A stretch of DNA of 64,000 nt from the NCBI GenBank assembly GCA_015231755.1, contig JADGAZ010000005.1, forward strand, positions 62,001 through 126,000, written 5' to 3'. This stretch comes from Magnetococcales bacterium. GTDB lineage: Bacteria; Pseudomonadota; Magnetococcia; Magnetococcales; Magnetaquicoccaceae. Positions 1-64,000 of this stretch are shown one piece after another. Made by a program: the position numbers and the translations under genes. The notes beneath the pieces are model-generated. The model did no database searches, had not been told where the DNA came from, and was given only the letters and a program-made list of their open reading frames with translations. How positions within the stretch are numbered: position 1 is the stretch's first letter; the number at the start of each line of letters is the position of its first letter.

Positions 1-1
1 A

Positions 2-169
2 CATCAGAAACTCCTCGCCGCCGTGGCGGACCTGATCCAGCGTTTCGAGGCCGGTGATTTTTCCGTGGCCATCGATCTGTTGGCCATTGCCAAAAGCTGG
101 CTGATCGAACACATCATGGATGTGGACATGCGGTTTGTGCCTTTCTTGAAGAGCAAAGGGCTGGATTGA
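2..169 (+). CDS. bacteriohemerythrin, C-terminal fragment (cut by window edge)
   Basis: Only the last 55 codons lie in the window; the frame starts at base 2 and ends with TGA at 167-169. The translated tail contains [17 protein letters not shown], which matches the last helix of bacterial hemerythrins (W..H...D..), where His and Asp are di-iron ligands. Proteins of this family bind O2 at a non-haem di-iron centre and serve in oxygen sensing or delivery, often as partners or domains of signalling proteins. The stop overlaps a possible TTG start of the downstream sensor kinase, which suggests translational coupling. The N-terminus and other iron ligands are outside the window. Confidence 0.75.
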
Positions 170-3100
170 GTTGCACCGTGACCATCCGGAATCGACTCCT
201 GGCATTTTTTCTGGCTGGTTGCGCGCTGGTCTGGTGGTCGGGAGCCTGCGCCACAGAGGGGGTCAATCCGTTGGCGTTGCGTCCGCTGATGGAAGGTCTC
301 CCCGCCACTCCCCATCTTTGGATTCTGGAAGATCGAGAGCGCGGATTGACGGTGGCGGATCTCGTCCGTCCCGAAGTGGCGCGACGCTTTCGACCGGTGG
401 GTCCGATCACCAGTCAGGGACTTTCCGGCTCCGCGTGGTGGTTGAGACTCGAAGTGGTCAATCCGGATCGGCAACCCTTGCGCTGGTTTCTGCAAACCTC
501 CAGTCCCACTCTGGACTACCTGGACCTGTTCCAGATGATGCCGGATGGCCCCCCCCAGGTTTGGCGGCTCGGGGATCGGCGTCCGATACAAAACGTCTCC
601 ATCTCCCCGGAACTCCCGGTGATCCCCCTGGTGAGCCAGCCCGGGGAACGCACCATCCTTTACGCCCGTCTGGCCTTCGAGCAGGTCGGCTTCATCGATA
701 CCGACTTGTTGCTGTGGAGTCCGGAAGCCTTCCATCTGAATCATGACCGCAACGGCCTGTTGACCGGGATCTATCTGGGCGGCTTGCTGTTCATGGCTTT
801 TTACAATCTGTTTATTTTCTTCTTCACCCGCATGCGGGAATATTTATGGTATGTGGCCTATGTGGCGGGATTCGCCTGGGCCACCATGGCGGTCACCGGG
901 CTGGGGCATCGCTATTTTTATACGGAATCGGTTGCGTTGACCGAGCATGTGCCCACGTTGTCGATTCAGGTGTCGTTGATCCTGGGGGTGCAGTTCAGCC
1001 GGGTGTTCCTGGATTCGGCCCGTCAGGCGCCCTGGATGGATCGGGTGTTGATCGGGGGCATGATCGGTCTGGGGACCACCATGGTGCTGATCCTGGCCGG
1101 GTTGAAGCTGGTGGCCATGAAGAGCCTGCTCGTGTTGTGCGGATTGATGATTCCGATCATGCCCCTGATCGGTCTGTATCTGTGGTCCCGGGGTCAGGAC
1201 CGGGCCAGACTGATGATTCTGGGATGGAGCTTCATGCTGGCCGGATTCGCCATCAGTCTGGGGCGCTATTATGGTTATCTGCCCACGTCGTTTTTGACCA
1301 TCTGGGGGGGGCGGCTGGGACTGTGGCTGGAAGCGGCCTTTTTGTCGTTGGCACTGGTGGATCACATCAACATCTTGCGCCGGGACAAGGACTTGGCCAT
1401 CCGGCGGGAAAACGAGGCCATGCTGTTGGCCAAAACCGAACTGGAAACCCGGGTATGGGAACGGACCCGGGATCTGCAAGAGGCCAAAAAACGGGCCGAT
1501 GACGCCAATCAGGCCAAGAGTCTCTTTCTGGCCAACATGAGCCACGAGATCCGTACCCCGATGAATGCCATCATCGGCTTGTGTCATCTGGTGCTGCGGG
1601 ATCGTCCCGAGGAACGGCACGGCAAACAATTGGTCACCATCCGCAACGCCGCCCTCGCCTTGTTGGGCATCATCGACGACATCCTCGATTTTTCCAAGAT
1701 CGAAGCCGGCGCGTTGCAAGTCGAAAGCATTGCCTTTTCCTTGCAGGATCTCATCCACGAAATGGTCCGACTCATGGCCCCCCGGGCCGAGGAGAAGGGA
1801 TTGTCGTTTCAACTGGTGGGGTGCGGCGGCAGCGATCTGGTGTTGATGGGAGATCCGTTGCGGTTGCGTCAGGTGATTCTCAATCTGCTTTCCAATGCCA
1901 TCAAGTTTACCGGCCGGGGGGCGGTGCGGCTGGTGGTGGAACGGATCACGGAAAACGGGGAGCCGCGCTGGATCCGCTTCGCGGTCGAAGACAGCGGTAT
2001 CGGCTTGAGCCGGGAGCAGCAGGAAAAATTGTTCAAGCCGTTTCAGCAGGCCGACATCTCCCATGCCCGCCGTCACGGAGGCACGGGTCTGGGGTTGGCC
2101 ATCTGCGAACGGTTGGTCATCGCCATGGGGGGACACATTTCCGTGGAGAGCGCCGTCGGAGTGGGCAGCACCTTTTCCGCCTGGCTTCCCTGGTCCGCGG
2201 GTACGCTGGATGTCGGCGAGTCGACCCGCGTCGCCAGTGGTCCAGCGCCGGTTGTGGGTGGTCAGACCTGGGCCCCCGCGGAAGAGGCTCTGCTTCGCAT
2301 CCGGGGCGCCTCCGTGCTGTTGGTGGATGACATCGCCTTGAACCGGGAGATCGCCCGGGCTTTCCTGGAAGGATATGGACTCCGGGTCACGGTGGCGGAG
2401 GATGGGCGGGAGGCGGTGAATCTGGCAGGCGCCATGGCTTTCGATCTGGTGCTGATGGATATACAGATGCCCGGCTTGAATGGTCTGCTGGCCACCCGGG
2501 AGATCCGACGCCTGCCGGGTCGGGAGGCGTGGCCTATCCTCGCCATGACTGCCCACGCCCTGGACGAGGATCGACGCGCCTGTCTGGAGGCGGGCATGAA
2601 CGACCATCTCACCAAGCCGTTGGATCCGGAGCGCTTCTTCACCAAGCTGGTGCAGTGGATTCCCCCCCGCACGCCTTTGGTCCAAACGGAGACGACGCGC
2701 TCCGAACCGGTGGCGGCTTGCGATTCGGTGGCCCTGCCGGATCTGGAACGGTCCGGCCTCGATCTGGAACGGGCCTTGCGGTTGGTGCATGGCAATCGTC
2801 GGGTGTTGCGTCTTTCTTTGGATGCTTTCGCACGGGACCATCGGGAGGCGGCGGTGCGCATCCGTACCGCCTGGGAGCAGGGACAAACCGAAGGAATCAA
2901 ACCGTTGGTCCATGCCCTCAAGGGATTGTCGGGCAATCTGGGAATGACGCGTCTCGGGGAGTTGGCCCGCACGCTGGATGAAGGTCTGGCCCGGGGGACG
3001 TTCGTGGCAGGGGATGTGCTTGCGTTGATCGGGGAGTTGGAGCGGATCCTGATCGTTTTGGCACGCCTCGATCCCCTGGCTCCTCTGGAGTGCCCGCTCC

Positions 3101-3336
3101 CGTCGGCCCCTGGGGGGGAGAGGGATCGGGTTGGTTTCGAGGCGCAATGTCAGATGTTGCGGCGTCTGCTGGAAACCGGAGACTTTTCCGCCCAGGATCA
3201 GTTGCCGAAGATCGCCGCCCATCTGGGTGGCCGTGGGGCACGGCTCTTTTCCCTTTTGGAGTCCCAGACCGCGGCCTTTGCCACCGAGGAAGCCCTGGTC
3301 ACCCTGGCCGCCTTGCAACGAGAGATGCGGAGCTGA
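166..3336 (+). CDS. 7TM hybrid sensor histidine kinase with REC and HPt domains
   Basis: A membrane sensor of the 7TMR-DISM type. After a signal-like N-terminus come a periplasmic DISMED2-like beta domain (about residues 30-190), a seven-helix membrane block (about 200-420), a short coiled coil, HisKA with phospho-acceptor His460 in [10 protein letters not shown], HATPase_c (about 555-690), a receiver with Asp765 in LMDIQMPG, and an HPt with His916 in [11 protein letters not shown]. This is a complete His-Asp-His phosphorelay on one chain. About 90 further residues have no recognised domain. The TTG at 166 overlaps the upstream stop and is preceded by AAAGGG; GTG at 178 is an alternative start. 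The ligand is unknown. Adjacency to hemerythrin hints at redox or oxygen input, which is inference. Confidence 0.9.
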
Positions 3337-3419
3337 TCCGGTCGTTCCCGGCTGTGCATGGCAGGTCACCCCAGAAAAACGTGAAACTGGACACTCCTTA
3401 CCAATAAGGCAATCGTCTT

Positions 3420-5636
3420 ATGTCTCCTTCCCGTCATACGCACTTTTTTTTGCAGGGCAACCGTGCGGTCATTGCCCGTCGTTGGCCTCGGGTGTGGGCC
3501 TGGTTGACGCAAGCCCCGGAACGTCTCGTTTTGGGGTGGGAGGAGGGGAAAACACCTCAGGTGGATGGTCGTCTGGTGTGCAGCCATCGGGATCCGGAGG
3601 CCGAGGCCCGTTGGCAGTTGGCCTCCATCCCGACCGACAGCGCTTGTGTGTGGGTCTATGGTGTGGGTTCCGGTGCCGTGGCCCGGTTGCTGTTGCGTCG
3701 CGTTTCCCTGGAACGCCTGGTGGTGGTGGTATGCGACGCGGCCACCGCCCGGATCTCCCTGGAAGGGTTTGATCATAAAGAGTGGCTGGAAGATCCCCGG
3801 GTGACATGGCAAACCCCCGGCGAACATGGGGAGTGGCTCCGGTCTCCGGCGGTGTTCATTCCCTTCGACTGGCAGAACGCGTTGCCTGGCACCCAGGGCG
3901 AGGGGTTGCGCAACCGGATTCAATGTGAACTGGACTCGGCCATCTTGAATCAGGATGCCCGGCGTCTTCCCTGGCTGAAGTCTCATATCGATGACAATGC
4001 CCCATACTGGCAGCAAGACCCGGATATCGCCACGCTCGCCGGCCAATGGCAGGGACAAACCGTTGTGGTGGCGGCGGCAGGTCCGACCCTTTCGGACCAT
4101 TTCGGGGCGTTGGCGACGGCCCGTCATCCTGTGATCGCGGTGGGTGCGGCGCTCAAGCCGTTGCTGAACGCGCGGATCCGACCGGATATCGTGATCACTC
4201 TGGATCCGACGCCGATCATCGTCCACCATTTTCATGCCGACTTGAGCCTGCTGCAAGAGACGGTGCTGGTCTATTTTCCCGCCACCGATCCTTGGATCGT
4301 GGCCCATTGGCCGGGTCCGCGTCGGGTGGCCTGCAGCGACGGGATTCTTTACGCGTCGTTTCTGGAACACAGACCAGCGTGTACGCGCCTTTTTACCAGC
4401 GGCACCGTGACCCATGCCGCAGCGGATCTGGCCCGTTTGCTGGGAGCGGGTCGGGTGCTGCTGATGGGAGCGGATTTCTCATTTCCCGATGGAAAAAGAC
4501 ATGTCGCGGGTACGGCCCACAGTCAGGTCGCCTTTTCGGCCTCGGAGAGCCTGGTGAATGGTTGGGGCGAACCGGTGCCCAGTCAGCCGGCGATGAAAAG
4601 TTTTTGTCACGATCTGGAGGTGCTGATCGTGCGTCATCCCACCATCGCATGGTTTCAGGCCAGCCGTCGGGGCGCCCGGATCGCCGGTTGCCACTATCCG
4701 GAAGGCAGCGATCTGGAAGCGTTCCTGGCTGCGCCGTTTCAGCCGGCCAACCCGCTTCCGGTCGAACAGATCCGGATTGCGGCCCGAAAGAAGGCGCGTC
4801 AGCGCCTGTGGTCGGAAACGGAACATCTGCTGGCGCCCTTGGAGCGGGACGAATCCCTTTCCATGGAGGACGGATTGCTGCTGGTGATGGCCCGTCTGCA
4901 TCACGGTGCCCGTGAACAAGCCTTGTCCCTGCTGGATGCGCTGCTCGACCGTTCCCCGACCGATCTGGCGGTCCGGATTCGTTTGATGGCGCTGCGGGGG
5001 GAGGGGTTGATTCCAAGCGAACCGGATGAATCCCTCCATTTGTTGCGTGGTGCGTTGAATTGGGCTCAAGCATCTGGATTGGCGGACGAAGAGGCCTTTG
5101 TGACGGTTCGTCTGGCCCGTTTTTATCGGCATCGGGGCCAACTGCAACCGGCGTTGACCCGATGGCGGGAGGTGGTCGAACTCACGGGCTCCGGGACGGA
5201 GCGCGCCTTCTATCAGATGGAATGGGCGGATCTCTTGCAACAGACTGGACAGGTCATGGCCGCCGAAACACTGTTGCAGGAAGCGGCGCAGGTCTGTGAA
5301 CGGGAGGGACTGGTTTGTGGCGCCGCCCAGGCCCGACATCAACGGTTTGTCTTGAGGATGGCGTTTCCGGATGGGGATCCCCCCGAAGATCCCGACTGTC
5401 GCCGCAAGGTTGCCCAGGTGATCGAGGCGTTTCGTCAGGGCCGTGTGGCGACGGGCAATCAGGCCATGGTTGGCAGCATCGACTGTCTGTTGAAAGCCAT
5501 TCAGGCCGGGCGCATCCAACCGCGTCCCCCCTTGCCTCAGGTGCTGAAATCCGTGGTCATGGCCCAGGCCAACCGCGACTGGGTCCGGGTGGCGGATCTG
5601 CTGGAATTTGAACTGTCGTCATTTTTTTCGGTATGA
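3420..5636 (+). CDS. Maf-family (motility accessory factor, DUF115/MptE-like) protein with TPR-like C-terminus
   Basis: The central part (about residues 210-450) has the DUF115/Maf signature: a hydrophobic strand, then AAAGPTL around Gly221, then AVGAALKPLL and PDIVITLDPTP, followed by LLMGADFSFPDGK. In other flagellated bacteria Maf proteins attach nonulosonic acids to flagellin in the cytoplasm. Residues from about 460 to 700 are helical and look like degenerate TPR repeats (for example ALSLLDALLDRSPTDLAVRI). At 738 residues it fits the longer Maf proteins. No nonulosonate biosynthesis genes or flagellin lie in the window, so the sugar and target are not known. The ATG at 3420 follows AAGG at about 12 nt. 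Confidence 0.8.
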   Translation: MSPSRHTHFFLQGNRAVIARRWPRVWAWLTQAPERLVLGWEEGKTPQVDGRLVCSHRDPEAEARWQLASIPTDSACVWVYGVGSGAVARLLLRRVSLERLVVVVCDAATARISLEGFDHKEWLEDPRVTWQTPGEHGEWLRSPAVFIPFDWQNALPGTQGEGLRNRIQCELDSAILNQDARRLPWLKSHIDDNAPYWQQDPDIATLAGQWQGQTVVVAAAGPTLSDHFGALATARHPVIAVGAALKPLLNARIRPDIVITLDPTPIIVHHFHADLSLLQETVLVYFPATDPWIVAHWPGPRRVACSDGILYASFLEHRPACTRLFTSGTVTHAAADLARLLGAGRVLLMGADFSFPDGKRHVAGTAHSQVAFSASESLVNGWGEPVPSQPAMKSFCHDLEVLIVRHPTIAWFQASRRGARIAGCHYPEGSDLEAFLAAPFQPANPLPVEQIRIAARKKARQRLWSETEHLLAPLERDESLSMEDGLLLVMARLHHGAREQALSLLDALLDRSPTDLAVRIRLMALRGEGLIPSEPDESLHLLRGALNWAQASGLADEEAFVTVRLARFYRHRGQLQPALTRWREVVELTGSGTERAFYQMEWADLLQQTGQVMAAETLLQEAAQVCEREGLVCGAAQARHQRFVLRMAFPDGDPPEDPDCRRKVAQVIEAFRQGRVATGNQAMVGSIDCLLKAIQAGRIQPRPPLPQVLKSVVMAQANRDWVRVADLLEFELSSFFSV

Positions 5637-5737
5637 GCCTTGGCGTTCGGTCGGATTCAACGGTTCTGCCCCATGGCAGACTCGCGGAGTGAAGCGCCAT
5701 TTTTTTGCAGACCTTTTTTCACGCCAAGGGATCCCCC

Positions 5738-7303
5738 ATGAGTCAAAATTCTTTGCCCCGCATCCTGATCGTCGATGACGAGCAGCACAATCTTCAGGTG
5801 CTGGGCAACGCGCTGAAAAATCTGGCCCAGATTTTTGTCGTCACCTCCGGCGAACAGGCCTTGCGCAAGCTGGCCACCGCCCCATATCCGGACATGATTC
5901 TTCTGGATATCGTCATGCCCAGGCTCGACGGCTTCGAGGTGTGCCGCAAGGTCAAGGAGCAGGCGGTTCTGGCCGACATTCCGGTGATTTTCATCACCGC
6001 CATGGATTCCGAGGCCGACGAGGCCAAAGGATTTGCCCTGGGGGCGGTGGATTTCATCACCAAGCCGATTCGTCCGGCCATTGTCGTGGCCCGGGTTTCC
6101 ACCCATCTGACTTTGCAGGCCCGCAAGCGGGAGTTGATCCACGCCCGCAAGGAGGCCGAAGAGGCCAATAAGGCCAAAAGCGCTTTTCTGGCCACCATGA
6201 GTCATGAAATCCGTACCCCGCTCAATGGCATTCTCGGCATGGCGGAACTCCTGAGCGAAATCGACATGGCCGACCAGGGACGGGAGTATGTCCGGGGGCT
6301 GATCAACTCCGGTCGGGCGTTGTTGACCATCATCGACGATGTGCTGGACTACTCCAAGATCGAAGCCGACAAGTTGCGCATGGAGTCCATCCCCCTGGAT
6401 CCCCACGCCATGTTGAACGATCTGGCCATGCTGTTCCGGGGGTTCGCCGGCAAACGCCGGATCGATTTCAAGCAAGACATCGCCGACACTCTGCCGGAAT
6501 GGATTCTGGGGGATCCGACCCGGTTGCGTCAGGTGCTGGTCAACCTGCTTTCCAACGCGGTGAAGTTCACCCATGCAGGCAGCGTGACCCTTTCTGCCAC
6601 CCCTGCGATGGATTCCAGGCTGGGACGGGCGGTGCGCTTCGAGGTGCGGGATACCGGGGTGGGCATCTCCCGGGAGCAGTTCGCGAAACTGTTCCAGGCC
6701 TTCGAGCAGGCCGAAACCTCCACCACCCGCCGTTATGGCGGCACCGGATTGGGACTGGCGATCACCCGCAAGCTGGTCGGATTGATGCAAGGGCGCATCG
6801 AGGTGGAAAGCACCCCCGGGGTGGGTAGCTGTTTTGTGGTGGTGCTGCCCATGGAGATGTGTGATCCCCAGTCGTCCAGCTCCCGGGACAGCTCTTTGGC
6901 GGATCCGGGATTTGCCCGGGGGGCGCGGATTCTGGTGGCTGAGGGCGATCCCATCAATCGGGCGGTGTTGCGGGGCATGTTGAAACGTTTCGATCTGCGT
7001 GTGGAATTCGCCGACAATGGACGGCAGGCTCTGGAGATTCTGGCGCGTTCCGCCTTCGATTTGATTTTCATGGATTGCCTGATGCCGGAAATGGATGGTT
7101 ACGCCACCTGTCGGGCGATTCGTGCCCAGGAGCAGGATCGTCACACCCCCATCGTGGCCATGACCGCCTTTGCCTTGCAGGAGAACCGGGAGATGTGTCT
7201 GGCCGCGGGCATGGACGACTGTCTGTCCAAACCTGTCACCCGTTGGGGGATTCAATCGGCCATGATGCGTTGGCTTTCGGATCGGATTGCAACGCCTTCT
7301 TGA
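5738..7303 (+). CDS. REC-HisKA-HATPase-REC hybrid histidine kinase (soluble)
   Basis: A cytoplasmic hybrid kinase with no membrane segment. An N-terminal receiver (Asp57 in LLDIVMPRLDG) is followed by a short coiled coil, HisKA with His156 in [10 protein letters not shown], HATPase_c with [11 protein letters not shown], and a second receiver with Asp446 in FMDCLMPEMDG. The N-terminal receiver implies that another kinase controls it. In the second receiver the usual acidic pair reads AEGD, so one pocket residue is Gly instead of Asp or Asn. The ATG at 5738 was chosen because it follows AAGGGA and begins right before the receiver; an upstream TTG at 5705 is in frame but less likely. It forms a run with the Maf gene and the 7TM kinase. 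Confidence 0.9.
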   Translation: MSQNSLPRILIVDDEQHNLQVLGNALKNLAQIFVVTSGEQALRKLATAPYPDMILLDIVMPRLDGFEVCRKVKEQAVLADIPVIFITAMDSEADEAKGFALGAVDFITKPIRPAIVVARVSTHLTLQARKRELIHARKEAEEANKAKSAFLATMSHEIRTPLNGILGMAELLSEIDMADQGREYVRGLINSGRALLTIIDDVLDYSKIEADKLRMESIPLDPHAMLNDLAMLFRGFAGKRRIDFKQDIADTLPEWILGDPTRLRQVLVNLLSNAVKFTHAGSVTLSATPAMDSRLGRAVRFEVRDTGVGISREQFAKLFQAFEQAETSTTRRYGGTGLGLAITRKLVGLMQGRIEVESTPGVGSCFVVVLPMEMCDPQSSSSRDSSLADPGFARGARILVAEGDPINRAVLRGMLKRFDLRVEFADNGRQALEILARSAFDLIFMDCLMPEMDGYATCRAIRAQEQDRHTPIVAMTAFALQENREMCLAAGMDDCLSKPVTRWGIQSAMMRWLSDRIATPS

Positions 7304-7358
7304 CGGCAATCCGGCCATGGGAGAGGCGGCGGGGAGGGGGGTGAGAGGGCCGGAGGTC

Positions 7359-7516
7359 ATGGTTGCATCGGAAGTCCAATGGTGCGCCGCAGCGTGGCGT
7401 CAAGGTCTGGAAGACCAGGGGGACGGGGGTGATCCGCGGGGCTGAACCTGGAGGAACTGGAGGCGGCGGTGGGACGCGCCATCATGTTGTTGCAAGAGTA
7501 TGCTGGGGAGGAATAA
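7359..7516 (+). pseudogene. possible small ORF split by a frameshift
   Basis: An ATG at 7359 with a very good Shine-Dalgarno sequence (CCGGAGGTC) opens a short frame that stops at 7443-7445 after 28 codons. A second frame shifted at the GGGG run near 7438 then reads LNLEELEAAVGRAIMLLQEY and ends at TAA 7514-7516. The two halves joined would give a charged helical protein of about 52 residues. This could be a decayed gene, a sequencing indel in the G run, or chance. No family is recognised. Confidence 0.3.
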
Positions 7517-7841
7517 TGAATTTGATGTCATCGGAGGTGCGGAAAAAAATAAATCAAAAATAATAAATCATTATTCTTGATGTGATAAAAACCGCTCCTG
7601 GATACGCCTGTCCCCTGCGCTTATGTTGCACCGCAATGCGCTAGTGGGTTGATAGAAAATATGTATTAACAATCAAGAATATTGATATAGTCTTTTATAG
7701 AAGAAATTTATTCTTGAAGGTCGGAACTCTTTTGTATATTATGGTCTCTATACGGGGACATCAGCAAAATTGGTGAATGTTAAAACTAAGAATCAATATT
7801 AAACATCTTGAGTTTTCCTAGAACATCCCAGGAGTGACCTA
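7517..7841 (+). promoter_or_regulatory. AT-rich upstream region and promoter of the dsr genes
   Basis: This stretch is clearly AT-richer than its neighbours. A sigma70-like promoter is visible: -35 TTGAAG at 7714-7719, 17 nt spacer, -10 TATTAT at 7737-7742, giving a leader of roughly 90 nt before dsrA. The nonamer ATTCTTGAT occurs at 7573-7581, inverted at 7672-7680, and as ATTCTTGAA at 7710-7718 overlapping the -35. These could be operator sites. The dsrA ribosome site AGGAG lies at 7830-7834. Promoter and operator are read by eye only. Confidence 0.5.
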
Positions 7842-9089
7842 ATGAGCGAACAAGAACAGCAGAAAGACCAATCTTTTCAACTCAATCCAACGCCCATGCT
7901 GGACGATTTGGAAAATGGTCCTTGGCCAAGCTTCATCAAGGGCTTCAAGGAGACGGCGCAACGCACCGGCAAGACCATGGTGCGCGGTGTTCTCGATCAA
8001 CTCAACTATTCCTACGAGACCCGCATGGGGTATTGGAAGGGGGGTGTGGTCGGCGTTCATGGTTATGGCGCCGGGATCATCAGCCGCTACAGCATGATCA
8101 GCGACAAGTTCCCCGAAGCCACCGAATTCCACACCATGCGCATTCAGCCTGCTCCTGGTCTGCATTACAATACCAAGTCCCTGCGCCACATGTGCGATGT
8201 CTGGGAAAAATACGGCTCGGGTCTGATCTCCATGCATGGCCAGACCGGCAACCTGCAACTCCAGGGCATCAAGGCGGAGTACGTCCAGGCCTGTTTTGAC
8301 GAACTCAACCAGGAAGGCTGGGATCTGGGTGGCGCCGGCGCCACGGTGCGTACCGGTCTGTCCTGCGTGGGTCCGGCCCGCTGCGAGCAGGCCTGCTACG
8401 ACACCTTGCACGCCCATGGCAAAGTACTCTCTTATTATTCCGATCTGACCCACCGTCCCCAACTCCCCTACAAAGCCAAATTCAAGTTCTCTGGATGCCC
8501 GAATGACTGCACCAACAGCATTCAGCGCAGCGACTATTCCGTGATCGGAACCTGGCGGGACGATATCAAGATCAACGAAGCCGAAGTGGAAAAATTCATC
8601 GAGGCCAAGGGTGTGGACTATCTGGTCAACAACGTCATCACCCGTTGTCCCACCAAAGCCATCACCCTGCAAGGCGGCAAAATGGTCATCGACAACCGGG
8701 ATTGCGTGCGCTGCATGCACTGCCTGAACGTCATGCCCAAGGCCCTGTCTCCCGGAGACGACCGTGGCATCACCCTGCTGGTGGGTGGCAAGGGTCACCT
8801 GAAAGTGGGCAACATGTTGGGATCGGTCATGGTTCCCTTCATGAAGATGGAAACCGAAGAGGATATGGATGCCTTCATCGAGTTGGTGGACCGCATGATC
8901 GACTACTGGTCGGAAAACGGCCTCGATCACGAACGGATCGGCGAGTGCATTGAACGGGTCGGCATGCAGCAGTTCTTGGACGCTGTTGGCCTGGAGGCGT
9001 CCGTGGAGATGGTCTCCCATCCCCGCGACAATCCGTTCTTCAAGGCCGGTGAGTACTCCACCGACGAAGACGAGCGGGATGCCGCCTGA
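7842..9089 (+). CDS. dsrA: dissimilatory sulfite reductase alpha subunit
   Basis: DsrA pairs with DsrB in the alpha2-beta2 sirohaem enzyme that interconverts sulfite and sulfide-level sulfur in the cytoplasm. The sirohaem-[4Fe-4S] binding cysteines are visible as Cx5C (Cys175, Cys181, in SCVGPARC) and Cx3C (Cys219, Cys223, in GCPNDC). A ferredoxin-like insertion follows with RCPTKAI and DCVRCMHC. The length of 415 residues is normal for the family. The start follows AGGAG at good spacing. It is the first gene of dsrA-dsrB-dsrL. Whether the enzyme runs oxidatively or reductively cannot be read from this sequence by eye; the neighbouring dsrL favours the oxidative or disproportionating type. 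Confidence 0.95.
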   Translation: MSEQEQQKDQSFQLNPTPMLDDLENGPWPSFIKGFKETAQRTGKTMVRGVLDQLNYSYETRMGYWKGGVVGVHGYGAGIISRYSMISDKFPEATEFHTMRIQPAPGLHYNTKSLRHMCDVWEKYGSGLISMHGQTGNLQLQGIKAEYVQACFDELNQEGWDLGGAGATVRTGLSCVGPARCEQACYDTLHAHGKVLSYYSDLTHRPQLPYKAKFKFSGCPNDCTNSIQRSDYSVIGTWRDDIKINEAEVEKFIEAKGVDYLVNNVITRCPTKAITLQGGKMVIDNRDCVRCMHCLNVMPKALSPGDDRGITLLVGGKGHLKVGNMLGSVMVPFMKMETEEDMDAFIELVDRMIDYWSENGLDHERIGECIERVGMQQFLDAVGLEASVEMVSHPRDNPFFKAGEYSTDEDERDAA

Positions 9090-9152
9090 TCGCGGACCCC
9101 ATCACGAATCACTACAGGCACCATTAATCAAATTCAGGGAGATGTATGACCC

Positions 9153-10229
9153 ATGGCTACTGCGCGTACCTGGAAGACCGTCGAGAACGGTCCCCATGAT
9201 CTGGACGAATTCCTGCACCCCGTCAGCAAAAAGAACTATGGCAAATGGAGCCATCACGAACGGCCCCGTCCCGGTGTCTTGAAACATGTGGCCTTGAGCG
9301 GCGACGTGCTTTTCACCGTGCGTGCCGCCACCCATCGTCAGGTGACGGTGGATATCGTGCGTCGCTTGTGTGACCTGGCGGACCGTTACGCGGATGGTTA
9401 TCTGCGTTGGACCGTGCGCAACAACGTCGAATTCATGACCCCCAACGCCGAAAACGTCGATCCGTTGATCGCCGCTTTGGAAGCCGCCGGTCATCCGGTG
9501 GGCGGCACCGGCCCCTCGGTGAGCGCCATCGCCCATACCCAGGGCTGGCTGCACTGCGACATCCCCGCCGTGGACGCCTCGGGCGTGGCCAAGAGCATCA
9601 TGGATGCCCTGTTCCACGACTTCGCCCACGAAGAAATGCCCAACCGGGTCCGTCTCACCACCTCTTGCTGCGAAATCAACTGCGGTGGTCAGGCCGACAT
9701 CGCCGTGGTGGTGCAACACACCCGTCCGCCGCGCATCAATCACGAAATCCTCGCCAACGTCTGCGAAATGCCCAGCACCGTGGCCCGTTGCCCCGTGGCC
9801 GCGATCCGTCCCACCACGGTCAATGGCAAACCCTCGCTGATGGTCGTCGAAGAAAAATGCATCTATTGCGGCGCCTGCTTCGGTGCCTGCCCGGCCATGG
9901 AAATCAACCATCCGGAACACTCCAAGCTCGCCATCTGGGTCGGCGGCAAGAACTCCAACGCCCGCACCAAACCCGCCAACATGAAACTGGTGGCCCATGG
10001 CCTGCCCAACAATCCGCCCCGTTGGCCGGAAGTGGGGGAACTGCTCAAAAAAATTCTCTCCGCCTACAAGGCCGGTGGTCGGGATTGGGAGCGTCTGGGT
10101 GAGTGGATCGATCGCATCGGCTGGAAACGGTTCTTCGAGGAGACCGGTCTGCCCTTCGACAAGTTCATGATTGACAATTATCGTCATGCCCGTGTGTCGT
10201 TCAATCAGTCCGCCCACATCCGGTTCTGA
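9153..10229 (+). CDS. dsrB: dissimilatory sulfite reductase beta subunit
   Basis: DsrB is the partner of DsrA in the sirohaem sulfite reductase. At 358 residues it has the usual size. Visible features are TVRNNVEFMTP, the cysteine cluster in TTSCCEINCGG (about residues 168-176), ARCPVAAI, and a ferredoxin motif CIYCGACFGACP near residue 235. It starts 63 nt after dsrA with AGGGAG as ribosome site, and dsrL begins 12 nt after its stop, so the three genes are almost certainly one transcript. The C-terminal region is the conserved DsrB tail. Confidence 0.95.
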   Translation: MATARTWKTVENGPHDLDEFLHPVSKKNYGKWSHHERPRPGVLKHVALSGDVLFTVRAATHRQVTVDIVRRLCDLADRYADGYLRWTVRNNVEFMTPNAENVDPLIAALEAAGHPVGGTGPSVSAIAHTQGWLHCDIPAVDASGVAKSIMDALFHDFAHEEMPNRVRLTTSCCEINCGGQADIAVVVQHTRPPRINHEILANVCEMPSTVARCPVAAIRPTTVNGKPSLMVVEEKCIYCGACFGACPAMEINHPEHSKLAIWVGGKNSNARTKPANMKLVAHGLPNNPPRWPEVGELLKKILSAYKAGGRDWERLGEWIDRIGWKRFFEETGLPFDKFMIDNYRHARVSFNQSAHIRF

Positions 10230-10241
10230 CGGGGGAGCGCG

Positions 10242-11975
10242 ATGATCGAAACCAACCCCATGTATCAATCGGCCAAGGACTGGGTCTACCCGCCGTTTTC
10301 CCTGGAGCAAGGGCTGGATCGCGTGGTCGCCTATGGCGACCGCAGCGGCAAATGCCCGACCTACGTGGAGCGGTTGCCTCCCTGTTCCAACGCCTGTCCC
10401 GCCGGAGAGGACATCCGAGGCTATCACAACCTGATCCGTGGCACCTGGAAGGATGGTCCGGATGCGTGGGAGGCGGCTTTCCGTCGTCTCACCCGCACCA
10501 ACCCCTTTCCCGCCGTCATGGGACGGGTCTGCCCGGCTCCGTGTCAGGGGGCGTGCAACCGTCAATATCGGGATGAAACCATCCACATCAACGCCGTGGA
10601 ACAGGCCATCGGCGAATATGCCATCGAAAAGAAACTCGCCTACCCCAAACCGGCTCATAAAACCGGCAAAAAGGTGGCCGTGGTGGGTTCCGGTCCCGGT
10701 GGTTTCTCCTGCGCCTACCAGATGGCCCTGCGTGGCCATGATGTGGTGATGTTTGAAGCCAGTGACAAGCCGGGTGGCATGATGCGTTATGGCATCATGG
10801 GCTACCGGGTGAGTCGCGACGTGCTGGAGGCCGAGTGCCAACGGATTCTCGATCTGGGCGTGGAGTTGCGTTGCAACGTGCGCGTCGGGGTGGATGTCTC
10901 CCTGGAGCAGCTCAGCCGCGATTACGACGCGGTCTTTTTGGCCGTCGGCGCGCAGAAGGGGCGGGGACTGCCCATTCCGGGTGCGGACTGTGCCAACGTG
11001 ACCAATGCCATCGATTTCCTGCGCAGCTTCGAGCTGCAAGGTCATGCCATGTCCATCGGTCGCCATGTGGCGGTGATCGGCGATGGCGACGTGGCCATGG
11101 ACGTGGCCCGTCTGGCCCTGCGTCTGGGGGCGGAACAGGCCACCTTGATCTCCGGCGTGCCCCGCGAAGAGATGAAGTGCTCGGCTTACGAGTTCGATGA
11201 AGCCGTGGCCGAAGGCACGCGCATGGTCTATCAGGCTGGAACCGTCGAAGTGTTGCGGGACGGCAATGCGGTCAAGGGACTCAAGTGCGTCCAGATGGTC
11301 AAAAAAGAGAAGGGCGAAGAGGGATGGAATCATCCGATTCCGTTCTTCCGCTTCAAGGTCCAGCCCGGCACCGAATTTGTGCTGGATGTGGATCAGGTGG
11401 TGGCCTCCATCGGTCAAACCACCGATATGACCGGCCTGGAACAGACCACGGGTGGCACGCCTTGGCTGAAGGTCGATCACAATCAAAAAATCGAAGGCTT
11501 TGCCAATGTCTTCGGTGGTGGTGACGCGGTGAGCATCACTTTGCTGACCACGGCCATCGGTCATGGCCGCAAGGCCGCCGAGTCCATGGATCTGCTGCTG
11601 CGGGGCGAGCCGTTGCCCCCCAAGCCGGGACGCCGCGATGTGGTCCGCTACGAAAAGCTCAAGTCGGATTATTTCGTGCCATCCGCGCAAAAGAAACGGC
11701 GGCTGGATCATCCCCAAGTCGTCAAGGGTTCCTGGCGCGAGGTGTTGATCCCCTTGTCCCGCGAAGATGCGAAGGAGGAGTCGGCGCGTTGCATGAGCTG
11801 CGGTTTGTGCTTCGAGTGCAATCAGTGCATGTTGTTCTGTCCTCAACACGCCATTACCCGTTTTCCGGGCAACCCCGAAGGGGAGGTGATGTTCACCTTC
11901 TATGAGCGTTGCGTGGGTTGTCACATTTGTGCCGAGATCTGCCCCACCGGGTATATCGATATGGGCATGGATTGA
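10242..11975 (+). CDS. dsrL: DsrL-type NAD(P)H:acceptor oxidoreductase (GltD-like iron-sulfur flavoprotein)
   Basis: This protein resembles the small subunit of glutamate synthase with an added ferredoxin. The N-terminal iron-sulfur region carries CSNACPAGEDI and CPAPCQGAC. The FAD fold starts at VAVVGSGPGG near residue 147, and the nucleotide fold at VAVIGDGDVAMD near residue 277. The C-terminus holds two [4Fe-4S] cysteine sets (CMSCGLC...CNQC...CP and CVGCHICAEICP). DsrL associates with DsrAB and transfers electrons to or from NAD(P)H; it is typical of sulfur oxidisers and some disproportionators. At 577 residues it is shorter than the roughly 650-residue form described from purple sulfur bacteria. 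It lies 12 nt after dsrB. Confidence 0.88.
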   Translation: MIETNPMYQSAKDWVYPPFSLEQGLDRVVAYGDRSGKCPTYVERLPPCSNACPAGEDIRGYHNLIRGTWKDGPDAWEAAFRRLTRTNPFPAVMGRVCPAPCQGACNRQYRDETIHINAVEQAIGEYAIEKKLAYPKPAHKTGKKVAVVGSGPGGFSCAYQMALRGHDVVMFEASDKPGGMMRYGIMGYRVSRDVLEAECQRILDLGVELRCNVRVGVDVSLEQLSRDYDAVFLAVGAQKGRGLPIPGADCANVTNAIDFLRSFELQGHAMSIGRHVAVIGDGDVAMDVARLALRLGAEQATLISGVPREEMKCSAYEFDEAVAEGTRMVYQAGTVEVLRDGNAVKGLKCVQMVKKEKGEEGWNHPIPFFRFKVQPGTEFVLDVDQVVASIGQTTDMTGLEQTTGGTPWLKVDHNQKIEGFANVFGGGDAVSITLLTTAIGHGRKAAESMDLLLRGEPLPPKPGRRDVVRYEKLKSDYFVPSAQKKRRLDHPQVVKGSWREVLIPLSREDAKEESARCMSCGLCFECNQCMLFCPQHAITRFPGNPEGEVMFTFYERCVGCHICAEICPTGYIDMGMD

Positions 11976-11995
11976 TGGGCAAGGAGAGAAAAAAC

Positions 11996-12355
11996 ATGAA
12001 CAAGTCGGATGTCGTCAAACAGTTGGATCAGGCCATCGCCGAATCCCGCGCTTGGTCCGAAAGCGGTTGGACCATGACCTTTGGTCGCAACGCGGTGCGG
12101 GTCGCTTCGTTGACCGAGGCCAAGGCGCAGTCGGATCGTTTTGTCAATCGTCAAGAAGCTCTGGCCTATTGGCGCAGTGTGGCCGAGGCCGGAGAAGAGA
12201 CTGCGGTTCAGGGTGAAAAGGCCAAAGCGGCCCTGGATCGTGGTGATCTGCGTTATGCGGAAGGGGCGGTCTATCATGCCGCCTATGTGGAAAAACGGCT
12301 CAACAAGCCGGTCTCCACCTGGGAGCCGGTTCTGGCTGGCATCCGTACCCTCTGA
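11996..12355 (+). CDS. small helical protein of unknown function, dsr-linked
   Basis: This 119-residue protein is not recognised. It has no cysteine, no signal peptide and no membrane segment, and it is predicted to be mainly helical (for example QLDQAIAESRAW and EALAYWRSVAEAGEET). The start ATG follows AAGGAGA and lies 20 nt after dsrL, and a hairpin 23 nt after the stop closes the unit, so it is the last gene of the dsr transcript. The lack of Cys rules out a DsrC, DsrE or TusA-like sulfur carrier. A structural or assembly role with DsrL or DsrAB is only a guess from position. Confidence 0.75.
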   Translation: MNKSDVVKQLDQAIAESRAWSESGWTMTFGRNAVRVASLTEAKAQSDRFVNRQEALAYWRSVAEAGEETAVQGEKAKAALDRGDLRYAEGAVYHAAYVEKRLNKPVSTWEPVLAGIRTL

Positions 12356-12377
12356 GAGTAAAGCGTTTCAAGACGTG

Positions 12378-12411
12378 TCCGGAAACGGGGCTTGCCTGTC
12401 CCGTTTCCGGA
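12378..12411 (+). terminator. putative terminator of the dsr unit
   Basis: A perfect 12-bp stem (TCCGGAAACGGG at 12378-12389 with CCCGTTTCCGGA at 12400-12411) and a 10-nt loop follow the last dsr-linked gene. Only a short mixed T/C tract follows, so termination strength is uncertain. Confidence 0.6.
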
Positions 12412-12572
12412 TCGTTTCCTCCCCCCGGATTTCGATTCACCTCCCCCCTAAGCTTGAGCGTTTTAAAAATGGCAGCACCCTGCTGGCTTTGCCCGCGTCA
12501 TGCGTGGCAGGATCGGTCGGAATGGATCGGCCCCACGCATTTTTTTGTTTTGGTGGATGGGGTGTCATTGGG

Positions 12573-12600
12573 TTGGACAAAAAACTGGGTTTTTTATAAA
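12573..12600 (+). promoter_or_regulatory. possible sigma70 promoter of the radical SAM gene
   Basis: TTGGAC at 12573-12578 and TATAAA at 12595-12600 are separated by 16 nt. This would give a long leader of about 210 nt. Confidence 0.35.
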
Positions 12601-12817
12601 ATTCGTGCCCGTCATCGCGGTGAGCCGAATCCATTCAGGATGGCGGCATGCCCAGGATGGGATCCATGGATTTTGGTCCTGTTGGATCCATTTCCGGTCA
12701 ATCCCAACGGGGGATGGCCTGTGTTCAACCCACGGGGATCCATGGACGAACAGGCTGGATCGACAACGATTCGTTGAAGGGATCTTCGATTTTTGAAGGC
12801 GTCAACCCATTGCTGTT

Positions 12818-15091
12818 ATGAACACCTTGACCTTTGTGACCTATCTGACCCGGGATATGGAATTGATGCCGGTTGGGCCGTTGACCTTGGCCACTCTGGC
12901 GCGTGAACGGGGCGTGGATGTGACCGTGGTGGATCTGCCCGCGGTGCCGGAAGAACAAGAATGGGCGTCGTCGTTAGCCCAACGGGAGGTGGTGGGATTC
13001 AGCACTCTGTGTTCCACCTTTCATCGTTCGTTGCGTCTGGCGGGATTGGTCAAGGCGCTCAATCCCCGGGTGACGGTGGTGATGGGAGGACCACAGGCAT
13101 CGGCGGTGGCGGTTTTGCTGCTGCAACGTCATGGATGTGTGGATCTGGTATTCCGGGGAGAGGCGGAAACGGGATGGACCGCCTTTTTGGATGGCGCCCC
13201 CTGGTCCGCCATTCCGGGTCTGGTGTACCGCCAGGGGACGGAGATCCTGGAGACACCCCCCGCGCCCTTGCTGATGGATCTGGACCGTCTGCCCCTGCCG
13301 GCTTTCGACCTGTATCGACCCACCGGAATCAGTGTGCCGGTGGAGACCGGGCGGGGCTGTCCTTTTGCCTGTACCTATTGTTCCACCAACGAATATTTCT
13401 CCCGTCGGTTTCGTGCCAAGAGTCCCGGGCGGATTCTGGCCGAAATGGACCAGTTGCACGCCCTTTACGGCATGCGCGCGTTTGAAATGATCGAGGACTC
13501 CTTTACCACCAATCGCCGCAAGATCATCGAATTTTGCGCGGCCATCGGCCAGCATCCCCGGCAGTACCATTGGCAGATCAGCGCCCGTCCGGATCTGGTG
13601 GATGCGGAGTTGTTGGAGCATTTGCGCCTCGCTGGATGCCAGGGCATCTATTTCGGGATGGAGACCGGTTCCCAACGCATGCAGAAAGTGGTGCGCAAGA
13701 ATCTGCGGGTGGCCCGCGCTGTGGATAACATCCTGCTGACCCGACACGCTGGATTGGCGACCACGGTCTCGTTCATCATCGGCTTTCCGGATGAGACCGA
13801 GGCGGATGTGCAAGAGACGTTGCGGGTGTTCGGTACCTTGTCCGAGTCGCGGGATGTGGTGTTGCAGATGCATCTGCTGTCGCCGTTGGCAGGATCGGCC
13901 CTGGTGGCCGCCAACACGGAGCTGGCCTATGACGGTATGCCCACCGATTTTAACGAATCCGATGAGCGCGACGCATTGTCGATGCCGGATCTGGAACGAT
14001 TCCGGGAAGAGAGCGGGTTGTTTCCCCATCGGCACTATTTTGCCCAGACCGTGCTGCCCCGTGGCCGTTATCTGTTTTTGGCGTATGGGCTGCGGTTGAT
14101 GGCTTGGTATTTTCCCAATTTTTTGCACCGGGTGTTCGGCCAGTGCCAGGAGGCGTGGATCGATTATCTGCTGACCATACCGGTTCCGGAGGAGATGGTG
14201 AGGGATCCTTCATTTCCCGAGCCTATGGCCGTGTGGAGTGAACGGGGTTATGCGCTCTGTGTGGATTTTGCCCGCAGGGTCGATGTAGTGGGTTTGTGGG
14301 AGCTTTTGGCCTATGACCGGGCCTACAGCCGGGTGAGCCATGGACTGGAAGAGACGCCGGTGGTGGTGCGATTGCCCCGGGTATTGGCCGGGCGCAACCC
14401 GGGGCGTTTGTTGCCGGAGAGGGGGGACGCCGACTCCGAGTGGGCGTCGTTTGTGGTGAGTCGTCTGGAATCGGGGATGGTGGATGTTTCCATTCAAATG
14501 ACCGCCGAGGAGATGGAACGGCGTCTGGAGGAGATTTGTGGCCCGTGCGGGGAGTGTTGTCTGGATGAGGATGGGCTGATGTGTGGCGTCGAGGAGTGGG
14601 GCCTGATCACGCAATTTCTGGAGAGTCAGCAACAGAGCGTGCCGTCCATCACACCAACGGCGTGGCAGGGGTTGGTCCTGGAAGGGGGGATTCGTTACCT
14701 GGCTCAAACCGAAGACGGGGAGCGTACTTTGCATGAGACTTATGAGACCGCCTTGCAGGAGGCCGGGGAGGATGGTTGGGTGCGGCATGCCTGCGCCCAT
14801 CTGGAGTTGGAGGCGGACCGGCATCGATGCGCCCTTCAGGGGGTGAAGCCGGCAGAGTGTGTGGCCTATCCCTATCGACCCATGGAGGATGGAAACGGTG
14901 GGTGGCGGTTGGAGCCGGTGGCGGAAGTCTCGCAGGGGCGATGTGCCTTGATCAGCTTGTTGCGGGATCGGGCCATGTTTCGGGAACAGTACATGGAATG
15001 GGCCACTGGACGCATGGGGAGGAGATCCGGGGCGGTCGCGTTGAGTCGGATGCATGGGGAAGAAAAGCATGAGCAGGAACGCCGGGCTTGA
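12818..15091 (+). CDS. B12-binding radical SAM protein with C-terminal YkgJ-like CxxCxxCC domain
   Basis: Residues 1-150 form a cobalamin-binding Rossmann-like domain of the radical SAM/B12 family (MPVGPLTLATLAR and VTVVMGGPQAS). The radical SAM core follows with Cys181, Cys185 and Cys188 in GCPFACTYC, plus FEMIEDSFT, GIYFGMETGS and FIIGFPDET. After a helical region, residues 574-581 read CGPCGECC, then Cys589, then HAC and RHRCALQGVKPAECVAYPY. That order matches the zinc- or iron-chelating YkgJ family (CxxCxxCC...C...C..RP..C..YP). The reaction cannot be assigned; relatives carry out methylations or rearrangements. The ribosome site is weak. It sits alone between the dsr unit and a strong terminator. 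Confidence 0.85.
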   Translation: MNTLTFVTYLTRDMELMPVGPLTLATLARERGVDVTVVDLPAVPEEQEWASSLAQREVVGFSTLCSTFHRSLRLAGLVKALNPRVTVVMGGPQASAVAVLLLQRHGCVDLVFRGEAETGWTAFLDGAPWSAIPGLVYRQGTEILETPPAPLLMDLDRLPLPAFDLYRPTGISVPVETGRGCPFACTYCSTNEYFSRRFRAKSPGRILAEMDQLHALYGMRAFEMIEDSFTTNRRKIIEFCAAIGQHPRQYHWQISARPDLVDAELLEHLRLAGCQGIYFGMETGSQRMQKVVRKNLRVARAVDNILLTRHAGLATTVSFIIGFPDETEADVQETLRVFGTLSESRDVVLQMHLLSPLAGSALVAANTELAYDGMPTDFNESDERDALSMPDLERFREESGLFPHRHYFAQTVLPRGRYLFLAYGLRLMAWYFPNFLHRVFGQCQEAWIDYLLTIPVPEEMVRDPSFPEPMAVWSERGYALCVDFARRVDVVGLWELLAYDRAYSRVSHGLEETPVVVRLPRVLAGRNPGRLLPERGDADSEWASFVVSRLESGMVDVSIQMTAEEMERRLEEICGPCGECCLDEDGLMCGVEEWGLITQFLESQQQSVPSITPTAWQGLVLEGGIRYLAQTEDGERTLHETYETALQEAGEDGWVRHACAHLELEADRHRCALQGVKPAECVAYPYRPMEDGNGGWRLEPVAEVSQGRCALISLLRDRAMFREQYMEWATGRMGRRSGAVALSRMHGEEKHEQERRA

Positions 15092-15160
15092 CCGGGATTG
15101 GGGGTGGGTACGAGAGGGGAGGGGGGCTTGGTGAGGGGATGACCGGGATAAAAATGGAAT

Positions 15161-15198
15161 AAAAAAACGGCTTGACATTGCTGCCAAGCCGTTTTTTT
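15161..15198. terminator. strong bidirectional intrinsic terminator
   Basis: A-tract and stem AAAAAAACGGCTTG (15161-15174) pair with CAAGCCGTTTTTTT (15185-15198) around a 10-nt loop. It serves the radical SAM gene on plus and the tRNA-Thr transcript on minus. Confidence 0.9.
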
Positions 15199-15202
15199 AT
15201 TC

Positions 15203-15278
15203 TGGAGCCGCTTCTCGGAATTGAACCGAGGACCTGCTCATTACGAGTGAGCTGCTCTACCCCTGAGCTAAAGCGGCT
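15203..15278 (-). tRNA. tRNA-Thr (anticodon CGU)
   Basis: The minus strand reads as a full cloverleaf: acceptor AGCCGCT paired with AGCGGCT, D-arm GCTCAGGGGTAGAGC, anticodon loop CTCGTAA (CGT), T-arm with GGTTCAATTCC, and an encoded CCA. It decodes ACG. It stands alone, upstream of the bidirectional terminator. Confidence 0.95.
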
Positions 15279-15320
15279 TGCCAAGACACATTAGGGCATT
15301 CCGCCTCTATCGTCAAGGGA

Positions 15321-15920
15321 TCACAGATTGTCGGCGTGCGCGGCGAGATATTCGGCCACGCCTTTGGTGGAGCCTTTCATGCCGGCCTTACCTTTGTTCC
15401 AGCCCGCCGGGCAGACTTCGCCATGCTCTTCGGTGAATTGCAGGGCATCGACCACACGAAGCATTTCGTCGATGTCACGGCCCAGGGAGAGGTCATTGAC
15501 CACCTGATGACGAACAATGCCTTGACGATCGATCAGGAAGGATCCCCGCAGGGCAATGCCGGCACCCAACAGGACGCCAAAGTTTTTGGAAATCTCTTTC
15601 GACAGGTCCGCCACCAGGGGATACTGGATGTTGCCAATGCCACCCTGGTTGACCGGGGTGTTTTTCCAGGCTAAATGGGAGAAATGGGAGTCGATGGAGA
15701 CACCGATGACTTCCACATTGCGCTTTTTGAATTCATCCAGGCGATGATCGAAGGCGATGATCTCGGAGGGGCAAACAAAGGTGAAGTCCAGCGGATAGAA
15801 AAACAACACCACATATTTGCCGCGGTAGGACGAAAGGGTGAACGCATCGGCGATGCTGTTGTCGGGCATGACAGCTTTGGCGGTGAAATCGGGGGCGGGT
15901 TGGGTAACCAGAACACTCAT
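15321..15920 (-). CDS. typical 2-Cys peroxiredoxin (AhpC/Prx1 type)
   Basis: The enzyme reduces hydrogen peroxide and organic peroxides in the cytoplasm, using thioredoxin or an AhpF/AhpD-type partner for recycling. The peroxidatic Cys50 sits in FYPLDFTFVCPSEI and the resolving Cys170 in HGEVCPAGW, the spacing of typical 2-Cys enzymes. The GGIG element is present but a C-terminal YF motif is not. The length of 199 residues is normal. The ATG (complement of 15918-15920) follows AGGAGA, so an upstream in-frame start is not needed. It is divergent from an XRE-cupin regulator gene 136 nt away. No partner reductase gene is next to it. Confidence 0.93.
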   Translation of the reverse strand: MSVLVTQPAPDFTAKAVMPDNSIADAFTLSSYRGKYVVLFFYPLDFTFVCPSEIIAFDHRLDEFKKRNVEVIGVSIDSHFSHLAWKNTPVNQGGIGNIQYPLVADLSKEISKNFGVLLGAGIALRGSFLIDRQGIVRHQVVNDLSLGRDIDEMLRVVDALQFTEEHGEVCPAGWNKGKAGMKGSTKGVAEYLAAHADNL

Positions 15921-16056
15921 GATGGGATTCTCCTGTTTTGCAGTTTTATTTATTTTAATATATGGTACTCTGCACGCTTGGATCGTGGGCGTCAAGACAA
16001 AAAATGATATGCAGTCAAAAATGTTTTCAGATTGTCATGCGGAGTGAAATGCCAAC

Positions 16057-16626
16057 ATGATCACCAATTTGGTCGGCACACGGATCCGCTCGATTCGCCG
16101 ACAGAGAAATCTCACTCAACAACAGTTGGCCGATCTGGCAGGCATACCCAGGGCCACCTTGGCCACGGTGGAAAAGGATGCCGCCAATCCCAGTCTGGCG
16201 GTGGCCTTCAAGATTGCATGCGCATTGGAAATGACGTTGGATCAGTTGGTGGATGCGTCACGTCGTTTTATTCGGGTACTGCCGGGATCGCAGATGCATC
16301 GCGTGGAGTCCGGGGACGATGGGTATCAGGCGGTTTTGCTGACCCCACCCAATATTCTGCATCTGTCCCAATGGTCTTTCAGTTTGCGACCGGGTGCAGA
16401 GTACCTGGGCAAGCCCCATCCGCCGGGCAGTGAGGAGTATCTGCATGTGCAGGCGGGGGAGATCGAGTTGGATGTGGGAGGCGAGCTGGCGCGGTTGCGC
16501 GGGGGTGACACGGCCTGCTTTCACGGAAATGCCCGTCACTTCTACAGAAATCCATCCTCGGATGTCGTGGCGCAAGGAATCATGACCATCTTGACGGCCC
16601 CCGACGAAGAAAAAATGACCGGCTGA
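16057..16626 (+). CDS. XRE-family transcriptional regulator with cupin domain
   Basis: Residues 1-65 form an HTH_3/XRE DNA-binding domain (IRSIRRQRNLTQQQLADLAG, then ATLATVEKD). Residues 85-180 form a small cupin barrel with PGSEEYLHVQAGEIEL and GGDTACFHGNARHFYRN, typical of the XRE-cupin regulators that sense small metabolites. The 189-residue length is normal for the group. It is divergently arranged with the peroxiredoxin gene and followed by a tRNA promoter. Regulation of the peroxiredoxin gene is possible from position but not shown. GGAG lies about 12 nt before the ATG. Confidence 0.85.
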   Translation: MITNLVGTRIRSIRRQRNLTQQQLADLAGIPRATLATVEKDAANPSLAVAFKIACALEMTLDQLVDASRRFIRVLPGSQMHRVESGDDGYQAVLLTPPNILHLSQWSFSLRPGAEYLGKPHPPGSEEYLHVQAGEIELDVGGELARLRGGDTACFHGNARHFYRNPSSDVVAQGIMTILTAPDEEKMTG

Positions 16627-16637
16627 AGAAATTCATC

Positions 16638-16666
16638 TTGACATTCGGTCCCTAAGCGGTTAAAAA
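16638..16666 (+). promoter_or_regulatory. sigma70-like promoter of the tRNA-tuf unit
   Basis: TTGACA at 16638-16643, 17 nt spacer, TAAAAA at 16661-16666, about 60 nt before tRNA-Tyr. Confidence 0.6.
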
Positions 16667-16728
16667 TTTCCAGCTCAACACGGGGTTCTTTTCGAGATCC
16701 CACAAACGGGTTGAAAACGGGAATGTCA

Positions 16729-16813
16729 GGAGGGGTTCCCAAGCGGCCAAAGGGAGCAGACTGTAAATTTGCCGGCTCAGCCTTCGGAGGTTCGAATCCT
16801 CCCCCCTCCACCA
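16729..16813 (+). tRNA. tRNA-Tyr (anticodon GUA)
   Basis: A class II tRNA with a long variable arm: acceptor GGAGGGG/CCCCTCC, anticodon GTA in ACTGTAAAT, T-loop GGTTCGAATCC, CCA encoded. It is first in the Tyr-Gly-Thr-tuf block. Confidence 0.96.
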
Positions 16814-16861
16814 CTCGTGATCGGTCACCCCTGGTGACGCAAGAGTGAGGCAGCTGTGAAA

Positions 16862-16935
16862 GCGGGCGTAGTTTAGTGGTAGAACGTTAGCCTTCCAAGC
16901 TGATCATGGGGGTTCGATTCCCCCCGCCCGCTCCA
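16862..16935 (+). tRNA. tRNA-Gly (anticodon UCC)
   Basis: Acceptor GCGGGCG/CGCCCGC, D-arm TTTAGTGGTAGAA, anticodon loop CTTCCAA (TCC), T-arm GGGGGTTCGATTCCCCC, CCA encoded. Confidence 0.95.
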
Positions 16936-16994
16936 ATTACGTGGCGAGCAGGAGCTTGGCCGCGTATCTCTAAGTTGTGCAAGCGTAGTTTTAT

Positions 16995-17069
<75 letters not shown>

Positions 17070-17133
17070 TATTTGACCCCGGTGGTTTCTGGCCCAGCCA
17101 AAATTTGCAATCCTGCAGGGTGGAGAGATTGTC

Positions 17134-18324
<1,191 letters not shown>

Positions 18325-18362
18325 ACCAGGGCATGATGTCACCAGGGATCCGGGAGAGTTAG

Positions 18363-18518
18363 ATGCGTGACCTGATCAGTCTCAGTTGTGAAGCGTGCAA
18401 ACGCCGCAATTACACAACGGACAAGAACAAGAAAAACAAGCCTGAAAAAATGGCACTCAAGAAGTTCTGCTCCTCGTGCAGAAAGCACACCCTTCACAAG
18501 GAAGGAAAGATCAAGTAA
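18363..18518 (+). CDS. rpmG: ribosomal protein L33 (zinc-binding form)
   Basis: A 51-residue protein that begins [17 protein letters not shown]. It has the zinc-ribbon pairs CEAC (Cys9, Cys12) and CSSC (Cys36, Cys39), so it is the C+ form of L33, a 50S protein near the E site. It lies between tuf and tRNA-Trp, just ahead of secE. The start follows GGGAGAG. Confidence 0.95.
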
Positions 18519-18570
18519 TCTCGCAGGCCTCCGGCTTTTACGAAAGCGCAGGCGTGATTGATGATGATCT

Positions 18571-18646
18571 AGGATAGTAGCTCAATTGGTAGAGCATCGG
18601 TCTCCAAAACCGGCGGTTGGGGGTTCGAGTCCCTCCTGTCCTGCCA
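18571..18646 (+). tRNA. tRNA-Trp (anticodon CCA)
   Basis: Acceptor AGGATAG/CTGTCCT, anticodon CCA in TCTCCAAAA, T-arm GGGGGTTCGAGTCCCTC, CCA encoded. It lies between rpmG and secE, as in many bacteria. Confidence 0.96.
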
Positions 18647-18732
18647 TACTTATGATGGAATCGGGTTGTCAGGATCATGTGTGCATTTGTGGGTTACATT
18701 GTTAATTGCCTTCCTCACCGTAAGATCACTCC

Positions 18733-18936
18733 ATGATTAATGACACCGGGCGGATTGCCCAATTCAGAAGCTATCTGACAGAGGTGCGCGCCGAGGTCGG
18801 AAAGGTGGTCTGGCCCACGCGAAGGGACACGATGAATACTACCATCGTCGTGTTCGGCATGGTGGTGCTGGTCTCCTTGTTTATGTGGATGGTGGATGCC
18901 ATTCTGGCGCTCATCGTGCGGCAAATCATCGGTTGA
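18733..18936 (+). CDS. secE: preprotein translocase subunit SecE
   Basis: SecE is the small clamp subunit of the SecYEG channel in the inner membrane. This 67-residue form has the conserved amphipathic helix (EVRAEVGKVVWPTRRDT) followed by a single transmembrane helix (TIVVFGMVVLVSLFMWMVDA). That is the short, one-helix form rather than the three-helix enteric type. It is followed 43 nt later by nusG. The ribosome site is weak. Confidence 0.95.
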   Translation: MINDTGRIAQFRSYLTEVRAEVGKVVWPTRRDTMNTTIVVFGMVVLVSLFMWMVDAILALIVRQIIG

Positions 18937-18979
18937 TTTTCCCCGAGTCGTGTGTGGTTTCGTGTCATAGAGGAGATCC

Positions 18980-19510
18980 ATGGCCAAACAGTGGTATGTC
19001 ATACACGCCTATTCGGGGTTTGAGAAAAAAGTCAAAACCACCCTGGAAGAGCGCGTTCGCCTGACCGGTTCCGGAGAGATGTTCGAGGAGATCCTCGTCC
19101 CCTCCGAAGAGGTCGTGGAGTTGCGTGGCGGCCATAAGGTAACCTCGGAACGCAAGTTCTTTCCCGGTTATGTCCTGGTCAAGATGGAGTTGAACGACGA
19201 AACTTGGCATCTGGTCAATTCCATTCCCAAAGTGACAGGATTTCTGGGAGGCGGTGGACGCCCCCAACCCCTTTCCGAACGAGAAGTGGAAAAAATTCTG
19301 CACCAGGTGGAAGTGGGCATGGACAAACCCAAACCCAAGGTCACCTTTGCCGTGGGCGAAAGTGTCCGGGTGACCGATGGTCCGTTCATCTCCTTCAACG
19401 GAGTGGTGGAGAATGTGGACGAGGACAAGACCCGCTTGAAGGTTTCGGTGAGCATCTTTGGTCGTGCCACGCCGGTGGAACTGGATTTCGTGCAGGTGGA
19501 AAAGCTGTAA
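18980..19510 (+). CDS. nusG: transcription termination/antitermination protein NusG
   Basis: NusG binds RNA polymerase and couples it to Rho and the ribosome. The NGN domain begins [15 protein letters not shown] and includes FPGYVLVKM and [12 protein letters not shown]. The C-terminal KOW domain (about residues 122-176) contains [12 protein letters not shown] and NGVVENVD. The length of 176 residues is standard. It has a strong ribosome site (GAGGAGA) and lies between secE and rplK. Confidence 0.97.
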
Positions 19511-19540
19511 TTTTATCACATGATTTGAGGATTCGCCAAA

Positions 19541-19969
19541 ATGGCAAAAAAAATCACAGCCTATGTCAAGTTGGAATGCCCGGCCGGCGCAGCCAAGCCC
19601 AGCCCCCCCGTGGGTCCGGCTCTGGGTCAGCACGGCTTGAACATCATGGAGTTCTGCAAGACCTTCAACGCCCGTACCCAAACCCTGGAGCCGGGTGCCC
19701 CGACTCCGGTGGTGATCACGGTTTATGCGGACCGTACCTTCACCTTCGAACTGAAGACCTCCCCGGCCACCTATCTGTTGCGCAAAGCGTCGGGTGTGCC
19801 CAAGGGTGGGGTGACTCCGGGCAAAGGGGCTCCGATCGGCAAGGTGACCTGGGATCAGGTCGAGCAGATCGCGGAAACCAAAATGGTGGATCTGAATGCC
19901 AAGGATATGGAGGGCGCCAAGCGAATCATCGCGGGATCGGCCCGGTCCATGGGCCTGGAAATCGTCTGA
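19541..19969 (+). CDS. rplK: ribosomal protein L11
   Basis: L11 (142 residues) forms the GTPase-associated centre with 23S rRNA and L10/L12. The N-terminal stretch [20 protein letters not shown] and the C-terminal rRNA-binding helix region ([19 protein letters not shown]) are conserved. GAGGAT precedes the start. It is the substrate of the methyltransferase PrmA, which is encoded at 52802. Confidence 0.97.
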
Positions 19970-20005
19970 AGATTGATGGATTGCGATTGAATCGAGGAGC
20001 GAAGC

Positions 20006-20695
20006 ATGGCAAAGCGCGGTAAACGGCTCAGAGGCCTTATGGAAGGACTGGACCGTACCACTCTCTATGGTCTGGATGAGGCGATCCGGTTGGTGCGGGA
20101 AAAGGGTAACGCCAAATTCGATGAAACCGTCGAGATCGCGGTCAATCTCGGCGTGGATCCCCGTCATGCCGACCAGATGGTACGCGGTACCGTCGAACTG
20201 CCTCACGGCACGGGTAAGACGGTGCGTATTCTGGCCTTCGCCAAAGGGGACAAGGTTCAGGAGGCTCTGGCCGCCGGAGCGGATTTTGTCGGTGCCGATG
20301 AACTGGTGGACAAAATTCAGGGGGGCTGGCTCGACTTTGATCGGGTGGTGGCCTGTCCGGATGTGATGGGTATCGTCGGTCGTCTGGGCCGTGTGCTCGG
20401 ACCCAGAGGTTTGATGCCCAACCCGAAACTGGGTACGGTCACCTTTGACATGGCTGGCGTGATCAAATCCATCAAGGCGGGTCAGGTGGCGTTCCGGGTC
20501 GAAAAGGCCGGTATCGTCCACGCTGGCGTGGGCAAGGTCTCCTTTGAAGTCGAAAAACTGGGGGACAACTGCCGCGCTTTGATCGCCCAACTCAAAAAGC
20601 AACGGCCTACGGTGATCAAGGGAACCTACATGAAACGGGTGACGGTTTCCTCTTCCATGGGGCCGGGTGTGCATGTGGATATCCACTCCCTGTAA
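20006..20695 (+). CDS. rplA: ribosomal protein L1
   Basis: L1 (229 residues) forms the mobile L1 stalk at the E site and in many bacteria represses its own rplKA operon by binding the mRNA leader. Recognisable stretches are [38 protein letters not shown] and the end [15 protein letters not shown] ribosome site precedes the ATG. Its last codons overlap the left arm of a terminator-like hairpin. Confidence 0.97.
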
Positions 20696-20713
20696 ATCGG
20701 GGAGTGTTTTTTT
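20684..20713 (+). terminator. terminator-like hairpin overlapping the rplA stop
   Basis: CACTCCC (20684-20690) pairs with GGGAGTG (20700-20706) around a 9-nt loop that contains the rplA stop, followed by seven T. It could partly end rplKA transcription before rplJ. Confidence 0.65.
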
Positions 20714-20891
20714 GAAATACGTCCAAGACAGCGGGTGGGGCCATCACAGTGAGCCCCTTAATGAGGAGCCATCCAACCCGCCGAGACCAATCATGCGGGA
20801 AATCCTTTGGTTGGGGACGCTTTTGCAGGTCTGACGAATGGAAGTAGCGGCCTTTTGACCGCGCCAACTCAACCAGAAAGGAGAACAGTCG
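20714..20891 (+). promoter_or_regulatory. rplJ leader, probable L10 autoregulatory leader
   Basis: This 178-nt untranslated stretch before rplJ can fold with an outer stem GCGGGT (20731-20736) / ACCCGC (20776-20781) and an inner hairpin GGGGC (20737-20741) / GCCCC (20753-20757). The L10-(L12)n complex represses rplJL translation through such leaders in other bacteria. The rplJ ribosome site AAAGGAG lies at its end. Confidence 0.55.
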
Positions 20892-21416
20892 GTGAACCAA
20901 ACCGAAAAATCAGAGATCATCCAAGAGGTTTTGGATAGCATGGGCCGCTCCGAAGTGGCCATCGCGACCCATTACCGTGGACTGTCCGTGGCCCATATGA
21001 CGCGACTGCGGCGTGAAATCCGCCAAGCCGGCGCCGAATTGCGGGTGGTCAAGAACACCTTGACCAAACGTGCGATTCAGGGATCCAAGTTTCAACCCCT
21101 GGAAAAAGTGCTCACCGGTCCCACGGTGCTGGCCTTCTCCAAGGATCCCGTGGCCCCCGCCAAGGTTCTGACGGATTTTGCCAAAAAGAATCCCCTGCTC
21201 GTCATCCAGGGCGGTGTCTTGAACGGTGTCTTCATGACGCCTCAGGAGATCACCGAACTGGCCAAGCTCCCGTCCCGCGAAGTTTTGCTGGCGCGTTTGC
21301 TCGGTACCATGATGAATCCGGTGCAAGGGATTGTCGGCGTCCTGGCTGCAGTACCCGCGGCCTTTGTCCGGGTGCTCGACAAGATCCGCGAAGAAAAAGA
21401 AAAACAGGCAGCTTGA
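20892..21416 (+). CDS. rplJ: ribosomal protein L10
   Basis: L10 (174 residues) anchors the L12 dimers to the 50S stalk. It begins at a GTG just after AAAGGAGAACAGTCG. The conserved RNA-binding part includes AIATHYRGLSVAHMT, LRVVKNTLTKRAI and LTGPTVLAFS. The C-terminal helix that carries L12 ends LDKIREEKEKQAA. It forms a translational pair with rplL 87 nt downstream. Confidence 0.97.
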   Translation: MNQTEKSEIIQEVLDSMGRSEVAIATHYRGLSVAHMTRLRREIRQAGAELRVVKNTLTKRAIQGSKFQPLEKVLTGPTVLAFSKDPVAPAKVLTDFAKKNPLLVIQGGVLNGVFMTPQEITELAKLPSREVLLARLLGTMMNPVQGIVGVLAAVPAAFVRVLDKIREEKEKQAA

Positions 21417-21503
21417 AACCACTTGGCCTTGTGACCAAGGGGTGGCAAGGCTTGTCATTCACGCAACGCGCAGATCGCGCGATCGATTTTTGGAGATAAA
21501 AAC

Positions 21504-21881
21504 ATGGCTCTCTCCCAACAAGATATGATTTCTGCCATTGAGAACATGACCGTTCTCGAACTGGCCGAATTGGTCAAGGCCCTTGAGGCCCGCTTTGGCG
21601 TGTCTGCGGCCGCCCCGGTTGCCGTCGCCGCCGCCGCCCCCGCCGAAGCCGCCGCCCCCGTCGAAGAGCAGACCGAATTCACGGTCATGCTCGTGGACGC
21701 CGGCGACAAGAAAATTCACGTGATCAAGGCCGTGCGCAGCATCACCGGTCTGGGCCTCAAGGAAGCCAAGGATCTGGTGGAAGGCGCTCCCAAGCCGGTC
21801 AAGGAAGCGGTTTCCAAGGCCGATGCCGAGAAGTTCAAGAAGGAATTGGAAGAGTCCGGCGCCAAGGTCGAAATCAAGTAA
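21504..21881 (+). CDS. rplL: ribosomal protein L7/L12
   Basis: This acidic 125-residue stalk protein recruits translation GTPases. The N-terminal dimerisation helix ([21 protein letters not shown]), a flexible Ala/Pro-rich hinge (about residues 34-54) and the conserved C-terminal domain ([23 protein letters not shown]) are all visible. GGAGA precedes the ATG. A large hairpin separates it from rpoB. Confidence 0.97.
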
Positions 21882-21898
21882 TTTGGAAGCATCCCCTG

Positions 21899-21945
21899 TT
21901 CCCGCCGCGTGAGCCTGGAAAATTTTCCAGCGCACGCGGCGGGAA
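21899..21945 (+). promoter_or_regulatory. large hairpin between rplL and rpoB (attenuator or RNase III site)
   Basis: A 13-bp perfect stem TTCCCGCCGCGTG (21899-21911) / CACGCGGCGGGAA (21933-21945) encloses the palindrome CTGGAAAATTTTCCAG (21915-21930). Only a weak T run follows, so partial attenuation or processing is more likely than full termination. Confidence 0.6.
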
Positions 21946-22022
21946 CTTGTGTTTTGATGCCTTGAGTCTCTTGACCGCGTCGAGAATTTTTTGTTTCCAA
22001 ACAGGTCGTTCCAGGAGTTCCG

Positions 22023-26114
<4,092 letters not shown>

Positions 26115-26193
26115 TGCGGGTGTGCTGAGGGTATTTCCAGGATTCATCCGCCCCAAAGATGGGGCGCAAGGCTATCGAGTGGAGCCTAAGGAC

Positions 26194-30327
<4,134 letters not shown>

Positions 30328-30395
30328 TGCAGGGATTGGCAGCAACAGGATGTTGAAGAAAATGCAGTGTGATTCAATTTTTTTCAACAAACTGG

Positions 30396-30423
30396 TTGAC
30401 AATGTTGGTGAGTATGGTAGTAT
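30396..30423 (+). promoter_or_regulatory. sigma70 promoter before the str operon
   Basis: Perfect -35 TTGACA (30396-30401), 16 nt spacer, -10 TAGTAT (30418-30423). The leader of about 185 nt starts with a possible hairpin TTTCGC/GCGAAA (30431-30448). It lies in the 286-nt gap between rpoC and rpsL, which otherwise shows no gene. Confidence 0.75.
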
Positions 30424-30613
30424 GAAGGGCTTTCGCGAAATGGCGAAATGATAACAAGTCAAAAGGATTATGCGCCTGGCAGTGGAGTTGGAAGCAGGCG
30501 AAAGCGGGTCACCGGTCAGGTCGAAGTTTTTGAAGAGTAACACAAAATAAGGCTTTACCGGGAGGCTGAACATTGATACACTACTCGGATGAATGGTTTG
30601 GGGTGAGATCGTA

Positions 30614-30985
30614 ATGCCAACCGTGAATCAACTTGTGCGTTTTGGACGTAAGACGATAAAAAAGAAAACCAACGTCCCGGCCATGCAGTCCTGCCCCCAG
30701 AAACGTGGGGTCTGCACACGTGTTTACACGACGACACCGAAAAAGCCCAACTCCGCGTTGCGTAAAGTGGCTCGCGTGCGTCTGACCAATGGCCATGAAG
30801 TAACCGTGTACATTCCCGGTGAAAGTCATAATCTGCAAGAGCACTCGGTTGTTCTGGTGCGCGGTGGTCGTGTGAAAGACTTGCCGGGTGTTCGGTATCA
30901 CATCATTCGTGGTACTCTGGATACGCAGGGAGTCAAGAATCGCAAGCAAGGACGTTCCTTGTATGGCGCGAAGCGGCCCAAGTAA
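30614..30985 (+). CDS. rpsL: ribosomal protein S12
   Basis: S12 (123 residues) shapes the decoding centre. It begins [13 protein letters not shown] and contains [18 protein letters not shown] (the streptomycin-sensitive lysine is kept) and [13 protein letters not shown], where the Asp is a methylthiolation site in other bacteria. An in-frame GTG-type start seven codons upstream is ignored because the family begins here. It opens the str operon. Confidence 0.97.
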
Positions 30986-31092
30986 TACAGTTTGTCAAAC
31001 GAAGACACGTCCGATACTTCATCACTCCTTTTGGGTTTGGCAGAGTGATGGGTTTCAGGAAACCATCTCACATGTTGGTAGGAGCAGTATGA

Positions 31093-31563
31093 ATGTCCAG
31101 ACGGCGTGACGTTCAACAACGGGACACGATTGGTGATCCTGTTCATGGTGATCAGTTGGTCGCCAAATTTATGAACTGTCTCATGCGGGACGGCAAAAAA
31201 TCTCTGTCTGAGCGTTTGTTTTATGGAGCTCTGGAGATTGTCGGAGATCGCACCAAAGATGATCCCATGAAGATCTTTCGGGATGCGATTGACAATACCC
31301 GTCCGACTGTTGAGGTTCGTTCTCGTCGAGTCGGTGGCGCGACCTATCAGGTTCCGGTGGAAGTGCGTCCAAGCAGACGGCAAACGTTGGCGATCCGCTG
31401 GATTGTCAAGTATGCCCGTGATCGCGGTGAGAAAACGATGCGTGAACGTCTGGCCGCTGAGTTGATGGATGCAGCCAACGGACGCGGCTCAACGGTCAAG
31501 AAAAAGGACGATACGCACCGCATGGCCGAGGCGAACAAGGTTTTCGCCCACTATCGGTGGTAA
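31093..31563 (+). CDS. rpsG: ribosomal protein S7
   Basis: S7 (156 residues) nucleates the 30S head. It begins [11 protein letters not shown] and has [18 protein letters not shown] and [25 protein letters not shown] precedes the ATG. In other bacteria it represses the str operon by binding the rpsL-rpsG intercistronic RNA; the 107-nt spacer here is long enough for such a site. It is followed by fusA. Confidence 0.97.
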
Positions 31564-31620
31564 CGCCAACAGCAATGAAGAGCGTATGGCTCCTCAACGC
31601 TTCTGTACAGGGGATGTGAC

Positions 31621-33702
31621 GTGTCAAGGGAAATACCACTGTCTCGCGTGCGCAATATCGGCATCATGGCGCACATTGATGCCGGTAAAACCACCGTGAC
31701 CGAGCGGATTTTGTATTACACGGGGCGTTCACACAAGCTCGGTGAAGTGCATGACGGTACCGCTACGATGGACTGGATGGAGCAGGAACAAGAGCGCGGC
31801 ATCACGATTACATCGGCTGCGACTACCTGTTTCTGGAGCGATCATCGTATCAACATTATCGATACGCCTGGTCACGTGGATTTCACCATTGAGGTGGAAC
31901 GTTCCTTACGTGTTCTGGATGGTGCGGTCGCTGTGTTCTGTTCGGTGGGTGGTGTTCAGCCCCAGTCGGAAACCGTCTGGCGTCAGGCGGACCGTTATGG
32001 TGTGCCCCGGGTTGCCTTTGTAAACAAAATGGATCGCATGGGAGCCGATTTCTTCCGTGTGGTAGCCATGATCAAAGATCGTCTCAAAGCGAAAGCCGTA
32101 CCGATTCAGATCCCGATTGGTCATGAAGACAATTTTCGTGGCATGGTTGATCTGATTACGCGGAAAGCTTTGATTTTTGATGATGAGTCCCTTGGCGCCC
32201 GCTATGAAGTCCGGGATGTGCCTGCGGACATGGTCAATGAAGTGAACGAGTATCGGGAAAAGCTGGTCGAAACGGCTCTGGAAGAAAATGACGAGCTGAT
32301 GGAACGCTATCTGGAAGGCGATGCCATCACAGAGATTGAGTTGCGGGATTGCATTCGTAAAGGCGTGATCCGGGGATCGTTCATCCCTGTCATGTGTGGA
32401 TCGGCCTTCAAGAATAAGGGTGTGCAGGCTTTGTTGGATGCGGTGGTGGCCTTTTTCCCCTCACCGGATGATGTTGCTTCCGTTCAGGGAATCAAATCCT
32501 TGGATGATGCGACCCCGGATACCCGTGAGGCCAAAGACACCGCACCGTTTTCAGCCTTGGCTTTCAAGATCATGTCTGACCCGTTTGTGGGCAGCTTGAC
32601 CTTTTTCAGAGTCTATTCCGGTGTTTTGACCGCTGGATCTTATATTCTGAATCCGGGCAAGGACAAGAAAGAGCGCATTGGGCGCATCATGTTGATGCAT
32701 GCCAACAAGCGTGAGGATGTGAAAGAGGTCCGTACCGGAGATATTGCCGCAGCTGTGGGGCTGAAAATGACCACCACAGGGGATACACTGTGTGATCCGG
32801 CCAAACCGATTATCCTGGAAAAGATGACCTTCCCGGAGCCGGTGATTTCGATTGCCATTGAGCCGAAAACCAAAGCTGACCAGGAAAAAATGGGAATCGC
32901 TTTGGGGCGTCTCGCCCAAGAGGATCCGTCGTTCCGCGTTTCGATCGATCATGAAACGAACCAGACGATCATCTCCGGTATGGGTGAGTTGCATCTGGAG
33001 ATTCTGGTCGATCGAATGATGCGTGAATTCAAGGTTGAAGCCAATGTGGGTAAACCCCAGGTTGCCTACAGAGAAACGATTACCAAAACCGTCGAGTCGG
33101 AAGGTAAGTTTGTACGTCAGTCCGGTGGCCGGGGACAATTTGGTCATGTGTGGCTGCGTATTGAACCAAGAGAACATGGTGCCGGTTTCAACTTTTTGGA
33201 TGAGATCAAGGGTGGTATTGTTCCACGGGAATACATTTCGGCCGTGGCTAAAGGTGCAGAAGAGGCTCTAAATACCGGTGTGATGGCCGGATATCCGATG
33301 GTGGATATCCAGGTGGCTTTGTATGATGGGTCATATCATGATGTTGACTCTTCAGAAATGGCATTCAAAATCGCGGCGTCCATGGCCATCAAAGCAGGAT
33401 GTGTCAAGGCGGCTCCGGTGATTCTGGAACCTATTATGGAAGTGGAAGTGGAAGTCTCTGAATCCTTTATGGGTGATGTCATCGGGGACTTGAACTCAAG
33501 ACGCGGAACGATCTATGGCATGGATTCCGTAGCGGGCAATCAACTGGTCAAAGCCATGACCCCGCTTGCGAACATGTTTGGTTACGCCACGGACCTGCGG
33601 TCGATGACTCAGGGACGGGCGACTTTCACGATGCAGTTTCATCATTACGAACCGGTGCCGAAAAGCGTCGCCGATGAAATCGTGGCGAAAGTCAAGGGCT
33701 AA
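31621..33702 (+). CDS. fusA: elongation factor G
   Basis: EF-G (693 residues) is the translocase GTPase. It starts at GTG and shows [21 protein letters not shown], the switch region [32 protein letters not shown] and [10 protein letters not shown]. The C-terminal domains IV and V include [24 protein letters not shown] and the end of an EF-G2-like fold. It lies between rpsG and the second tuf, 12 nt ahead of the latter. Confidence 0.98.
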
Positions 33703-33714
33703 GGGGAGAGAGAT

Positions 33715-34905
33715 ATGGCCAAGGCAAAATTTCAAAGAAATAAACCACACGTCAATATTGGCACCATCGGTCACGTGGATCATGGGAAAACCACCCTGAC
33801 GGCTGCGATTACCAAGCATCTGGCCTCCAAGGGACTGGCTGAGTTCAAGGCGTATGATCAGATCGATGCCGCTCCCGAAGAGAGAGCGCGTGGTATCACG
33901 ATCTCGACGGCTCACGTAGAATATGAGACAGATCAGCGCCATTATGCGCATGTTGACTGTCCTGGCCATGCTGACTATATCAAAAACATGATCACGGGTG
34001 CGGCGCAGATGGATGGCGCCATCCTGGTGGTGTCTGCGGCCGATGGTCCCATGCCGCAAACGCGTGAGCATATTTTGTTGGCCCGCCAGGTTGGTGTGCC
34101 TTCTTTGGTCGTCTTTATGAACAAAGCCGACCAAGTGGATGATCCGGAACTGCTGGAGCTGGTTGAGCTGGAAGTCAGAGAACTGCTCTCCTCCTACGAT
34201 TTCCCGGGCGATGAGATTCCGATTGTGGTTGGATCGGCCCTCAAAGCCATGGAAGGAGACACGGGTCCGATGGGATCCGGCTCCATTCAGAAGTTGATGG
34301 AAGCTGTGGATGCCTACATTCCGCAACCTGAGCGTCCCTTAGACGGTGCTTTTCTTATGCCGATTGAGGATGTTTTCACCATCTCTGGTCGCGGTACGGT
34401 GGTGACAGGACGTGTGGAACGTGGTATTGTCAGAGTTGGTGAGAACGTCTCGATTGTGGGTATCAAAGCCACAACCAACTCCGTGTGTACCGGTGTTGAG
34501 ATGTTCCGCAAATTGTTGGATCAAGGTCAGGCGGGTGACAATATTGGTGTCCTGCTCCGTGGTGTGAAGCGTGAGGATGTGCAGCGTGGTCAGGTTTTGG
34601 CCAAGCCAAATTCCATCACTCCCCACACCAAGTTTAAAGCCGAGTGTTACATTCTTTCCAAGGAGGAAGGTGGGCGTCACACCCCGTTCTTCTCCAACTA
34701 TCGGCCGCAGTTTTATTTCCGCACCACGGATGTGACCGGTGTTTTGAAATTGCCGGAAGGCGTGGAAATGGTGATGCCGGGTGACAATATCTCCATGGAA
34801 GTGGAGTTGATCGCACCGATCGCTATGGAAAAAGGTTTGCGTTTCGCCATCCGTGAGGGTGGACGGACCGTGGGTGCCGGCGTCGTATCGGAAATCACGA
34901 AGTGA
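33715..34905 (+). CDS. tuf: elongation factor Tu, copy 2
   Basis: This second EF-Tu gene of 396 codons (tufA position, after fusA) has the same G motifs as copy 1. Nine residues differ between the copies. In a sample of 120 aligned bases (17161-17280 against 33742-33861) 23 bases differ, nearly all silent. The start follows GGGGAGAG, 12 nt after fusA. It is the last gene before the S10 operon genes. Confidence 0.98.
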
Positions 34906-34953
34906 CGATGGCCTGTATGGGGCGGCGTCTGGAAGGCGTTGGGTGAATTGGTA

Positions 34954-35262
34954 ATGGATAATCAAAAAATACGAATCCGGTTGAAGGCGTTTGACCATCG
35001 GATACTGGATCAATCGACGGGTGAAATTGTCCAGACCGCACGGCGGACTGGTGCTGAAATCCGTGGCCCGATCCCGTTGCCGACAAGAATCAGCCGCTAC
35101 ACGGTTTTGCGTTCACCGCACGTGGACAAAAAATCTCGTGAACAGTTTGAGATCCGTACCCACAAACGGGTCATCGATATCATTAATCCGACGCCTCAGA
35201 CCGTTGATGCTTTAATGAAACTGGATCTGGCAGCTGGCGTTAACGTCGAGATCAAACTCTAG
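34954..35262 (+). CDS. rpsJ: ribosomal protein S10
   Basis: S10 (102 residues) is a 30S head protein and, with NusB, an antitermination factor. It contains [34 protein letters not shown] and the C-terminal beta strand. The ATG at 34954 is chosen on family length; it is preceded by GGTGA and lies in the 15-mer GGTGAATTGGTAATG, which is also found at rplX. It opens the S10 gene set. Confidence 0.96.
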
Positions 35263-35293
35263 GCGGTTTTTGCCAGGGAAAGGATGGACCAAG

Positions 35294-35935
35294 ATGCGCG
35301 CGGGATTGATCGGACGCAAACTCGGAATGAGCAGGATCTTCACAACAGACGGCAAAAGCGTTGCCGTGACACTGTTGAAAGTGGGTCCATGCCCAATTAT
35401 TGGTATCAAGACCAGTGAAGTGGATGGCTACAATGCCGTGCAAGTCGGCTATGAAGATGCCAAGCCATCTCGTGTCAAGAAACCAGTGCGGGGACTTTAC
35501 GCCAAAGCCAATGTGCCTCCTCAACGGATCCTCAAGGAATTCCGTGTGGACGATACATCGGAATATCAGGCGGGTGAGAGTCTGAAGCTGGAACGCATTG
35601 AAGCAGGCGCACGTGTTGACGTGACCGCGAAGAGTGTGGGTAAGGGATTTGCTGGTGGCATGAAACGTTGGGGCTTTCGTGGTGGTCGTGCATCACACGG
35701 TGCTCACCTGACCCATCGTTCTCCCGGATCCATTGGTCAGTGTCAAACACCTGGTCGTGTTTTCAAGAACAAGAAAATGGCTGGTCACATGGGTGATGTC
35801 AATGTGACCGTTATGGGATTGACGGTTGCATCTGTGGATTTGGAACGGAACCTTTTGGTTCTGAAGGGGAGTGTTCCAGGTTCCAAGGGATCGGTTGTAT
35901 ACATCCGGGATGCCGTCAAATCGGCCGTGAAATGA
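35294..35935 (+). CDS. rplC: ribosomal protein L3
   Basis: L3 (213 residues) reaches toward the peptidyl transferase centre. It begins MRAGLIGRKLGMSRIF and has GKGFAGGMKRWGFRGGRASHG and SPGSIGQCQTPGRVFKNKKM, including the glutamine that PrmB methylates in other bacteria. The ATG at 35294 follows AAGGATGG; an upstream in-frame start is not supported. Its stop overlaps the rplD start by ATGA. Confidence 0.97.
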   Translation: MRAGLIGRKLGMSRIFTTDGKSVAVTLLKVGPCPIIGIKTSEVDGYNAVQVGYEDAKPSRVKKPVRGLYAKANVPPQRILKEFRVDDTSEYQAGESLKLERIEAGARVDVTAKSVGKGFAGGMKRWGFRGGRASHGAHLTHRSPGSIGQCQTPGRVFKNKKMAGHMGDVNVTVMGLTVASVDLERNLLVLKGSVPGSKGSVVYIRDAVKSAVK

Positions 35936-36633
35936 CCCGTTCGAGATCTGATGAGATGATTGAGTATCCTGTAATCGACGCGGCCAACCAAACGTCGCAC
36001 ACTGTCAATCTCAGCGCCCATGCTTTTGGTGCAGAGGTCAGAGGTGATTTGCTGACACGTGTTGTCCATTATCAATTGGCCAAACGCCGTCTCGGTACCG
36101 CTTCGACCAAACGTCGTGGCGAGGTGAGTGGGGGTGGTCACAAGCCCTATCGTCAAAAGGGTACGGGTAATGCTCGTCAGGGCACGATCCGGGCACCGCA
36201 ATATCGGACGGGCGGCGTTGTGTTTGGGCCTCATCCCAGAGACTTTTCGGTCAAAATGACCAAAAAAGAGCGTGCTCTCGGATTAAGGATTGCCCTCTCA
36301 GCCAAGCGTGAAGCCGAAGAGTTGATTGTCCTTAAGGATTTTGGACTGACACAGATCAAGACCAAAAATCTTTTGGAAATTTTGACTCGCCTGAATGCCG
36401 CCAAATCTGTGCTGATTGTGCTGCCGGAGGCGGACGCTCAAGTTGAACTGTCCGCACGCAATCTTCCAGGTGTGGATGTGATTCGGGTTGAGGGCGTCAA
36501 TGTTTACGATTTGTTGGTGCATGAAAAAGTTTTGATGACTGAGGCCGCTTTGATAAAGCTCGAATCCAGAGTGGCTCAGGGACAAGGATCCAAAACAGAA
36601 GTGAGCGAGCAAACAGAAGGAAGCCAAGTATGA
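35932..36633 (+). CDS. rplD: ribosomal protein L4
   Basis: L4 (233 residues from this start) lines the exit tunnel and in gammaproteobacteria represses the S10 operon. It contains KRRGEVSGGGHKPYRQKGTG, ARQGTIRAPQYRTGGVVFGP and a long C-terminal domain. The ATG overlaps the rplC stop (ATGA). An ATG at 35956 (MIEYPVIDA) is an alternative start closer to the family N-terminus. Its stop overlaps the rplW start. Confidence 0.95.
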   Translation: MTRSRSDEMIEYPVIDAANQTSHTVNLSAHAFGAEVRGDLLTRVVHYQLAKRRLGTASTKRRGEVSGGGHKPYRQKGTGNARQGTIRAPQYRTGGVVFGPHPRDFSVKMTKKERALGLRIALSAKREAEELIVLKDFGLTQIKTKNLLEILTRLNAAKSVLIVLPEADAQVELSARNLPGVDVIRVEGVNVYDLLVHEKVLMTEAALIKLESRVAQGQGSKTEVSEQTEGSQV

Positions 36634-36929
36634 GCGGTCCATATACCCTGTATCAGGTTCTGGATGCACCGCGTGTCACTGAGAAATCCACCATGTGCCA
36701 GGAAAAGGCCAATCAAATGGTCTTCAAAGTGGCAAACTGGGCCAACAAGCCTCAGATCAAGGCCGCGGTGGAAAAGCTTTTTAATGTTCAGGTCAAGGCC
36801 GTACAAACCCTGAAGGTGACGGGCAAAATCAAGCGGGTTGGCCGCACTCAGGGACAAAGAAGTCAATGGAAAAAGGCAATCGTTCGACTTGAGCAAGGGC
36901 AAACCATCGACTTTTTCGCCAAGTCCTGA
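36630..36929 (+). CDS. rplW: ribosomal protein L23
   Basis: L23 (99 residues) sits at the tunnel exit and docks trigger factor and SRP. Typical motifs are RVTEKSTM near the N-terminus, KPQIKAAVEKLFNVQVKAV and KVTGKIKRVGRTQGQRSQW. It is translationally coupled to rplD through an ATGA overlap and followed by rplB. Confidence 0.96.
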   Translation: MSGPYTLYQVLDAPRVTEKSTMCQEKANQMVFKVANWANKPQIKAAVEKLFNVQVKAVQTLKVTGKIKRVGRTQGQRSQWKKAIVRLEQGQTIDFFAKS

Positions 36930-36963
36930 CAGGAAGTGAGAACTCCACGCACGGAGCGCAACA

Positions 36964-37803
36964 ATGGCACTGAAATATTTCAATCCTACATCCAATGGTA
37001 AACGGACCCAGATCAGTGTTGATCGTGGCGCCCTGTATCGGGGTGAACCGGAATCCAGTCTGACGCAAGGGTTGAATTCCTCGGGTGGGCGTAACAGTTA
37101 TGGCCGGATGACAGTTCGTCATCAAGGTGGTGGCCACAAACAACGTTACCGTATCGTGGATTTCAAGCGGGACAAACATGATATTCCGGCGAAGGTGGAG
37201 AGGATTGAATACGATCCGAACCGCACAGCCTTTATCGCTCTGCTGCACTATGCAGACGGTGAAAAACGGTATATTCTGGCACCACAAAGATTGGCAGCCG
37301 GAGACCAGGTTCTGTCTGGAAGCACCGTGGAAGTGAAGCCTGGCAATGCTATGCCACTTCGGGTGATTCCCCTGGGTTCAGTTGTCCACAATGTGGAATT
37401 GAAACCTGCCAAGGGTGGTCAGCTTGCCCGTTCCGCAGGGAATTATGTGCAACTGATGGGTAAAGAAGGCAAGTATGCCCAGTTGAAACTGCCGTCTGGT
37501 GAAATGCGTCTGGTATTGCTGGATTGTATGGCGACGATTGGACAGGTTTCCAATCCGGATCATGGCAATATCAAATTGGGTAAAGCAGGCCGGTCGCGCT
37601 GGATGGGTAAACGTCCCTCGGTTCGTGGTGTCGCCATGAACCCGGTTGATCATCCGCACGGTGGTGGTGAAGGACGCACATCCGGTGGACGTCATCCGGT
37701 CACGCCATGGGGTGTACCGACCAAGGGTAAAAAGACCCGTGATCGCGTCAAATCCACCAATCGACTGATCATGCGGCGGCGTGTGACGGGTGACCGTAAA
37801 TAA
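36964..37803 (+). CDS. rplB: ribosomal protein L2
   Basis: L2 (279 residues) is needed for subunit joining and peptidyl transfer. It shows the N-terminal [29 protein letters not shown], and the conserved end [20 protein letters not shown], which includes the functional His. GGAG precedes the ATG. The 87-nt gap to rpsS holds no gene. Confidence 0.97.
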
Positions 37804-37890
37804 CGGCACGCTAGGAACCAGGTAACGCAACTATGGAAGCAACCGGGCAAAACGCCGTAATGATGCCAGAACGGGTGCAAGAGGATAAGC

Positions 37891-38169
37891 ATGGCAAGAT
37901 CGATTAAAAAAGGTCCATTCTTCGATGGTTATCTTCTTCAAAAAGTGGAGAAGCTGCGGGAAATTGGACGTAAGGAACTGATCAAGACTTGGTCAAGAAG
38001 ATCGACGATCATTCCGGAATTCGTGGGCTACACCTTTGGCGTTCATAACGGACGCAAATTTATTCCGGTCCTGGTGACCGAAAATATGGTGGGCCACAAA
38101 CTTGGTGAATTTTCTGCAACCCGCACCTTCCATGGTCATGGCGGGGACAAGAAATCCAACCGGAAATAG
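37891..38169 (+). CDS. rpsS: ribosomal protein S19
   Basis: S19 (92 residues) binds the 30S head with S13. Typical text is [30 protein letters not shown] and [18 protein letters not shown]. The ribosome site is AGAGGAT. It is followed 15 nt later by rplV. Confidence 0.97.
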
Positions 38170-38184
38170 CGAGAGGACGGGACG

Positions 38185-38520
38185 ATGGAAGCCGTAGCAA
38201 GATTGAAGAATCTCCCGGTCTCGCCAACCAAGGTCAGACTGGTCGTTGATCAGATTCGTGGACATCGAGTGGATAATGCCTTGCGGACCTTGGAATTTTC
38301 CAAAAAACGCGTGGCCAATTCCGTAAGAGAAACGTTGAAGTCAGCGATTGCCAATGCTGAGAACAATTATGGGTTGGATGTGGATACCCTGATTGTCTAT
38401 CAAGCGAGCGTTGATCAAGGGTTGGTGATGAAACGCTTTCGGCCAAGAGCAAGGGGGCGAGCAGGTCGGCTCATTAAGAGGACGAGCCATCTCACTATTA
38501 CCGTGCGTTCTGCCGAATAG
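38185..38520 (+). CDS. rplV: ribosomal protein L22
   Basis: L22 (111 residues) forms the tunnel constriction with L4. It contains LKNLPVSPTKVRLVVDQIRG and the beta-hairpin segment RPRARGRAGRLIKRTSHLTI. GAGAGGA precedes the ATG. Confidence 0.96.
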   Translation: MEAVARLKNLPVSPTKVRLVVDQIRGHRVDNALRTLEFSKKRVANSVRETLKSAIANAENNYGLDVDTLIVYQASVDQGLVMKRFRPRARGRAGRLIKRTSHLTITVRSAE

Positions 38521-38580
38521 TCAGGTGATGGTGAATCGGGTCGAAGGATCCTCATCAAGTTAAAGCTGGAGAGCGACTCA

Positions 38581-39225
38581 ATGGGTCAAAAGGTACATCC
38601 AACAGGTTTTCGTCTTGGTATAACCAAGACGTGGGATACGCGCTGGTATGCCGACAAGGCATTTGCATCCTTGTTGCTCGAAGATATCAAGTTGCGTGAG
38701 TGGATCAAGAAGCGCTTGGAACATGCGAGTGTATCGAAGATCATCATTGAGCGTCCTGCAAAAAAGGCACGCATCAATATTCATACGGCCCGGCCAGGCA
38801 TCATCATTGGCAAAAAGGGTGCGGATATTGAGAAGCTGAAAAACGATATTGCCAAAGTTGCCAATACAGAAGTGGCTTTGAATATCGTTGAAGTGCGCAA
38901 ACCAGAAGCCGAGGCCCAGTTGATCGCTGAAAATGTGGCCCAGCAACTGGTAAGACGTGTCGCCTTTCGTAGAGCCATGAAACGTGCCGTGACCTCAGCC
39001 ATGCGGTTGGGTGCTTTGGGGATTCGCATCAACTGTGCGGGTCGTCTTGGCGGAGGTGAAATTGCACGCACAGAATGGTATCGTGAAGGACGTGTGCCGT
39101 TGCATACGTTACGCGCTGATATCGAATACGGGTTCGCGGATGCGAACACCACCTATGGCGTGATAGGCGTCAAGGTTTGGGTGTTCAAGGGCGAGATCAT
39201 CGACAGGGAAATCAGGAGGCCGTAA
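38581..39225 (+). CDS. rpsC: ribosomal protein S3
   Basis: S3 (214 residues) lies at the mRNA entry tunnel. It begins [24 protein letters not shown], written here only by its first motif [13 protein letters not shown], and has a KH domain with [15 protein letters not shown]. The C-terminal domain contains [20 protein letters not shown]-like text ([16 protein letters not shown]). GGAGAG precedes the start. Confidence 0.97.
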
Positions 39226-39237
39226 GGATCCTTCGTC

Positions 39238-39657
39238 ATGCTTTTGCAACCCAAAAAGACCAAGTTCCGCAAGGCCCATAAAGGGCGCATTCATGGCATC
39301 GCGGGAAGCTGCTCCGAATTGAACTTCGGCCAATATGGCCTGAAGGCCATGGAAGCCGGACGTATCACTGCCCGGCAAATTGAAGCAGCAAGACGCGCCA
39401 TGACCCGCCACATCAAGCGTGGTGGACGCATTTGGATTCGTCTTTTTCCTGACGTCCCGGTTTCCAAGAAACCTGCGGAAGTGCGTCAAGGAAAAGGAAA
39501 GGGGAATCCAGAATTCTGGATGGGCCGGGTCAAGCCGGGCCGTATCCTTTATGAAATGGAAGGGGTCTCGGAAGAGATCGCCAGGGAGGCCATGGCCTTG
39601 GCCGGTGCCAAGTTGCCTATTCCAACCAAATTTGTGCATAATTGGAGGAAAGCGTAA
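39238..39657 (+). CDS. rplP: ribosomal protein L16
   Basis: L16 (139 residues) contacts the A-site tRNA. It contains [32 protein letters not shown] and [16 protein letters not shown], and [20 protein letters not shown]. The stop codon overlaps the rpmC start (TAATG). Confidence 0.97.
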
Positions 39658-39872
39658 TGAAGGCTGCTGAAATACGAGCGCTTTCCGAAGAGCAGGTCGG
39701 CGAAAAGCTGAAGGCGCTCTATCAGGAAGCATTCAATTTGCGCTTTCAACTGGCGACGGCGCAACTGGAAAATACAGCGAGAATCCGCAAGGTCCGTAAG
39801 GAAATTGCCAGATTTCATACGATCGCTGGTGAGCGGACGATGATACAAAACGCTGTGGACAAGGAGAACTAG
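39657..39872 (+). CDS. rpmC: ribosomal protein L29
   Basis: A 71-residue helical hairpin protein at the tunnel exit. It begins [13 protein letters not shown] and has [20 protein letters not shown]. The ATG at 39657 overlaps the rplP stop and follows GGAGG, so it is preferred to an in-frame start five codons earlier. Confidence 0.95.
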
Positions 39873-39874
39873 TC

Positions 39875-40114
39875 ATGGCGCAACGCATTATGCAGGGCGT
39901 CGTGGTGAGCGACAAAATGGATAAGACCGTTGTGGTCAAAGTAGAGCGAAATGTTCGTCATGAACTCTATGGAAAGATCATCAAACGGTCGAAAAAATAC
40001 AAGGCGCATGATCCGGAAAATCGTCTCAAGGTCGGTGATGTGACGAAGATTCGTGAATGTCCGCCGGTTAGCAAAGACAAGTGCTGGGTTGTGCTTTCGG
40101 AGGAATCCTCATGA
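39875..40114 (+). CDS. rpsQ: ribosomal protein S17
   Basis: S17 (79 residues) is an early 30S assembly protein with an OB fold. It shows [20 protein letters not shown] and [20 protein letters not shown] precedes the start. Its stop overlaps the rplN start by ATGA. Confidence 0.96.
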
Positions 40115-40479
40115 TTCAAGTACAAACGACTCTTGAGGTGGCAGACAATTCCGGTGCCAAGAAGGTGCAATGTATCAAGGTGCTGGGCGGATCAAAACGG
40201 CGCTACGCGAAAGTTGGAGATGTGATTGCAGTCGCGATCAAATCTGCAATTCCCCGCGGAAAAGTTAAAAAGGGTGATGTGGCTCGCGCTGTTGTTGTGC
40301 GTACTAAAAAGCAGGTGACGCGCGACGATGGCAGCTATATCCGTTTTGACCGCAATGCCGCTGTTTTGATTACCAAAACCGGTGATCCTGTGGGTACCCG
40401 TATCTTTGGACCGGTGACCCGCGAATTGCGTGTTAGAAACTACATGAAAATCATTTCATTGGCACCAGAAGTTCTCTGA
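40111..40479 (+). CDS. rplN: ribosomal protein L14
   Basis: L14 (122 residues) forms an intersubunit bridge and binds the silencing factor RsfS in other bacteria. It begins [18 protein letters not shown], and has [20 protein letters not shown] and [19 protein letters not shown] precedes the ATG, which overlaps the rpsQ stop. Confidence 0.97.
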
Positions 40480-40496
40480 GTATCGGTGAATTGGTA

Positions 40497-40850
40497 ATGA
40501 CGACGACGGGTGATGGTTCCATGAATACCGCTTTCAAAACTTCCCTGAAAAAGGGTGACCAGGTTGTGGTGATCGCCGGGAAGGACAAGGGCAAACGCGG
40601 TCGTATTTTACAAATCGTGACCGACAAGCAAAGCGCCCTGGTGGAACGAGTCAATATGATCAAACGCCACACCAAAGCGACCAAAGAGAAAGAATCCTCA
40701 ATCGTCGAAAAGGAAGCGCCAGTCCATATCTCGAACCTGATGTATCTGGATGTTGCAACAGGGAAGGGAAGTCGGATCGGCAAGAAAATTTTGGCGGATG
40801 GACGCAAAGTACGCGTAGCCCTCAAATCGGGCGAGACCATTGACCGCTAG
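40497..40850 (+). CDS. rplX: ribosomal protein L24
   Basis: L24 (117 residues from this ATG) initiates 50S assembly. It has the KOW motif KGDQVVVIAGKDKGKRGRI and NMIKRHTK. The ATG at 40497 lies in the 15-mer GGTGAATTGGTAATG, identical to the rpsJ start region; ATG at 40521 (MNTAFKTSLKKGD) is an alternative start nearer to the usual length. Confidence 0.94.
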   Translation: MTTTGDGSMNTAFKTSLKKGDQVVVIAGKDKGKRGRILQIVTDKQSALVERVNMIKRHTKATKEKESSIVEKEAPVHISNLMYLDVATGKGSRIGKKILADGRKVRVALKSGETIDR

Positions 40851-40915
40851 GCTGCGGTTCAGGTAAGATACCATCTCAAAGCTTTGTGTTTGTTAGGCCC
40901 CACAGGGAATGAACA

Positions 40916-41455
40916 ATGGCCAGACTGAAAGAACTGTATGACAAGGAGATCGGTCCCGCCTTGATGAAGGAATTTGCATACCAAAATGTGATGCAAATCC
41001 CTCGGATCGAAAAGGTCGTCATCAATATGGGTGTTGGCAAAGCGGTTGCTGACAAGAATCTCCTCAACGGTGCTGTGTCTGATATGACCGCCATATCTGG
41101 ACAAAAGCCATTGGTCACCAAGGCCAAAAAGTCCGTTGCCGGGTTCAAACTGCGCAAAGGTCAGGCCATTGGCTGTTGTGTGACTTTGCGTCGCACCCGT
41201 ATGTATGAATTTCTGGACAGACTTATCAATGTGGCACTGCCTCGTACCCGTGACTTCCAAGGCGTTAAGGGAAATTCCTTTGACGGACGTGGTAATTACT
41301 GCATGGGATTGAAAGAGCAGATCATCTTTCCGGAAATTGATTACGATAAAGTGGATGCGGTTCGTGGCATGGATATTGTCATTGTGACCTCGGCACCCAC
41401 AGACAAGGAAGCCAAAGCCCTTTTGCGGGCATTCCGGATGCCTTTCAAGAACTGA
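40916..41455 (+). CDS. rplE: ribosomal protein L5
   Basis: L5 (179 residues) binds 5S rRNA. It contains [54 protein letters not shown] and the end [17 protein letters not shown]. The ribosome site AGGGAAT is modest. Confidence 0.97.
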
Positions 41456-41477
41456 TCGTCGAGGATGATGCGAAGAG

Positions 41478-41663
41478 ATGGCCAAGAAATCACTGATTGC
41501 CAAGTGTAAGCGTAAACCGAAATTCAGCGTTCGGACGTACCATCGTTGCGCTCGTTGTTCTCGACCCAGAGGATATATCAGGAAGTTTACTTTGTGTCGA
41601 ATTTGTGTCAGACAGCTTGCTCTGCGGGGTGAGATTCCCGGCATTGTGAAAGCATCGTGGTAG
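41478..41663 (+). CDS. rpsN: ribosomal protein S14, short zinc-binding type
   Basis: This S14 has only 61 residues and carries Cys24-x2-Cys27 and Cys40-x2-Cys43 ([10 protein letters not shown] and [10 protein letters not shown]). It is therefore the zinc-ribbon form and not the about 101-residue form without zinc that most Alpha-, Beta- and Gammaproteobacteria use. It occupies the normal place between rplE and rpsH. Confidence 0.96.
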
Positions 41664-41696
41664 AAAACAGCATTTTTGGACTGGAGCTTTGAATCC

Positions 41697-42092
41697 ATGG
41701 GAATGACCGACCCAATCAGTGATATGTTGAGCCGGATCCGTAACGCTCAAATGGTGCGTAAGGATCAAGTTGACATACCCGTTTCCAAGCTCAAGACGCG
41801 TATCGCCGAAATCCTTAAAGACGAAGGGTTCATCGACAGGATTGAGCTTCTTCCCTCAGGAAATTTTAATGTCTTGCGTCTTGATCTTAAATATCGGAAT
41901 GGACGTCCGGTGATCGAAGAGATTCGTCGTCGTTCACGGCCAGGACGCCGTGAGTATGTTGCCCGTGATGAGATTCCGAGCGTTTATCAGGGGTTGGGTA
42001 TTGCCATTCTCTCTACCAGCAAGGGTGTGGTCTCAAACCGTCAAGCCCGCAAACTGGGTGTAGGCGGCGAACTCTTGTGTACGGTTTTCTAA
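41697..42092 (+). CDS. rpsH: ribosomal protein S8
   Basis: S8 (131 residues) binds the central domain of 16S rRNA and is the spc operon repressor in enterics. It contains [31 protein letters not shown] and the C-terminal [20 protein letters not shown]. The ATG at 41697 follows GGAG at 10 nt; an upstream TTG in frame is not needed. Confidence 0.96.
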
Positions 42093-42110
42093 CGTTCGAG
42101 GAATTTTCTC

Positions 42111-42644
42111 GTGTCCAGAATTGGAAAATTACCGATCTCTGTCCCTAAAGGGGTGGAGGTGATCATCGAGAATCAGACCATCCAGGTCACGGGCAAGCTC
42201 GGAACCTTGACTCGCAAGTTTCCGGCGCAAATGCAGGTGACTCACGATGGGGATCAGTTGATTGTTACACCCTTAACCGATTCCAAGGATAGCGGGGCGT
42301 TGTGGGGTCTCACCCGTGCCTTGTTGAACAATATGGTTAAAGGGGTGTCGGATGGCTTCTCCAAGACCCTGGAGATCATTGGGGTCGGCTATCGTGCAGC
42401 TGTCGAAGGTCGTATCTTGCGTTTGAACCTTGGGTTTTCGCATCCTGTGGATTTTAAGCTCCCAGATGGCGTGGATGCCTCTGTGGATAAAAACACAATG
42501 CTGATGCTCAAGAGTATCGATGCGGAACGTCTGGGGCAAACCTGCGCTGAGATCAGGGCTTACCGTTTGCCCGAGCCGTACAAGGGCAAAGGGATCAGCT
42601 ATGTAGGCGAAAAAATACTCCGCAAGGTCGGCAAGAAGAAATAG
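42111..42644 (+). CDS. rplF: ribosomal protein L6
   Basis: L6 (177 residues) lies near the sarcin-ricin loop. It starts at GTG after GAGGA. Typical text is SRIGKLPISVPKGVEV, IIGVGYRAAVEG and the end YRLPEPYKGKGISYVGEKI. It is followed by rplR. Confidence 0.96.
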   Translation: MSRIGKLPISVPKGVEVIIENQTIQVTGKLGTLTRKFPAQMQVTHDGDQLIVTPLTDSKDSGALWGLTRALLNNMVKGVSDGFSKTLEIIGVGYRAAVEGRILRLNLGFSHPVDFKLPDGVDASVDKNTMLMLKSIDAERLGQTCAEIRAYRLPEPYKGKGISYVGEKILRKVGKKK

Positions 42645-42692
42645 GCCCTGCGTTTCACGCATACGTGGCCAATAATGCATGGGGATGGTTTG

Positions 42693-43058
42693 ATGTCACA
42701 GGATCGGCACGAGGCCAGAAAAACACGGAGCGCCCGAATCCGGTATAAAATCCGGCAGGTCGCAGATAAACGTTTGCGGCTTTCTGTGTTTCGCAGTGCG
42801 AAACACATTTATGCGCAAATTATTGATGATACCCAAGGTGTGACCCTGGTATCAGCTTCGACCTTGGAAAAAGAGGTTCGTGAGCAAGTCAAGAATGGTG
42901 GCAATAAAGATGCCGCTGCCGAAGTTGGCAAACGATTGGCTGAAAAGGCCAAAGCAGCCAATCTGAGCAGTGTCGTTTTTGATCGCAGCGGTTATTTGTA
43001 TCATGGCCGTGTCAAAACATTGGCCGATGCCGCGCGTGAAGGCGGGTTGGAATTCTGA
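42693..43058 (+). CDS. rplR: ribosomal protein L18
   Basis: L18 (121 residues) binds 5S rRNA with L5. It has [21 protein letters not shown], seen here as [17 protein letters not shown], then HIYAQIIDD and [15 protein letters not shown]. The ATG at 42693 is preferred to one six codons upstream on family length. Confidence 0.95.
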
Positions 43059-43099
43059 TCCAGCCCGTTTAGGGCTTTGACTCATGGGCAGGAGTGGAG

Positions 43100-43660
43100 A
43101 TGGCTAAGCGACGCAGCACCAACACCAATAATAACAATAACAACACCCCTGAAGAAAAAGTGGGGAGTTGGCAGTCCGATGACTTTATCGAGAAGTTGGT
43201 GACCATCAAACGTACTGCAAAAGTCGTTAAGGGTGGCAGCCGCTTTAATTTCTCTGCCATTGTCGTGGTTGGCGATGGGAAAGGTCGTGTCGGATATGGC
43301 TTGGGCAAAGCCAAGGAAGTTCCCGAAAGCATTCGCAAGGCGACTGAAAAGGCCCGCAAAAATATGATGGATATTGCCATTAAAGATGGCAGAACCATTT
43401 TCCATCAAATGATTGGCCATTATGGCGCCGGTGGTGTGATTCTCCGGCCTGCGGTGGAAGGTACAGGCATCATTGCTGGTGGTTCCATGCGTCCCATTTT
43501 TGAAGCGTTGGGGATTCGTGATATCCTTGCCAAATCCACGGGAACCTCCAATCCCCACAATTTGATCAAGGCCACTTTTGATGCTTTGAAATCCATTCGG
43601 TCACCACGGGAAGTGGCACTGAAACGTGATCTGCCCCTGGCCCGTTTTGGCGTGGCGTGA
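43100..43660 (+). CDS. rpsE: ribosomal protein S5, with Asn-rich N-terminus
   Basis: S5 (186 residues from this ATG) secures translational accuracy. The core shows [40 protein letters not shown] and [12 protein letters not shown]. The N-terminal extension has a run of asparagines (TNTNNNNNN) coded by AAT/AAC triplets, a low-complexity insertion not typical of the family. The ATG at 43100 is preceded by AGGAG; GTG at 43094 is two codons upstream. Confidence 0.96.
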
Positions 43661-43670
43661 GGATGATACC

Positions 43671-43850
43671 ATGGCAAAAATGCTGAAAGTTCAACAAATC
43701 CGTTCCCTGATCGGGCGTCCCATGGAACAACGTTTGATTGTTCGTGGCCTTGGTTTGAAAAGAATCCGTCATATCCGTGAACTGCAAGACAATGAGTGTG
43801 TTCGCGGAATGATTACCAAAGTTCCTCATCTGGTCCGTGTCGTTGAATAA
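43671..43850 (+). CDS. rpmD: ribosomal protein L30
   Basis: L30 (59 residues) begins MAKMLKVQQIRSLIGRP and contains LIVRGLGLKRIRHIRE and the end GMITKVPHLVRVVE. GAGGAT precedes the ATG 10 nt after rpsE. Confidence 0.95.
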   Translation: MAKMLKVQQIRSLIGRPMEQRLIVRGLGLKRIRHIRELQDNECVRGMITKVPHLVRVVE

Positions 43851-43925
43851 TTGGTCCATCCGACCTGACAAGACAGGAATTCTTGTTTCGCCCTATCTCA
43901 TTTGTCCAGTAAGGTTTTAGATACC

Positions 43926-44405
43926 ATGAAACTCAATGAACTGCCAAAGAATCCTGCCGGTGCCCGTGGTGGCAAACGCGTAGGACGCGGAATCGGTTCC
44001 GGTCACGGCAAAACTAGCTGCCGTGGTCAGAAGGGACAAAGTGCCCGCTCAGGTGGTTATCACAAAGTCGGGTTTGAAGGTGGACAAATGCCTTTGCAAC
44101 GGCGTTTGCCCAAACGTGGCTTCAAGAATCCGTTCCGTAAAGAGTATTCTTTGGTCAACGTTCAAGATCTTGAAATTTTTGATGCCGGAAGCCAAGTCGG
44201 CTTGGCGGAACTTAAGGCCACTGGCTTGATTGGACGTGAGCGTGACGGAGTGAAGCTGCTGGCTCAAGGTGAAGTGACCCGTGCCATCACCATTCATGTG
44301 GATCGTGCTTCTGCGGCTGCCATTGAGAAAGTCCGTGCTGCCGGTGGTGATGTGATCGTAAAAATGGTTGAGAGCGATGTTTCGGCTCAATCCGAGGGTG
44401 AATAA
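43926..44405 (+). CDS. rplO: ribosomal protein L15
   Basis: L15 (159 residues) is a late-assembly 50S protein. It begins [20 protein letters not shown], with [17 protein letters not shown] and [13 protein letters not shown]. The ATG at 43926 matches the family N-terminus; an in-frame TTG at 43902 is less likely. It is followed 8 nt later by secY. Confidence 0.96.
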
Positions 44406-44413
44406 AGGCGGGC

Positions 44414-45745
44414 ATGAGTTCTATGGAAGCGCAATCTCCGTTTGCAGGTTTGGCGAATCTTGGCCGCATACCCGAGTTGCGCAAGCGCTTGTTGTTTACA
44501 TTGGGCATGTTGATTGTTTATCGAATCGGCGCCCATGTTCCCACGCCTGGCATTGATCCCAAGGCGCTGGCCGCCTTTTTTGATCAACAGCAGGGTACCC
44601 TGCTGGGCATGTTCAATATGTTTTCCGGTGGTGCCCTGTCTCGTTTGACAGTGTTTGCTCTCGGCATCATGCCCTATATCTCCTCTTCCATCATTCTGCA
44701 ATTGATGACCGCTGTTTTTCCGAAACTGGAGGCCATCAAAAAAGAGGGTGAGCTGGGAAGAAGAAAGATCAATCAATACACCCGTTACGGAACCGTTGTG
44801 CTTTCGATCTTTCAGGGATTCGGTATTGCCTACGGTCTGGAATCCATGCAGGCCGGTGGACTGGGAGTGGTGGTGGATCCAGGTTGGTCTTTCCGTATCA
44901 TGACGGTGATCACCTTGACTTCCGGAACGGCCTTCATCATGTGGGTCGGGGAACAGATCACGGCCCGGGGTATTGGTAATGGCATCTCGTTGATCATTTT
45001 TGCAGGGATTGTGGCCAATCTGCCCATTGCCTTGGTCAAGACTCTTGAATTGGCCAGAACCGGAGATTTGCAGCCCCTGTTCGTTTTGTTCCTCCTGGTG
45101 ATGTCGGTGGCAGTGACTGCCTTCATTATTTTCATGGAGCGGGCTCAACGCCGTATCACGGTCCAATATGCCAAGCGGCAAGTCAGTGGTCGCCGCATGG
45201 TCGGTGGTGAAAGCACTCACTTGCCCTTGAAAGTGAATACTTCTGGTGTCATCCCACCCATCTTCGCCAGTTCAATCATTCTCTTCCCGGTGACCATTGC
45301 CAATTTTGCGCCTTGGGAATGGCTGAAAGGCGTAGCCACAGCACTGTCGCCTGGCCATTTTGCTTATATGGTGGTTTATTCCCTGGCGATCGTATTCTTT
45401 TGTTATTTTTATACAGCCATCGTCTTCAATCCTCAGGAGACGGCTGAAAACTTGCAAAAGTATGGTGGGTTTGTGCCCGGAATTCGTCCTGGTGTGAGAA
45501 CCGCTGAGTATCTGGATAATATTTTGACCCGTCTCACCCTGGTGGGTGCTGTTTATGTCACTGCAGTTTGTTTGTTGCCAGAGATTTTGATTTCAAGCTA
45601 TAATGTGCCGTTTTATTTTGGCGGAACCTCCATGTTGATCGTTGTGGGTGTCACCATGGATACCGCTGCGCAAATCCAGTCCTTTCTGATCAGCCGTCAG
45701 TATGAAGGGTTGATGCAGAAGGCCAGAATTCGTGGCCGCCGATAA
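44414..45745 (+). CDS. secY: preprotein translocase channel subunit SecY
   Basis: SecY (443 residues) is the ten-helix protein-conducting channel. It begins with [20 protein letters not shown], followed by [25 protein letters not shown] and [15 protein letters not shown], then [15 protein letters not shown] and [22 protein letters not shown], recognised by [10 protein letters not shown]. Cytoplasmic loops are basic. It works with SecE (18733). It is followed directly by rpmJ, with no adk between secY and rpsM. Confidence 0.97.
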
Positions 45746-45770
45746 CGGTCAAGCTTTGGAGGTCTGACTT

Positions 45771-45887
45771 ATGAAGGTTCGTGCATCGGTTAAAACACTT
45801 TGTAAACTTTGCAAAGTGGTGAAACGCAAAGGTGTGACCCGGGTGATCTGTCCGGCACATCCCAAGCATAAACAACGGCAAGGATGA
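45771..45887 (+). CDS. rpmJ: ribosomal protein L36 (zinc-binding form)
   Basis: A 38-residue protein beginning [19 protein letters not shown]. It has Cys11, Cys14, Cys27 and His33 as zinc ligands ([13 protein letters not shown]). The ATG follows TTGGAGG. Its place between secY and rpsM is standard. Confidence 0.96.
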
Positions 45888-45957
45888 CCACAACGGAAAC
45901 GTCAGGTTTCCAGGTGGGAAGAGTATAATTGGTTGAACCGGCTCAGGAGGTGGGAAG

Positions 45958-46320
45958 GTGGCCCGTATTGCTGGCGTAAACATCCCGATCAATAAGCGGA
46001 TGGAAGTGGCTCTGACGTATATTTACGGGATCGGTCCTGAAAGAGCCAAAAAAATCTTGACGGACGCAGGTGTCTCCACGGAAGTCAGGGCTCGTGACTT
46101 GTCTGAGGCAGAAACGGCCCGCATCCGTGCCATCATTGACAAGGATTTCATTGTCGAAGGTGATCTGCGGCGTCAAGTGGCGATGAATACCAAGCGTCTG
46201 ATGGACCTGGGTAGTTACCGCGGTTTGCGACATCGCCGTGGCCTTCCTACTCGTGGACAACGGACTCATACCAATGCCCGCACGCGCAAAGGACCGCGCC
46301 GCGCCGTGGTTGGAAAATGA
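45958..46320 (+). CDS. rpsM: ribosomal protein S13
   Basis: S13 (120 residues) is a 30S head protein that contacts the P-site tRNA. It starts at GTG after CAGGAGGTGGGAAG. It has [30 protein letters not shown] and the end [20 protein letters not shown]. It begins the alpha operon genes. Confidence 0.97.
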
Positions 46321-46381
46321 TCATGAATCACTTACTGTTTGGCCGTGGTAACAAGACCAGGCCCGGAATGAAGGAGTAAAC

Positions 46382-46783
46382 ATGGCGACGAAGGCTCAGA
46401 AAACCGCTACCCGGATTAAAAAGAAGGAGCGGAAAAATATCGCCAGCGGAATCGCGCATATCCGATCCACCTTCAACAACACGATCGTTTCCATTACCGA
46501 TACCGTTGGAAATGTGATTTCCTGGGGATCGGCTGGGGCACAGGGTTTCAAGGGATCTCGTAAATCTACCCCCTTTGCAGCCCAAATGGCTGCCGAGGAT
46601 GCTGGACGCAAGGCCATGGAACATGGCATGAGAAACTTGGAAGTTCGCCTGAAGGGACCGGGATCCGGACGTGAATCCGCCCTGAGAGCATTGGCCAATA
46701 TTGGCTTTAATATCGCCTACGTGCAGGACGTCACCCCCATTCCACACAATGGCTGCCGTCCTCCGAAGCGGCGTCGCGTCTGA
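46382..46783 (+). CDS. rpsK: ribosomal protein S11
   Basis: S11 (133 residues) forms the 30S platform. It contains [38 protein letters not shown] and the end [24 protein letters not shown] precedes the ATG. Confidence 0.97.
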
Positions 46784-46816
46784 TTCGACTCGGTTGATAA
46801 GGGACTCTGGGAAAAC

Positions 46817-47443
46817 ATGGCCCGTTATTTTGGATCCAAATGCAGATTGTGTCGCCGTGAGGCGACCAAACTTTTCCTGAAAGGGGAAAAGTGCTACTCT
46901 GACAAATGCGCTATTGAGCGCCGAAACTATGGTCCCGGTCTGCATGGTCAGCGCCGTCGCAAGGTTTCGGACTATGGTGTCCATCTGCGCGAGAAGCAAA
47001 AAATTAAACGCACCTATTGCGTGCTGGAAAAACAGTTCCATAACTATTTCCAGAAAGCTGCGCGCATGCCCGGTGTTACCGGTGAAAACCTGTTGATCCT
47101 CCTCGAAAGGAGACTCGACAATGTGGTCTATCGCCTCGGCTTCAGCGCTTCCCGCAGCGAAGCAAGACAGGTGGTCAGCCACAAACAAATCCTGGTGAAT
47201 GGCAAACCCATCAACGTCAGTTCCTATTTGGTAAAGCCAGGGGACAAGATCGCTGTGGACGAACAGTGCAAGGCTCATATCCGTATCAAGGGTGCCTTGG
47301 ACAGCGCGATGCGGCGCAGTTTCCCCTCCTGGCTTGAGGTCGATCCCGTGGCCATGTCCGGCACATTCCTCTCGTTCCCGGATCGCGCGGATCTTCCTGC
47401 CGATTATAACGAAAACCTCATCGTCGAACTTTATTCCAAGTAG
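46817..47443 (+). CDS. rpsD: ribosomal protein S4
   Basis: S4 (208 residues) is a primary 16S rRNA binder and alpha-operon repressor in enterics. It shows [16 protein letters not shown], a zinc-type Cys cluster (CRLC, then CYSDKC), [17 protein letters not shown] and the S4 RNA-binding domain [20 protein letters not shown]. It is followed by rpoA. Confidence 0.97.
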
Positions 47444-47469
47444 TGTGTTTACCTGGATGGGGGATTGTG

Positions 47470-48489
47470 ATGTACAGGAATTGGACGGAATTGATCAAGC
47501 CCCGCAAGGTGGAGTTGGTCGGGGATGGAGATTCTCAATACAAGGCCACTCTGGTTGCCGAACCCCTGGAACGTGGCTTTGGCACCACACTTGGCAATGC
47601 TTTGCGTCGGGTTTTGCTTTCGTCTTTGCAGGGAGCCGCTGTTTCGTCGGTCAAGATCGAAGGTGTCTTGCATGAGTTTTCGAGTATCCCGGGTGTGCTG
47701 GAAGATGTGACGGATATCATCCTGAATCTCAAAGGGGTGGCCATCCGGATGAAAAGTGGCAGTACCCGTACCATGTCTTTGGTCGCGGATAAAGAAGGGG
47801 TCGTGACCGCTGGTGATATCGAATGCGGTCATGATGTGGAGATCCTGAATCCCCATCACCACATCGCCACCTTGAATAAAAGTGGCAAATTGAATATGAC
47901 CATGACCGTCACAACGGGCAAAGGTTATGTTCGTGCCACTCCTGGCGCGGATGACGTTCCGACCAATATCGGTGATATTCCCCTGGATTGCAGCTATAAT
48001 CCAGTCAAACGGGTGTCGTATAAAGTATCCAATGCCCGCGTTGGTCAACAGACTGACTATGACAAATTGGTTTTAGACATCGAAACCAATGGTGTCGTGA
48101 GCCCGGAAGACGCTTTGGCCCTGGCGGCCAAAATTCTTCAGGATCAGTTGAGCCTGTTCATCAATTTTGATGACATTCCCATTCATGAGGGGCGTGATGA
48201 CAACGCCACTCCCAAATGGAATCCGAATCTCTTCCGCAAGGTCGATGAACTGGAACTTTCCGTCCGTTCGGCCAATTGCTTGAAGAATGATGACATTGTC
48301 TATATCGGTGACTTGGTTCAAAAAACCGAGTCCGAAATGCTCAAGACCCCGAATTTTGGTCGCAAGTCCTTGAATGAAATCAAGGAAGTGCTGGAAGAGA
48401 TGGATCTGAGCCTGGGCATGCATCTGGATGGTTGGCCGCCGGAAAATATTGAAGACTTGGCCAAGCAGTTTGATGAAGAGAATTTCTAG
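47470..48489 (+). CDS. rpoA: RNA polymerase alpha subunit
   Basis: RpoA (339 residues) dimerises to start core assembly. The N-terminal domain has [20 protein letters not shown] and [15 protein letters not shown]. The C-terminal domain ends with [42 protein letters not shown] and GMHLDGWP, which binds UP elements and activators. ATG at 47470 is used; an in-frame GTG at 47443 overlaps the rpsD stop but lengthens the protein beyond the family. Confidence 0.97.
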
Positions 48490-48523
48490 GAAAGAGAACA
48501 TCTGATTTAAGGACAGATTGATC

Positions 48524-48892
48524 ATGAGACACCTCAAAAAGGGCCGCAAACTGAATCTCAGACCCGATATTCGCAATGCCATGTTGAAAAACATGTTGAC
48601 CAGTCTGTTTCGGTACGAGCGAATTGAAATTACCCTGCCCCGTGCCAAGGAATTGCGCATGCTGGCAGATCGGATGGTGACCCTGGGGAAAGATGGGTCG
48701 CTGCATTCCCGGCGTCAAGCCTTGTCTGTGATGACCGACAAGGAAGTGACCCACAAGCTGTTTTCGGATATCGCCGAGCGCAACCGGACCCGGAATGGTG
48801 GTTATACGAGAATCATCAAGACCCGTCACCGGTTTGGTGACTGCGCGCCGATGGCCTTTCTGGAATTGGTGGAGCGGCAGGCCACTGCTTGA
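48524..48892 (+). CDS. rplQ: ribosomal protein L17
   Basis: L17 (122 residues) begins MRHLKKGRKLNLRPDIR and contains LFRYERIEITLPRAKELRM and NGGYTRIIKTRHRFGDCAPM. AAGGA precedes the ATG. It is the last gene of the ribosomal superoperon and is followed by a strong terminator. Confidence 0.97.
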   Translation: MRHLKKGRKLNLRPDIRNAMLKNMLTSLFRYERIEITLPRAKELRMLADRMVTLGKDGSLHSRRQALSVMTDKEVTHKLFSDIAERNRTRNGGYTRIIKTRHRFGDCAPMAFLELVERQATA

Positions 48893-48966
48893 TGTGACGT
48901 TGGTGGTAACCATGATGTCGCAACCGTTTGATTGGGTTGTCATCATTGGAACGTGAGATTGGAAAA

Positions 48967-48999
48967 GGCCGATGGTGCAAACCATCGGCCTTTTCTTTT
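48967..48999. terminator. intrinsic terminator between rplQ and mfd, usable in both directions
   Basis: GGCCGATGGT (48967-48976) and ACCATCGGCC (48981-48990) form a perfect 10-bp stem closed by a GCAA tetraloop, followed by TTTTCTTTT and preceded by AAAA. It ends the 32-kb superoperon and the convergent mfd transcript. Confidence 0.92.
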
Positions 49000-49095
49000 G
49001 GTCGTGTTTCCTGACGGATTTGCAAATTTTTGATGGTGTTGCGTTTCTTTTGGTTTGTTTGCGCCATGTGAGGGGGGGATATCTATCCTCCCGGT

Positions 49096-52000
49096 TTACA
49101 GTTGACGCAGGATGGCGTGCAGTTCATCGATGCGCACGGCGGCGTCCTCCCAAACCCGATCCTTGATGCTCAGGGTCTGGGTTTCGTGATTGAGGCGGAT
49201 GGCTCCTTTCCCTTGCTGCAACAAGCCGATGATCCCTTCCGGGCTGACATTGGGGGTGGCGTGAAACTGGATGCTCGCCCCTTTGGGGCCGGCGTCGATC
49301 TTGAGAATCTTGATGCGCCGACAGGCCTGCTTGAGACTCATGACCCGGAGCAGATTGGAGGCGGATTCGGGCAGATGGCCAAAGCGGTCCGTGAGTTCGG
49401 CGCGCATCTCTCCGATGTCGTTGGCGGTTTCCAGGGTGGCGATGCGTTTGTAGAGGGTCAGCCTCTGGCGCACGTCCGGGACGTAATCTTCCGGAATGTG
49501 GGTGGAAATGTGTAGATTGATCACCGGTGAGAACTCTTCGGGTTCCGGTTTGTCGGTTGCTGAAGCCAGACCATTGCCGGAGGCGAGACTTTCCACCGCC
49601 TCCTTGAGCATTTGATTATAAAGTTCAAAGCCCACTTCCCGGATTTGTCCCGACTGTTCTTCTCCTAGCATGTTGCCGGCGCCGCGAATCTCCATGTCGT
49701 GGGTGGCCAGGGTGAACCCGGCTCCCAGTTCTCCCATGGACTCGATGGCTTCCAGCCGTCGCAGGGCATCTTCGGTGAGGGATTGGACGTGTGGAATGAA
49801 CAGATAGGCGTAGGCCCGGTGTCTGGAGCGTCCGACACGACCCCGCAGTTGATGCAGCTGCGCTAGGCCGAAGCGGTCGGCCCGGTGGATGATGATGGTA
49901 TTGGCGGTGGGGATATCCACCCCGTTTTCGATGATGGTGGTGCAAAGCAGCAGGTTGAACTCCTGGCGATAAAAGGAGAGCATGATCTTTTCCAGCCGAC
50001 CTTCCCGCATCTGGCCATGGGCCACGCCGATCTTGGCTTCCGGGACCAGTTCGGCGAGTTCGACCGCCATTTTATCGATATCCTGCACCCGGTTGTGGAC
50101 AAAGAAGACCTGTCCACCCCGGTAGATTTCCCGCAATACCGCTTCCCGTACCTTTTGGCGGTCGTACTGGAGCACAAAGGTGCGGATGGCCAACCGGTTG
50201 ACCGGAGGTGTGGCGATGATGGAGATGTCCCGCAGGCCGCTCATGGCCATGTGCAGGGTGCGGGGGATGGGGGTGGCGGTCAGGGTGAGGATGTCCACGG
50301 TGGCGCGCATCTGTTTGATGCGCTCCTTGTGGATCACGCCGAACCGCTGTTCCTCGTCCACCACCAGCAGTCCCAGATCCTTGAACACCACATCTTTTTG
50401 CAGCAGTCGATGGGTGCCCACGATGATGTCCACACCCCCGCAAGCGATCATCTCCACGGCCTTTTTTTGTTCCGCCGGGGTGCGGAAGCGGGAGAGAATA
50501 TCCACCGTGATGGGATAGGCGGCGAGACGACGGCTGAAGGTCTCGAAGTGTTGTTGGGTCAGGATGGTGGTGGGACTCAAGACCGCCACCTGTTTGCCAT
50601 CCATCACCGCCCGGAAGGCGGCCCGCAGGGCCACTTCGGTTTTGCCGAATCCCACGTCGCCGCACACCAGTCGATCCATGGGTTTGCTCTGGGCCATGTC
50701 CTCCAGTACCGCTTCGATGGCGGCGGTCTGGTCCGGGGTCTCCTCGAAGGGAAATCCCGCCGCGAACTCTTGCAGCAACGGATCCGGCGTGGAAAAACGA
50801 TACCCCTGGTTGGCCTGCCGCATGGCTTGCAGGCGTACCAGTTCTTCGGCCATTTCCAGGATTTTGCGTTTGGCTTTTTCTTTGGTTTTTTCCCACTTGA
50901 CGCCGCCGAGTTTGTCCAGCGGCACCTCTTCTCCGCCGACGTATTTGGTCACCCGGTCCAGGTTTTCCACCGGGGCGTAGAGTTTGTCCGAGCCGGCGTA
51001 GTGAATCAGCAGAAAATCGTTTTTGATCCCCCCCACCTCCAGAGAGAGAAGTCCGCCGTAGCGGCCTACTCCGTGGTCCGCATGCACCACGGGATCCTGT
51101 TCTCTCAAGTCGGCGAATCCCGCCAGCAGTTGATCCAGGTAGCGGGGATCGGTTTTGCGGCGTTTGGTCTTGATGCCGAAGATGGCACTTTCCGTCAGCA
51201 GCACGATGCCCATGCGACCGTGGACAAATCCGCTTTCCAGGTCACCGACCGCTAAAAAGGTGGTGGAACCGGGCGCGACGGCGAGCAGTTCGTTCCAGTG
51301 GGAGACGGTGGTGGTGGGGATTTTGTGGTCTTCGAGGAGTTCCCGCAGCCGTTCCCGTTGTCCCATGGAGGTGGCGGTGACACACACCTTGAACCCTTGG
51401 GCATGGGCCTGGCGGATGGTGTCGCTGGCCAGATCCAGGGGCGGCTTGGGAGCTTCGGTGGTTTCGGTGCCTGCCGGCTGGATAAAGTTGGGAGCCGGAT
51501 CGAACCCCATGGAGATGCCCCCGGGGGCGGCCTGGGGGGTGGTGGCGAACAGGGAAAAGCGGTTGAGCTGTTCCCGGAGTGTGGCTTCCGACAGATAGAG
51601 TTCCCGGGGTGGGGGGGGACGATGGGGATCGTGTTGGGTTTCGTGTTCCAGATTGGCGATGCGTTCCTGCACCTCTTCGTCGAAGCGTTTGGCTTCGGCG
51701 ATGGCGTCGGTATCGAGCAGAAACAGAGCCGTGGGGGGCAGATAGTCGAAAAAGGTTTCCGCCGCGTTGTAGAAAAAGGGCAGATATTGTTCCATGCCTG
51801 GGGATTTTTCCCCTTTGGAGACCTGTTTGTACAGTTCATCCTCGGCGGCGCCGATGCCGTGGGCCTGACGGAACGAAGAGCGAAAGTCGCGGATGGTCTC
51901 TTCGGTGAGGATCACCTCGCTCACCGGCAGGGCCTGGACCGACTGGATGCGATCCGTGGAGCGTTGGGTGATGGGGTCGAAGAGTCGCAGGGTTTCCACC

Positions 52001-52677
52001 TCGTCGCCGAACAGTTCCAGGCGCACCGGGTCTTCTCTTCCCGGCGGGAAAAAATCGACGATGCCGCCCCGGATGGCGTATTCCCCAGACTCTTCCACCT
52101 GGGTGGCGGCCCGGTAGCCCGCCGAGGCCAGAAAATGCCGCAGCGCGGCCAGATTGAGTTGATCCCCTCTGGAGACCGAAAAACCATGGGTGGCCAGATA
52201 TTGATGGGGAACCGTGCGGCGCATGAGGGCCGACGGGGTGGTGATGAGGGTGGTGAGGGTATGTCCTGCCGTATCTCCGGCCATCACCGGGCCGGTGCCC
52301 AGGGTCTGGGTGAGGCGGAACAGGGCGCGGATGCGTTCTCCCATGATTGGGCCATAGGGGGAGAGCCGTTCAAAGGGCAGGGTCTCCCAGGCCGGAAAAG
52401 GCAGCAGGGTGAGGGATGGCGCCAGATGATCGGCGAAAAAGAGCAGTTCCCGATAGAGGCTTTCCGCCCGTGCCGAGGTTCCGGTGACCACCACGACCGG
52501 TCCCAAGGCGTGTCGGGAGGTTTCGACCGCCAGCCATGGGAGGGATGCGCCGGGAAGATTGCCCAGGAGCGGATAGGGTGGGCCACGACGTTCCAGAAGA
52601 GGCACCAGGGGGGCGAGCAGGGGATGTTTCACGGGAGTGGACGTATCGGTGGTCTGGCGGTGTGAAAGTTCGGGCAA
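49096..52677 (-). CDS. mfd: transcription-repair coupling factor Mfd
   Basis: Mfd removes stalled RNA polymerase and recruits UvrA to the lesion. The N-terminal UvrB-like part includes AWETLPFERLSPYGPI. The RNA polymerase interaction domain is near DPVVHADHGVGRYGG. The RecG-like translocase has GDVGFGKTEVALRAAF (Walker A), VVDEEQRFGV (DEEQ box), LTATPIPRTLHMAMSGLRD and QLRGRVGRSRHRAYAYL. The full length of about 1193 residues is normal. The TTG start at 52677 lacks a ribosome site and lies only about 9 nt from the predicted transcription start, so a start at GTG 52632 is also possible. Confidence 0.95.
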   Translation of the reverse strand: MPELSHRQTTDTSTPVKHPLLAPLVPLLERRGPPYPLLGNLPGASLPWLAVETSRHALGPVVVVTGTSARAESLYRELLFFADHLAPSLTLLPFPAWETLPFERLSPYGPIMGERIRALFRLTQTLGTGPVMAGDTAGHTLTTLITTPSALMRRTVPHQYLATHGFSVSRGDQLNLAALRHFLASAGYRAATQVEESGEYAIRGGIVDFFPPGREDPVRLELFGDEVETLRLFDPITQRSTDRIQSVQALPVSEVILTEETIRDFRSSFRQAHGIGAAEDELYKQVSKGEKSPGMEQYLPFFYNAAETFFDYLPPTALFLLDTDAIAEAKRFDEEVQERIANLEHETQHDPHRPPPPRELYLSEATLREQLNRFSLFATTPQAAPGGISMGFDPAPNFIQPAGTETTEAPKPPLDLASDTIRQAHAQGFKVCVTATSMGQRERLRELLEDHKIPTTTVSHWNELLAVAPGSTTFLAVGDLESGFVHGRMGIVLLTESAIFGIKTKRRKTDPRYLDQLLAGFADLREQDPVVHADHGVGRYGGLLSLEVGGIKNDFLLIHYAGSDKLYAPVENLDRVTKYVGGEEVPLDKLGGVKWEKTKEKAKRKILEMAEELVRLQAMRQANQGYRFSTPDPLLQEFAAGFPFEETPDQTAAIEAVLEDMAQSKPMDRLVCGDVGFGKTEVALRAAFRAVMDGKQVAVLSPTTILTQQHFETFSRRLAAYPITVDILSRFRTPAEQKKAVEMIACGGVDIIVGTHRLLQKDVVFKDLGLLVVDEEQRFGVIHKERIKQMRATVDILTLTATPIPRTLHMAMSGLRDISIIATPPVNRLAIRTFVLQYDRQKVREAVLREIYRGGQVFFVHNRVQDIDKMAVELAELVPEAKIGVAHGQMREGRLEKIMLSFYRQEFNLLLCTTIIENGVDIPTANTIIIHRADRFGLAQLHQLRGRVGRSRHRAYAYLFIPHVQSLTEDALRRLEAIESMGELGAGFTLATHDMEIRGAGNMLGEEQSGQIREVGFELYNQMLKEAVESLASGNGLASATDKPEPEEFSPVINLHISTHIPEDYVPDVRQRLTLYKRIATLETANDIGEMRAELTDRFGHLPESASNLLRVMSLKQACRRIKILKIDAGPKGASIQFHATPNVSPEGIIGLLQQGKGAIRLNHETQTLSIKDRVWEDAAVRIDELHAILRQL

Positions 52678-52692
52678 ATAATTGATTGTGTA

Positions 52693-52720
52693 TTTATAAT
52701 AATATAATATGCAGTGTCAA
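52693..52720 (-). promoter_or_regulatory. sigma70 promoter of mfd
   Basis: On the minus strand TTGACA (52720-52715) and TATAAA (52698-52693) are 16 nt apart in an AT-rich patch between mfd and prmA. Confidence 0.7.
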
Positions 52721-52801
52721 CCCAGCCTGAGAGCGGTTTTTCTTGCGCCGGGGATGATCCGGGCGGGAAAGTGAGTCGGTTCAAGGGGGAGATGGGATGC
52801 G

Positions 52802-53665
52802 ATGACCTGGGAATTGCGGGTATTGGTGGAGCGGGCGTTCGAGGAGAGCGTTGCCGATCATTTGACGGCGGAAGGCTCCATGGGGGTTTCCGCCACGGTG
52901 GCCGGGGATCGGTTGCTGGTGACGGGTTACTTCGATCCGGAGGTGGATCGAACCGGCGTGGAGATCCGGCTGTTGCTGGTTCTGGCCGCTGCGGGGTGGG
53001 TGGCCGAAGAGCAGGCGGTCACCTGGCGGTTTCTGGCCGAGCAGGATTGGGCCGAGGCGTGGAAGGAGTCCTACACGTCCCTGCCCGTGGGCAAAGGGTT
53101 GTTGATCGTGCCCTCCTGGCTGGAAGAGCCTGCCGATTCCGGGCGTCGGGTGTTGCGCATGGATCCGGAGATGGCCTTTGGCAGTGGCACCCATGCCACC
53201 ACCCGGGGCTGTCTGGAACTGCTGGAGGAGGTGGCGGGTCAAAAGCCTTTGGGGCGGGTGCTGGACATGGGATGCGGTTCCGGGGTGTTGGGGATCTGGG
53301 CCGCCATGCTGGGGGCCGAGGGGGTGGTGGGGACCGATCTGGATCCGGTGGCCGTGGAGACCGCCCAACGCAATGCCCGGCTCAACGGGGTCGGGGAGCG
53401 GCTGGAAATCATCGAATGTGCCCAGGTGCCGGATGGTCCGTTTCAGACCATTGTGGCCAACATTCTGGCATCGGTGTTGTTGTCGGCGGTGGTGCCGTTG
53501 GTGGCGGCGTTGGCGCCGGGGGGCAGTCTGATTCTCTCCGGAGTGCTGCGGGAGCAGGCCCGTGAAGTGCAATTGGCGTTCGAGGGGGAAGGGGTGCGGT
53601 TGGATCGGACCCTGTTCATCGAGGAGTGGGCCGTGCTGTTATTGAAATTCGGAGAGGGATCATGA
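52802..53665 (+). CDS. prmA: ribosomal protein L11 methyltransferase
   Basis: PrmA trimethylates L11 (rplK, 19541) with S-adenosylmethionine. Visible are the N-terminal substrate domain, WAEAWKESYTSLPVG, DPEMAFGSGTHATTRGCLEL, the SAM motif VLDMGCGSGVLGI and TIVANILASVLL. At 287 residues it fits the family. GGGGAGA precedes the ATG. Its stop overlaps the mtnA start (TCATGA), so the two genes are translationally coupled. Confidence 0.95.
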   Translation: MTWELRVLVERAFEESVADHLTAEGSMGVSATVAGDRLLVTGYFDPEVDRTGVEIRLLLVLAAAGWVAEEQAVTWRFLAEQDWAEAWKESYTSLPVGKGLLIVPSWLEEPADSGRRVLRMDPEMAFGSGTHATTRGCLELLEEVAGQKPLGRVLDMGCGSGVLGIWAAMLGAEGVVGTDLDPVAVETAQRNARLNGVGERLEIIECAQVPDGPFQTIVANILASVLLSAVVPLVAALAPGGSLILSGVLREQAREVQLAFEGEGVRLDRTLFIEEWAVLLLKFGEGS

Positions 53666-54711
53666 CGGTTTTCGATGTGGCGGTTTGGAAGAATGGCAAG
53701 GTGCGCATGCTGGATCAGCGGCGTTTGCCAAGCGATGAGATCTACCATGATTACGGTTCCGCGGCGGAGGTGGCGGAGGCTATCCGGGATATGGTGGTGC
53801 GGGGGGCGCCGGCCATCGGTTGCGCGGCGGCTTTCGGGGTGGCGGTGGAGGCGTTTCGGCTGGCGCGGGAGGGCATTCCCGACTCCTGGTCTCAGGCCAT
53901 GGATCCCGCCATGCGGCAGTTGCGGGCGGCCCGGCCCACGGCGGTGAATCTGGCCTGGGCTTTGGATCGGTTGCAACCGTTGCTGGCCGGGGAGCCTGAA
54001 GGTGTGCCGGAGCGGTTGCTGGCGGAAGCCGAGGCGATCCATCGGGAGGATATCGCGTCGTGTCGGGCCATGGGTGCGGCGGGTGCGGCCATTCTGCCCA
54101 TCCCGGCTGGCGGGAGACCCCTGGCCATCATGACCCATTGCAACGCCGGCGCTCTGGCCACGGCGGGATACGGGACCGCCCTGGGGGTGATCCGCGCCGC
54201 CCGGGATCGCTTCGGATCGGTGATGGTGTATGCCACCGAAACCCGGCCCTATCTGCAAGGGGCCCGTCTGACCGCCTGGGAGTTGCTCCACGATGGTTTC
54301 GACGTGACCTTGATGACCGATTCCATGGCGGGTCACGCCATGAGTCGCGGATTGGTGGATGTGGTGGTGGTGGGAGCGGATCGGGTGGCGGCCAATGGCG
54401 ATGTGGCCAACAAGATCGGTACCTATGCCCATGCGGTGCTGGCCAAACGGCACGGCATTCCGTTTCTGGTGGCCTGTCCCCTGTCCACCATCGACCTGAA
54501 CACCCCCACAGGCGCGCATATCCCCATCGAGGAGCGTTCCGAAGAAGAGGTGACCCATTTTTCGGGACAGCGGGTGGCCCCCAATGGGGTGCGGGTGTTC
54601 AATCCCGCCTTCGATGTGACTCCCGCCGAGCTGATTGCGGCGCTGATCACGGAAAAAGGTGTGGTCCGCGCCCCGGATGTCGCGGGGATCCGGGGACTGT
54701 TCGGCTCTTGA
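53662..54711 (+). CDS. mtnA: S-methyl-5-thioribose-1-phosphate isomerase
   Basis: MtnA converts methylthioribose-1-phosphate to methylthioribulose-1-phosphate in the methionine salvage pathway. It shows VRGAPAIGCAAAFG, MTHCNAGALATAGYGTALGV with the catalytic Cys, ATETRPYLQGARLTAWEL and VVVGADRVAANGDVANKIGT with the catalytic Asp. The ATG at 53662 overlaps the prmA stop and gives 349 residues, the usual length. No other methionine-salvage gene is in the window. Confidence 0.94.
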   Translation: MTVFDVAVWKNGKVRMLDQRRLPSDEIYHDYGSAAEVAEAIRDMVVRGAPAIGCAAAFGVAVEAFRLAREGIPDSWSQAMDPAMRQLRAARPTAVNLAWALDRLQPLLAGEPEGVPERLLAEAEAIHREDIASCRAMGAAGAAILPIPAGGRPLAIMTHCNAGALATAGYGTALGVIRAARDRFGSVMVYATETRPYLQGARLTAWELLHDGFDVTLMTDSMAGHAMSRGLVDVVVVGADRVAANGDVANKIGTYAHAVLAKRHGIPFLVACPLSTIDLNTPTGAHIPIEERSEEEVTHFSGQRVAPNGVRVFNPAFDVTPAELIAALITEKGVVRAPDVAGIRGLFGS

Positions 54712-54736
54712 AACGTCGGTGGGAACCGGATAAAAT

Positions 54737-54772
54737 TCAAGACAGGATTTGGACCGCTTTTTGCTGTCTTGA
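54737..54772 (+). terminator. weak hairpin after mtnA
   Basis: TCAAGACAG (54737-54745) pairs with CTGTCTTGA (54764-54772), with an 18-nt loop and only three T after it. Possible terminator before motA. Confidence 0.35.
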
Positions 54773-54859
54773 TTTAAGTATCGTGAACGCCCGGATTTTC
54801 GGACCCCTTGGCTGCGGCCCGACTCCGACAAGCCAATGACCTGACAGGGAACCAAGTGT

Positions 54860-55612
54860 ATGGATTTCGCAACGATCATCGGATTTGCCTTTGGACTGGC
54901 CCTGATGTTCGGGGCCATCCTGATGGGTGGTCAGCTCGGCATGTTCGTGGATATCCCCAGCATCCTGATCGTCTTTGGTGGGACCATGGCCACTTTGTTC
55001 ATCCGTCACCGGATGAGTGAAGTGTTTGGCGCTTTTGGTATCCTGATGAAGGCTTTTCTTGTCAAGTCTCACGATATCAATCAGATCATCAGCCAGATCG
55101 TGGAGATGTCCCACATTGCCCGCAAGGATGGCATCCTGGCTTTGGAAAAAATCAAATCCCCGGACGAGTTCTTGCAAAAGGCCATCAACCATTGCGTGGA
55201 CGGGGCGGATCCGGCCTTTCTGGAAAAGGTGCTGGCCAAGGAGTTGAGCTATCAACGGGACCGTCATCGCAATGGGGTGGGGATCTTTGAAGGCATCGCC
55301 GAGGCGGCTCCGGCTTTCGGTCTGCTGGGCACGTTGATCGGTCTGGTGCAGATGCTGGTGCATATGGATGATCCCACCACCATCGGGCCGGGTCTGGCCA
55401 TGGCGTTGATCAGCACCTTTTACGGCATTTTCATCGCCAATCTGGTGGCCCTGCCTATCTCCTACAAGTTGACCGCCTACAGCAAGGAGGAACAGATGGT
55501 CCGTCAGGTGATCATCGATGGCATGATCGGCATCCAGAAGGGGGTCAATCCCCGCATGCTGCTGGAGTCCCTGATTGCGGTGCTTCCGCCCACGGCACGG
55601 GATCTCAAATGA
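54860..55612 (+). CDS. motA: MotA/PomA-type flagellar stator protein
   Basis: A four-helix inner-membrane stator subunit of 250 residues. Helix 1 begins TIIGFAFGLALMFGAILMGG, helix 2 follows with PSILIVFGGTMATLF, then a charged cytoplasmic loop (AKELSYQRDRHRNGV), helix 3 with EAAPAFGLLGTLIGLVQML, which keeps the conserved proline, and helix 4 MALISTFYGIFIANLVALP. AGGGAA precedes the start. It is followed by a MotB-like gene and two PilZ genes in one direction, which suggests c-di-GMP control. Confidence 0.9.
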   Translation: MDFATIIGFAFGLALMFGAILMGGQLGMFVDIPSILIVFGGTMATLFIRHRMSEVFGAFGILMKAFLVKSHDINQIISQIVEMSHIARKDGILALEKIKSPDEFLQKAINHCVDGADPAFLEKVLAKELSYQRDRHRNGVGIFEGIAEAAPAFGLLGTLIGLVQMLVHMDDPTTIGPGLAMALISTFYGIFIANLVALPISYKLTAYSKEEQMVRQVIIDGMIGIQKGVNPRMLLESLIAVLPPTARDLK

Positions 55613-55662
55613 CCACCCACGCCCCGACTCGGGCCTGAATGGGGTGAAAACAAGGTATCCGC

Positions 55663-56451
55663 ATGGATGAACTGGATGACAAGCCGGCGTTTCCCCCTTC
55701 CGGGTCGCCTGGATGGTTGATGCCCCTTGTCAGCATGATGGCCATGCTGCTGGCGGTGTGCATTCTGCTGCTTTCCATCTCCCGTCCGGATCGTCTTCGT
55801 CTGGCCGAGGCCACCTCTTCGATTCGCTCTGCGTTCGGATTGGATGTATCCGACATCATCCTGCCCACCACGGGGGCGACCAACGATTCCGCCGGACTGC
55901 AAGAGGCCATCGCGTTTGAACAGGCCATCCAACTGGTGCGGATCAAGGAAAAACTGGAACGGATGCAAAACCGTCTGCCGGATGCCAAGGGGCTGGAGGT
56001 GATGGCGGTGGAAGAGGGCTTTTTGATCCGGTTGAGCCGGAGTACCCTCTTTGCCGATGGCTCCGTGACCCTGCGGCCCGAGGTGGTCCCTTTGCTGAAG
56101 GAAATGGCTCAGATGTACGCCCGGCTTCCCAACGTCATTCGCATCGACAGCCATGGGGGGGAGTCCAAACCGTCTTCTTCCGGTGGAGGCATGAACAGTG
56201 TCTGGGCCACCAGTGCCGCCGAGGCCGCCACCTTGGCCGATTTCATGGTGACCGTGGGGGGGCTGGATGTGGCGCGCCTGATTCCTTCCGGACATCCCGC
56301 GCCCCGGGCCGGTGGTCCAGGTCAGGAGGGAAAGGGCCGTGGGGTGGGAATCGAAATCCTGTTGACCCGGGAAGTCCGCGCCGAAGTCAAACCTCCGTCG
56401 GGTCCGGCTGGAGTCTCGTCAGAGGCCGCCGCTCCGGGCGCCTCCAAGTAG
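55663..56451 (+). CDS. MotB-like stator protein lacking the ion-binding aspartate
   Basis: The protein (262 residues) has the MotB layout: a short cytoplasmic tail, one transmembrane helix and a periplasmic OmpA-like domain (about residues 105-245). In MotB/PomB the helix reads W....(A/V)D(L/M)M..L, where Asp carries the ion. Here residues 18-26 read WLMPLVSMM, so Ser24 (AGC at 55732-55734) replaces Asp, and no other acidic residue lies in the helix. The OmpA-like part is also altered: IDSHGGES instead of the usual GHTD, and GRGVGIEIL instead of NRRVEI. The ATG follows AAGGTA, 50 nt after motA. Either a non-canonical stator or a related energised-channel partner. Confidence 0.8.
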   Translation: MDELDDKPAFPPSGSPGWLMPLVSMMAMLLAVCILLLSISRPDRLRLAEATSSIRSAFGLDVSDIILPTTGATNDSAGLQEAIAFEQAIQLVRIKEKLERMQNRLPDAKGLEVMAVEEGFLIRLSRSTLFADGSVTLRPEVVPLLKEMAQMYARLPNVIRIDSHGGESKPSSSGGGMNSVWATSAAEAATLADFMVTVGGLDVARLIPSGHPAPRAGGPGQEGKGRGVGIEILLTREVRAEVKPPSGPAGVSSEAAAPGASK

Positions 56452-56470
56452 GGAGCCTTGTTGATTGATC

Positions 56471-57064
56471 ATGTCTCAATCCAACCCCGCTTCAGGTCAG
56501 CAGCGTCAATTCGTCCGGGTGGATGATTCCCTTCCCTTGGCTTGGCGGCGCATCGAGGAGTCCCGTTTTCGGGAAATTCTGGCCTATTTCGAGAAACATC
56601 GGGTGTTTCCGCAAAAAGGCAATGATGTGCATCAGGTGATCACCTCTTTGGATGTCACCGATTCCCTGCGCAAAATGGAACAGAGCGATCCTCTGCTGGC
56701 CCGGGTGCTGAGTCGTTTGGATCAGAAACTCAATTTGTTGCTGCGGCTGTTTCATCCCGGCGAGTCGGATCGTCCCATGGTCATCACGCCGGTCAATCTG
56801 AGCGGGGGTGGGGTCTCTTTTCTGGAAAAGGATCCGGGGCTGTCCAAAGGGGAGATCCTGGAAATCCGGCTGGCCCTCTCCGTGGACGCCTTGACGGTGA
56901 TCGAGTGCTTCGGCAGGGTGATGGTGGTCTCTGAAAATGCCCAGGATGGCCTGACCCGTGTGGCCTGTCGTTTTGAACCGATTCTGGATCCGGACCGGGA
57001 ACGGCTGATTCAATACATTTTCTGGCGCCAATCCGAATTGTTGCGGGCCAAGAGCGGTTATTAG
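56471..57064 (+). CDS. PilZ-domain protein (probable c-di-GMP receptor)
   Basis: The PilZ motifs needed for c-di-GMP binding are both present. RxxxR reads RQFVR (Arg12, Arg16), and the (D/N)xSxxG motif reads NLSGGG (Asn109, Ser111, Gly114) within VNLSGGGVSFLEKD. About 90 residues of helical sequence separate the two motifs, which is unusual, because in most PilZ domains they are about 20-30 residues apart. The same layout recurs in the next gene. It follows the motB-like gene, so it may control stator use, as YcgR does in enterics; that is inference. Confidence 0.85.
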   Translation: MSQSNPASGQQRQFVRVDDSLPLAWRRIEESRFREILAYFEKHRVFPQKGNDVHQVITSLDVTDSLRKMEQSDPLLARVLSRLDQKLNLLLRLFHPGESDRPMVITPVNLSGGGVSFLEKDPGLSKGEILEIRLALSVDALTVIECFGRVMVVSENAQDGLTRVACRFEPILDPDRERLIQYIFWRQSELLRAKSGY

Positions 57065-57094
57065 ACCGGTCGGAATCGACATGGGGAGAGTGGC

Positions 57095-58867
57095 ATGACC
57101 GGGAATGCGACGGCAATGGGCTCCAGTGTGATCGAGGTTCCATTGTGGTGGCGAAAGCTCAATGCCGTGGAAATCGAAGCCGTGGTGCGGGCCAGGCGGG
57201 GCAAACATCTCTCTCCGGTGCTGCAACCGGGGCTGGGCCATGAGGTTCGTACCCTGTTGGACGCGGAGCAGGCGCGAGATTCCGATGAGGGATTTTTCGC
57301 CTCGATTGCCCGCAAATGGCGTCTGGTGGCGCTGGAGACCTTCAACGCCAAGCTCAACCGTCTGGTGGAGCGGGCCCATCCCGGTCAGGACACCTTTCAA
57401 CCCCACCCCCTGCAATGGCATGAGTCCGGAGAGGGGTTGACCTTTTGGGTGTCGGAAGGGGATGTGGGGGTCGGGGATTTTATCGAGATGCGTTTTTCTC
57501 TGTTTCCCGAGCAGCCGGTGCCGGTACATGCCTATTGCCGGGTGCGGCGGGTGCGGCGGGAGTGGAGTGGCACCGGGTTGCGGGTGGAGTGCAGCTTTGC
57601 AAACCTGGAAAGTCCAGCGTCGGCCCCGCCGCCGCCTTCCCCCGTGGACGAGGAGGTCCCGGGACTGATCATGCCCTCACCGATCCGCAAGACTCCGGAA
57701 CCGGATCTTTCCGAACGTATGCCTTCCCCCCGATCCGCTGTTTCCCTTTCCCAACCCGTCGGTTCCTCCGGGCCTGCGACGGATCGCAAGAGTCGTCTCG
57801 AACAGACCCTGGCGGCGGGCAAGGCCATGGTCGATGCGGATCCCAGAGCGGTCGCCGCCCATGTGACCCCTCATGCCCATCCGGTGTTGCACACCACTTT
57901 GCCCAGGGCGACTCCCGCCCCGCCGGCGGTTGTCCAGCCGGTGCCGGCGGGTGGTTCCAAGCGTCAGGATTTCCGGATCAACGACAATCTGCCCCTCACC
58001 TGGAAAGTGATCTCCCAGAAAACCTTCGATCAGGCGGTGGCCCATTTCGAGATGCATCGGGAGTTCCCGATGCGGGAGCGGGTGGCCCGGCAAAAACGGA
58101 TCCTGGCGGAGGTGGATGTGCAATTGAAGTTGCTGCGTCAACTCAACGTCAAGGCGCGTCGGCCTGTGGTGTGGTTTCGCGAGTTTCTGGATCGACGTTT
58201 CCGGCAGGCCAACGCGGAGAACGAAGAGGAGTATTTCCAGAGCGTTTTGATCTTTTTTTTCAGTTTGACCAAGGATCTGACCAAACGTCCGTCAGGCTCG
58301 ATGATCGCTGCCCAGGTGGTTTCCCTCATCAAGGATCAAGTGGATCTTCAGATCGCCCGGGACCATGGGGAACCCGGTGTGCCCCAATTGCCCAAGAGCA
58401 AGGTGGAAGAGGATCTGGCGGAGATCAACCGGCAGATCACCAAGTTGATGGGGGAGTTGCGGGGGCTTTCCCCGGAGTTGGCGGAGAAGATCGTCGGATT
58501 CCGGGAGGTGCTTTCCTTGATGGATCTATCCAGCCAGGATCTTCCCAAACATTTGACGCCAGAAGGCGATGCGGTTTTTGCCGTCAATCTGAGTGCCACG
58601 GGGGTGGCCTGGAAAACCTCGAAGGATCGGGTCTATCGGGGGGATCTGGTGGAGGTGCGTCTGGGGGTGGATCCGCAAGGGGATGGGTTGGAACCGATCT
58701 GGGCCTATGGCCGGGTGGTGGTGGTCCAGGAACCGGATGATCAAGGCAAGCGTCGGGTGGCCAGTTATTTTGAACACATGTCGCCATTGCATCGGGAGAA
58801 GTTGCAAAGTCACATGGTCCGCAGGCAGCGTTCGGAACTGATGCGACGGGCCAACACCCCCTCATGA
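57095..58867 (+). CDS. large protein with one intact and one degenerate PilZ-like domain
   Basis: The C-terminal part (about residues 285-590) repeats the layout of the preceding PilZ protein: RQDFR (Arg290, Arg294) followed by a helical insert of about 200 residues and then NLSATG (Asn498, Ser500, Gly503) in VNLSATGVAW. The N-terminal 175 residues look like a degenerate PilZ barrel (HESGEGLTFWVSEGD, then VGDFIEMRFSLF and HAYCRVRRVRR) without RxxxR. A Pro/Ser-rich linker of about 100 residues joins the two. The long insert contains DLTKRPSG and coiled-coil-like helices. It is translated from GGGGAGAG and ends 6 nt past the stop of the convergent gene. Confidence 0.75.
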   Translation: MTGNATAMGSSVIEVPLWWRKLNAVEIEAVVRARRGKHLSPVLQPGLGHEVRTLLDAEQARDSDEGFFASIARKWRLVALETFNAKLNRLVERAHPGQDTFQPHPLQWHESGEGLTFWVSEGDVGVGDFIEMRFSLFPEQPVPVHAYCRVRRVRREWSGTGLRVECSFANLESPASAPPPPSPVDEEVPGLIMPSPIRKTPEPDLSERMPSPRSAVSLSQPVGSSGPATDRKSRLEQTLAAGKAMVDADPRAVAAHVTPHAHPVLHTTLPRATPAPPAVVQPVPAGGSKRQDFRINDNLPLTWKVISQKTFDQAVAHFEMHREFPMRERVARQKRILAEVDVQLKLLRQLNVKARRPVVWFREFLDRRFRQANAENEEEYFQSVLIFFFSLTKDLTKRPSGSMIAAQVVSLIKDQVDLQIARDHGEPGVPQLPKSKVEEDLAEINRQITKLMGELRGLSPELAEKIVGFREVLSLMDLSSQDLPKHLTPEGDAVFAVNLSATGVAWKTSKDRVYRGDLVEVRLGVDPQGDGLEPIWAYGRVVVVQEPDDQGKRRVASYFEHMSPLHREKLQSHMVRRQRSELMRRANTPS

Positions 58868-60031
58868 CAAGGTGTGATGCGCCGGGGTGGAACCGGTGGC
58901 GTATTGCTGGAGAATGGCCCAGGCCTGTTGAAAGGTGATGGCGCGGATTTGTCCCGGATGGCGTTTGAGCAGGGTGTGATGAAATTCCGCCAGGGTTTTC
59001 AGATGGGCCGGATGGATTCCCTTGGGATGGATGTTCAAGGAGACGAACAGAGGCGCGGTGGGGTTGTGGCGTCGGGCTGTTGCCACATGACCGTTGAAAC
59101 AGGTCAACAGGGCCTGGAGGTCGGTTCCCAGTTCCAGACGTTGGAAGTCGTTGGCCAGAATGGCTGTGGCGCGCCAGTAGGCCAGTTTCATCCGGTTGGT
59201 GGGGGTGGACAGGGGCGGAGGGGCATTGCAGGCTTCGCCCCGGGGAGGCGGGGGGGCGTGGCGGGTGAGAATGGCGACAGCCTGACGCAACGCCTGGGGT
59301 GCGCGCACCCGGAATCGTTCTCCGGGGGTGAGACGGTGGGCGGCGATGGGGATTTCAAACAGGCCCGATCCCCAGGGGGCTGGAGTGGTCAGGCCGGATT
59401 CGTGACTGAGCCAATAGTTGCCCGCCGCGGGCACGTTGGAAAAATCCACCTGTTGCACCGATGAGGCGATGCGGGCGCCGGGAATGATGCTGGAATCGAT
59501 GCGGTATCCGGTTTCGCGTAGGAGTTGGAGGAGCCTGTTTGCGTCCGGTTGCAGCCCGTAGCCGCCGGCCCGGAAGGCCAGACAGCGATAGGCCGGCGTG
59601 TCGGCTGGCACATGGGGGGCGAGCAGGGTGGTCAGGTAGTCCGAGGCCCGTTGCAACCAGCCACGGATTAGGTGATGGCGCTCCTGGGGATCCGGGGAGA
59701 ATGTGCCGGCAAGATAGTGTTCGGGTTGGAAGATGTAGCGGTTGTCCTCAAGGCGGGCATGGGTCCAGTGGGGATGGAGATGGGTCTGGACATCGTGTCC
59801 CCGTCGGATCGCCTCCACCAGTTGGGCTTCGGCCTGGGCGGGAAAGGTCGCACGCTGCCACTCCCGATAACGCCACAGACAGGCCACGTCGGCGAAAAGC
59901 GTGAGGGGAATGGCGAGCCGTTCGCAGGCGGCGAGCAGATGGGTGGTCGGCTCGATCAGCACCGCGTGTTCCGGCTGGCAGATGCGGCCCAGATAGAGTT
60001 CGTAATCGGCGGAGTAGAGGATGTGGATCAT
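58862..60031 (-). CDS. NodB-fold polysaccharide deacetylase-like protein
   Basis: The sequence resembles the glycoside hydrolase/deacetylase superfamily. It begins with a strand and the acidic segment ILYSADYELYLG, then VQTHLHPHW, which fits the HxxxH metal motif, and CLAFRAGGYGLQPD. The C-terminal part contains LFVSLNIHPKGIHPAHL. It may act on surface polysaccharide. The start used here is MIHILYSADYE; in-frame starts at 60055, 60088 and 60121 give longer N-termini. It is divergent from a glycosyltransferase gene, which supports an envelope or glycan role. The substrate is unknown. Confidence 0.65.
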   Translation of the reverse strand: MIHILYSADYELYLGRICQPEHAVLIEPTTHLLAACERLAIPLTLFADVACLWRYREWQRATFPAQAEAQLVEAIRRGHDVQTHLHPHWTHARLEDNRYIFQPEHYLAGTFSPDPQERHHLIRGWLQRASDYLTTLLAPHVPADTPAYRCLAFRAGGYGLQPDANRLLQLLRETGYRIDSSIIPGARIASSVQQVDFSNVPAAGNYWLSHESGLTTPAPWGSGLFEIPIAAHRLTPGERFRVRAPQALRQAVAILTRHAPPPPRGEACNAPPPLSTPTNRMKLAYWRATAILANDFQRLELGTDLQALLTCFNGHVATARRHNPTAPLFVSLNIHPKGIHPAHLKTLAEFHHTLLKRHPGQIRAITFQQAWAILQQYATGSTPAHHTLS

Positions 60032-60159
60032 GGCATTATCCGATGTCGGCACCATGACTCGCAACCCGTGGCGAGTGCGTCTGGTCATGACACGATAACA
60101 GAGGGCAAGGGCATGAAACAAGATCCGGCCAGCACGATCGATACCCGGAGGCCGCGGCC

Positions 60160-61248
60160 ATGAGCATGGATCCGCGTCAGTGGCCCGATATCCTGGGGCA
60201 GGAGGTGCGTGGGCGTTTGCGGCGTCGGGTCCACTACATCACCGACTCGGCCAACTGGTCTTACAAGTGGGATGCCCATTACATTGCCAGCGGGCTGGAA
60301 AAGCGGCTCGGGGATCGGGTGCCGATTGTCACCTCTCCCTGGGCGTTGCGGCATCAGGTGTTGTTGTTCGGCAATCGGGGGGCTTTCTTTTTTGGTCCAC
60401 GGGAGCGGTTGCACCGTTCCAACGCCTTGTTCCTCATCTGGTTTCACGGCGAGGCCGGCTCCGGAGACCCGCGACTGGAGGCGATGTTCGATCAACTCCC
60501 CGGTGCGTTGGACCGGGTACGCAAGGTGATCGTGTCGTGTACGGTCTCCCGTCGGGTGCTGATGGAACAAGGTGTGGCCGGCGACAAGATCGAGTTGATT
60601 CCCCTGGGGGTGGATCTGGAACGGTTCCGCCCTGCGGATCCGGCGCAACGGGCGGCCATCCGGGCCGATTTGGGTATCCCACCAGAAGCGTTTTGCATCG
60701 GTTCCTTTCAGAAGGATGGAACGGGGTGGGGGGATGGGCTGGAACCGAAGTGGGTGAAGGGACCGGATTTCTTCCTGGAATTCCTGGAGCGGATTCGCGG
60801 GGTGCATCCGGGGCTGATGGTGCTGTTGACGGGGCCGGCCAGAGGCTATGTCAAGGCCGGGCTGGAACGGCTGGGTATTCCGTATCGTCACCGTTTTTTG
60901 GAGGATTATCAGCAGATCGTCTCTTATTATCAGGCGTTGGACCTGTACGCGATCACCTCCCGGGCCGAGGGTGGTCCCAAGGCGTTGATGGAAAGCTGGG
61001 CTTGCGGTGTGCCGGTGGTTTCCAGTCGTATGGGCATGCCGGCGGATTGGATCCTGGATGGCCAGAACGGATTCTTGTCCGAGGTGGGGGACGCGGGCCG
61101 CATGGCCCAACAGGTGGAGCGTTTGATGGGGGATCCGGTCTTGCTGGAGCGGTTGCGTTCCGGGGGGCTGGAAACCGTCCAGGGACTGGATTGGGAGCGG
61201 ATCGCTGGACAATATCATGCCTTGTTCGTGGCGTGCGGGGTGCTTTGA
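60160..61248 (+). CDS. glycosyltransferase, GT4-like
   Basis: The protein (362 residues) has the two-domain GT-B fold of family 4: an N-terminal domain with VHYITDSANWSYKWDAHYI, then IELIPLGVDLERF as the interdomain signature, and a donor-binding domain with ALDLYAITSRAEGGPKALME (the EGGPK motif holds the nucleotide-sugar glutamate), then CGVPVVSSRMGMP. No membrane segment. The ATG follows CGGAGG. It is paired head-to-head with the deacetylase-like gene. Acceptor and donor are not evident. Confidence 0.85.
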   Translation: MSMDPRQWPDILGQEVRGRLRRRVHYITDSANWSYKWDAHYIASGLEKRLGDRVPIVTSPWALRHQVLLFGNRGAFFFGPRERLHRSNALFLIWFHGEAGSGDPRLEAMFDQLPGALDRVRKVIVSCTVSRRVLMEQGVAGDKIELIPLGVDLERFRPADPAQRAAIRADLGIPPEAFCIGSFQKDGTGWGDGLEPKWVKGPDFFLEFLERIRGVHPGLMVLLTGPARGYVKAGLERLGIPYRHRFLEDYQQIVSYYQALDLYAITSRAEGGPKALMESWACGVPVVSSRMGMPADWILDGQNGFLSEVGDAGRMAQQVERLMGDPVLLERLRSGGLETVQGLDWERIAGQYHALFVACGVL

Positions 61249-61403
61249 GCGTTGCTCTTTGACGGGTGCTCTGATACACTCCAGGCATGACTGACAACTT
61301 TTAATTATTGAAAGTCAGAGTCAGGTTGAGAGGCATTCCCTGAAGCATGGCTGCGTCAGACTCTCTATTTTTTTAATTCATCAATCTGGGGACATGTGAA
61401 CCG

Positions 61404-61898
61404 ATGACACTGAAAACAGAGTTTGCCGGTTTGATCAAGGACGCGGTCCGCGAAATGTTTGCCGCCTATCTCGTCATGGAGCTTGAAAACGGCCCCACGG
61501 TCAGCAAGAAAGAAGACGACGATTACCGTCCACCGAGTTCCGAAGTGACGGTGGTGATCAATTTTTCCGGGGGCATCAATGGTGGCATCCATCTGGCTGC
61601 CCCGCTGCATGCCGCCATCGAACTGGCCTCGGCCTTTTCCGGTGAGGCGTATGACTCGATTGTCGGCGAGGCCGGGGATGGCTTCGGAGAGTTGGCCAAC
61701 ATCGCCGCCGGTGGGGTTCAGACCCGATTGGGTACCCGTTTCGGCAACATCAATCTCACCCCTCCCACCTTGATCACCGGCACCGATTACAAAATGCAGT
61801 ATAAAAGTAATTTCGATAGCGTCAAGCAGTATTTCAAGTGTGATGCCGGGTTGTTTTTTGTCGAGTTCTTCTTTTACGTGCAACAGTTCAAGCGCTAA
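61404..61898 (+). CDS. CheX-like chemotaxis phosphatase
   Basis: The 164-residue protein contains GDGFGELANIAAGGVQTRLG, in which Glu96 and Asn99 fit the catalytic ExxN of CheX/CheC phosphatases that dephosphorylate CheY-type receivers. The rest fits the CheX-like fold (SSEVTVVINFSGGINGGIHL). The gene converges on a hybrid kinase with two receiver domains and lies near a cheR end, so one of those receivers is a possible target. It is a single-motif form like CheX rather than the two-motif CheC. Confidence 0.8.
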   Translation: MTLKTEFAGLIKDAVREMFAAYLVMELENGPTVSKKEDDDYRPPSSEVTVVINFSGGINGGIHLAAPLHAAIELASAFSGEAYDSIVGEAGDGFGELANIAAGGVQTRLGTRFGNINLTPPTLITGTDYKMQYKSNFDSVKQYFKCDAGLFFVEFFFYVQQFKR

Positions 61899-61899
61899 A

Positions 61900-61937
61900 A
61901 AAACGGACAGGCCCGATGCGTCGGGCCTGTCCGTTTT
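61900..61937. terminator. bidirectional intrinsic terminator
   Basis: ACGGACAGGCCCGA (61903-61916) pairs perfectly with TCGGGCCTGTCCGT (61921-61934) around TGCG, flanked by A-run and T-run. It ends both the CheX-like gene and the convergent kinase gene. Confidence 0.93.
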
Positions 61938-61946
61938 CCATTGGTG

Positions 61947-63584
61947 TCATCGGGGTGACACGGGAGCCTGATTGATCGCCTCCAGCAACTCCCGTTTGCT
62001 CACCGGCTTGGTCAAGTGTCCGTTGCATCCTACGGCCAGACTCTCCTGTTTTTTGTCGCTGGTGGCGTGGGCGCTCAAGGCCAGGATGGTGAGCGGGGGC
62101 AATCCTTGTTCCTGTTCCCACTGGCGGATGTTACGGGTCGCGGTCAGACCATCCATGATCGGCATTTCCAGATCCATCAGCACCAGATCAAACCGCTCCT
62201 GTCCGATCCGTTCCAGGGCCTCTTGGCCGTTGTTGACCGTGACCACACACTCGTGGGACGACTCCAGATACAGTTGAAACAGAAACTGATTTTCGGAACA
62301 ATCCTCTGCCAGCAGAATTTTCAGGCGGCGTGTTTCGGTTTCCAGGTTTGATGGGACTCCGCTGGATTGGGATTGGGGTTCGGCCTGACGCACCGGCAGG
62401 GTGAAGTGGAAGCGGCTGCCTTCGTGCAGACGGCTTTCCAGCCAGATATCTCCCCCCATCATGGTCAACAGCTTGCGGGAGATGGACAGTCCCAGTCCGG
62501 TCCCCCCATAACGACGGGTGATGCCCGTATCGGCCTGGGAGAACTGCTCGAAAATCCGGGTCTGGAACTCCGGAGCGATGCCGATGCCGGTGTCCGACAC
62601 CGTACACAACAGCCGATCCGGCTGGGTGGGATGAAAATCCAGATCCACCTGAATTTCCCCCCGGTTGGTGAACTTGATGGCGTTGCCCAACAGGTTGAGC
62701 AGAATCTGCCGCACCCGGCCATCGTCTCCCAGCATGGTGAGGCGGGTCGCGGGGGTGACGTTGACCTGGAGTTTCAGTCCTTTTTGTTCCGCGGACAGGC
62801 GCATCAGGTGGGAGATCTCCTCCACCAGGGTACCGGGGGAATAGGGGGCTTCGTTCAGGGTGAACTGGCCGGATTCGATCCGGGAGTAGTCGAGAATGTC
62901 GTTGATGATGGCCAGCAGCGCGCCACCGGAACGGTGCATCATTTCCACGAAGTGACGCTGCTCGGGTTTGAGTTCACTTTCCAGCAACACACCGCTCAAG
63001 CCCAGCACGATGTTCATCGGAGTGCGGATTTCATGGCTCATGGCGGCCAGGAAATCGCTTTTGCCCTTGGCGGCCCGTTCCGCCCGCTCCATGGCCTCCC
63101 GGAGTTCCTGTTCAATTTTTTCACGCTCATTGATTTCGTTCAATAATTTTGCATTGCTGGTGGCCAGTTCGTTGAGCAGTCGGGACATGGTGATGCGGCG
63201 ATAGTACAACTCCAGAAAAATCCGGATCTTGGACAACAGCGTATAATCGTCGATGGGCTTTTCGATGTAATCCACCGCCCCCACCCCATAGGCGTGGACC
63301 CGGTGGGAAAGATCCTTGTAGGCCGCGGTGACGAAAATGATCGGATAATCCCGGGTGCGTTCCTCGCCCCGCAGCAAGGTGGCCACCTCGTAACCATCCA
63401 TGTCCGGCATTTGCACGTCCAGCAGAATCAGCGCGAATTCGTGTTCCAGACAGAGATTCAAGGCCTGATTGCCCGATGACGCTTCCAGGATTTCCACCTG
63501 TACTTGGCGCAACAGTTTGCGCAAGGCCACGCGATTGGCCAACACGTCATCCACGATCAACAGCTTGGGCAAAGGTTCATTCAT
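61947..63584 (-). CDS. REC-HisKA-HATPase-REC hybrid histidine kinase
   Basis: A soluble hybrid kinase of 545 residues with the same layout as the one at 5738. The first receiver has Asp56 in LLDVQMPDMDGYE. A coiled coil follows (NEINEREKIEQELREAMERA), then HisKA with His184 in [10 protein letters not shown], HATPase_c with RRYGGTGLGLSISRK, and a second receiver (ILLAEDCSEN, LMDLEMPIMDG). It starts 16 nt after the stop of a CheR gene on the same strand, so it is probably part of a chemosensory set whose rest lies beyond the window. Confidence 0.93.
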   Translation of the reverse strand: MNEPLPKLLIVDDVLANRVALRKLLRQVQVEILEASSGNQALNLCLEHEFALILLDVQMPDMDGYEVATLLRGEERTRDYPIIFVTAAYKDLSHRVHAYGVGAVDYIEKPIDDYTLLSKIRIFLELYYRRITMSRLLNELATSNAKLLNEINEREKIEQELREAMERAERAAKGKSDFLAAMSHEIRTPMNIVLGLSGVLLESELKPEQRHFVEMMHRSGGALLAIINDILDYSRIESGQFTLNEAPYSPGTLVEEISHLMRLSAEQKGLKLQVNVTPATRLTMLGDDGRVRQILLNLLGNAIKFTNRGEIQVDLDFHPTQPDRLLCTVSDTGIGIAPEFQTRIFEQFSQADTGITRRYGGTGLGLSISRKLLTMMGGDIWLESRLHEGSRFHFTLPVRQAEPQSQSSGVPSNLETETRRLKILLAEDCSENQFLFQLYLESSHECVVTVNNGQEALERIGQERFDLVLMDLEMPIMDGLTATRNIRQWEQEQGLPPLTILALSAHATSDKKQESLAVGCNGHLTKPVSKRELLEAINQAPVSPR

Positions 63585-63599
63585 GACGGCACATCCTGG

Positions 63600-63998
63600 T
63601 CATGGGGGGGAAGGATCGGATTGGGGGGGGCGGGAGCGGTAGATCCGGCATCCCGGATCCAGTTCTGTGAAGCGGGATTCTTCGGTGGTTCCCAGCAATC
63701 TCTCCTGGGGGCCCAGACAGAGAAATCCGCCCCGTACCAGACTTTTGCGAAAGACGCCGAGTACCCGGTTTCTCAGTTCGTCGTTGAAGTAAATCAGAAC
63801 GTTGGCGCAGTAGATCAGATGGGTTTCGGCGAAGTCCCCATCCGACACCAGATTGTGGTGGGCGAAGACGATCTTGTGGCGGATCTGATCGTGGATGGTG
63901 GCCGAATGGTCATGGCGGTGAAAATACGCCTCCAGCGCCCGTTTTCCGCCGGACAATTGGTAATTCCTGGAGAATTGCCGCAGTTTGTCCGCGGAGAA
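63600..63998 (-). CDS. cheR: CheR-type chemotaxis protein methyltransferase, C-terminal part (cut by window edge)
   Basis: The frame is open to the window end and shows only the last 132 codons. It contains FAETHLIYCANVLIYFND, matching the SAM-binding core (C.NVLIYF) of CheR, and GVFRKSLVRGGFLCLGPQERL. CheR methylates glutamates of methyl-accepting receptors with S-adenosylmethionine. The tail ends in a Pro/Ser-rich stretch. It lies upstream of the hybrid kinase gene on the same strand. Confidence 0.88.
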   Translation of the reverse strand, partial: FSADKLRQFSRNYQLSGGKRALEAYFHRHDHSATIHDQIRHKIVFAHHNLVSDGDFAETHLIYCANVLIYFNDELRNRVLGVFRKSLVRGGFLCLGPQERLLGTTEESRFTELDPGCRIYRSRPPQSDPSPP

Positions 63999-64000
63999 GA

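Follow-up and report, generated by a model that had tools for sequence, protein, structure and literature searches.

What does a small protein without a known family do at the end of a dsr operon? The gene that raises this question, named P0001 here, lies at positions 11996 to 12355 (plus strand) of the window, by which we mean the whole 64,000-nt stretch of Magnetococcales DNA that was analyzed. It starts with ATG and encodes 119 residues, none of them cysteine, followed by a stop codon. An AAGGAG ribosome-binding site (11981 to 11986, plus strand) precedes the ATG by 9 nt, in agreement with the initial annotation. On the same strand, P0001 is preceded by dsrA (7842 to 9089; TIGR02064, 526.8 bits) and dsrB (9153 to 10229; TIGR02066, 484.3 bits), both above the NCBIfam cut-offs, and by dsrL (10242 to 11975; 577 aa), whose stop codon at 11973 to 11975 leaves a gap of 20 nt to P0001. 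The product of 10242 to 11975 is an FAD/two-ferredoxin protein with PRK12771 as best model (688 bits). It was named DsrL from domain order, position, and alignment, because no DsrL model was among the hits.

A stable RNA hairpin on the plus strand (12371 to 12417) follows directly 3′ of the P0001 stop codon and is the probable end of the unit. Folding of the 75 nt from 12356 to 12430 gave −35 kcal/mol (z −4.25). The hairpin has a weak T tail and was not scored by a scan for T-tailed terminators. Behind the hairpin region, 462 nt separate the unit from a B12-type radical-SAM gene at 12818 on the same strand. A search of 30 type-A stretches (type A being the dsr kind of the window, described below) found that gene in just two, although several of the stretches end close behind P0001. 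Given the hairpin and this rarely shared neighbor, we regard dsrA-dsrB-dsrL-P0001 as the whole unit, and the proposal that P0001 is its last gene holds. Spacing and strand suggest that P0001 is cotranscribed with dsrL; a weak hint in the same direction is that a promoter scan of the plus strand listed no site from dsrB to P0001. Elsewhere in the genome, on separate contigs, one dsrE/tusD-type gene and two dsrC/tusE-type genes were found. They are compatible with a sulfur oxidizer, but this is weak evidence, since Escherichia coli, one of the controls, passes both cut-offs too. The window also holds two large minus-strand frames without a Pfam match (5657 to 7360 and 16873 to 18342), the former shared with loci L056 and L032 at 56% identity.

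Is P0001 a genuine protein, and of which kind? In 21 pairwise comparisons within the genus (seven genomes), pN/pS was 0.09 to 0.35 and changes fell mostly at third codon positions; P0001 is thus a real, conserved gene under purifying selection. Alignment A1 and the P0001 tree comprise 25 of the 27 homologous loci (G130 and G173 were left out). The aligned homologues have 115 to 126 residues, and an ATG start is possible in all 25 (in L050, a GTG one codon earlier as well). Sixteen columns are invariant, including W20, G24, W25, F29, G30, E54, W59, E68, G73, E99, and W109. No invariant position is Cys or His. The freedom from cysteine noted earlier applies to the window protein and does not extend to the family, since unconserved cysteines, one or two per protein, occur in 7 of the 25 homologues aligned. 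The invariant E54, E68, and E99 could possibly form a metal or ligand site, a point against treating P0001 as noncatalytic with certainty. With the 25-member alignment as input, AlphaFold2 predicted a helical bundle (pLDDT 96.5, pTM 0.87) with helices at residues 3 to 18, 20 to 23, 39 to 44, 52 to 81, 85 to 101, and 110 to 118, and with two two-residue bridges as the only other structure; the description of the protein as helical is thus borne out by the model. P0001 looks soluble and is presumably cytoplasmic.

Family searches gave no significant match in Pfam or NCBIfam (window protein and the 25 members), in PHROGs (window protein), or in PDB sequences (window protein and profile). We took the best scores as chance: in Pfam, PspA/IM30 (E 0.0074, 3 of 25 members), Herpes_TK (E 0.027, 3 of 25), and DUF5813 (E 0.054, 2 of 25); in NCBIfam, E 0.012 (2 of 25); in PHROGs, E 0.22; and in the PDB, E 0.064 with the protein and 0.97 with the profile. 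An hmmscan of the 25 members with E up to 1 listed 11 Pfam and 8 NCBIfam families, and the DsrD family was not among them. Nor did any family of the HesB/IscA-like DsrR type match in Pfam or NCBIfam, and the P0001 model is all-helical apart from the two bridges; we therefore rejected DsrR. A sulfur carrier such as DsrC, TusA, or DsrEFH was rejected because cysteine is absent from the window protein and not conserved in the 25 members, and any cofactor or carrier role based on cysteine or histidine was rejected because neither residue is conserved.

Foldseek with the P0001 model against the PDB returned nothing at E 0.001 or below. The best structural match by VIA-align was 1x8z_C (Z 11.6; 100 residues, 2.3 Å). 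The plant pectin methylesterase inhibitors to which it belongs (1x8z, 1xg2) share the up-and-down helical bundle, at a Z within the range common for helical bundles, for which about 13 was asked, and no kinship is claimed. Copper-storage proteins remained under the same threshold (Z 9.5) and were rejected. These proteins use cysteines, so the lack of conserved cysteines makes copper storage by P0001 unlikely. The predicted fold is a common helical bundle.

Where does the family occur? In 27 of 48 Magnetococcales genomes, exactly one copy of P0001 was found. All 27 neighborhoods were read, and in each the gene lies on the same strand behind a DsrL-1B-like dsrL, including two loci with fragmented dsrL (in G023 the contig starts inside dsrL, and in G005 dsrL is split over two contigs). 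The initial annotation had proposed an unassigned small protein dedicated to dsr, a proposal that would be contradicted if most homologues stood away from dsr loci or came from genomes lacking dsrAB. The 27 of 27 behind dsrL, together with the lack of a significant family match, support it.

In 18 of the 27 loci, P0001 lies within 70 nt of dsrL (starts are approximate in L092 and L093). In the other nine (L044, L045, L047, L048, L049, L051, L052, L054, and L055), it lies 697 to 1171 nt behind dsrL, and a CopD-like membrane gene lies between the two, inside the dsr unit, in all of them, followed in six by a gene for HspQ (YccV-like, TIGR02097). The CopD-like copy of L049 scored just under the cut-off (PF05425, 31.1 versus 32.1 bits). 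A DsrL tree of 25 of the 28 kind-A sequences (those of G005, G007, and G023 are fragmented and were left out) united eight of these nine loci in one group (SH-aLRT 95); the ninth, G023 with its split dsrL, is outside the tree. A link to CopD or HspQ as the main role of P0001 was rejected, as neither gene lies between dsrL and P0001 in 18 of 27 loci. Because the greedy gene caller picked antisense ORFs in several loci, its clusters served only as leads, and those used for the claims made here were rechecked by tblastn, except cluster 10. Upstream of dsrA, a divergent gene for a DACNV sensor (about 410 to 430 aa; PF21751, L049 copy scanned), possibly a regulator, was seen in seven stretches (L049:6467-7756, L044, L045, L047, L051, L053, and L054). 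Five others (L034, L035, L037, L042, and L057) share at this place an open reading frame of at most 204 aa, cluster 10, which has no Pfam match (L037 copy, dsrA direction) and perhaps only mirrors a gene of the opposite strand.

HspQ is a proteostasis factor, and its gene in front of P0001 in 6 of 27 loci bears on a second explanation, in which P0001 would help DsrL-1B or DsrAB to mature or assemble, as a chaperone that is dispensable once the enzyme is complete. It might serve in iron-sulfur, flavin, or siroheme insertion or protect the apo-protein. The genetic evidence is the same as for an accessory subunit, and a small, all-helical protein encoded last in its operon would suit the role. 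Against this stand the lack of a significant match to any chaperone family in Pfam or NCBIfam, the absence of an HspQ match from the other type-A stretches searched, and the fact that DsrL and DsrAB encoded elsewhere have to mature in the absence of P0001. We consider a chaperone rather unlikely, although it is the nearest rival to the explanation that we prefer, an accessory protein of the finished enzyme.

The presence of P0001 follows one of two kinds of dsrABL. In kind A, that of the window, DsrL (23 sequences) has 574 to 589 residues and lacks both the YRR motif and an insertion in the NAD-binding domain. In kind B (11 sequences), it is 625 to 630 residues long and carries the YRR motif as well as an insertion of about 35 residues. 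The alignment consisted of these 34 sequences and one other flavoprotein, and the NAD-binding stretch was compared in all 35. In its length and in the missing motif and insertion, kind A looks like DsrL-1B by the criteria of PMC7596348: DsrL-1B of Chlorobaculum tepidum (Loffler et al. 2020) has 577 positions, the same as the window DsrL, which has neither the DsrL-2 motif YRR nor the DsrL-1A insertion. The same paper also places DsrL of Magnetococcus marinus in DsrL-1B and states that the C. tepidum protein uses NAD(H) only (PMC7596348). P0001 is a separate protein and not a part of the neighboring DsrL-1B.

Counted at 64% identity or more (sequences of G005, G007, and G023 being in pieces), kind-A dsrL is present in 28 of 48 genomes, and 27 of these have P0001. 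The 28th is G007 (57% complete), whose contig stops within dsrL. P0001 is absent from all 20 genomes without kind-A dsrL. The pattern holds within genera: 3 of 11 genomes of genus g1 and 2 of 7 of genus g2 lack both genes. Eleven genomes have both dsr kinds (10 by dsrA, G012 by dsrB and dsrL), each with just one P0001, located at the kind-A locus. P0001 was absent from the 13 stretches without kind A that were inspected, namely 12 of kind B (L065 ends inside dsrB) and that of G025. Kind A alone is present in G027 (4,719,581 bases), the one genome of the order that consists of a single contig. A second DsrABL copy was reported for UR-1 and relatives in the Magnetococcales (PMC6783814). The two kinds found here are probably the DsrABL kinds described there, in passages that make no mention of a gene following dsrL, and P0001 marks only one of them. 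In addition, two genomes (G025:C276:153-1745 and G026:C122:41818-43422) have a DsrL-like flavoprotein with 45% identity to DsrL of the window. It is not on the dsrAB contig in G025, and G026 has no dsrA over the cut-off; this may be a third type or have another function.

Since P0001 is kept with one version of dsrABL only, its probable role is that of a helper dedicated to the kind-A enzyme. A role with this enzyme would be the natural conclusion from the gene distribution, and we infer from it a contact with DsrL or DsrAB. Could P0001 instead be a passenger, with a cell function of its own and no role for DsrABL, kept in the operon by descent? Vertical descent in a single order explains much of the linkage, P0001 is confined to this order and diverges more quickly than dsrL, and in 9 of 27 loci it is separated from dsrL by other genes. 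Against a passenger, P0001 is absent wherever kind-A dsrABL is missing, even within two genera, and no genome has P0001 without kind-A dsrL. The scarcity of the adjoining radical-SAM gene also argues against it, though less strongly because several stretches end close behind P0001. We judge the passenger explanation to be unlikely.

Does P0001 evolve as a partner of the enzyme? Uncorrected P0001 distances correlated with the corresponding DsrL distances (r 0.89, n 23) and DsrA distances (r 0.90, n 21), which is also what plain vertical descent is expected to give and would not amount to proof of contact. By the slope, the rate of change of P0001 is about 1.5 times that of DsrL, and pairs go down to 32% identity. 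This is loose for a core subunit and counts against our preferred explanation. The P0001 tree has few well-supported forks and, unlike the DsrL tree, places two of the three f11 rows (L049 and L054) beside f8. This conflict was given no weight because of the 121 columns and the long branches, and the tree is not evidence for strict codescent.

Searches were extended beyond the order. Among 350 other Pseudomonadota, the only hit was a partial one in G117 (20 bits, 52 model positions, E 7.3e-4), which we took as chance. Nine of the 350 have a full dsrA at 51 to 56% identity with dsrB and dsrL nearby, yet no P0001. These nine and the kind-B loci indicate that neither DsrAB nor DsrL has a general need of P0001. 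The assembly or docking factor for DsrL or DsrAB that the initial annotation suggested would be compatible with the data, but not as a general requirement of these proteins. No homologues were found in viral contigs (protein query) or plasmids. Viral contigs searched with DsrB and DsrL had no DsrL-1B locus, and only three carried dsrB. In these three (L094, L095, and L096, filed as viral in IMG/VR), dsrA is full-length in L095 and partial in the others, and the dsr genes stand beside genes that look phage-like by eye, as auxiliary dsrAB in phages. Plasmids searched with DsrL yielded four flavoproteins at 32 to 37% identity.

Among the literature matches listed, no published description of the P0001 gene was found, the subscription literature being largely outside reach. 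Has the gene been noted elsewhere under another name? In some green sulfur bacteria, dsrU follows dsrL. P0001 might be this DsrU, or one of the hypothetical genes behind dsrL in other carriers of DsrL-1B, already noted and uncharacterized. PMC6018796 names DsrQ/DsrU as of unknown function, and PMC7596348 gives the order dsrNCABL-hyp-dsrQ-dsrEFH for metagenome genomes of groups listed as DsrL-1B carriers. These genes possibly occupy the position of P0001 (PMC7596348 and PMC6018796). In C. tepidum, which has two dsrL genes (CT0854 and CT2247; PMC7596348), the tags of dsrEFH (CT0855 to CT0857; PMC7174415) come directly after dsrL CT0854; the tags speak against identity with DsrU and also count against the explanation that we prefer. 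No homologue outside the order was found among the 350 other Pseudomonadota, a search that covers one phylum only. We regard this identity as quite unlikely. If P0001 were related to these genes, the family would be wider and partly named.

The initial annotation had found P0001 to match none of the named Dsr accessory proteins and had described these as all being sulfur carriers, membrane subunits, or cofactor enzymes. This does not hold for DsrD, an allosteric activator of DsrAB in the reductive pathway (Ferreira et al. 2022, as cited in PMC11406059). Nor do all named accessory proteins have assigned roles, as DsrT and DsrQ/DsrU are named as being of unknown function (PMC6018796 and PMC11406059). 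DsrD offers a model for the working mode of P0001: both are small, both belong to a dsr gene set, and both are noncatalytic, in the case of P0001 by prediction. The two are unrelated by the tests run, P0001 being all-helical in the model, and P0001 goes with DsrL-1B-like loci whereas DsrD goes with the reductive pathway.

The explanation that we prefer, tentatively and at somewhat less than an even chance, is that P0001 is a dedicated soluble accessory subunit or effector of the rDsrAB-DsrL-1B enzyme, restricted to the Magnetococcales lineage. It is based on the lack of conserved cysteine and histidine, the small size and soluble appearance, the strict linkage, and the precedent of DsrD. P0001 would bind DsrAB-DsrL-1B as a noncatalytic helical subunit or effector. 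By analogy to DsrD and reductive DsrAB, the bound protein might set the activity of the enzyme, the sign of the effect being presumptive. A bolder version, which we think quite unlikely, is that P0001 founds a family of small effectors switching or tuning the NAD-linked DsrAB-DsrL-1B in the oxidative direction, a functional counterpart of DsrD with remote relatives among genes without a name behind dsrL in SAR324-type deltaproteobacteria, Verrucomicrobia, and green sulfur bacteria.

These results touch on the electron path between DsrAB, DsrL, and NAD and on what decides the direction of the reaction. One DsrABL kind of the Magnetococcales has no agreed physiology (PMC6783814). Present with exactly one kind and missing where that kind is missing, P0001 provides a direct handle on DsrABL and a marker by which the two DsrABL kinds of this order can be told apart.

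Follow-up and report, generated by a model that had tools for sequence, protein, structure and literature searches.

The Locus

The sequence examined here (the window) is a stretch of 64,000 nucleotides from a Magnetococcales metagenome-assembled genome (3.84 Mb, 98% complete), which has a public relative at 71–74% identity. It contains a stator gene pair followed by two PilZ genes, and the gene order prmA-mtnA-motA-motB-pilZ1-pilZ2 (Table 1) is syntenic across the Magnetococcales families, with some losses and rearrangements. The names prmA-like and mtnA-like for the two upstream genes are what we take them to be. The motAB-pilZ locus lies outside the flagellar gene cluster.

Table 1. Features of the motAB-pilZ locus, in positions of the window.
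Feature	Positions	Strand	Evidence
Upstream marker genes of the conserved locus (prmA-like, mtnA-like)	52802..54711	+	synteny across the order
motA, PomA-type A subunit, 250 aa	54860..55612	+	NCBIfam PomA, 268 bits; 208 bits to PomA of PDB 8brd/8bri
motB-like gene, 262 aa; B subunit lacking the Asp that carries the ion	55663..56451	+	ATG start; ORF real
Single transmembrane helix of MotB, residues 19–39 (LMPLVSMMAMLL...)	55717..55779	+	AlphaFold2 model
Ser24 codon (AGC)	55732..55734	+	position of PomB D24 / E. coli MotB D32
Helix (residues 44–57) in the position of the MotB plug	55792..55833	+	model; MotB_plug match below cut-off
OmpA-like periplasmic domain, residues 111–238, peptidoglycan-binding Arg replaced	55993..56376	+	Pfam, alignment, model
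pilZ1, stand-alone PilZ, RQFVR (RxxxR) and NLSGGG (NxSxxG)	56471..57064	+	Pfam PilZ, 38.6 bits; motifs; synteny
pilZ2, 590 aa, C-terminal PilZ domain, RQDFR ... NLSATG	57095..58867	+	Pfam PilZ, 31.1 bits; motifs; synteny

The MotA protein is an A subunit by its Pfam match (102 bits) and by its alignment to 8bri over 235 residues, with the four helices, the MotA_ExbB core and the flagellar cytoplasmic domain. The pilZ1 gene starts 19 nt after motB, and both PilZ proteins carry the RxxxR and (D/N)xSxxG motifs, from which c-di-GMP binding is predicted. In the second genus of the family there is no second PilZ gene and pilZ1 is found upstream of motA, while the PilZ1 proteins of g2 are without the second c-di-GMP motif.

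The Ion Site and the Periplasmic Domain of MotB

An earlier note on this DNA had placed Ser24 of MotB exactly at the site of the essential ion-carrying Asp and had seen no other acid in the helix. Both points are confirmed by the alignments, in which Ser24 is the counterpart of D32 in E. coli MotB and of D24 in V. alginolyticus PomB (PDB 8bri; residues 1–61 ungapped, phmmer). The solved D24N form of the latter (PDB 8zyz) is an equally good match. Residues 19–39 are free of acids, and D43, just outside the helix, is an ordinary residue of the PomB family. A search through the membrane helices of the Asp-less pairs found no conserved substitute acid in either MotA or MotB. Only MotB/PomB/MotS/MotD-type and OmpA-like models match the window protein, and ExbD/TolR is not a better match.

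A sequencing or assembly error, which the presence of Asp at this codon in close relatives would have indicated, can be ruled out. All orthologues from the same genus (10/10) have Ser, Asn or Thr in place of the Asp, including the one on an independent public contig (JADGBT010000003.1). The Asp is present only in more distant orthologues, which argues for a loss rather than an error.

Among 24 Asp-less MotBs, the residue at the ion site is Ser in ten cases, Gly in nine, Asn and Thr in two each and Ala in one. It is thus always small and uncharged, which would allow the helix to remain packed within a MotA ring. Two nearby hydroxyls have been lost as well: the position of PomB T21 is Thr or Ser in 50/50 Asp-type but only 7/24 Asp-less MotBs, and that of PomB S27 is polar in 43/50 and 6/24, respectively.

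The architecture of one membrane helix, a plug helix and an OmpA-like domain is present in the window MotB, with Pfam matches that are below the curated cut-offs (for OmpA, 18.5 bits against 27.2). The canonical MotB of the same genome is also below the OmpA cut-off. The AlphaFold2 model has a mean pLDDT of 75 (about 90 in the periplasmic domain), and the predicted domain resembles the periplasmic structures of MotB, PomB and MotS, with E values down to 8e-9 (Foldseek). The loss of the peptidoglycan-binding sequence, to which the earlier note had drawn attention, holds for the window protein, where the Arg of the LSxxRA motif is replaced. It is, however, unspecific, as the Asp-bearing MotBs of the order share it and the fold is still predicted to be OmpA-like. 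This loss was therefore rejected as a correlate of the Asp loss, and it is unfit as support for inactivity.

As a separate observation, the OmpA-type peptidoglycan-binding Arg is missing in nearly all Magnetococcales MotBs, and since the powered ones lack it too, one may ask what anchors these stators.

The Partner MotA

In PomA, the residues T158, T185 and T186 are required for Na+ flow (PMC6677748), while coupling to the rotor needs R88, K89, E96, D114 and R232 (PMC10374538). The window MotA keeps T158 and T186 of the Na+ site but has Ser at T185, and two further replacements are M155 to Leu and A190 to Ile (V. alginolyticus PomA numbering is used throughout). All five FliG-contact residues are present, and of the conserved prolines both P151 and P199 are kept, in line with the earlier note, which had stated that the upstream MotA retains its proline.

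We have compared 23 MotA partners of Asp-less MotBs with 26 Asp-paired PomA-type relatives. The positions T185, T186, M155 and N194 are invariant in the 26 relatives, but changed in 19, seven, 19 and 11 of the 23 Asp-less partners, respectively, in 3–6 lineages; T158 is kept in 21. At the rotor face of the same 23 proteins, R88 and D114 are retained in every case and R232 in 22, whereas K89 varies only between Lys and Arg and E96 only between Glu and Asp. Overall, 12 of 23 columns have changed in TM3/TM4 compared to 7 of 33 in the cytoplasmic part, a modest excess (p 0.02, phylogeny ignored).

It is worth noting that M155L, T185A and A190I are likewise known from H+-type stators (PMC10374538), and these changes alone are therefore no proof of lost conduction. 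On the other hand, T186 and N194 do not vary in either of the two Asp-bearing stator types of the order, which means that a switch of the ion alone does not explain the pattern.

Another option considered is a stator that is coupled differently, through another ion or another set of ligands, as the earlier note had suggested. The polar residues at the site within the genus (Ser, Thr, Asn) would fit this, as would the histidines, H168 among them, that appear in the MotA helices of this genus. However, the site is Gly or Ala in other lineages, so that Ser, Gly, Asn, Thr and Ala by lineage provide no common ligand. Moreover, the Asp-less pairs share no conserved ionisable residue, and the positions T21, S27, T185 and T186 are degraded too. 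We consider this scenario extremely unlikely.

Other 5:2 complexes perform mechanical or signalling work in the envelope, and the Asp-less pair could conceivably do the same, away from the motor. The diverged periplasmic domain and the location outside the flagellar cluster are consistent with such a use. That the FliG-contact residues of MotA, the OmpA fold and the plug helix have all been kept speaks against it and makes it very unlikely.

Repeated Loss of the Aspartate

Homologues are present in nearly all genomes of the order Magnetococcales. At the orthologous locus, the Asp is kept in several families, in a total of seven genomes (G014, G019, G024, G025, G028, G034 and G039) and replaced by Ser, Thr, Asn, Gly or Ala in 21. 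As a control, the residue is kept in all 50 of the aligned Asp-type MotBs of the order. PilZ genes also adjoin the Asp-bearing copies, and do not, therefore, explain the loss.

The changes were mapped on a tree built from MotA without TM3/TM4 together with PilZ1, so that the pore columns were left out. The tree requires a minimum of five changes (bootstrap range 4–6), three of which are forced by well-supported branches, and a single origin, with the Asp-less rows held together, is rejected (p-AU 2e-86). The long branches G018 and G020 are possibly misjoined, but a correct placement would only raise the number of changes. We infer that the direction is that of loss, because the Asp is general in the family.

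Beyond the class, 90 loci from three classes were surveyed, of which 26 have no detectable MotB beside MotA. In two of these classes, every single MotB beside a PomA-like MotA has kept its Asp (33/33). In the third (that of G054; L154–L183), the PomA-like motA gene precedes a tandem of two motB-like genes in 30/30 cases; the ion-site residue is Glu (26) or Gln (4) in the first protein and Asp in the second, which suggests stators with two different B subunits. A tandem with one Ser and one Asp follows a PomA-like motA at L268:1-1474 (minus strand; G636, class of G052). The non-Asp MotBs of the surveyed other classes thus have an Asp-bearing partner in the operon, unlike the Magnetococcales locus.

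These tandems bring up the possibility of a mixed dimer of the Asp-less MotB and an Asp-bearing one from elsewhere, whose single Asp would drive the ring. In addition to the Glu/Gln-then-Asp operons of the related class and the one Ser/Asp locus, two-motB operons occur within the Magnetococcales themselves, in G032, G034 and G020. The window locus, on the other hand, has a single motB, and the Asp is absent from both copies of the G020 tandem. Furthermore, some of the Na+-site residues now missing from MotA would be required with an Asp-bearing partner too, and the window protein shares no more than about 30% identity with the powered MotB of the genome. Such a mixed stator appears quite unlikely here.

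The motA-motB-motB operons of the order are found at L110:6806-9148, L037:679-3072 and L099:5781-7820; both of the tandem MotBs have the Asp in G034 and G032.

Stator Redundancy and Selection

A second, canonical motAB, for which the earlier note had proposed to look, does exist in the same genome (contig 1, about 104 kb; L001), and its MotB has the normal Asp (ISWADMATLLL). Only one FlhA copy is present, which indicates one flagellar system with two stators encoded; a second flagellar system as the client of the Asp-less pair can thus be dismissed.

Genomes with an Asp-less copy have another Asp-bearing MotB in 22 of 23 cases, the exception being a 76% complete genome. Where the PomA-type locus has its Asp, another stator is found in 5/17 genomes and none is seen in 12/17. 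The association has a Fisher p of 1e-5, with kinship uncorrected and some of the genomes incomplete.

For the closest pairs, the dN/dS of MotA in the Asp-less stator is 0.025–0.12, mostly below 0.06 and similar to that of powered MotA, and within the genus it is about 0.03–0.05 over deep divergence. MotA thus remains under strong purifying selection. The corresponding values for MotB are 0.14–0.27, compared to 0.05–0.14 for Asp-bearing MotBs. These numbers mean that the pair is maintained, and that MotB is relaxed but not free.

The pair could also be regarded as a vestige: with the arrival of a second stator, or with Na+ in short supply, PomAB would have become jobless, and its genes would persist while decaying. 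The fact that the Asp loss tracks the presence of the other stator fits well with this, and so does the faster evolution of the Asp-less MotB, with a dN/dS of 0.14–0.23 where the powered MotB has 0.05–0.08 in the same species pairs. However, the pairs are intact in 21 genomes from six lineages, the dN/dS of MotA within the genus is as low as in powered stators, and the rotor-contact residues are selectively kept. Decay of this kind is therefore in our view unlikely, although less so than the options discussed above.

Proposed Role

The reading that we favor, with modest confidence, is that the window pair is a non-conducting, rotor-contacting "pseudo-stator" derived from an ancestral Na+-type PomAB and acting as a brake or idler under PilZ control. 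It would probably be an unpowered, regulated part of the motor rather than an engine. Most likely, MotA continues to surround the MotB helix as a ring and to present its charged face to FliG. As the carboxylate is gone and the ion site dismantled, neither Na+ nor H+ should be able to drive the pair, and an unpowered unit at the rotor would act as a brake or an idler, in competition with the powered stator encoded elsewhere. The two PilZ proteins encoded in the same operon would probably control the engagement of this unit in response to c-di-GMP. Of the possibilities raised in the earlier note, that of an inactive or regulatory stator is the one supported by the repeated Asp loss at one locus, the absence of a relocated acid, the degraded Na+ site of MotA and the Asp stator elsewhere.

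More tentatively, the motors of the Magnetococcales may possess a dedicated class of unpowered stators, repeatedly derived from PomAB, that would serve as c-di-GMP-gated brakes or idlers and have rotor contact as their sole work; we consider this generalization possible but doubtful.

A literature search, covering open-licence papers, found no described Asp-less stator. The closest known system is PomAB of Vibrio (Na+-driven; 8bri, 8brd and the D24N form 8zyz), which shares the architecture, the gene order and the ungapped MotB membrane helix. The window pair differs from it by the Ser in place of D24, the degraded T185 and its neighbours, the missing peptidoglycan-binding Arg and the attached PilZ genes. 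The canonical MotAB of the same genome, a pair of the same superfamily, has the Asp, an intact ion site and no PilZ neighbours.

The same residue has been removed in laboratory mutants (E. coli MotB D32A/N, Salmonella D33N, Pseudomonas MotB D30A, Vibrio PomB D24N), and ion coupling is abolished in Asp mutants (PMC12288467). In contrast to these, the loss seen here is natural, fixed, evolutionarily repeated and maintained by selection. The mutants behave differently at the motor: P. aeruginosa MotB-D30A appears to be dominant-negative, possibly by competing for places in the motor, and Salmonella D33N stators are still incorporated but dissociate from the motor faster, while with E. coli MotB-D32A the motor occupancy is lost (all PMC12288467). 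The last case counts against our proposal, since it implies that units lacking the Asp may fail to take their place at the rotor. The PilZ genes beside Asp-bearing copies and the missing second motif of the g2 PilZ1 proteins count against it too.

PilZ proteins slow motors via MotA and FliG (PMC10140304, PMC12713396), and MotL is a PilZ regulator that is encoded directly after motAB and slows the motor (PMC8203827). The likeness of the window to these brakes and clutches (YcgR, MotL, MotI (DgrA)) lies in the PilZ proteins with c-di-GMP motifs beside motAB. In those systems, however, the stator is powered, whereas here the adjacent stator itself is without the ion residue.

The repeated Asp loss with a selected rotor face represents a natural experiment that separates ion coupling from rotor contact, and it allows the MotA residues that depend on the Asp (M155, T185, T186, N194) to be told apart from the independent ones. 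The Asp-less pairs could also serve as ready-made test proteins for the gear model, for competition among stators and for braking by PilZ proteins.

Other Motor-Related Genes

Stand-alone FliG C-domain proteins of about 145–200 aa, such as L132:1369-1851 (G000, contig 13) and its relatives, occur in most of two genera and in one further family, and coexist with a full-length FliG encoded elsewhere. As a dedicated partner of the Asp-less pair they were rejected, since they are also found in a family with Asp-keeping PomAB and are missing in several Asp-less genomes.

In the second genus of the family, the MotB-like genes of five loci (L073, L111, L113, L116 and L125) encode Asn at the ion site and are in this sense natural "D24N" forms; within the few kb covered, no motA was detected alongside them. 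The genome of the window encodes two more MotB_plug proteins that have the Asp (L002:1465-2262 and L003:1474-2229), with no adjoining motA detected. The gene at L003 follows a gene for a long helical protein, and may resemble the MotB-like genes of Zorya-type systems or of magnetosome clusters.
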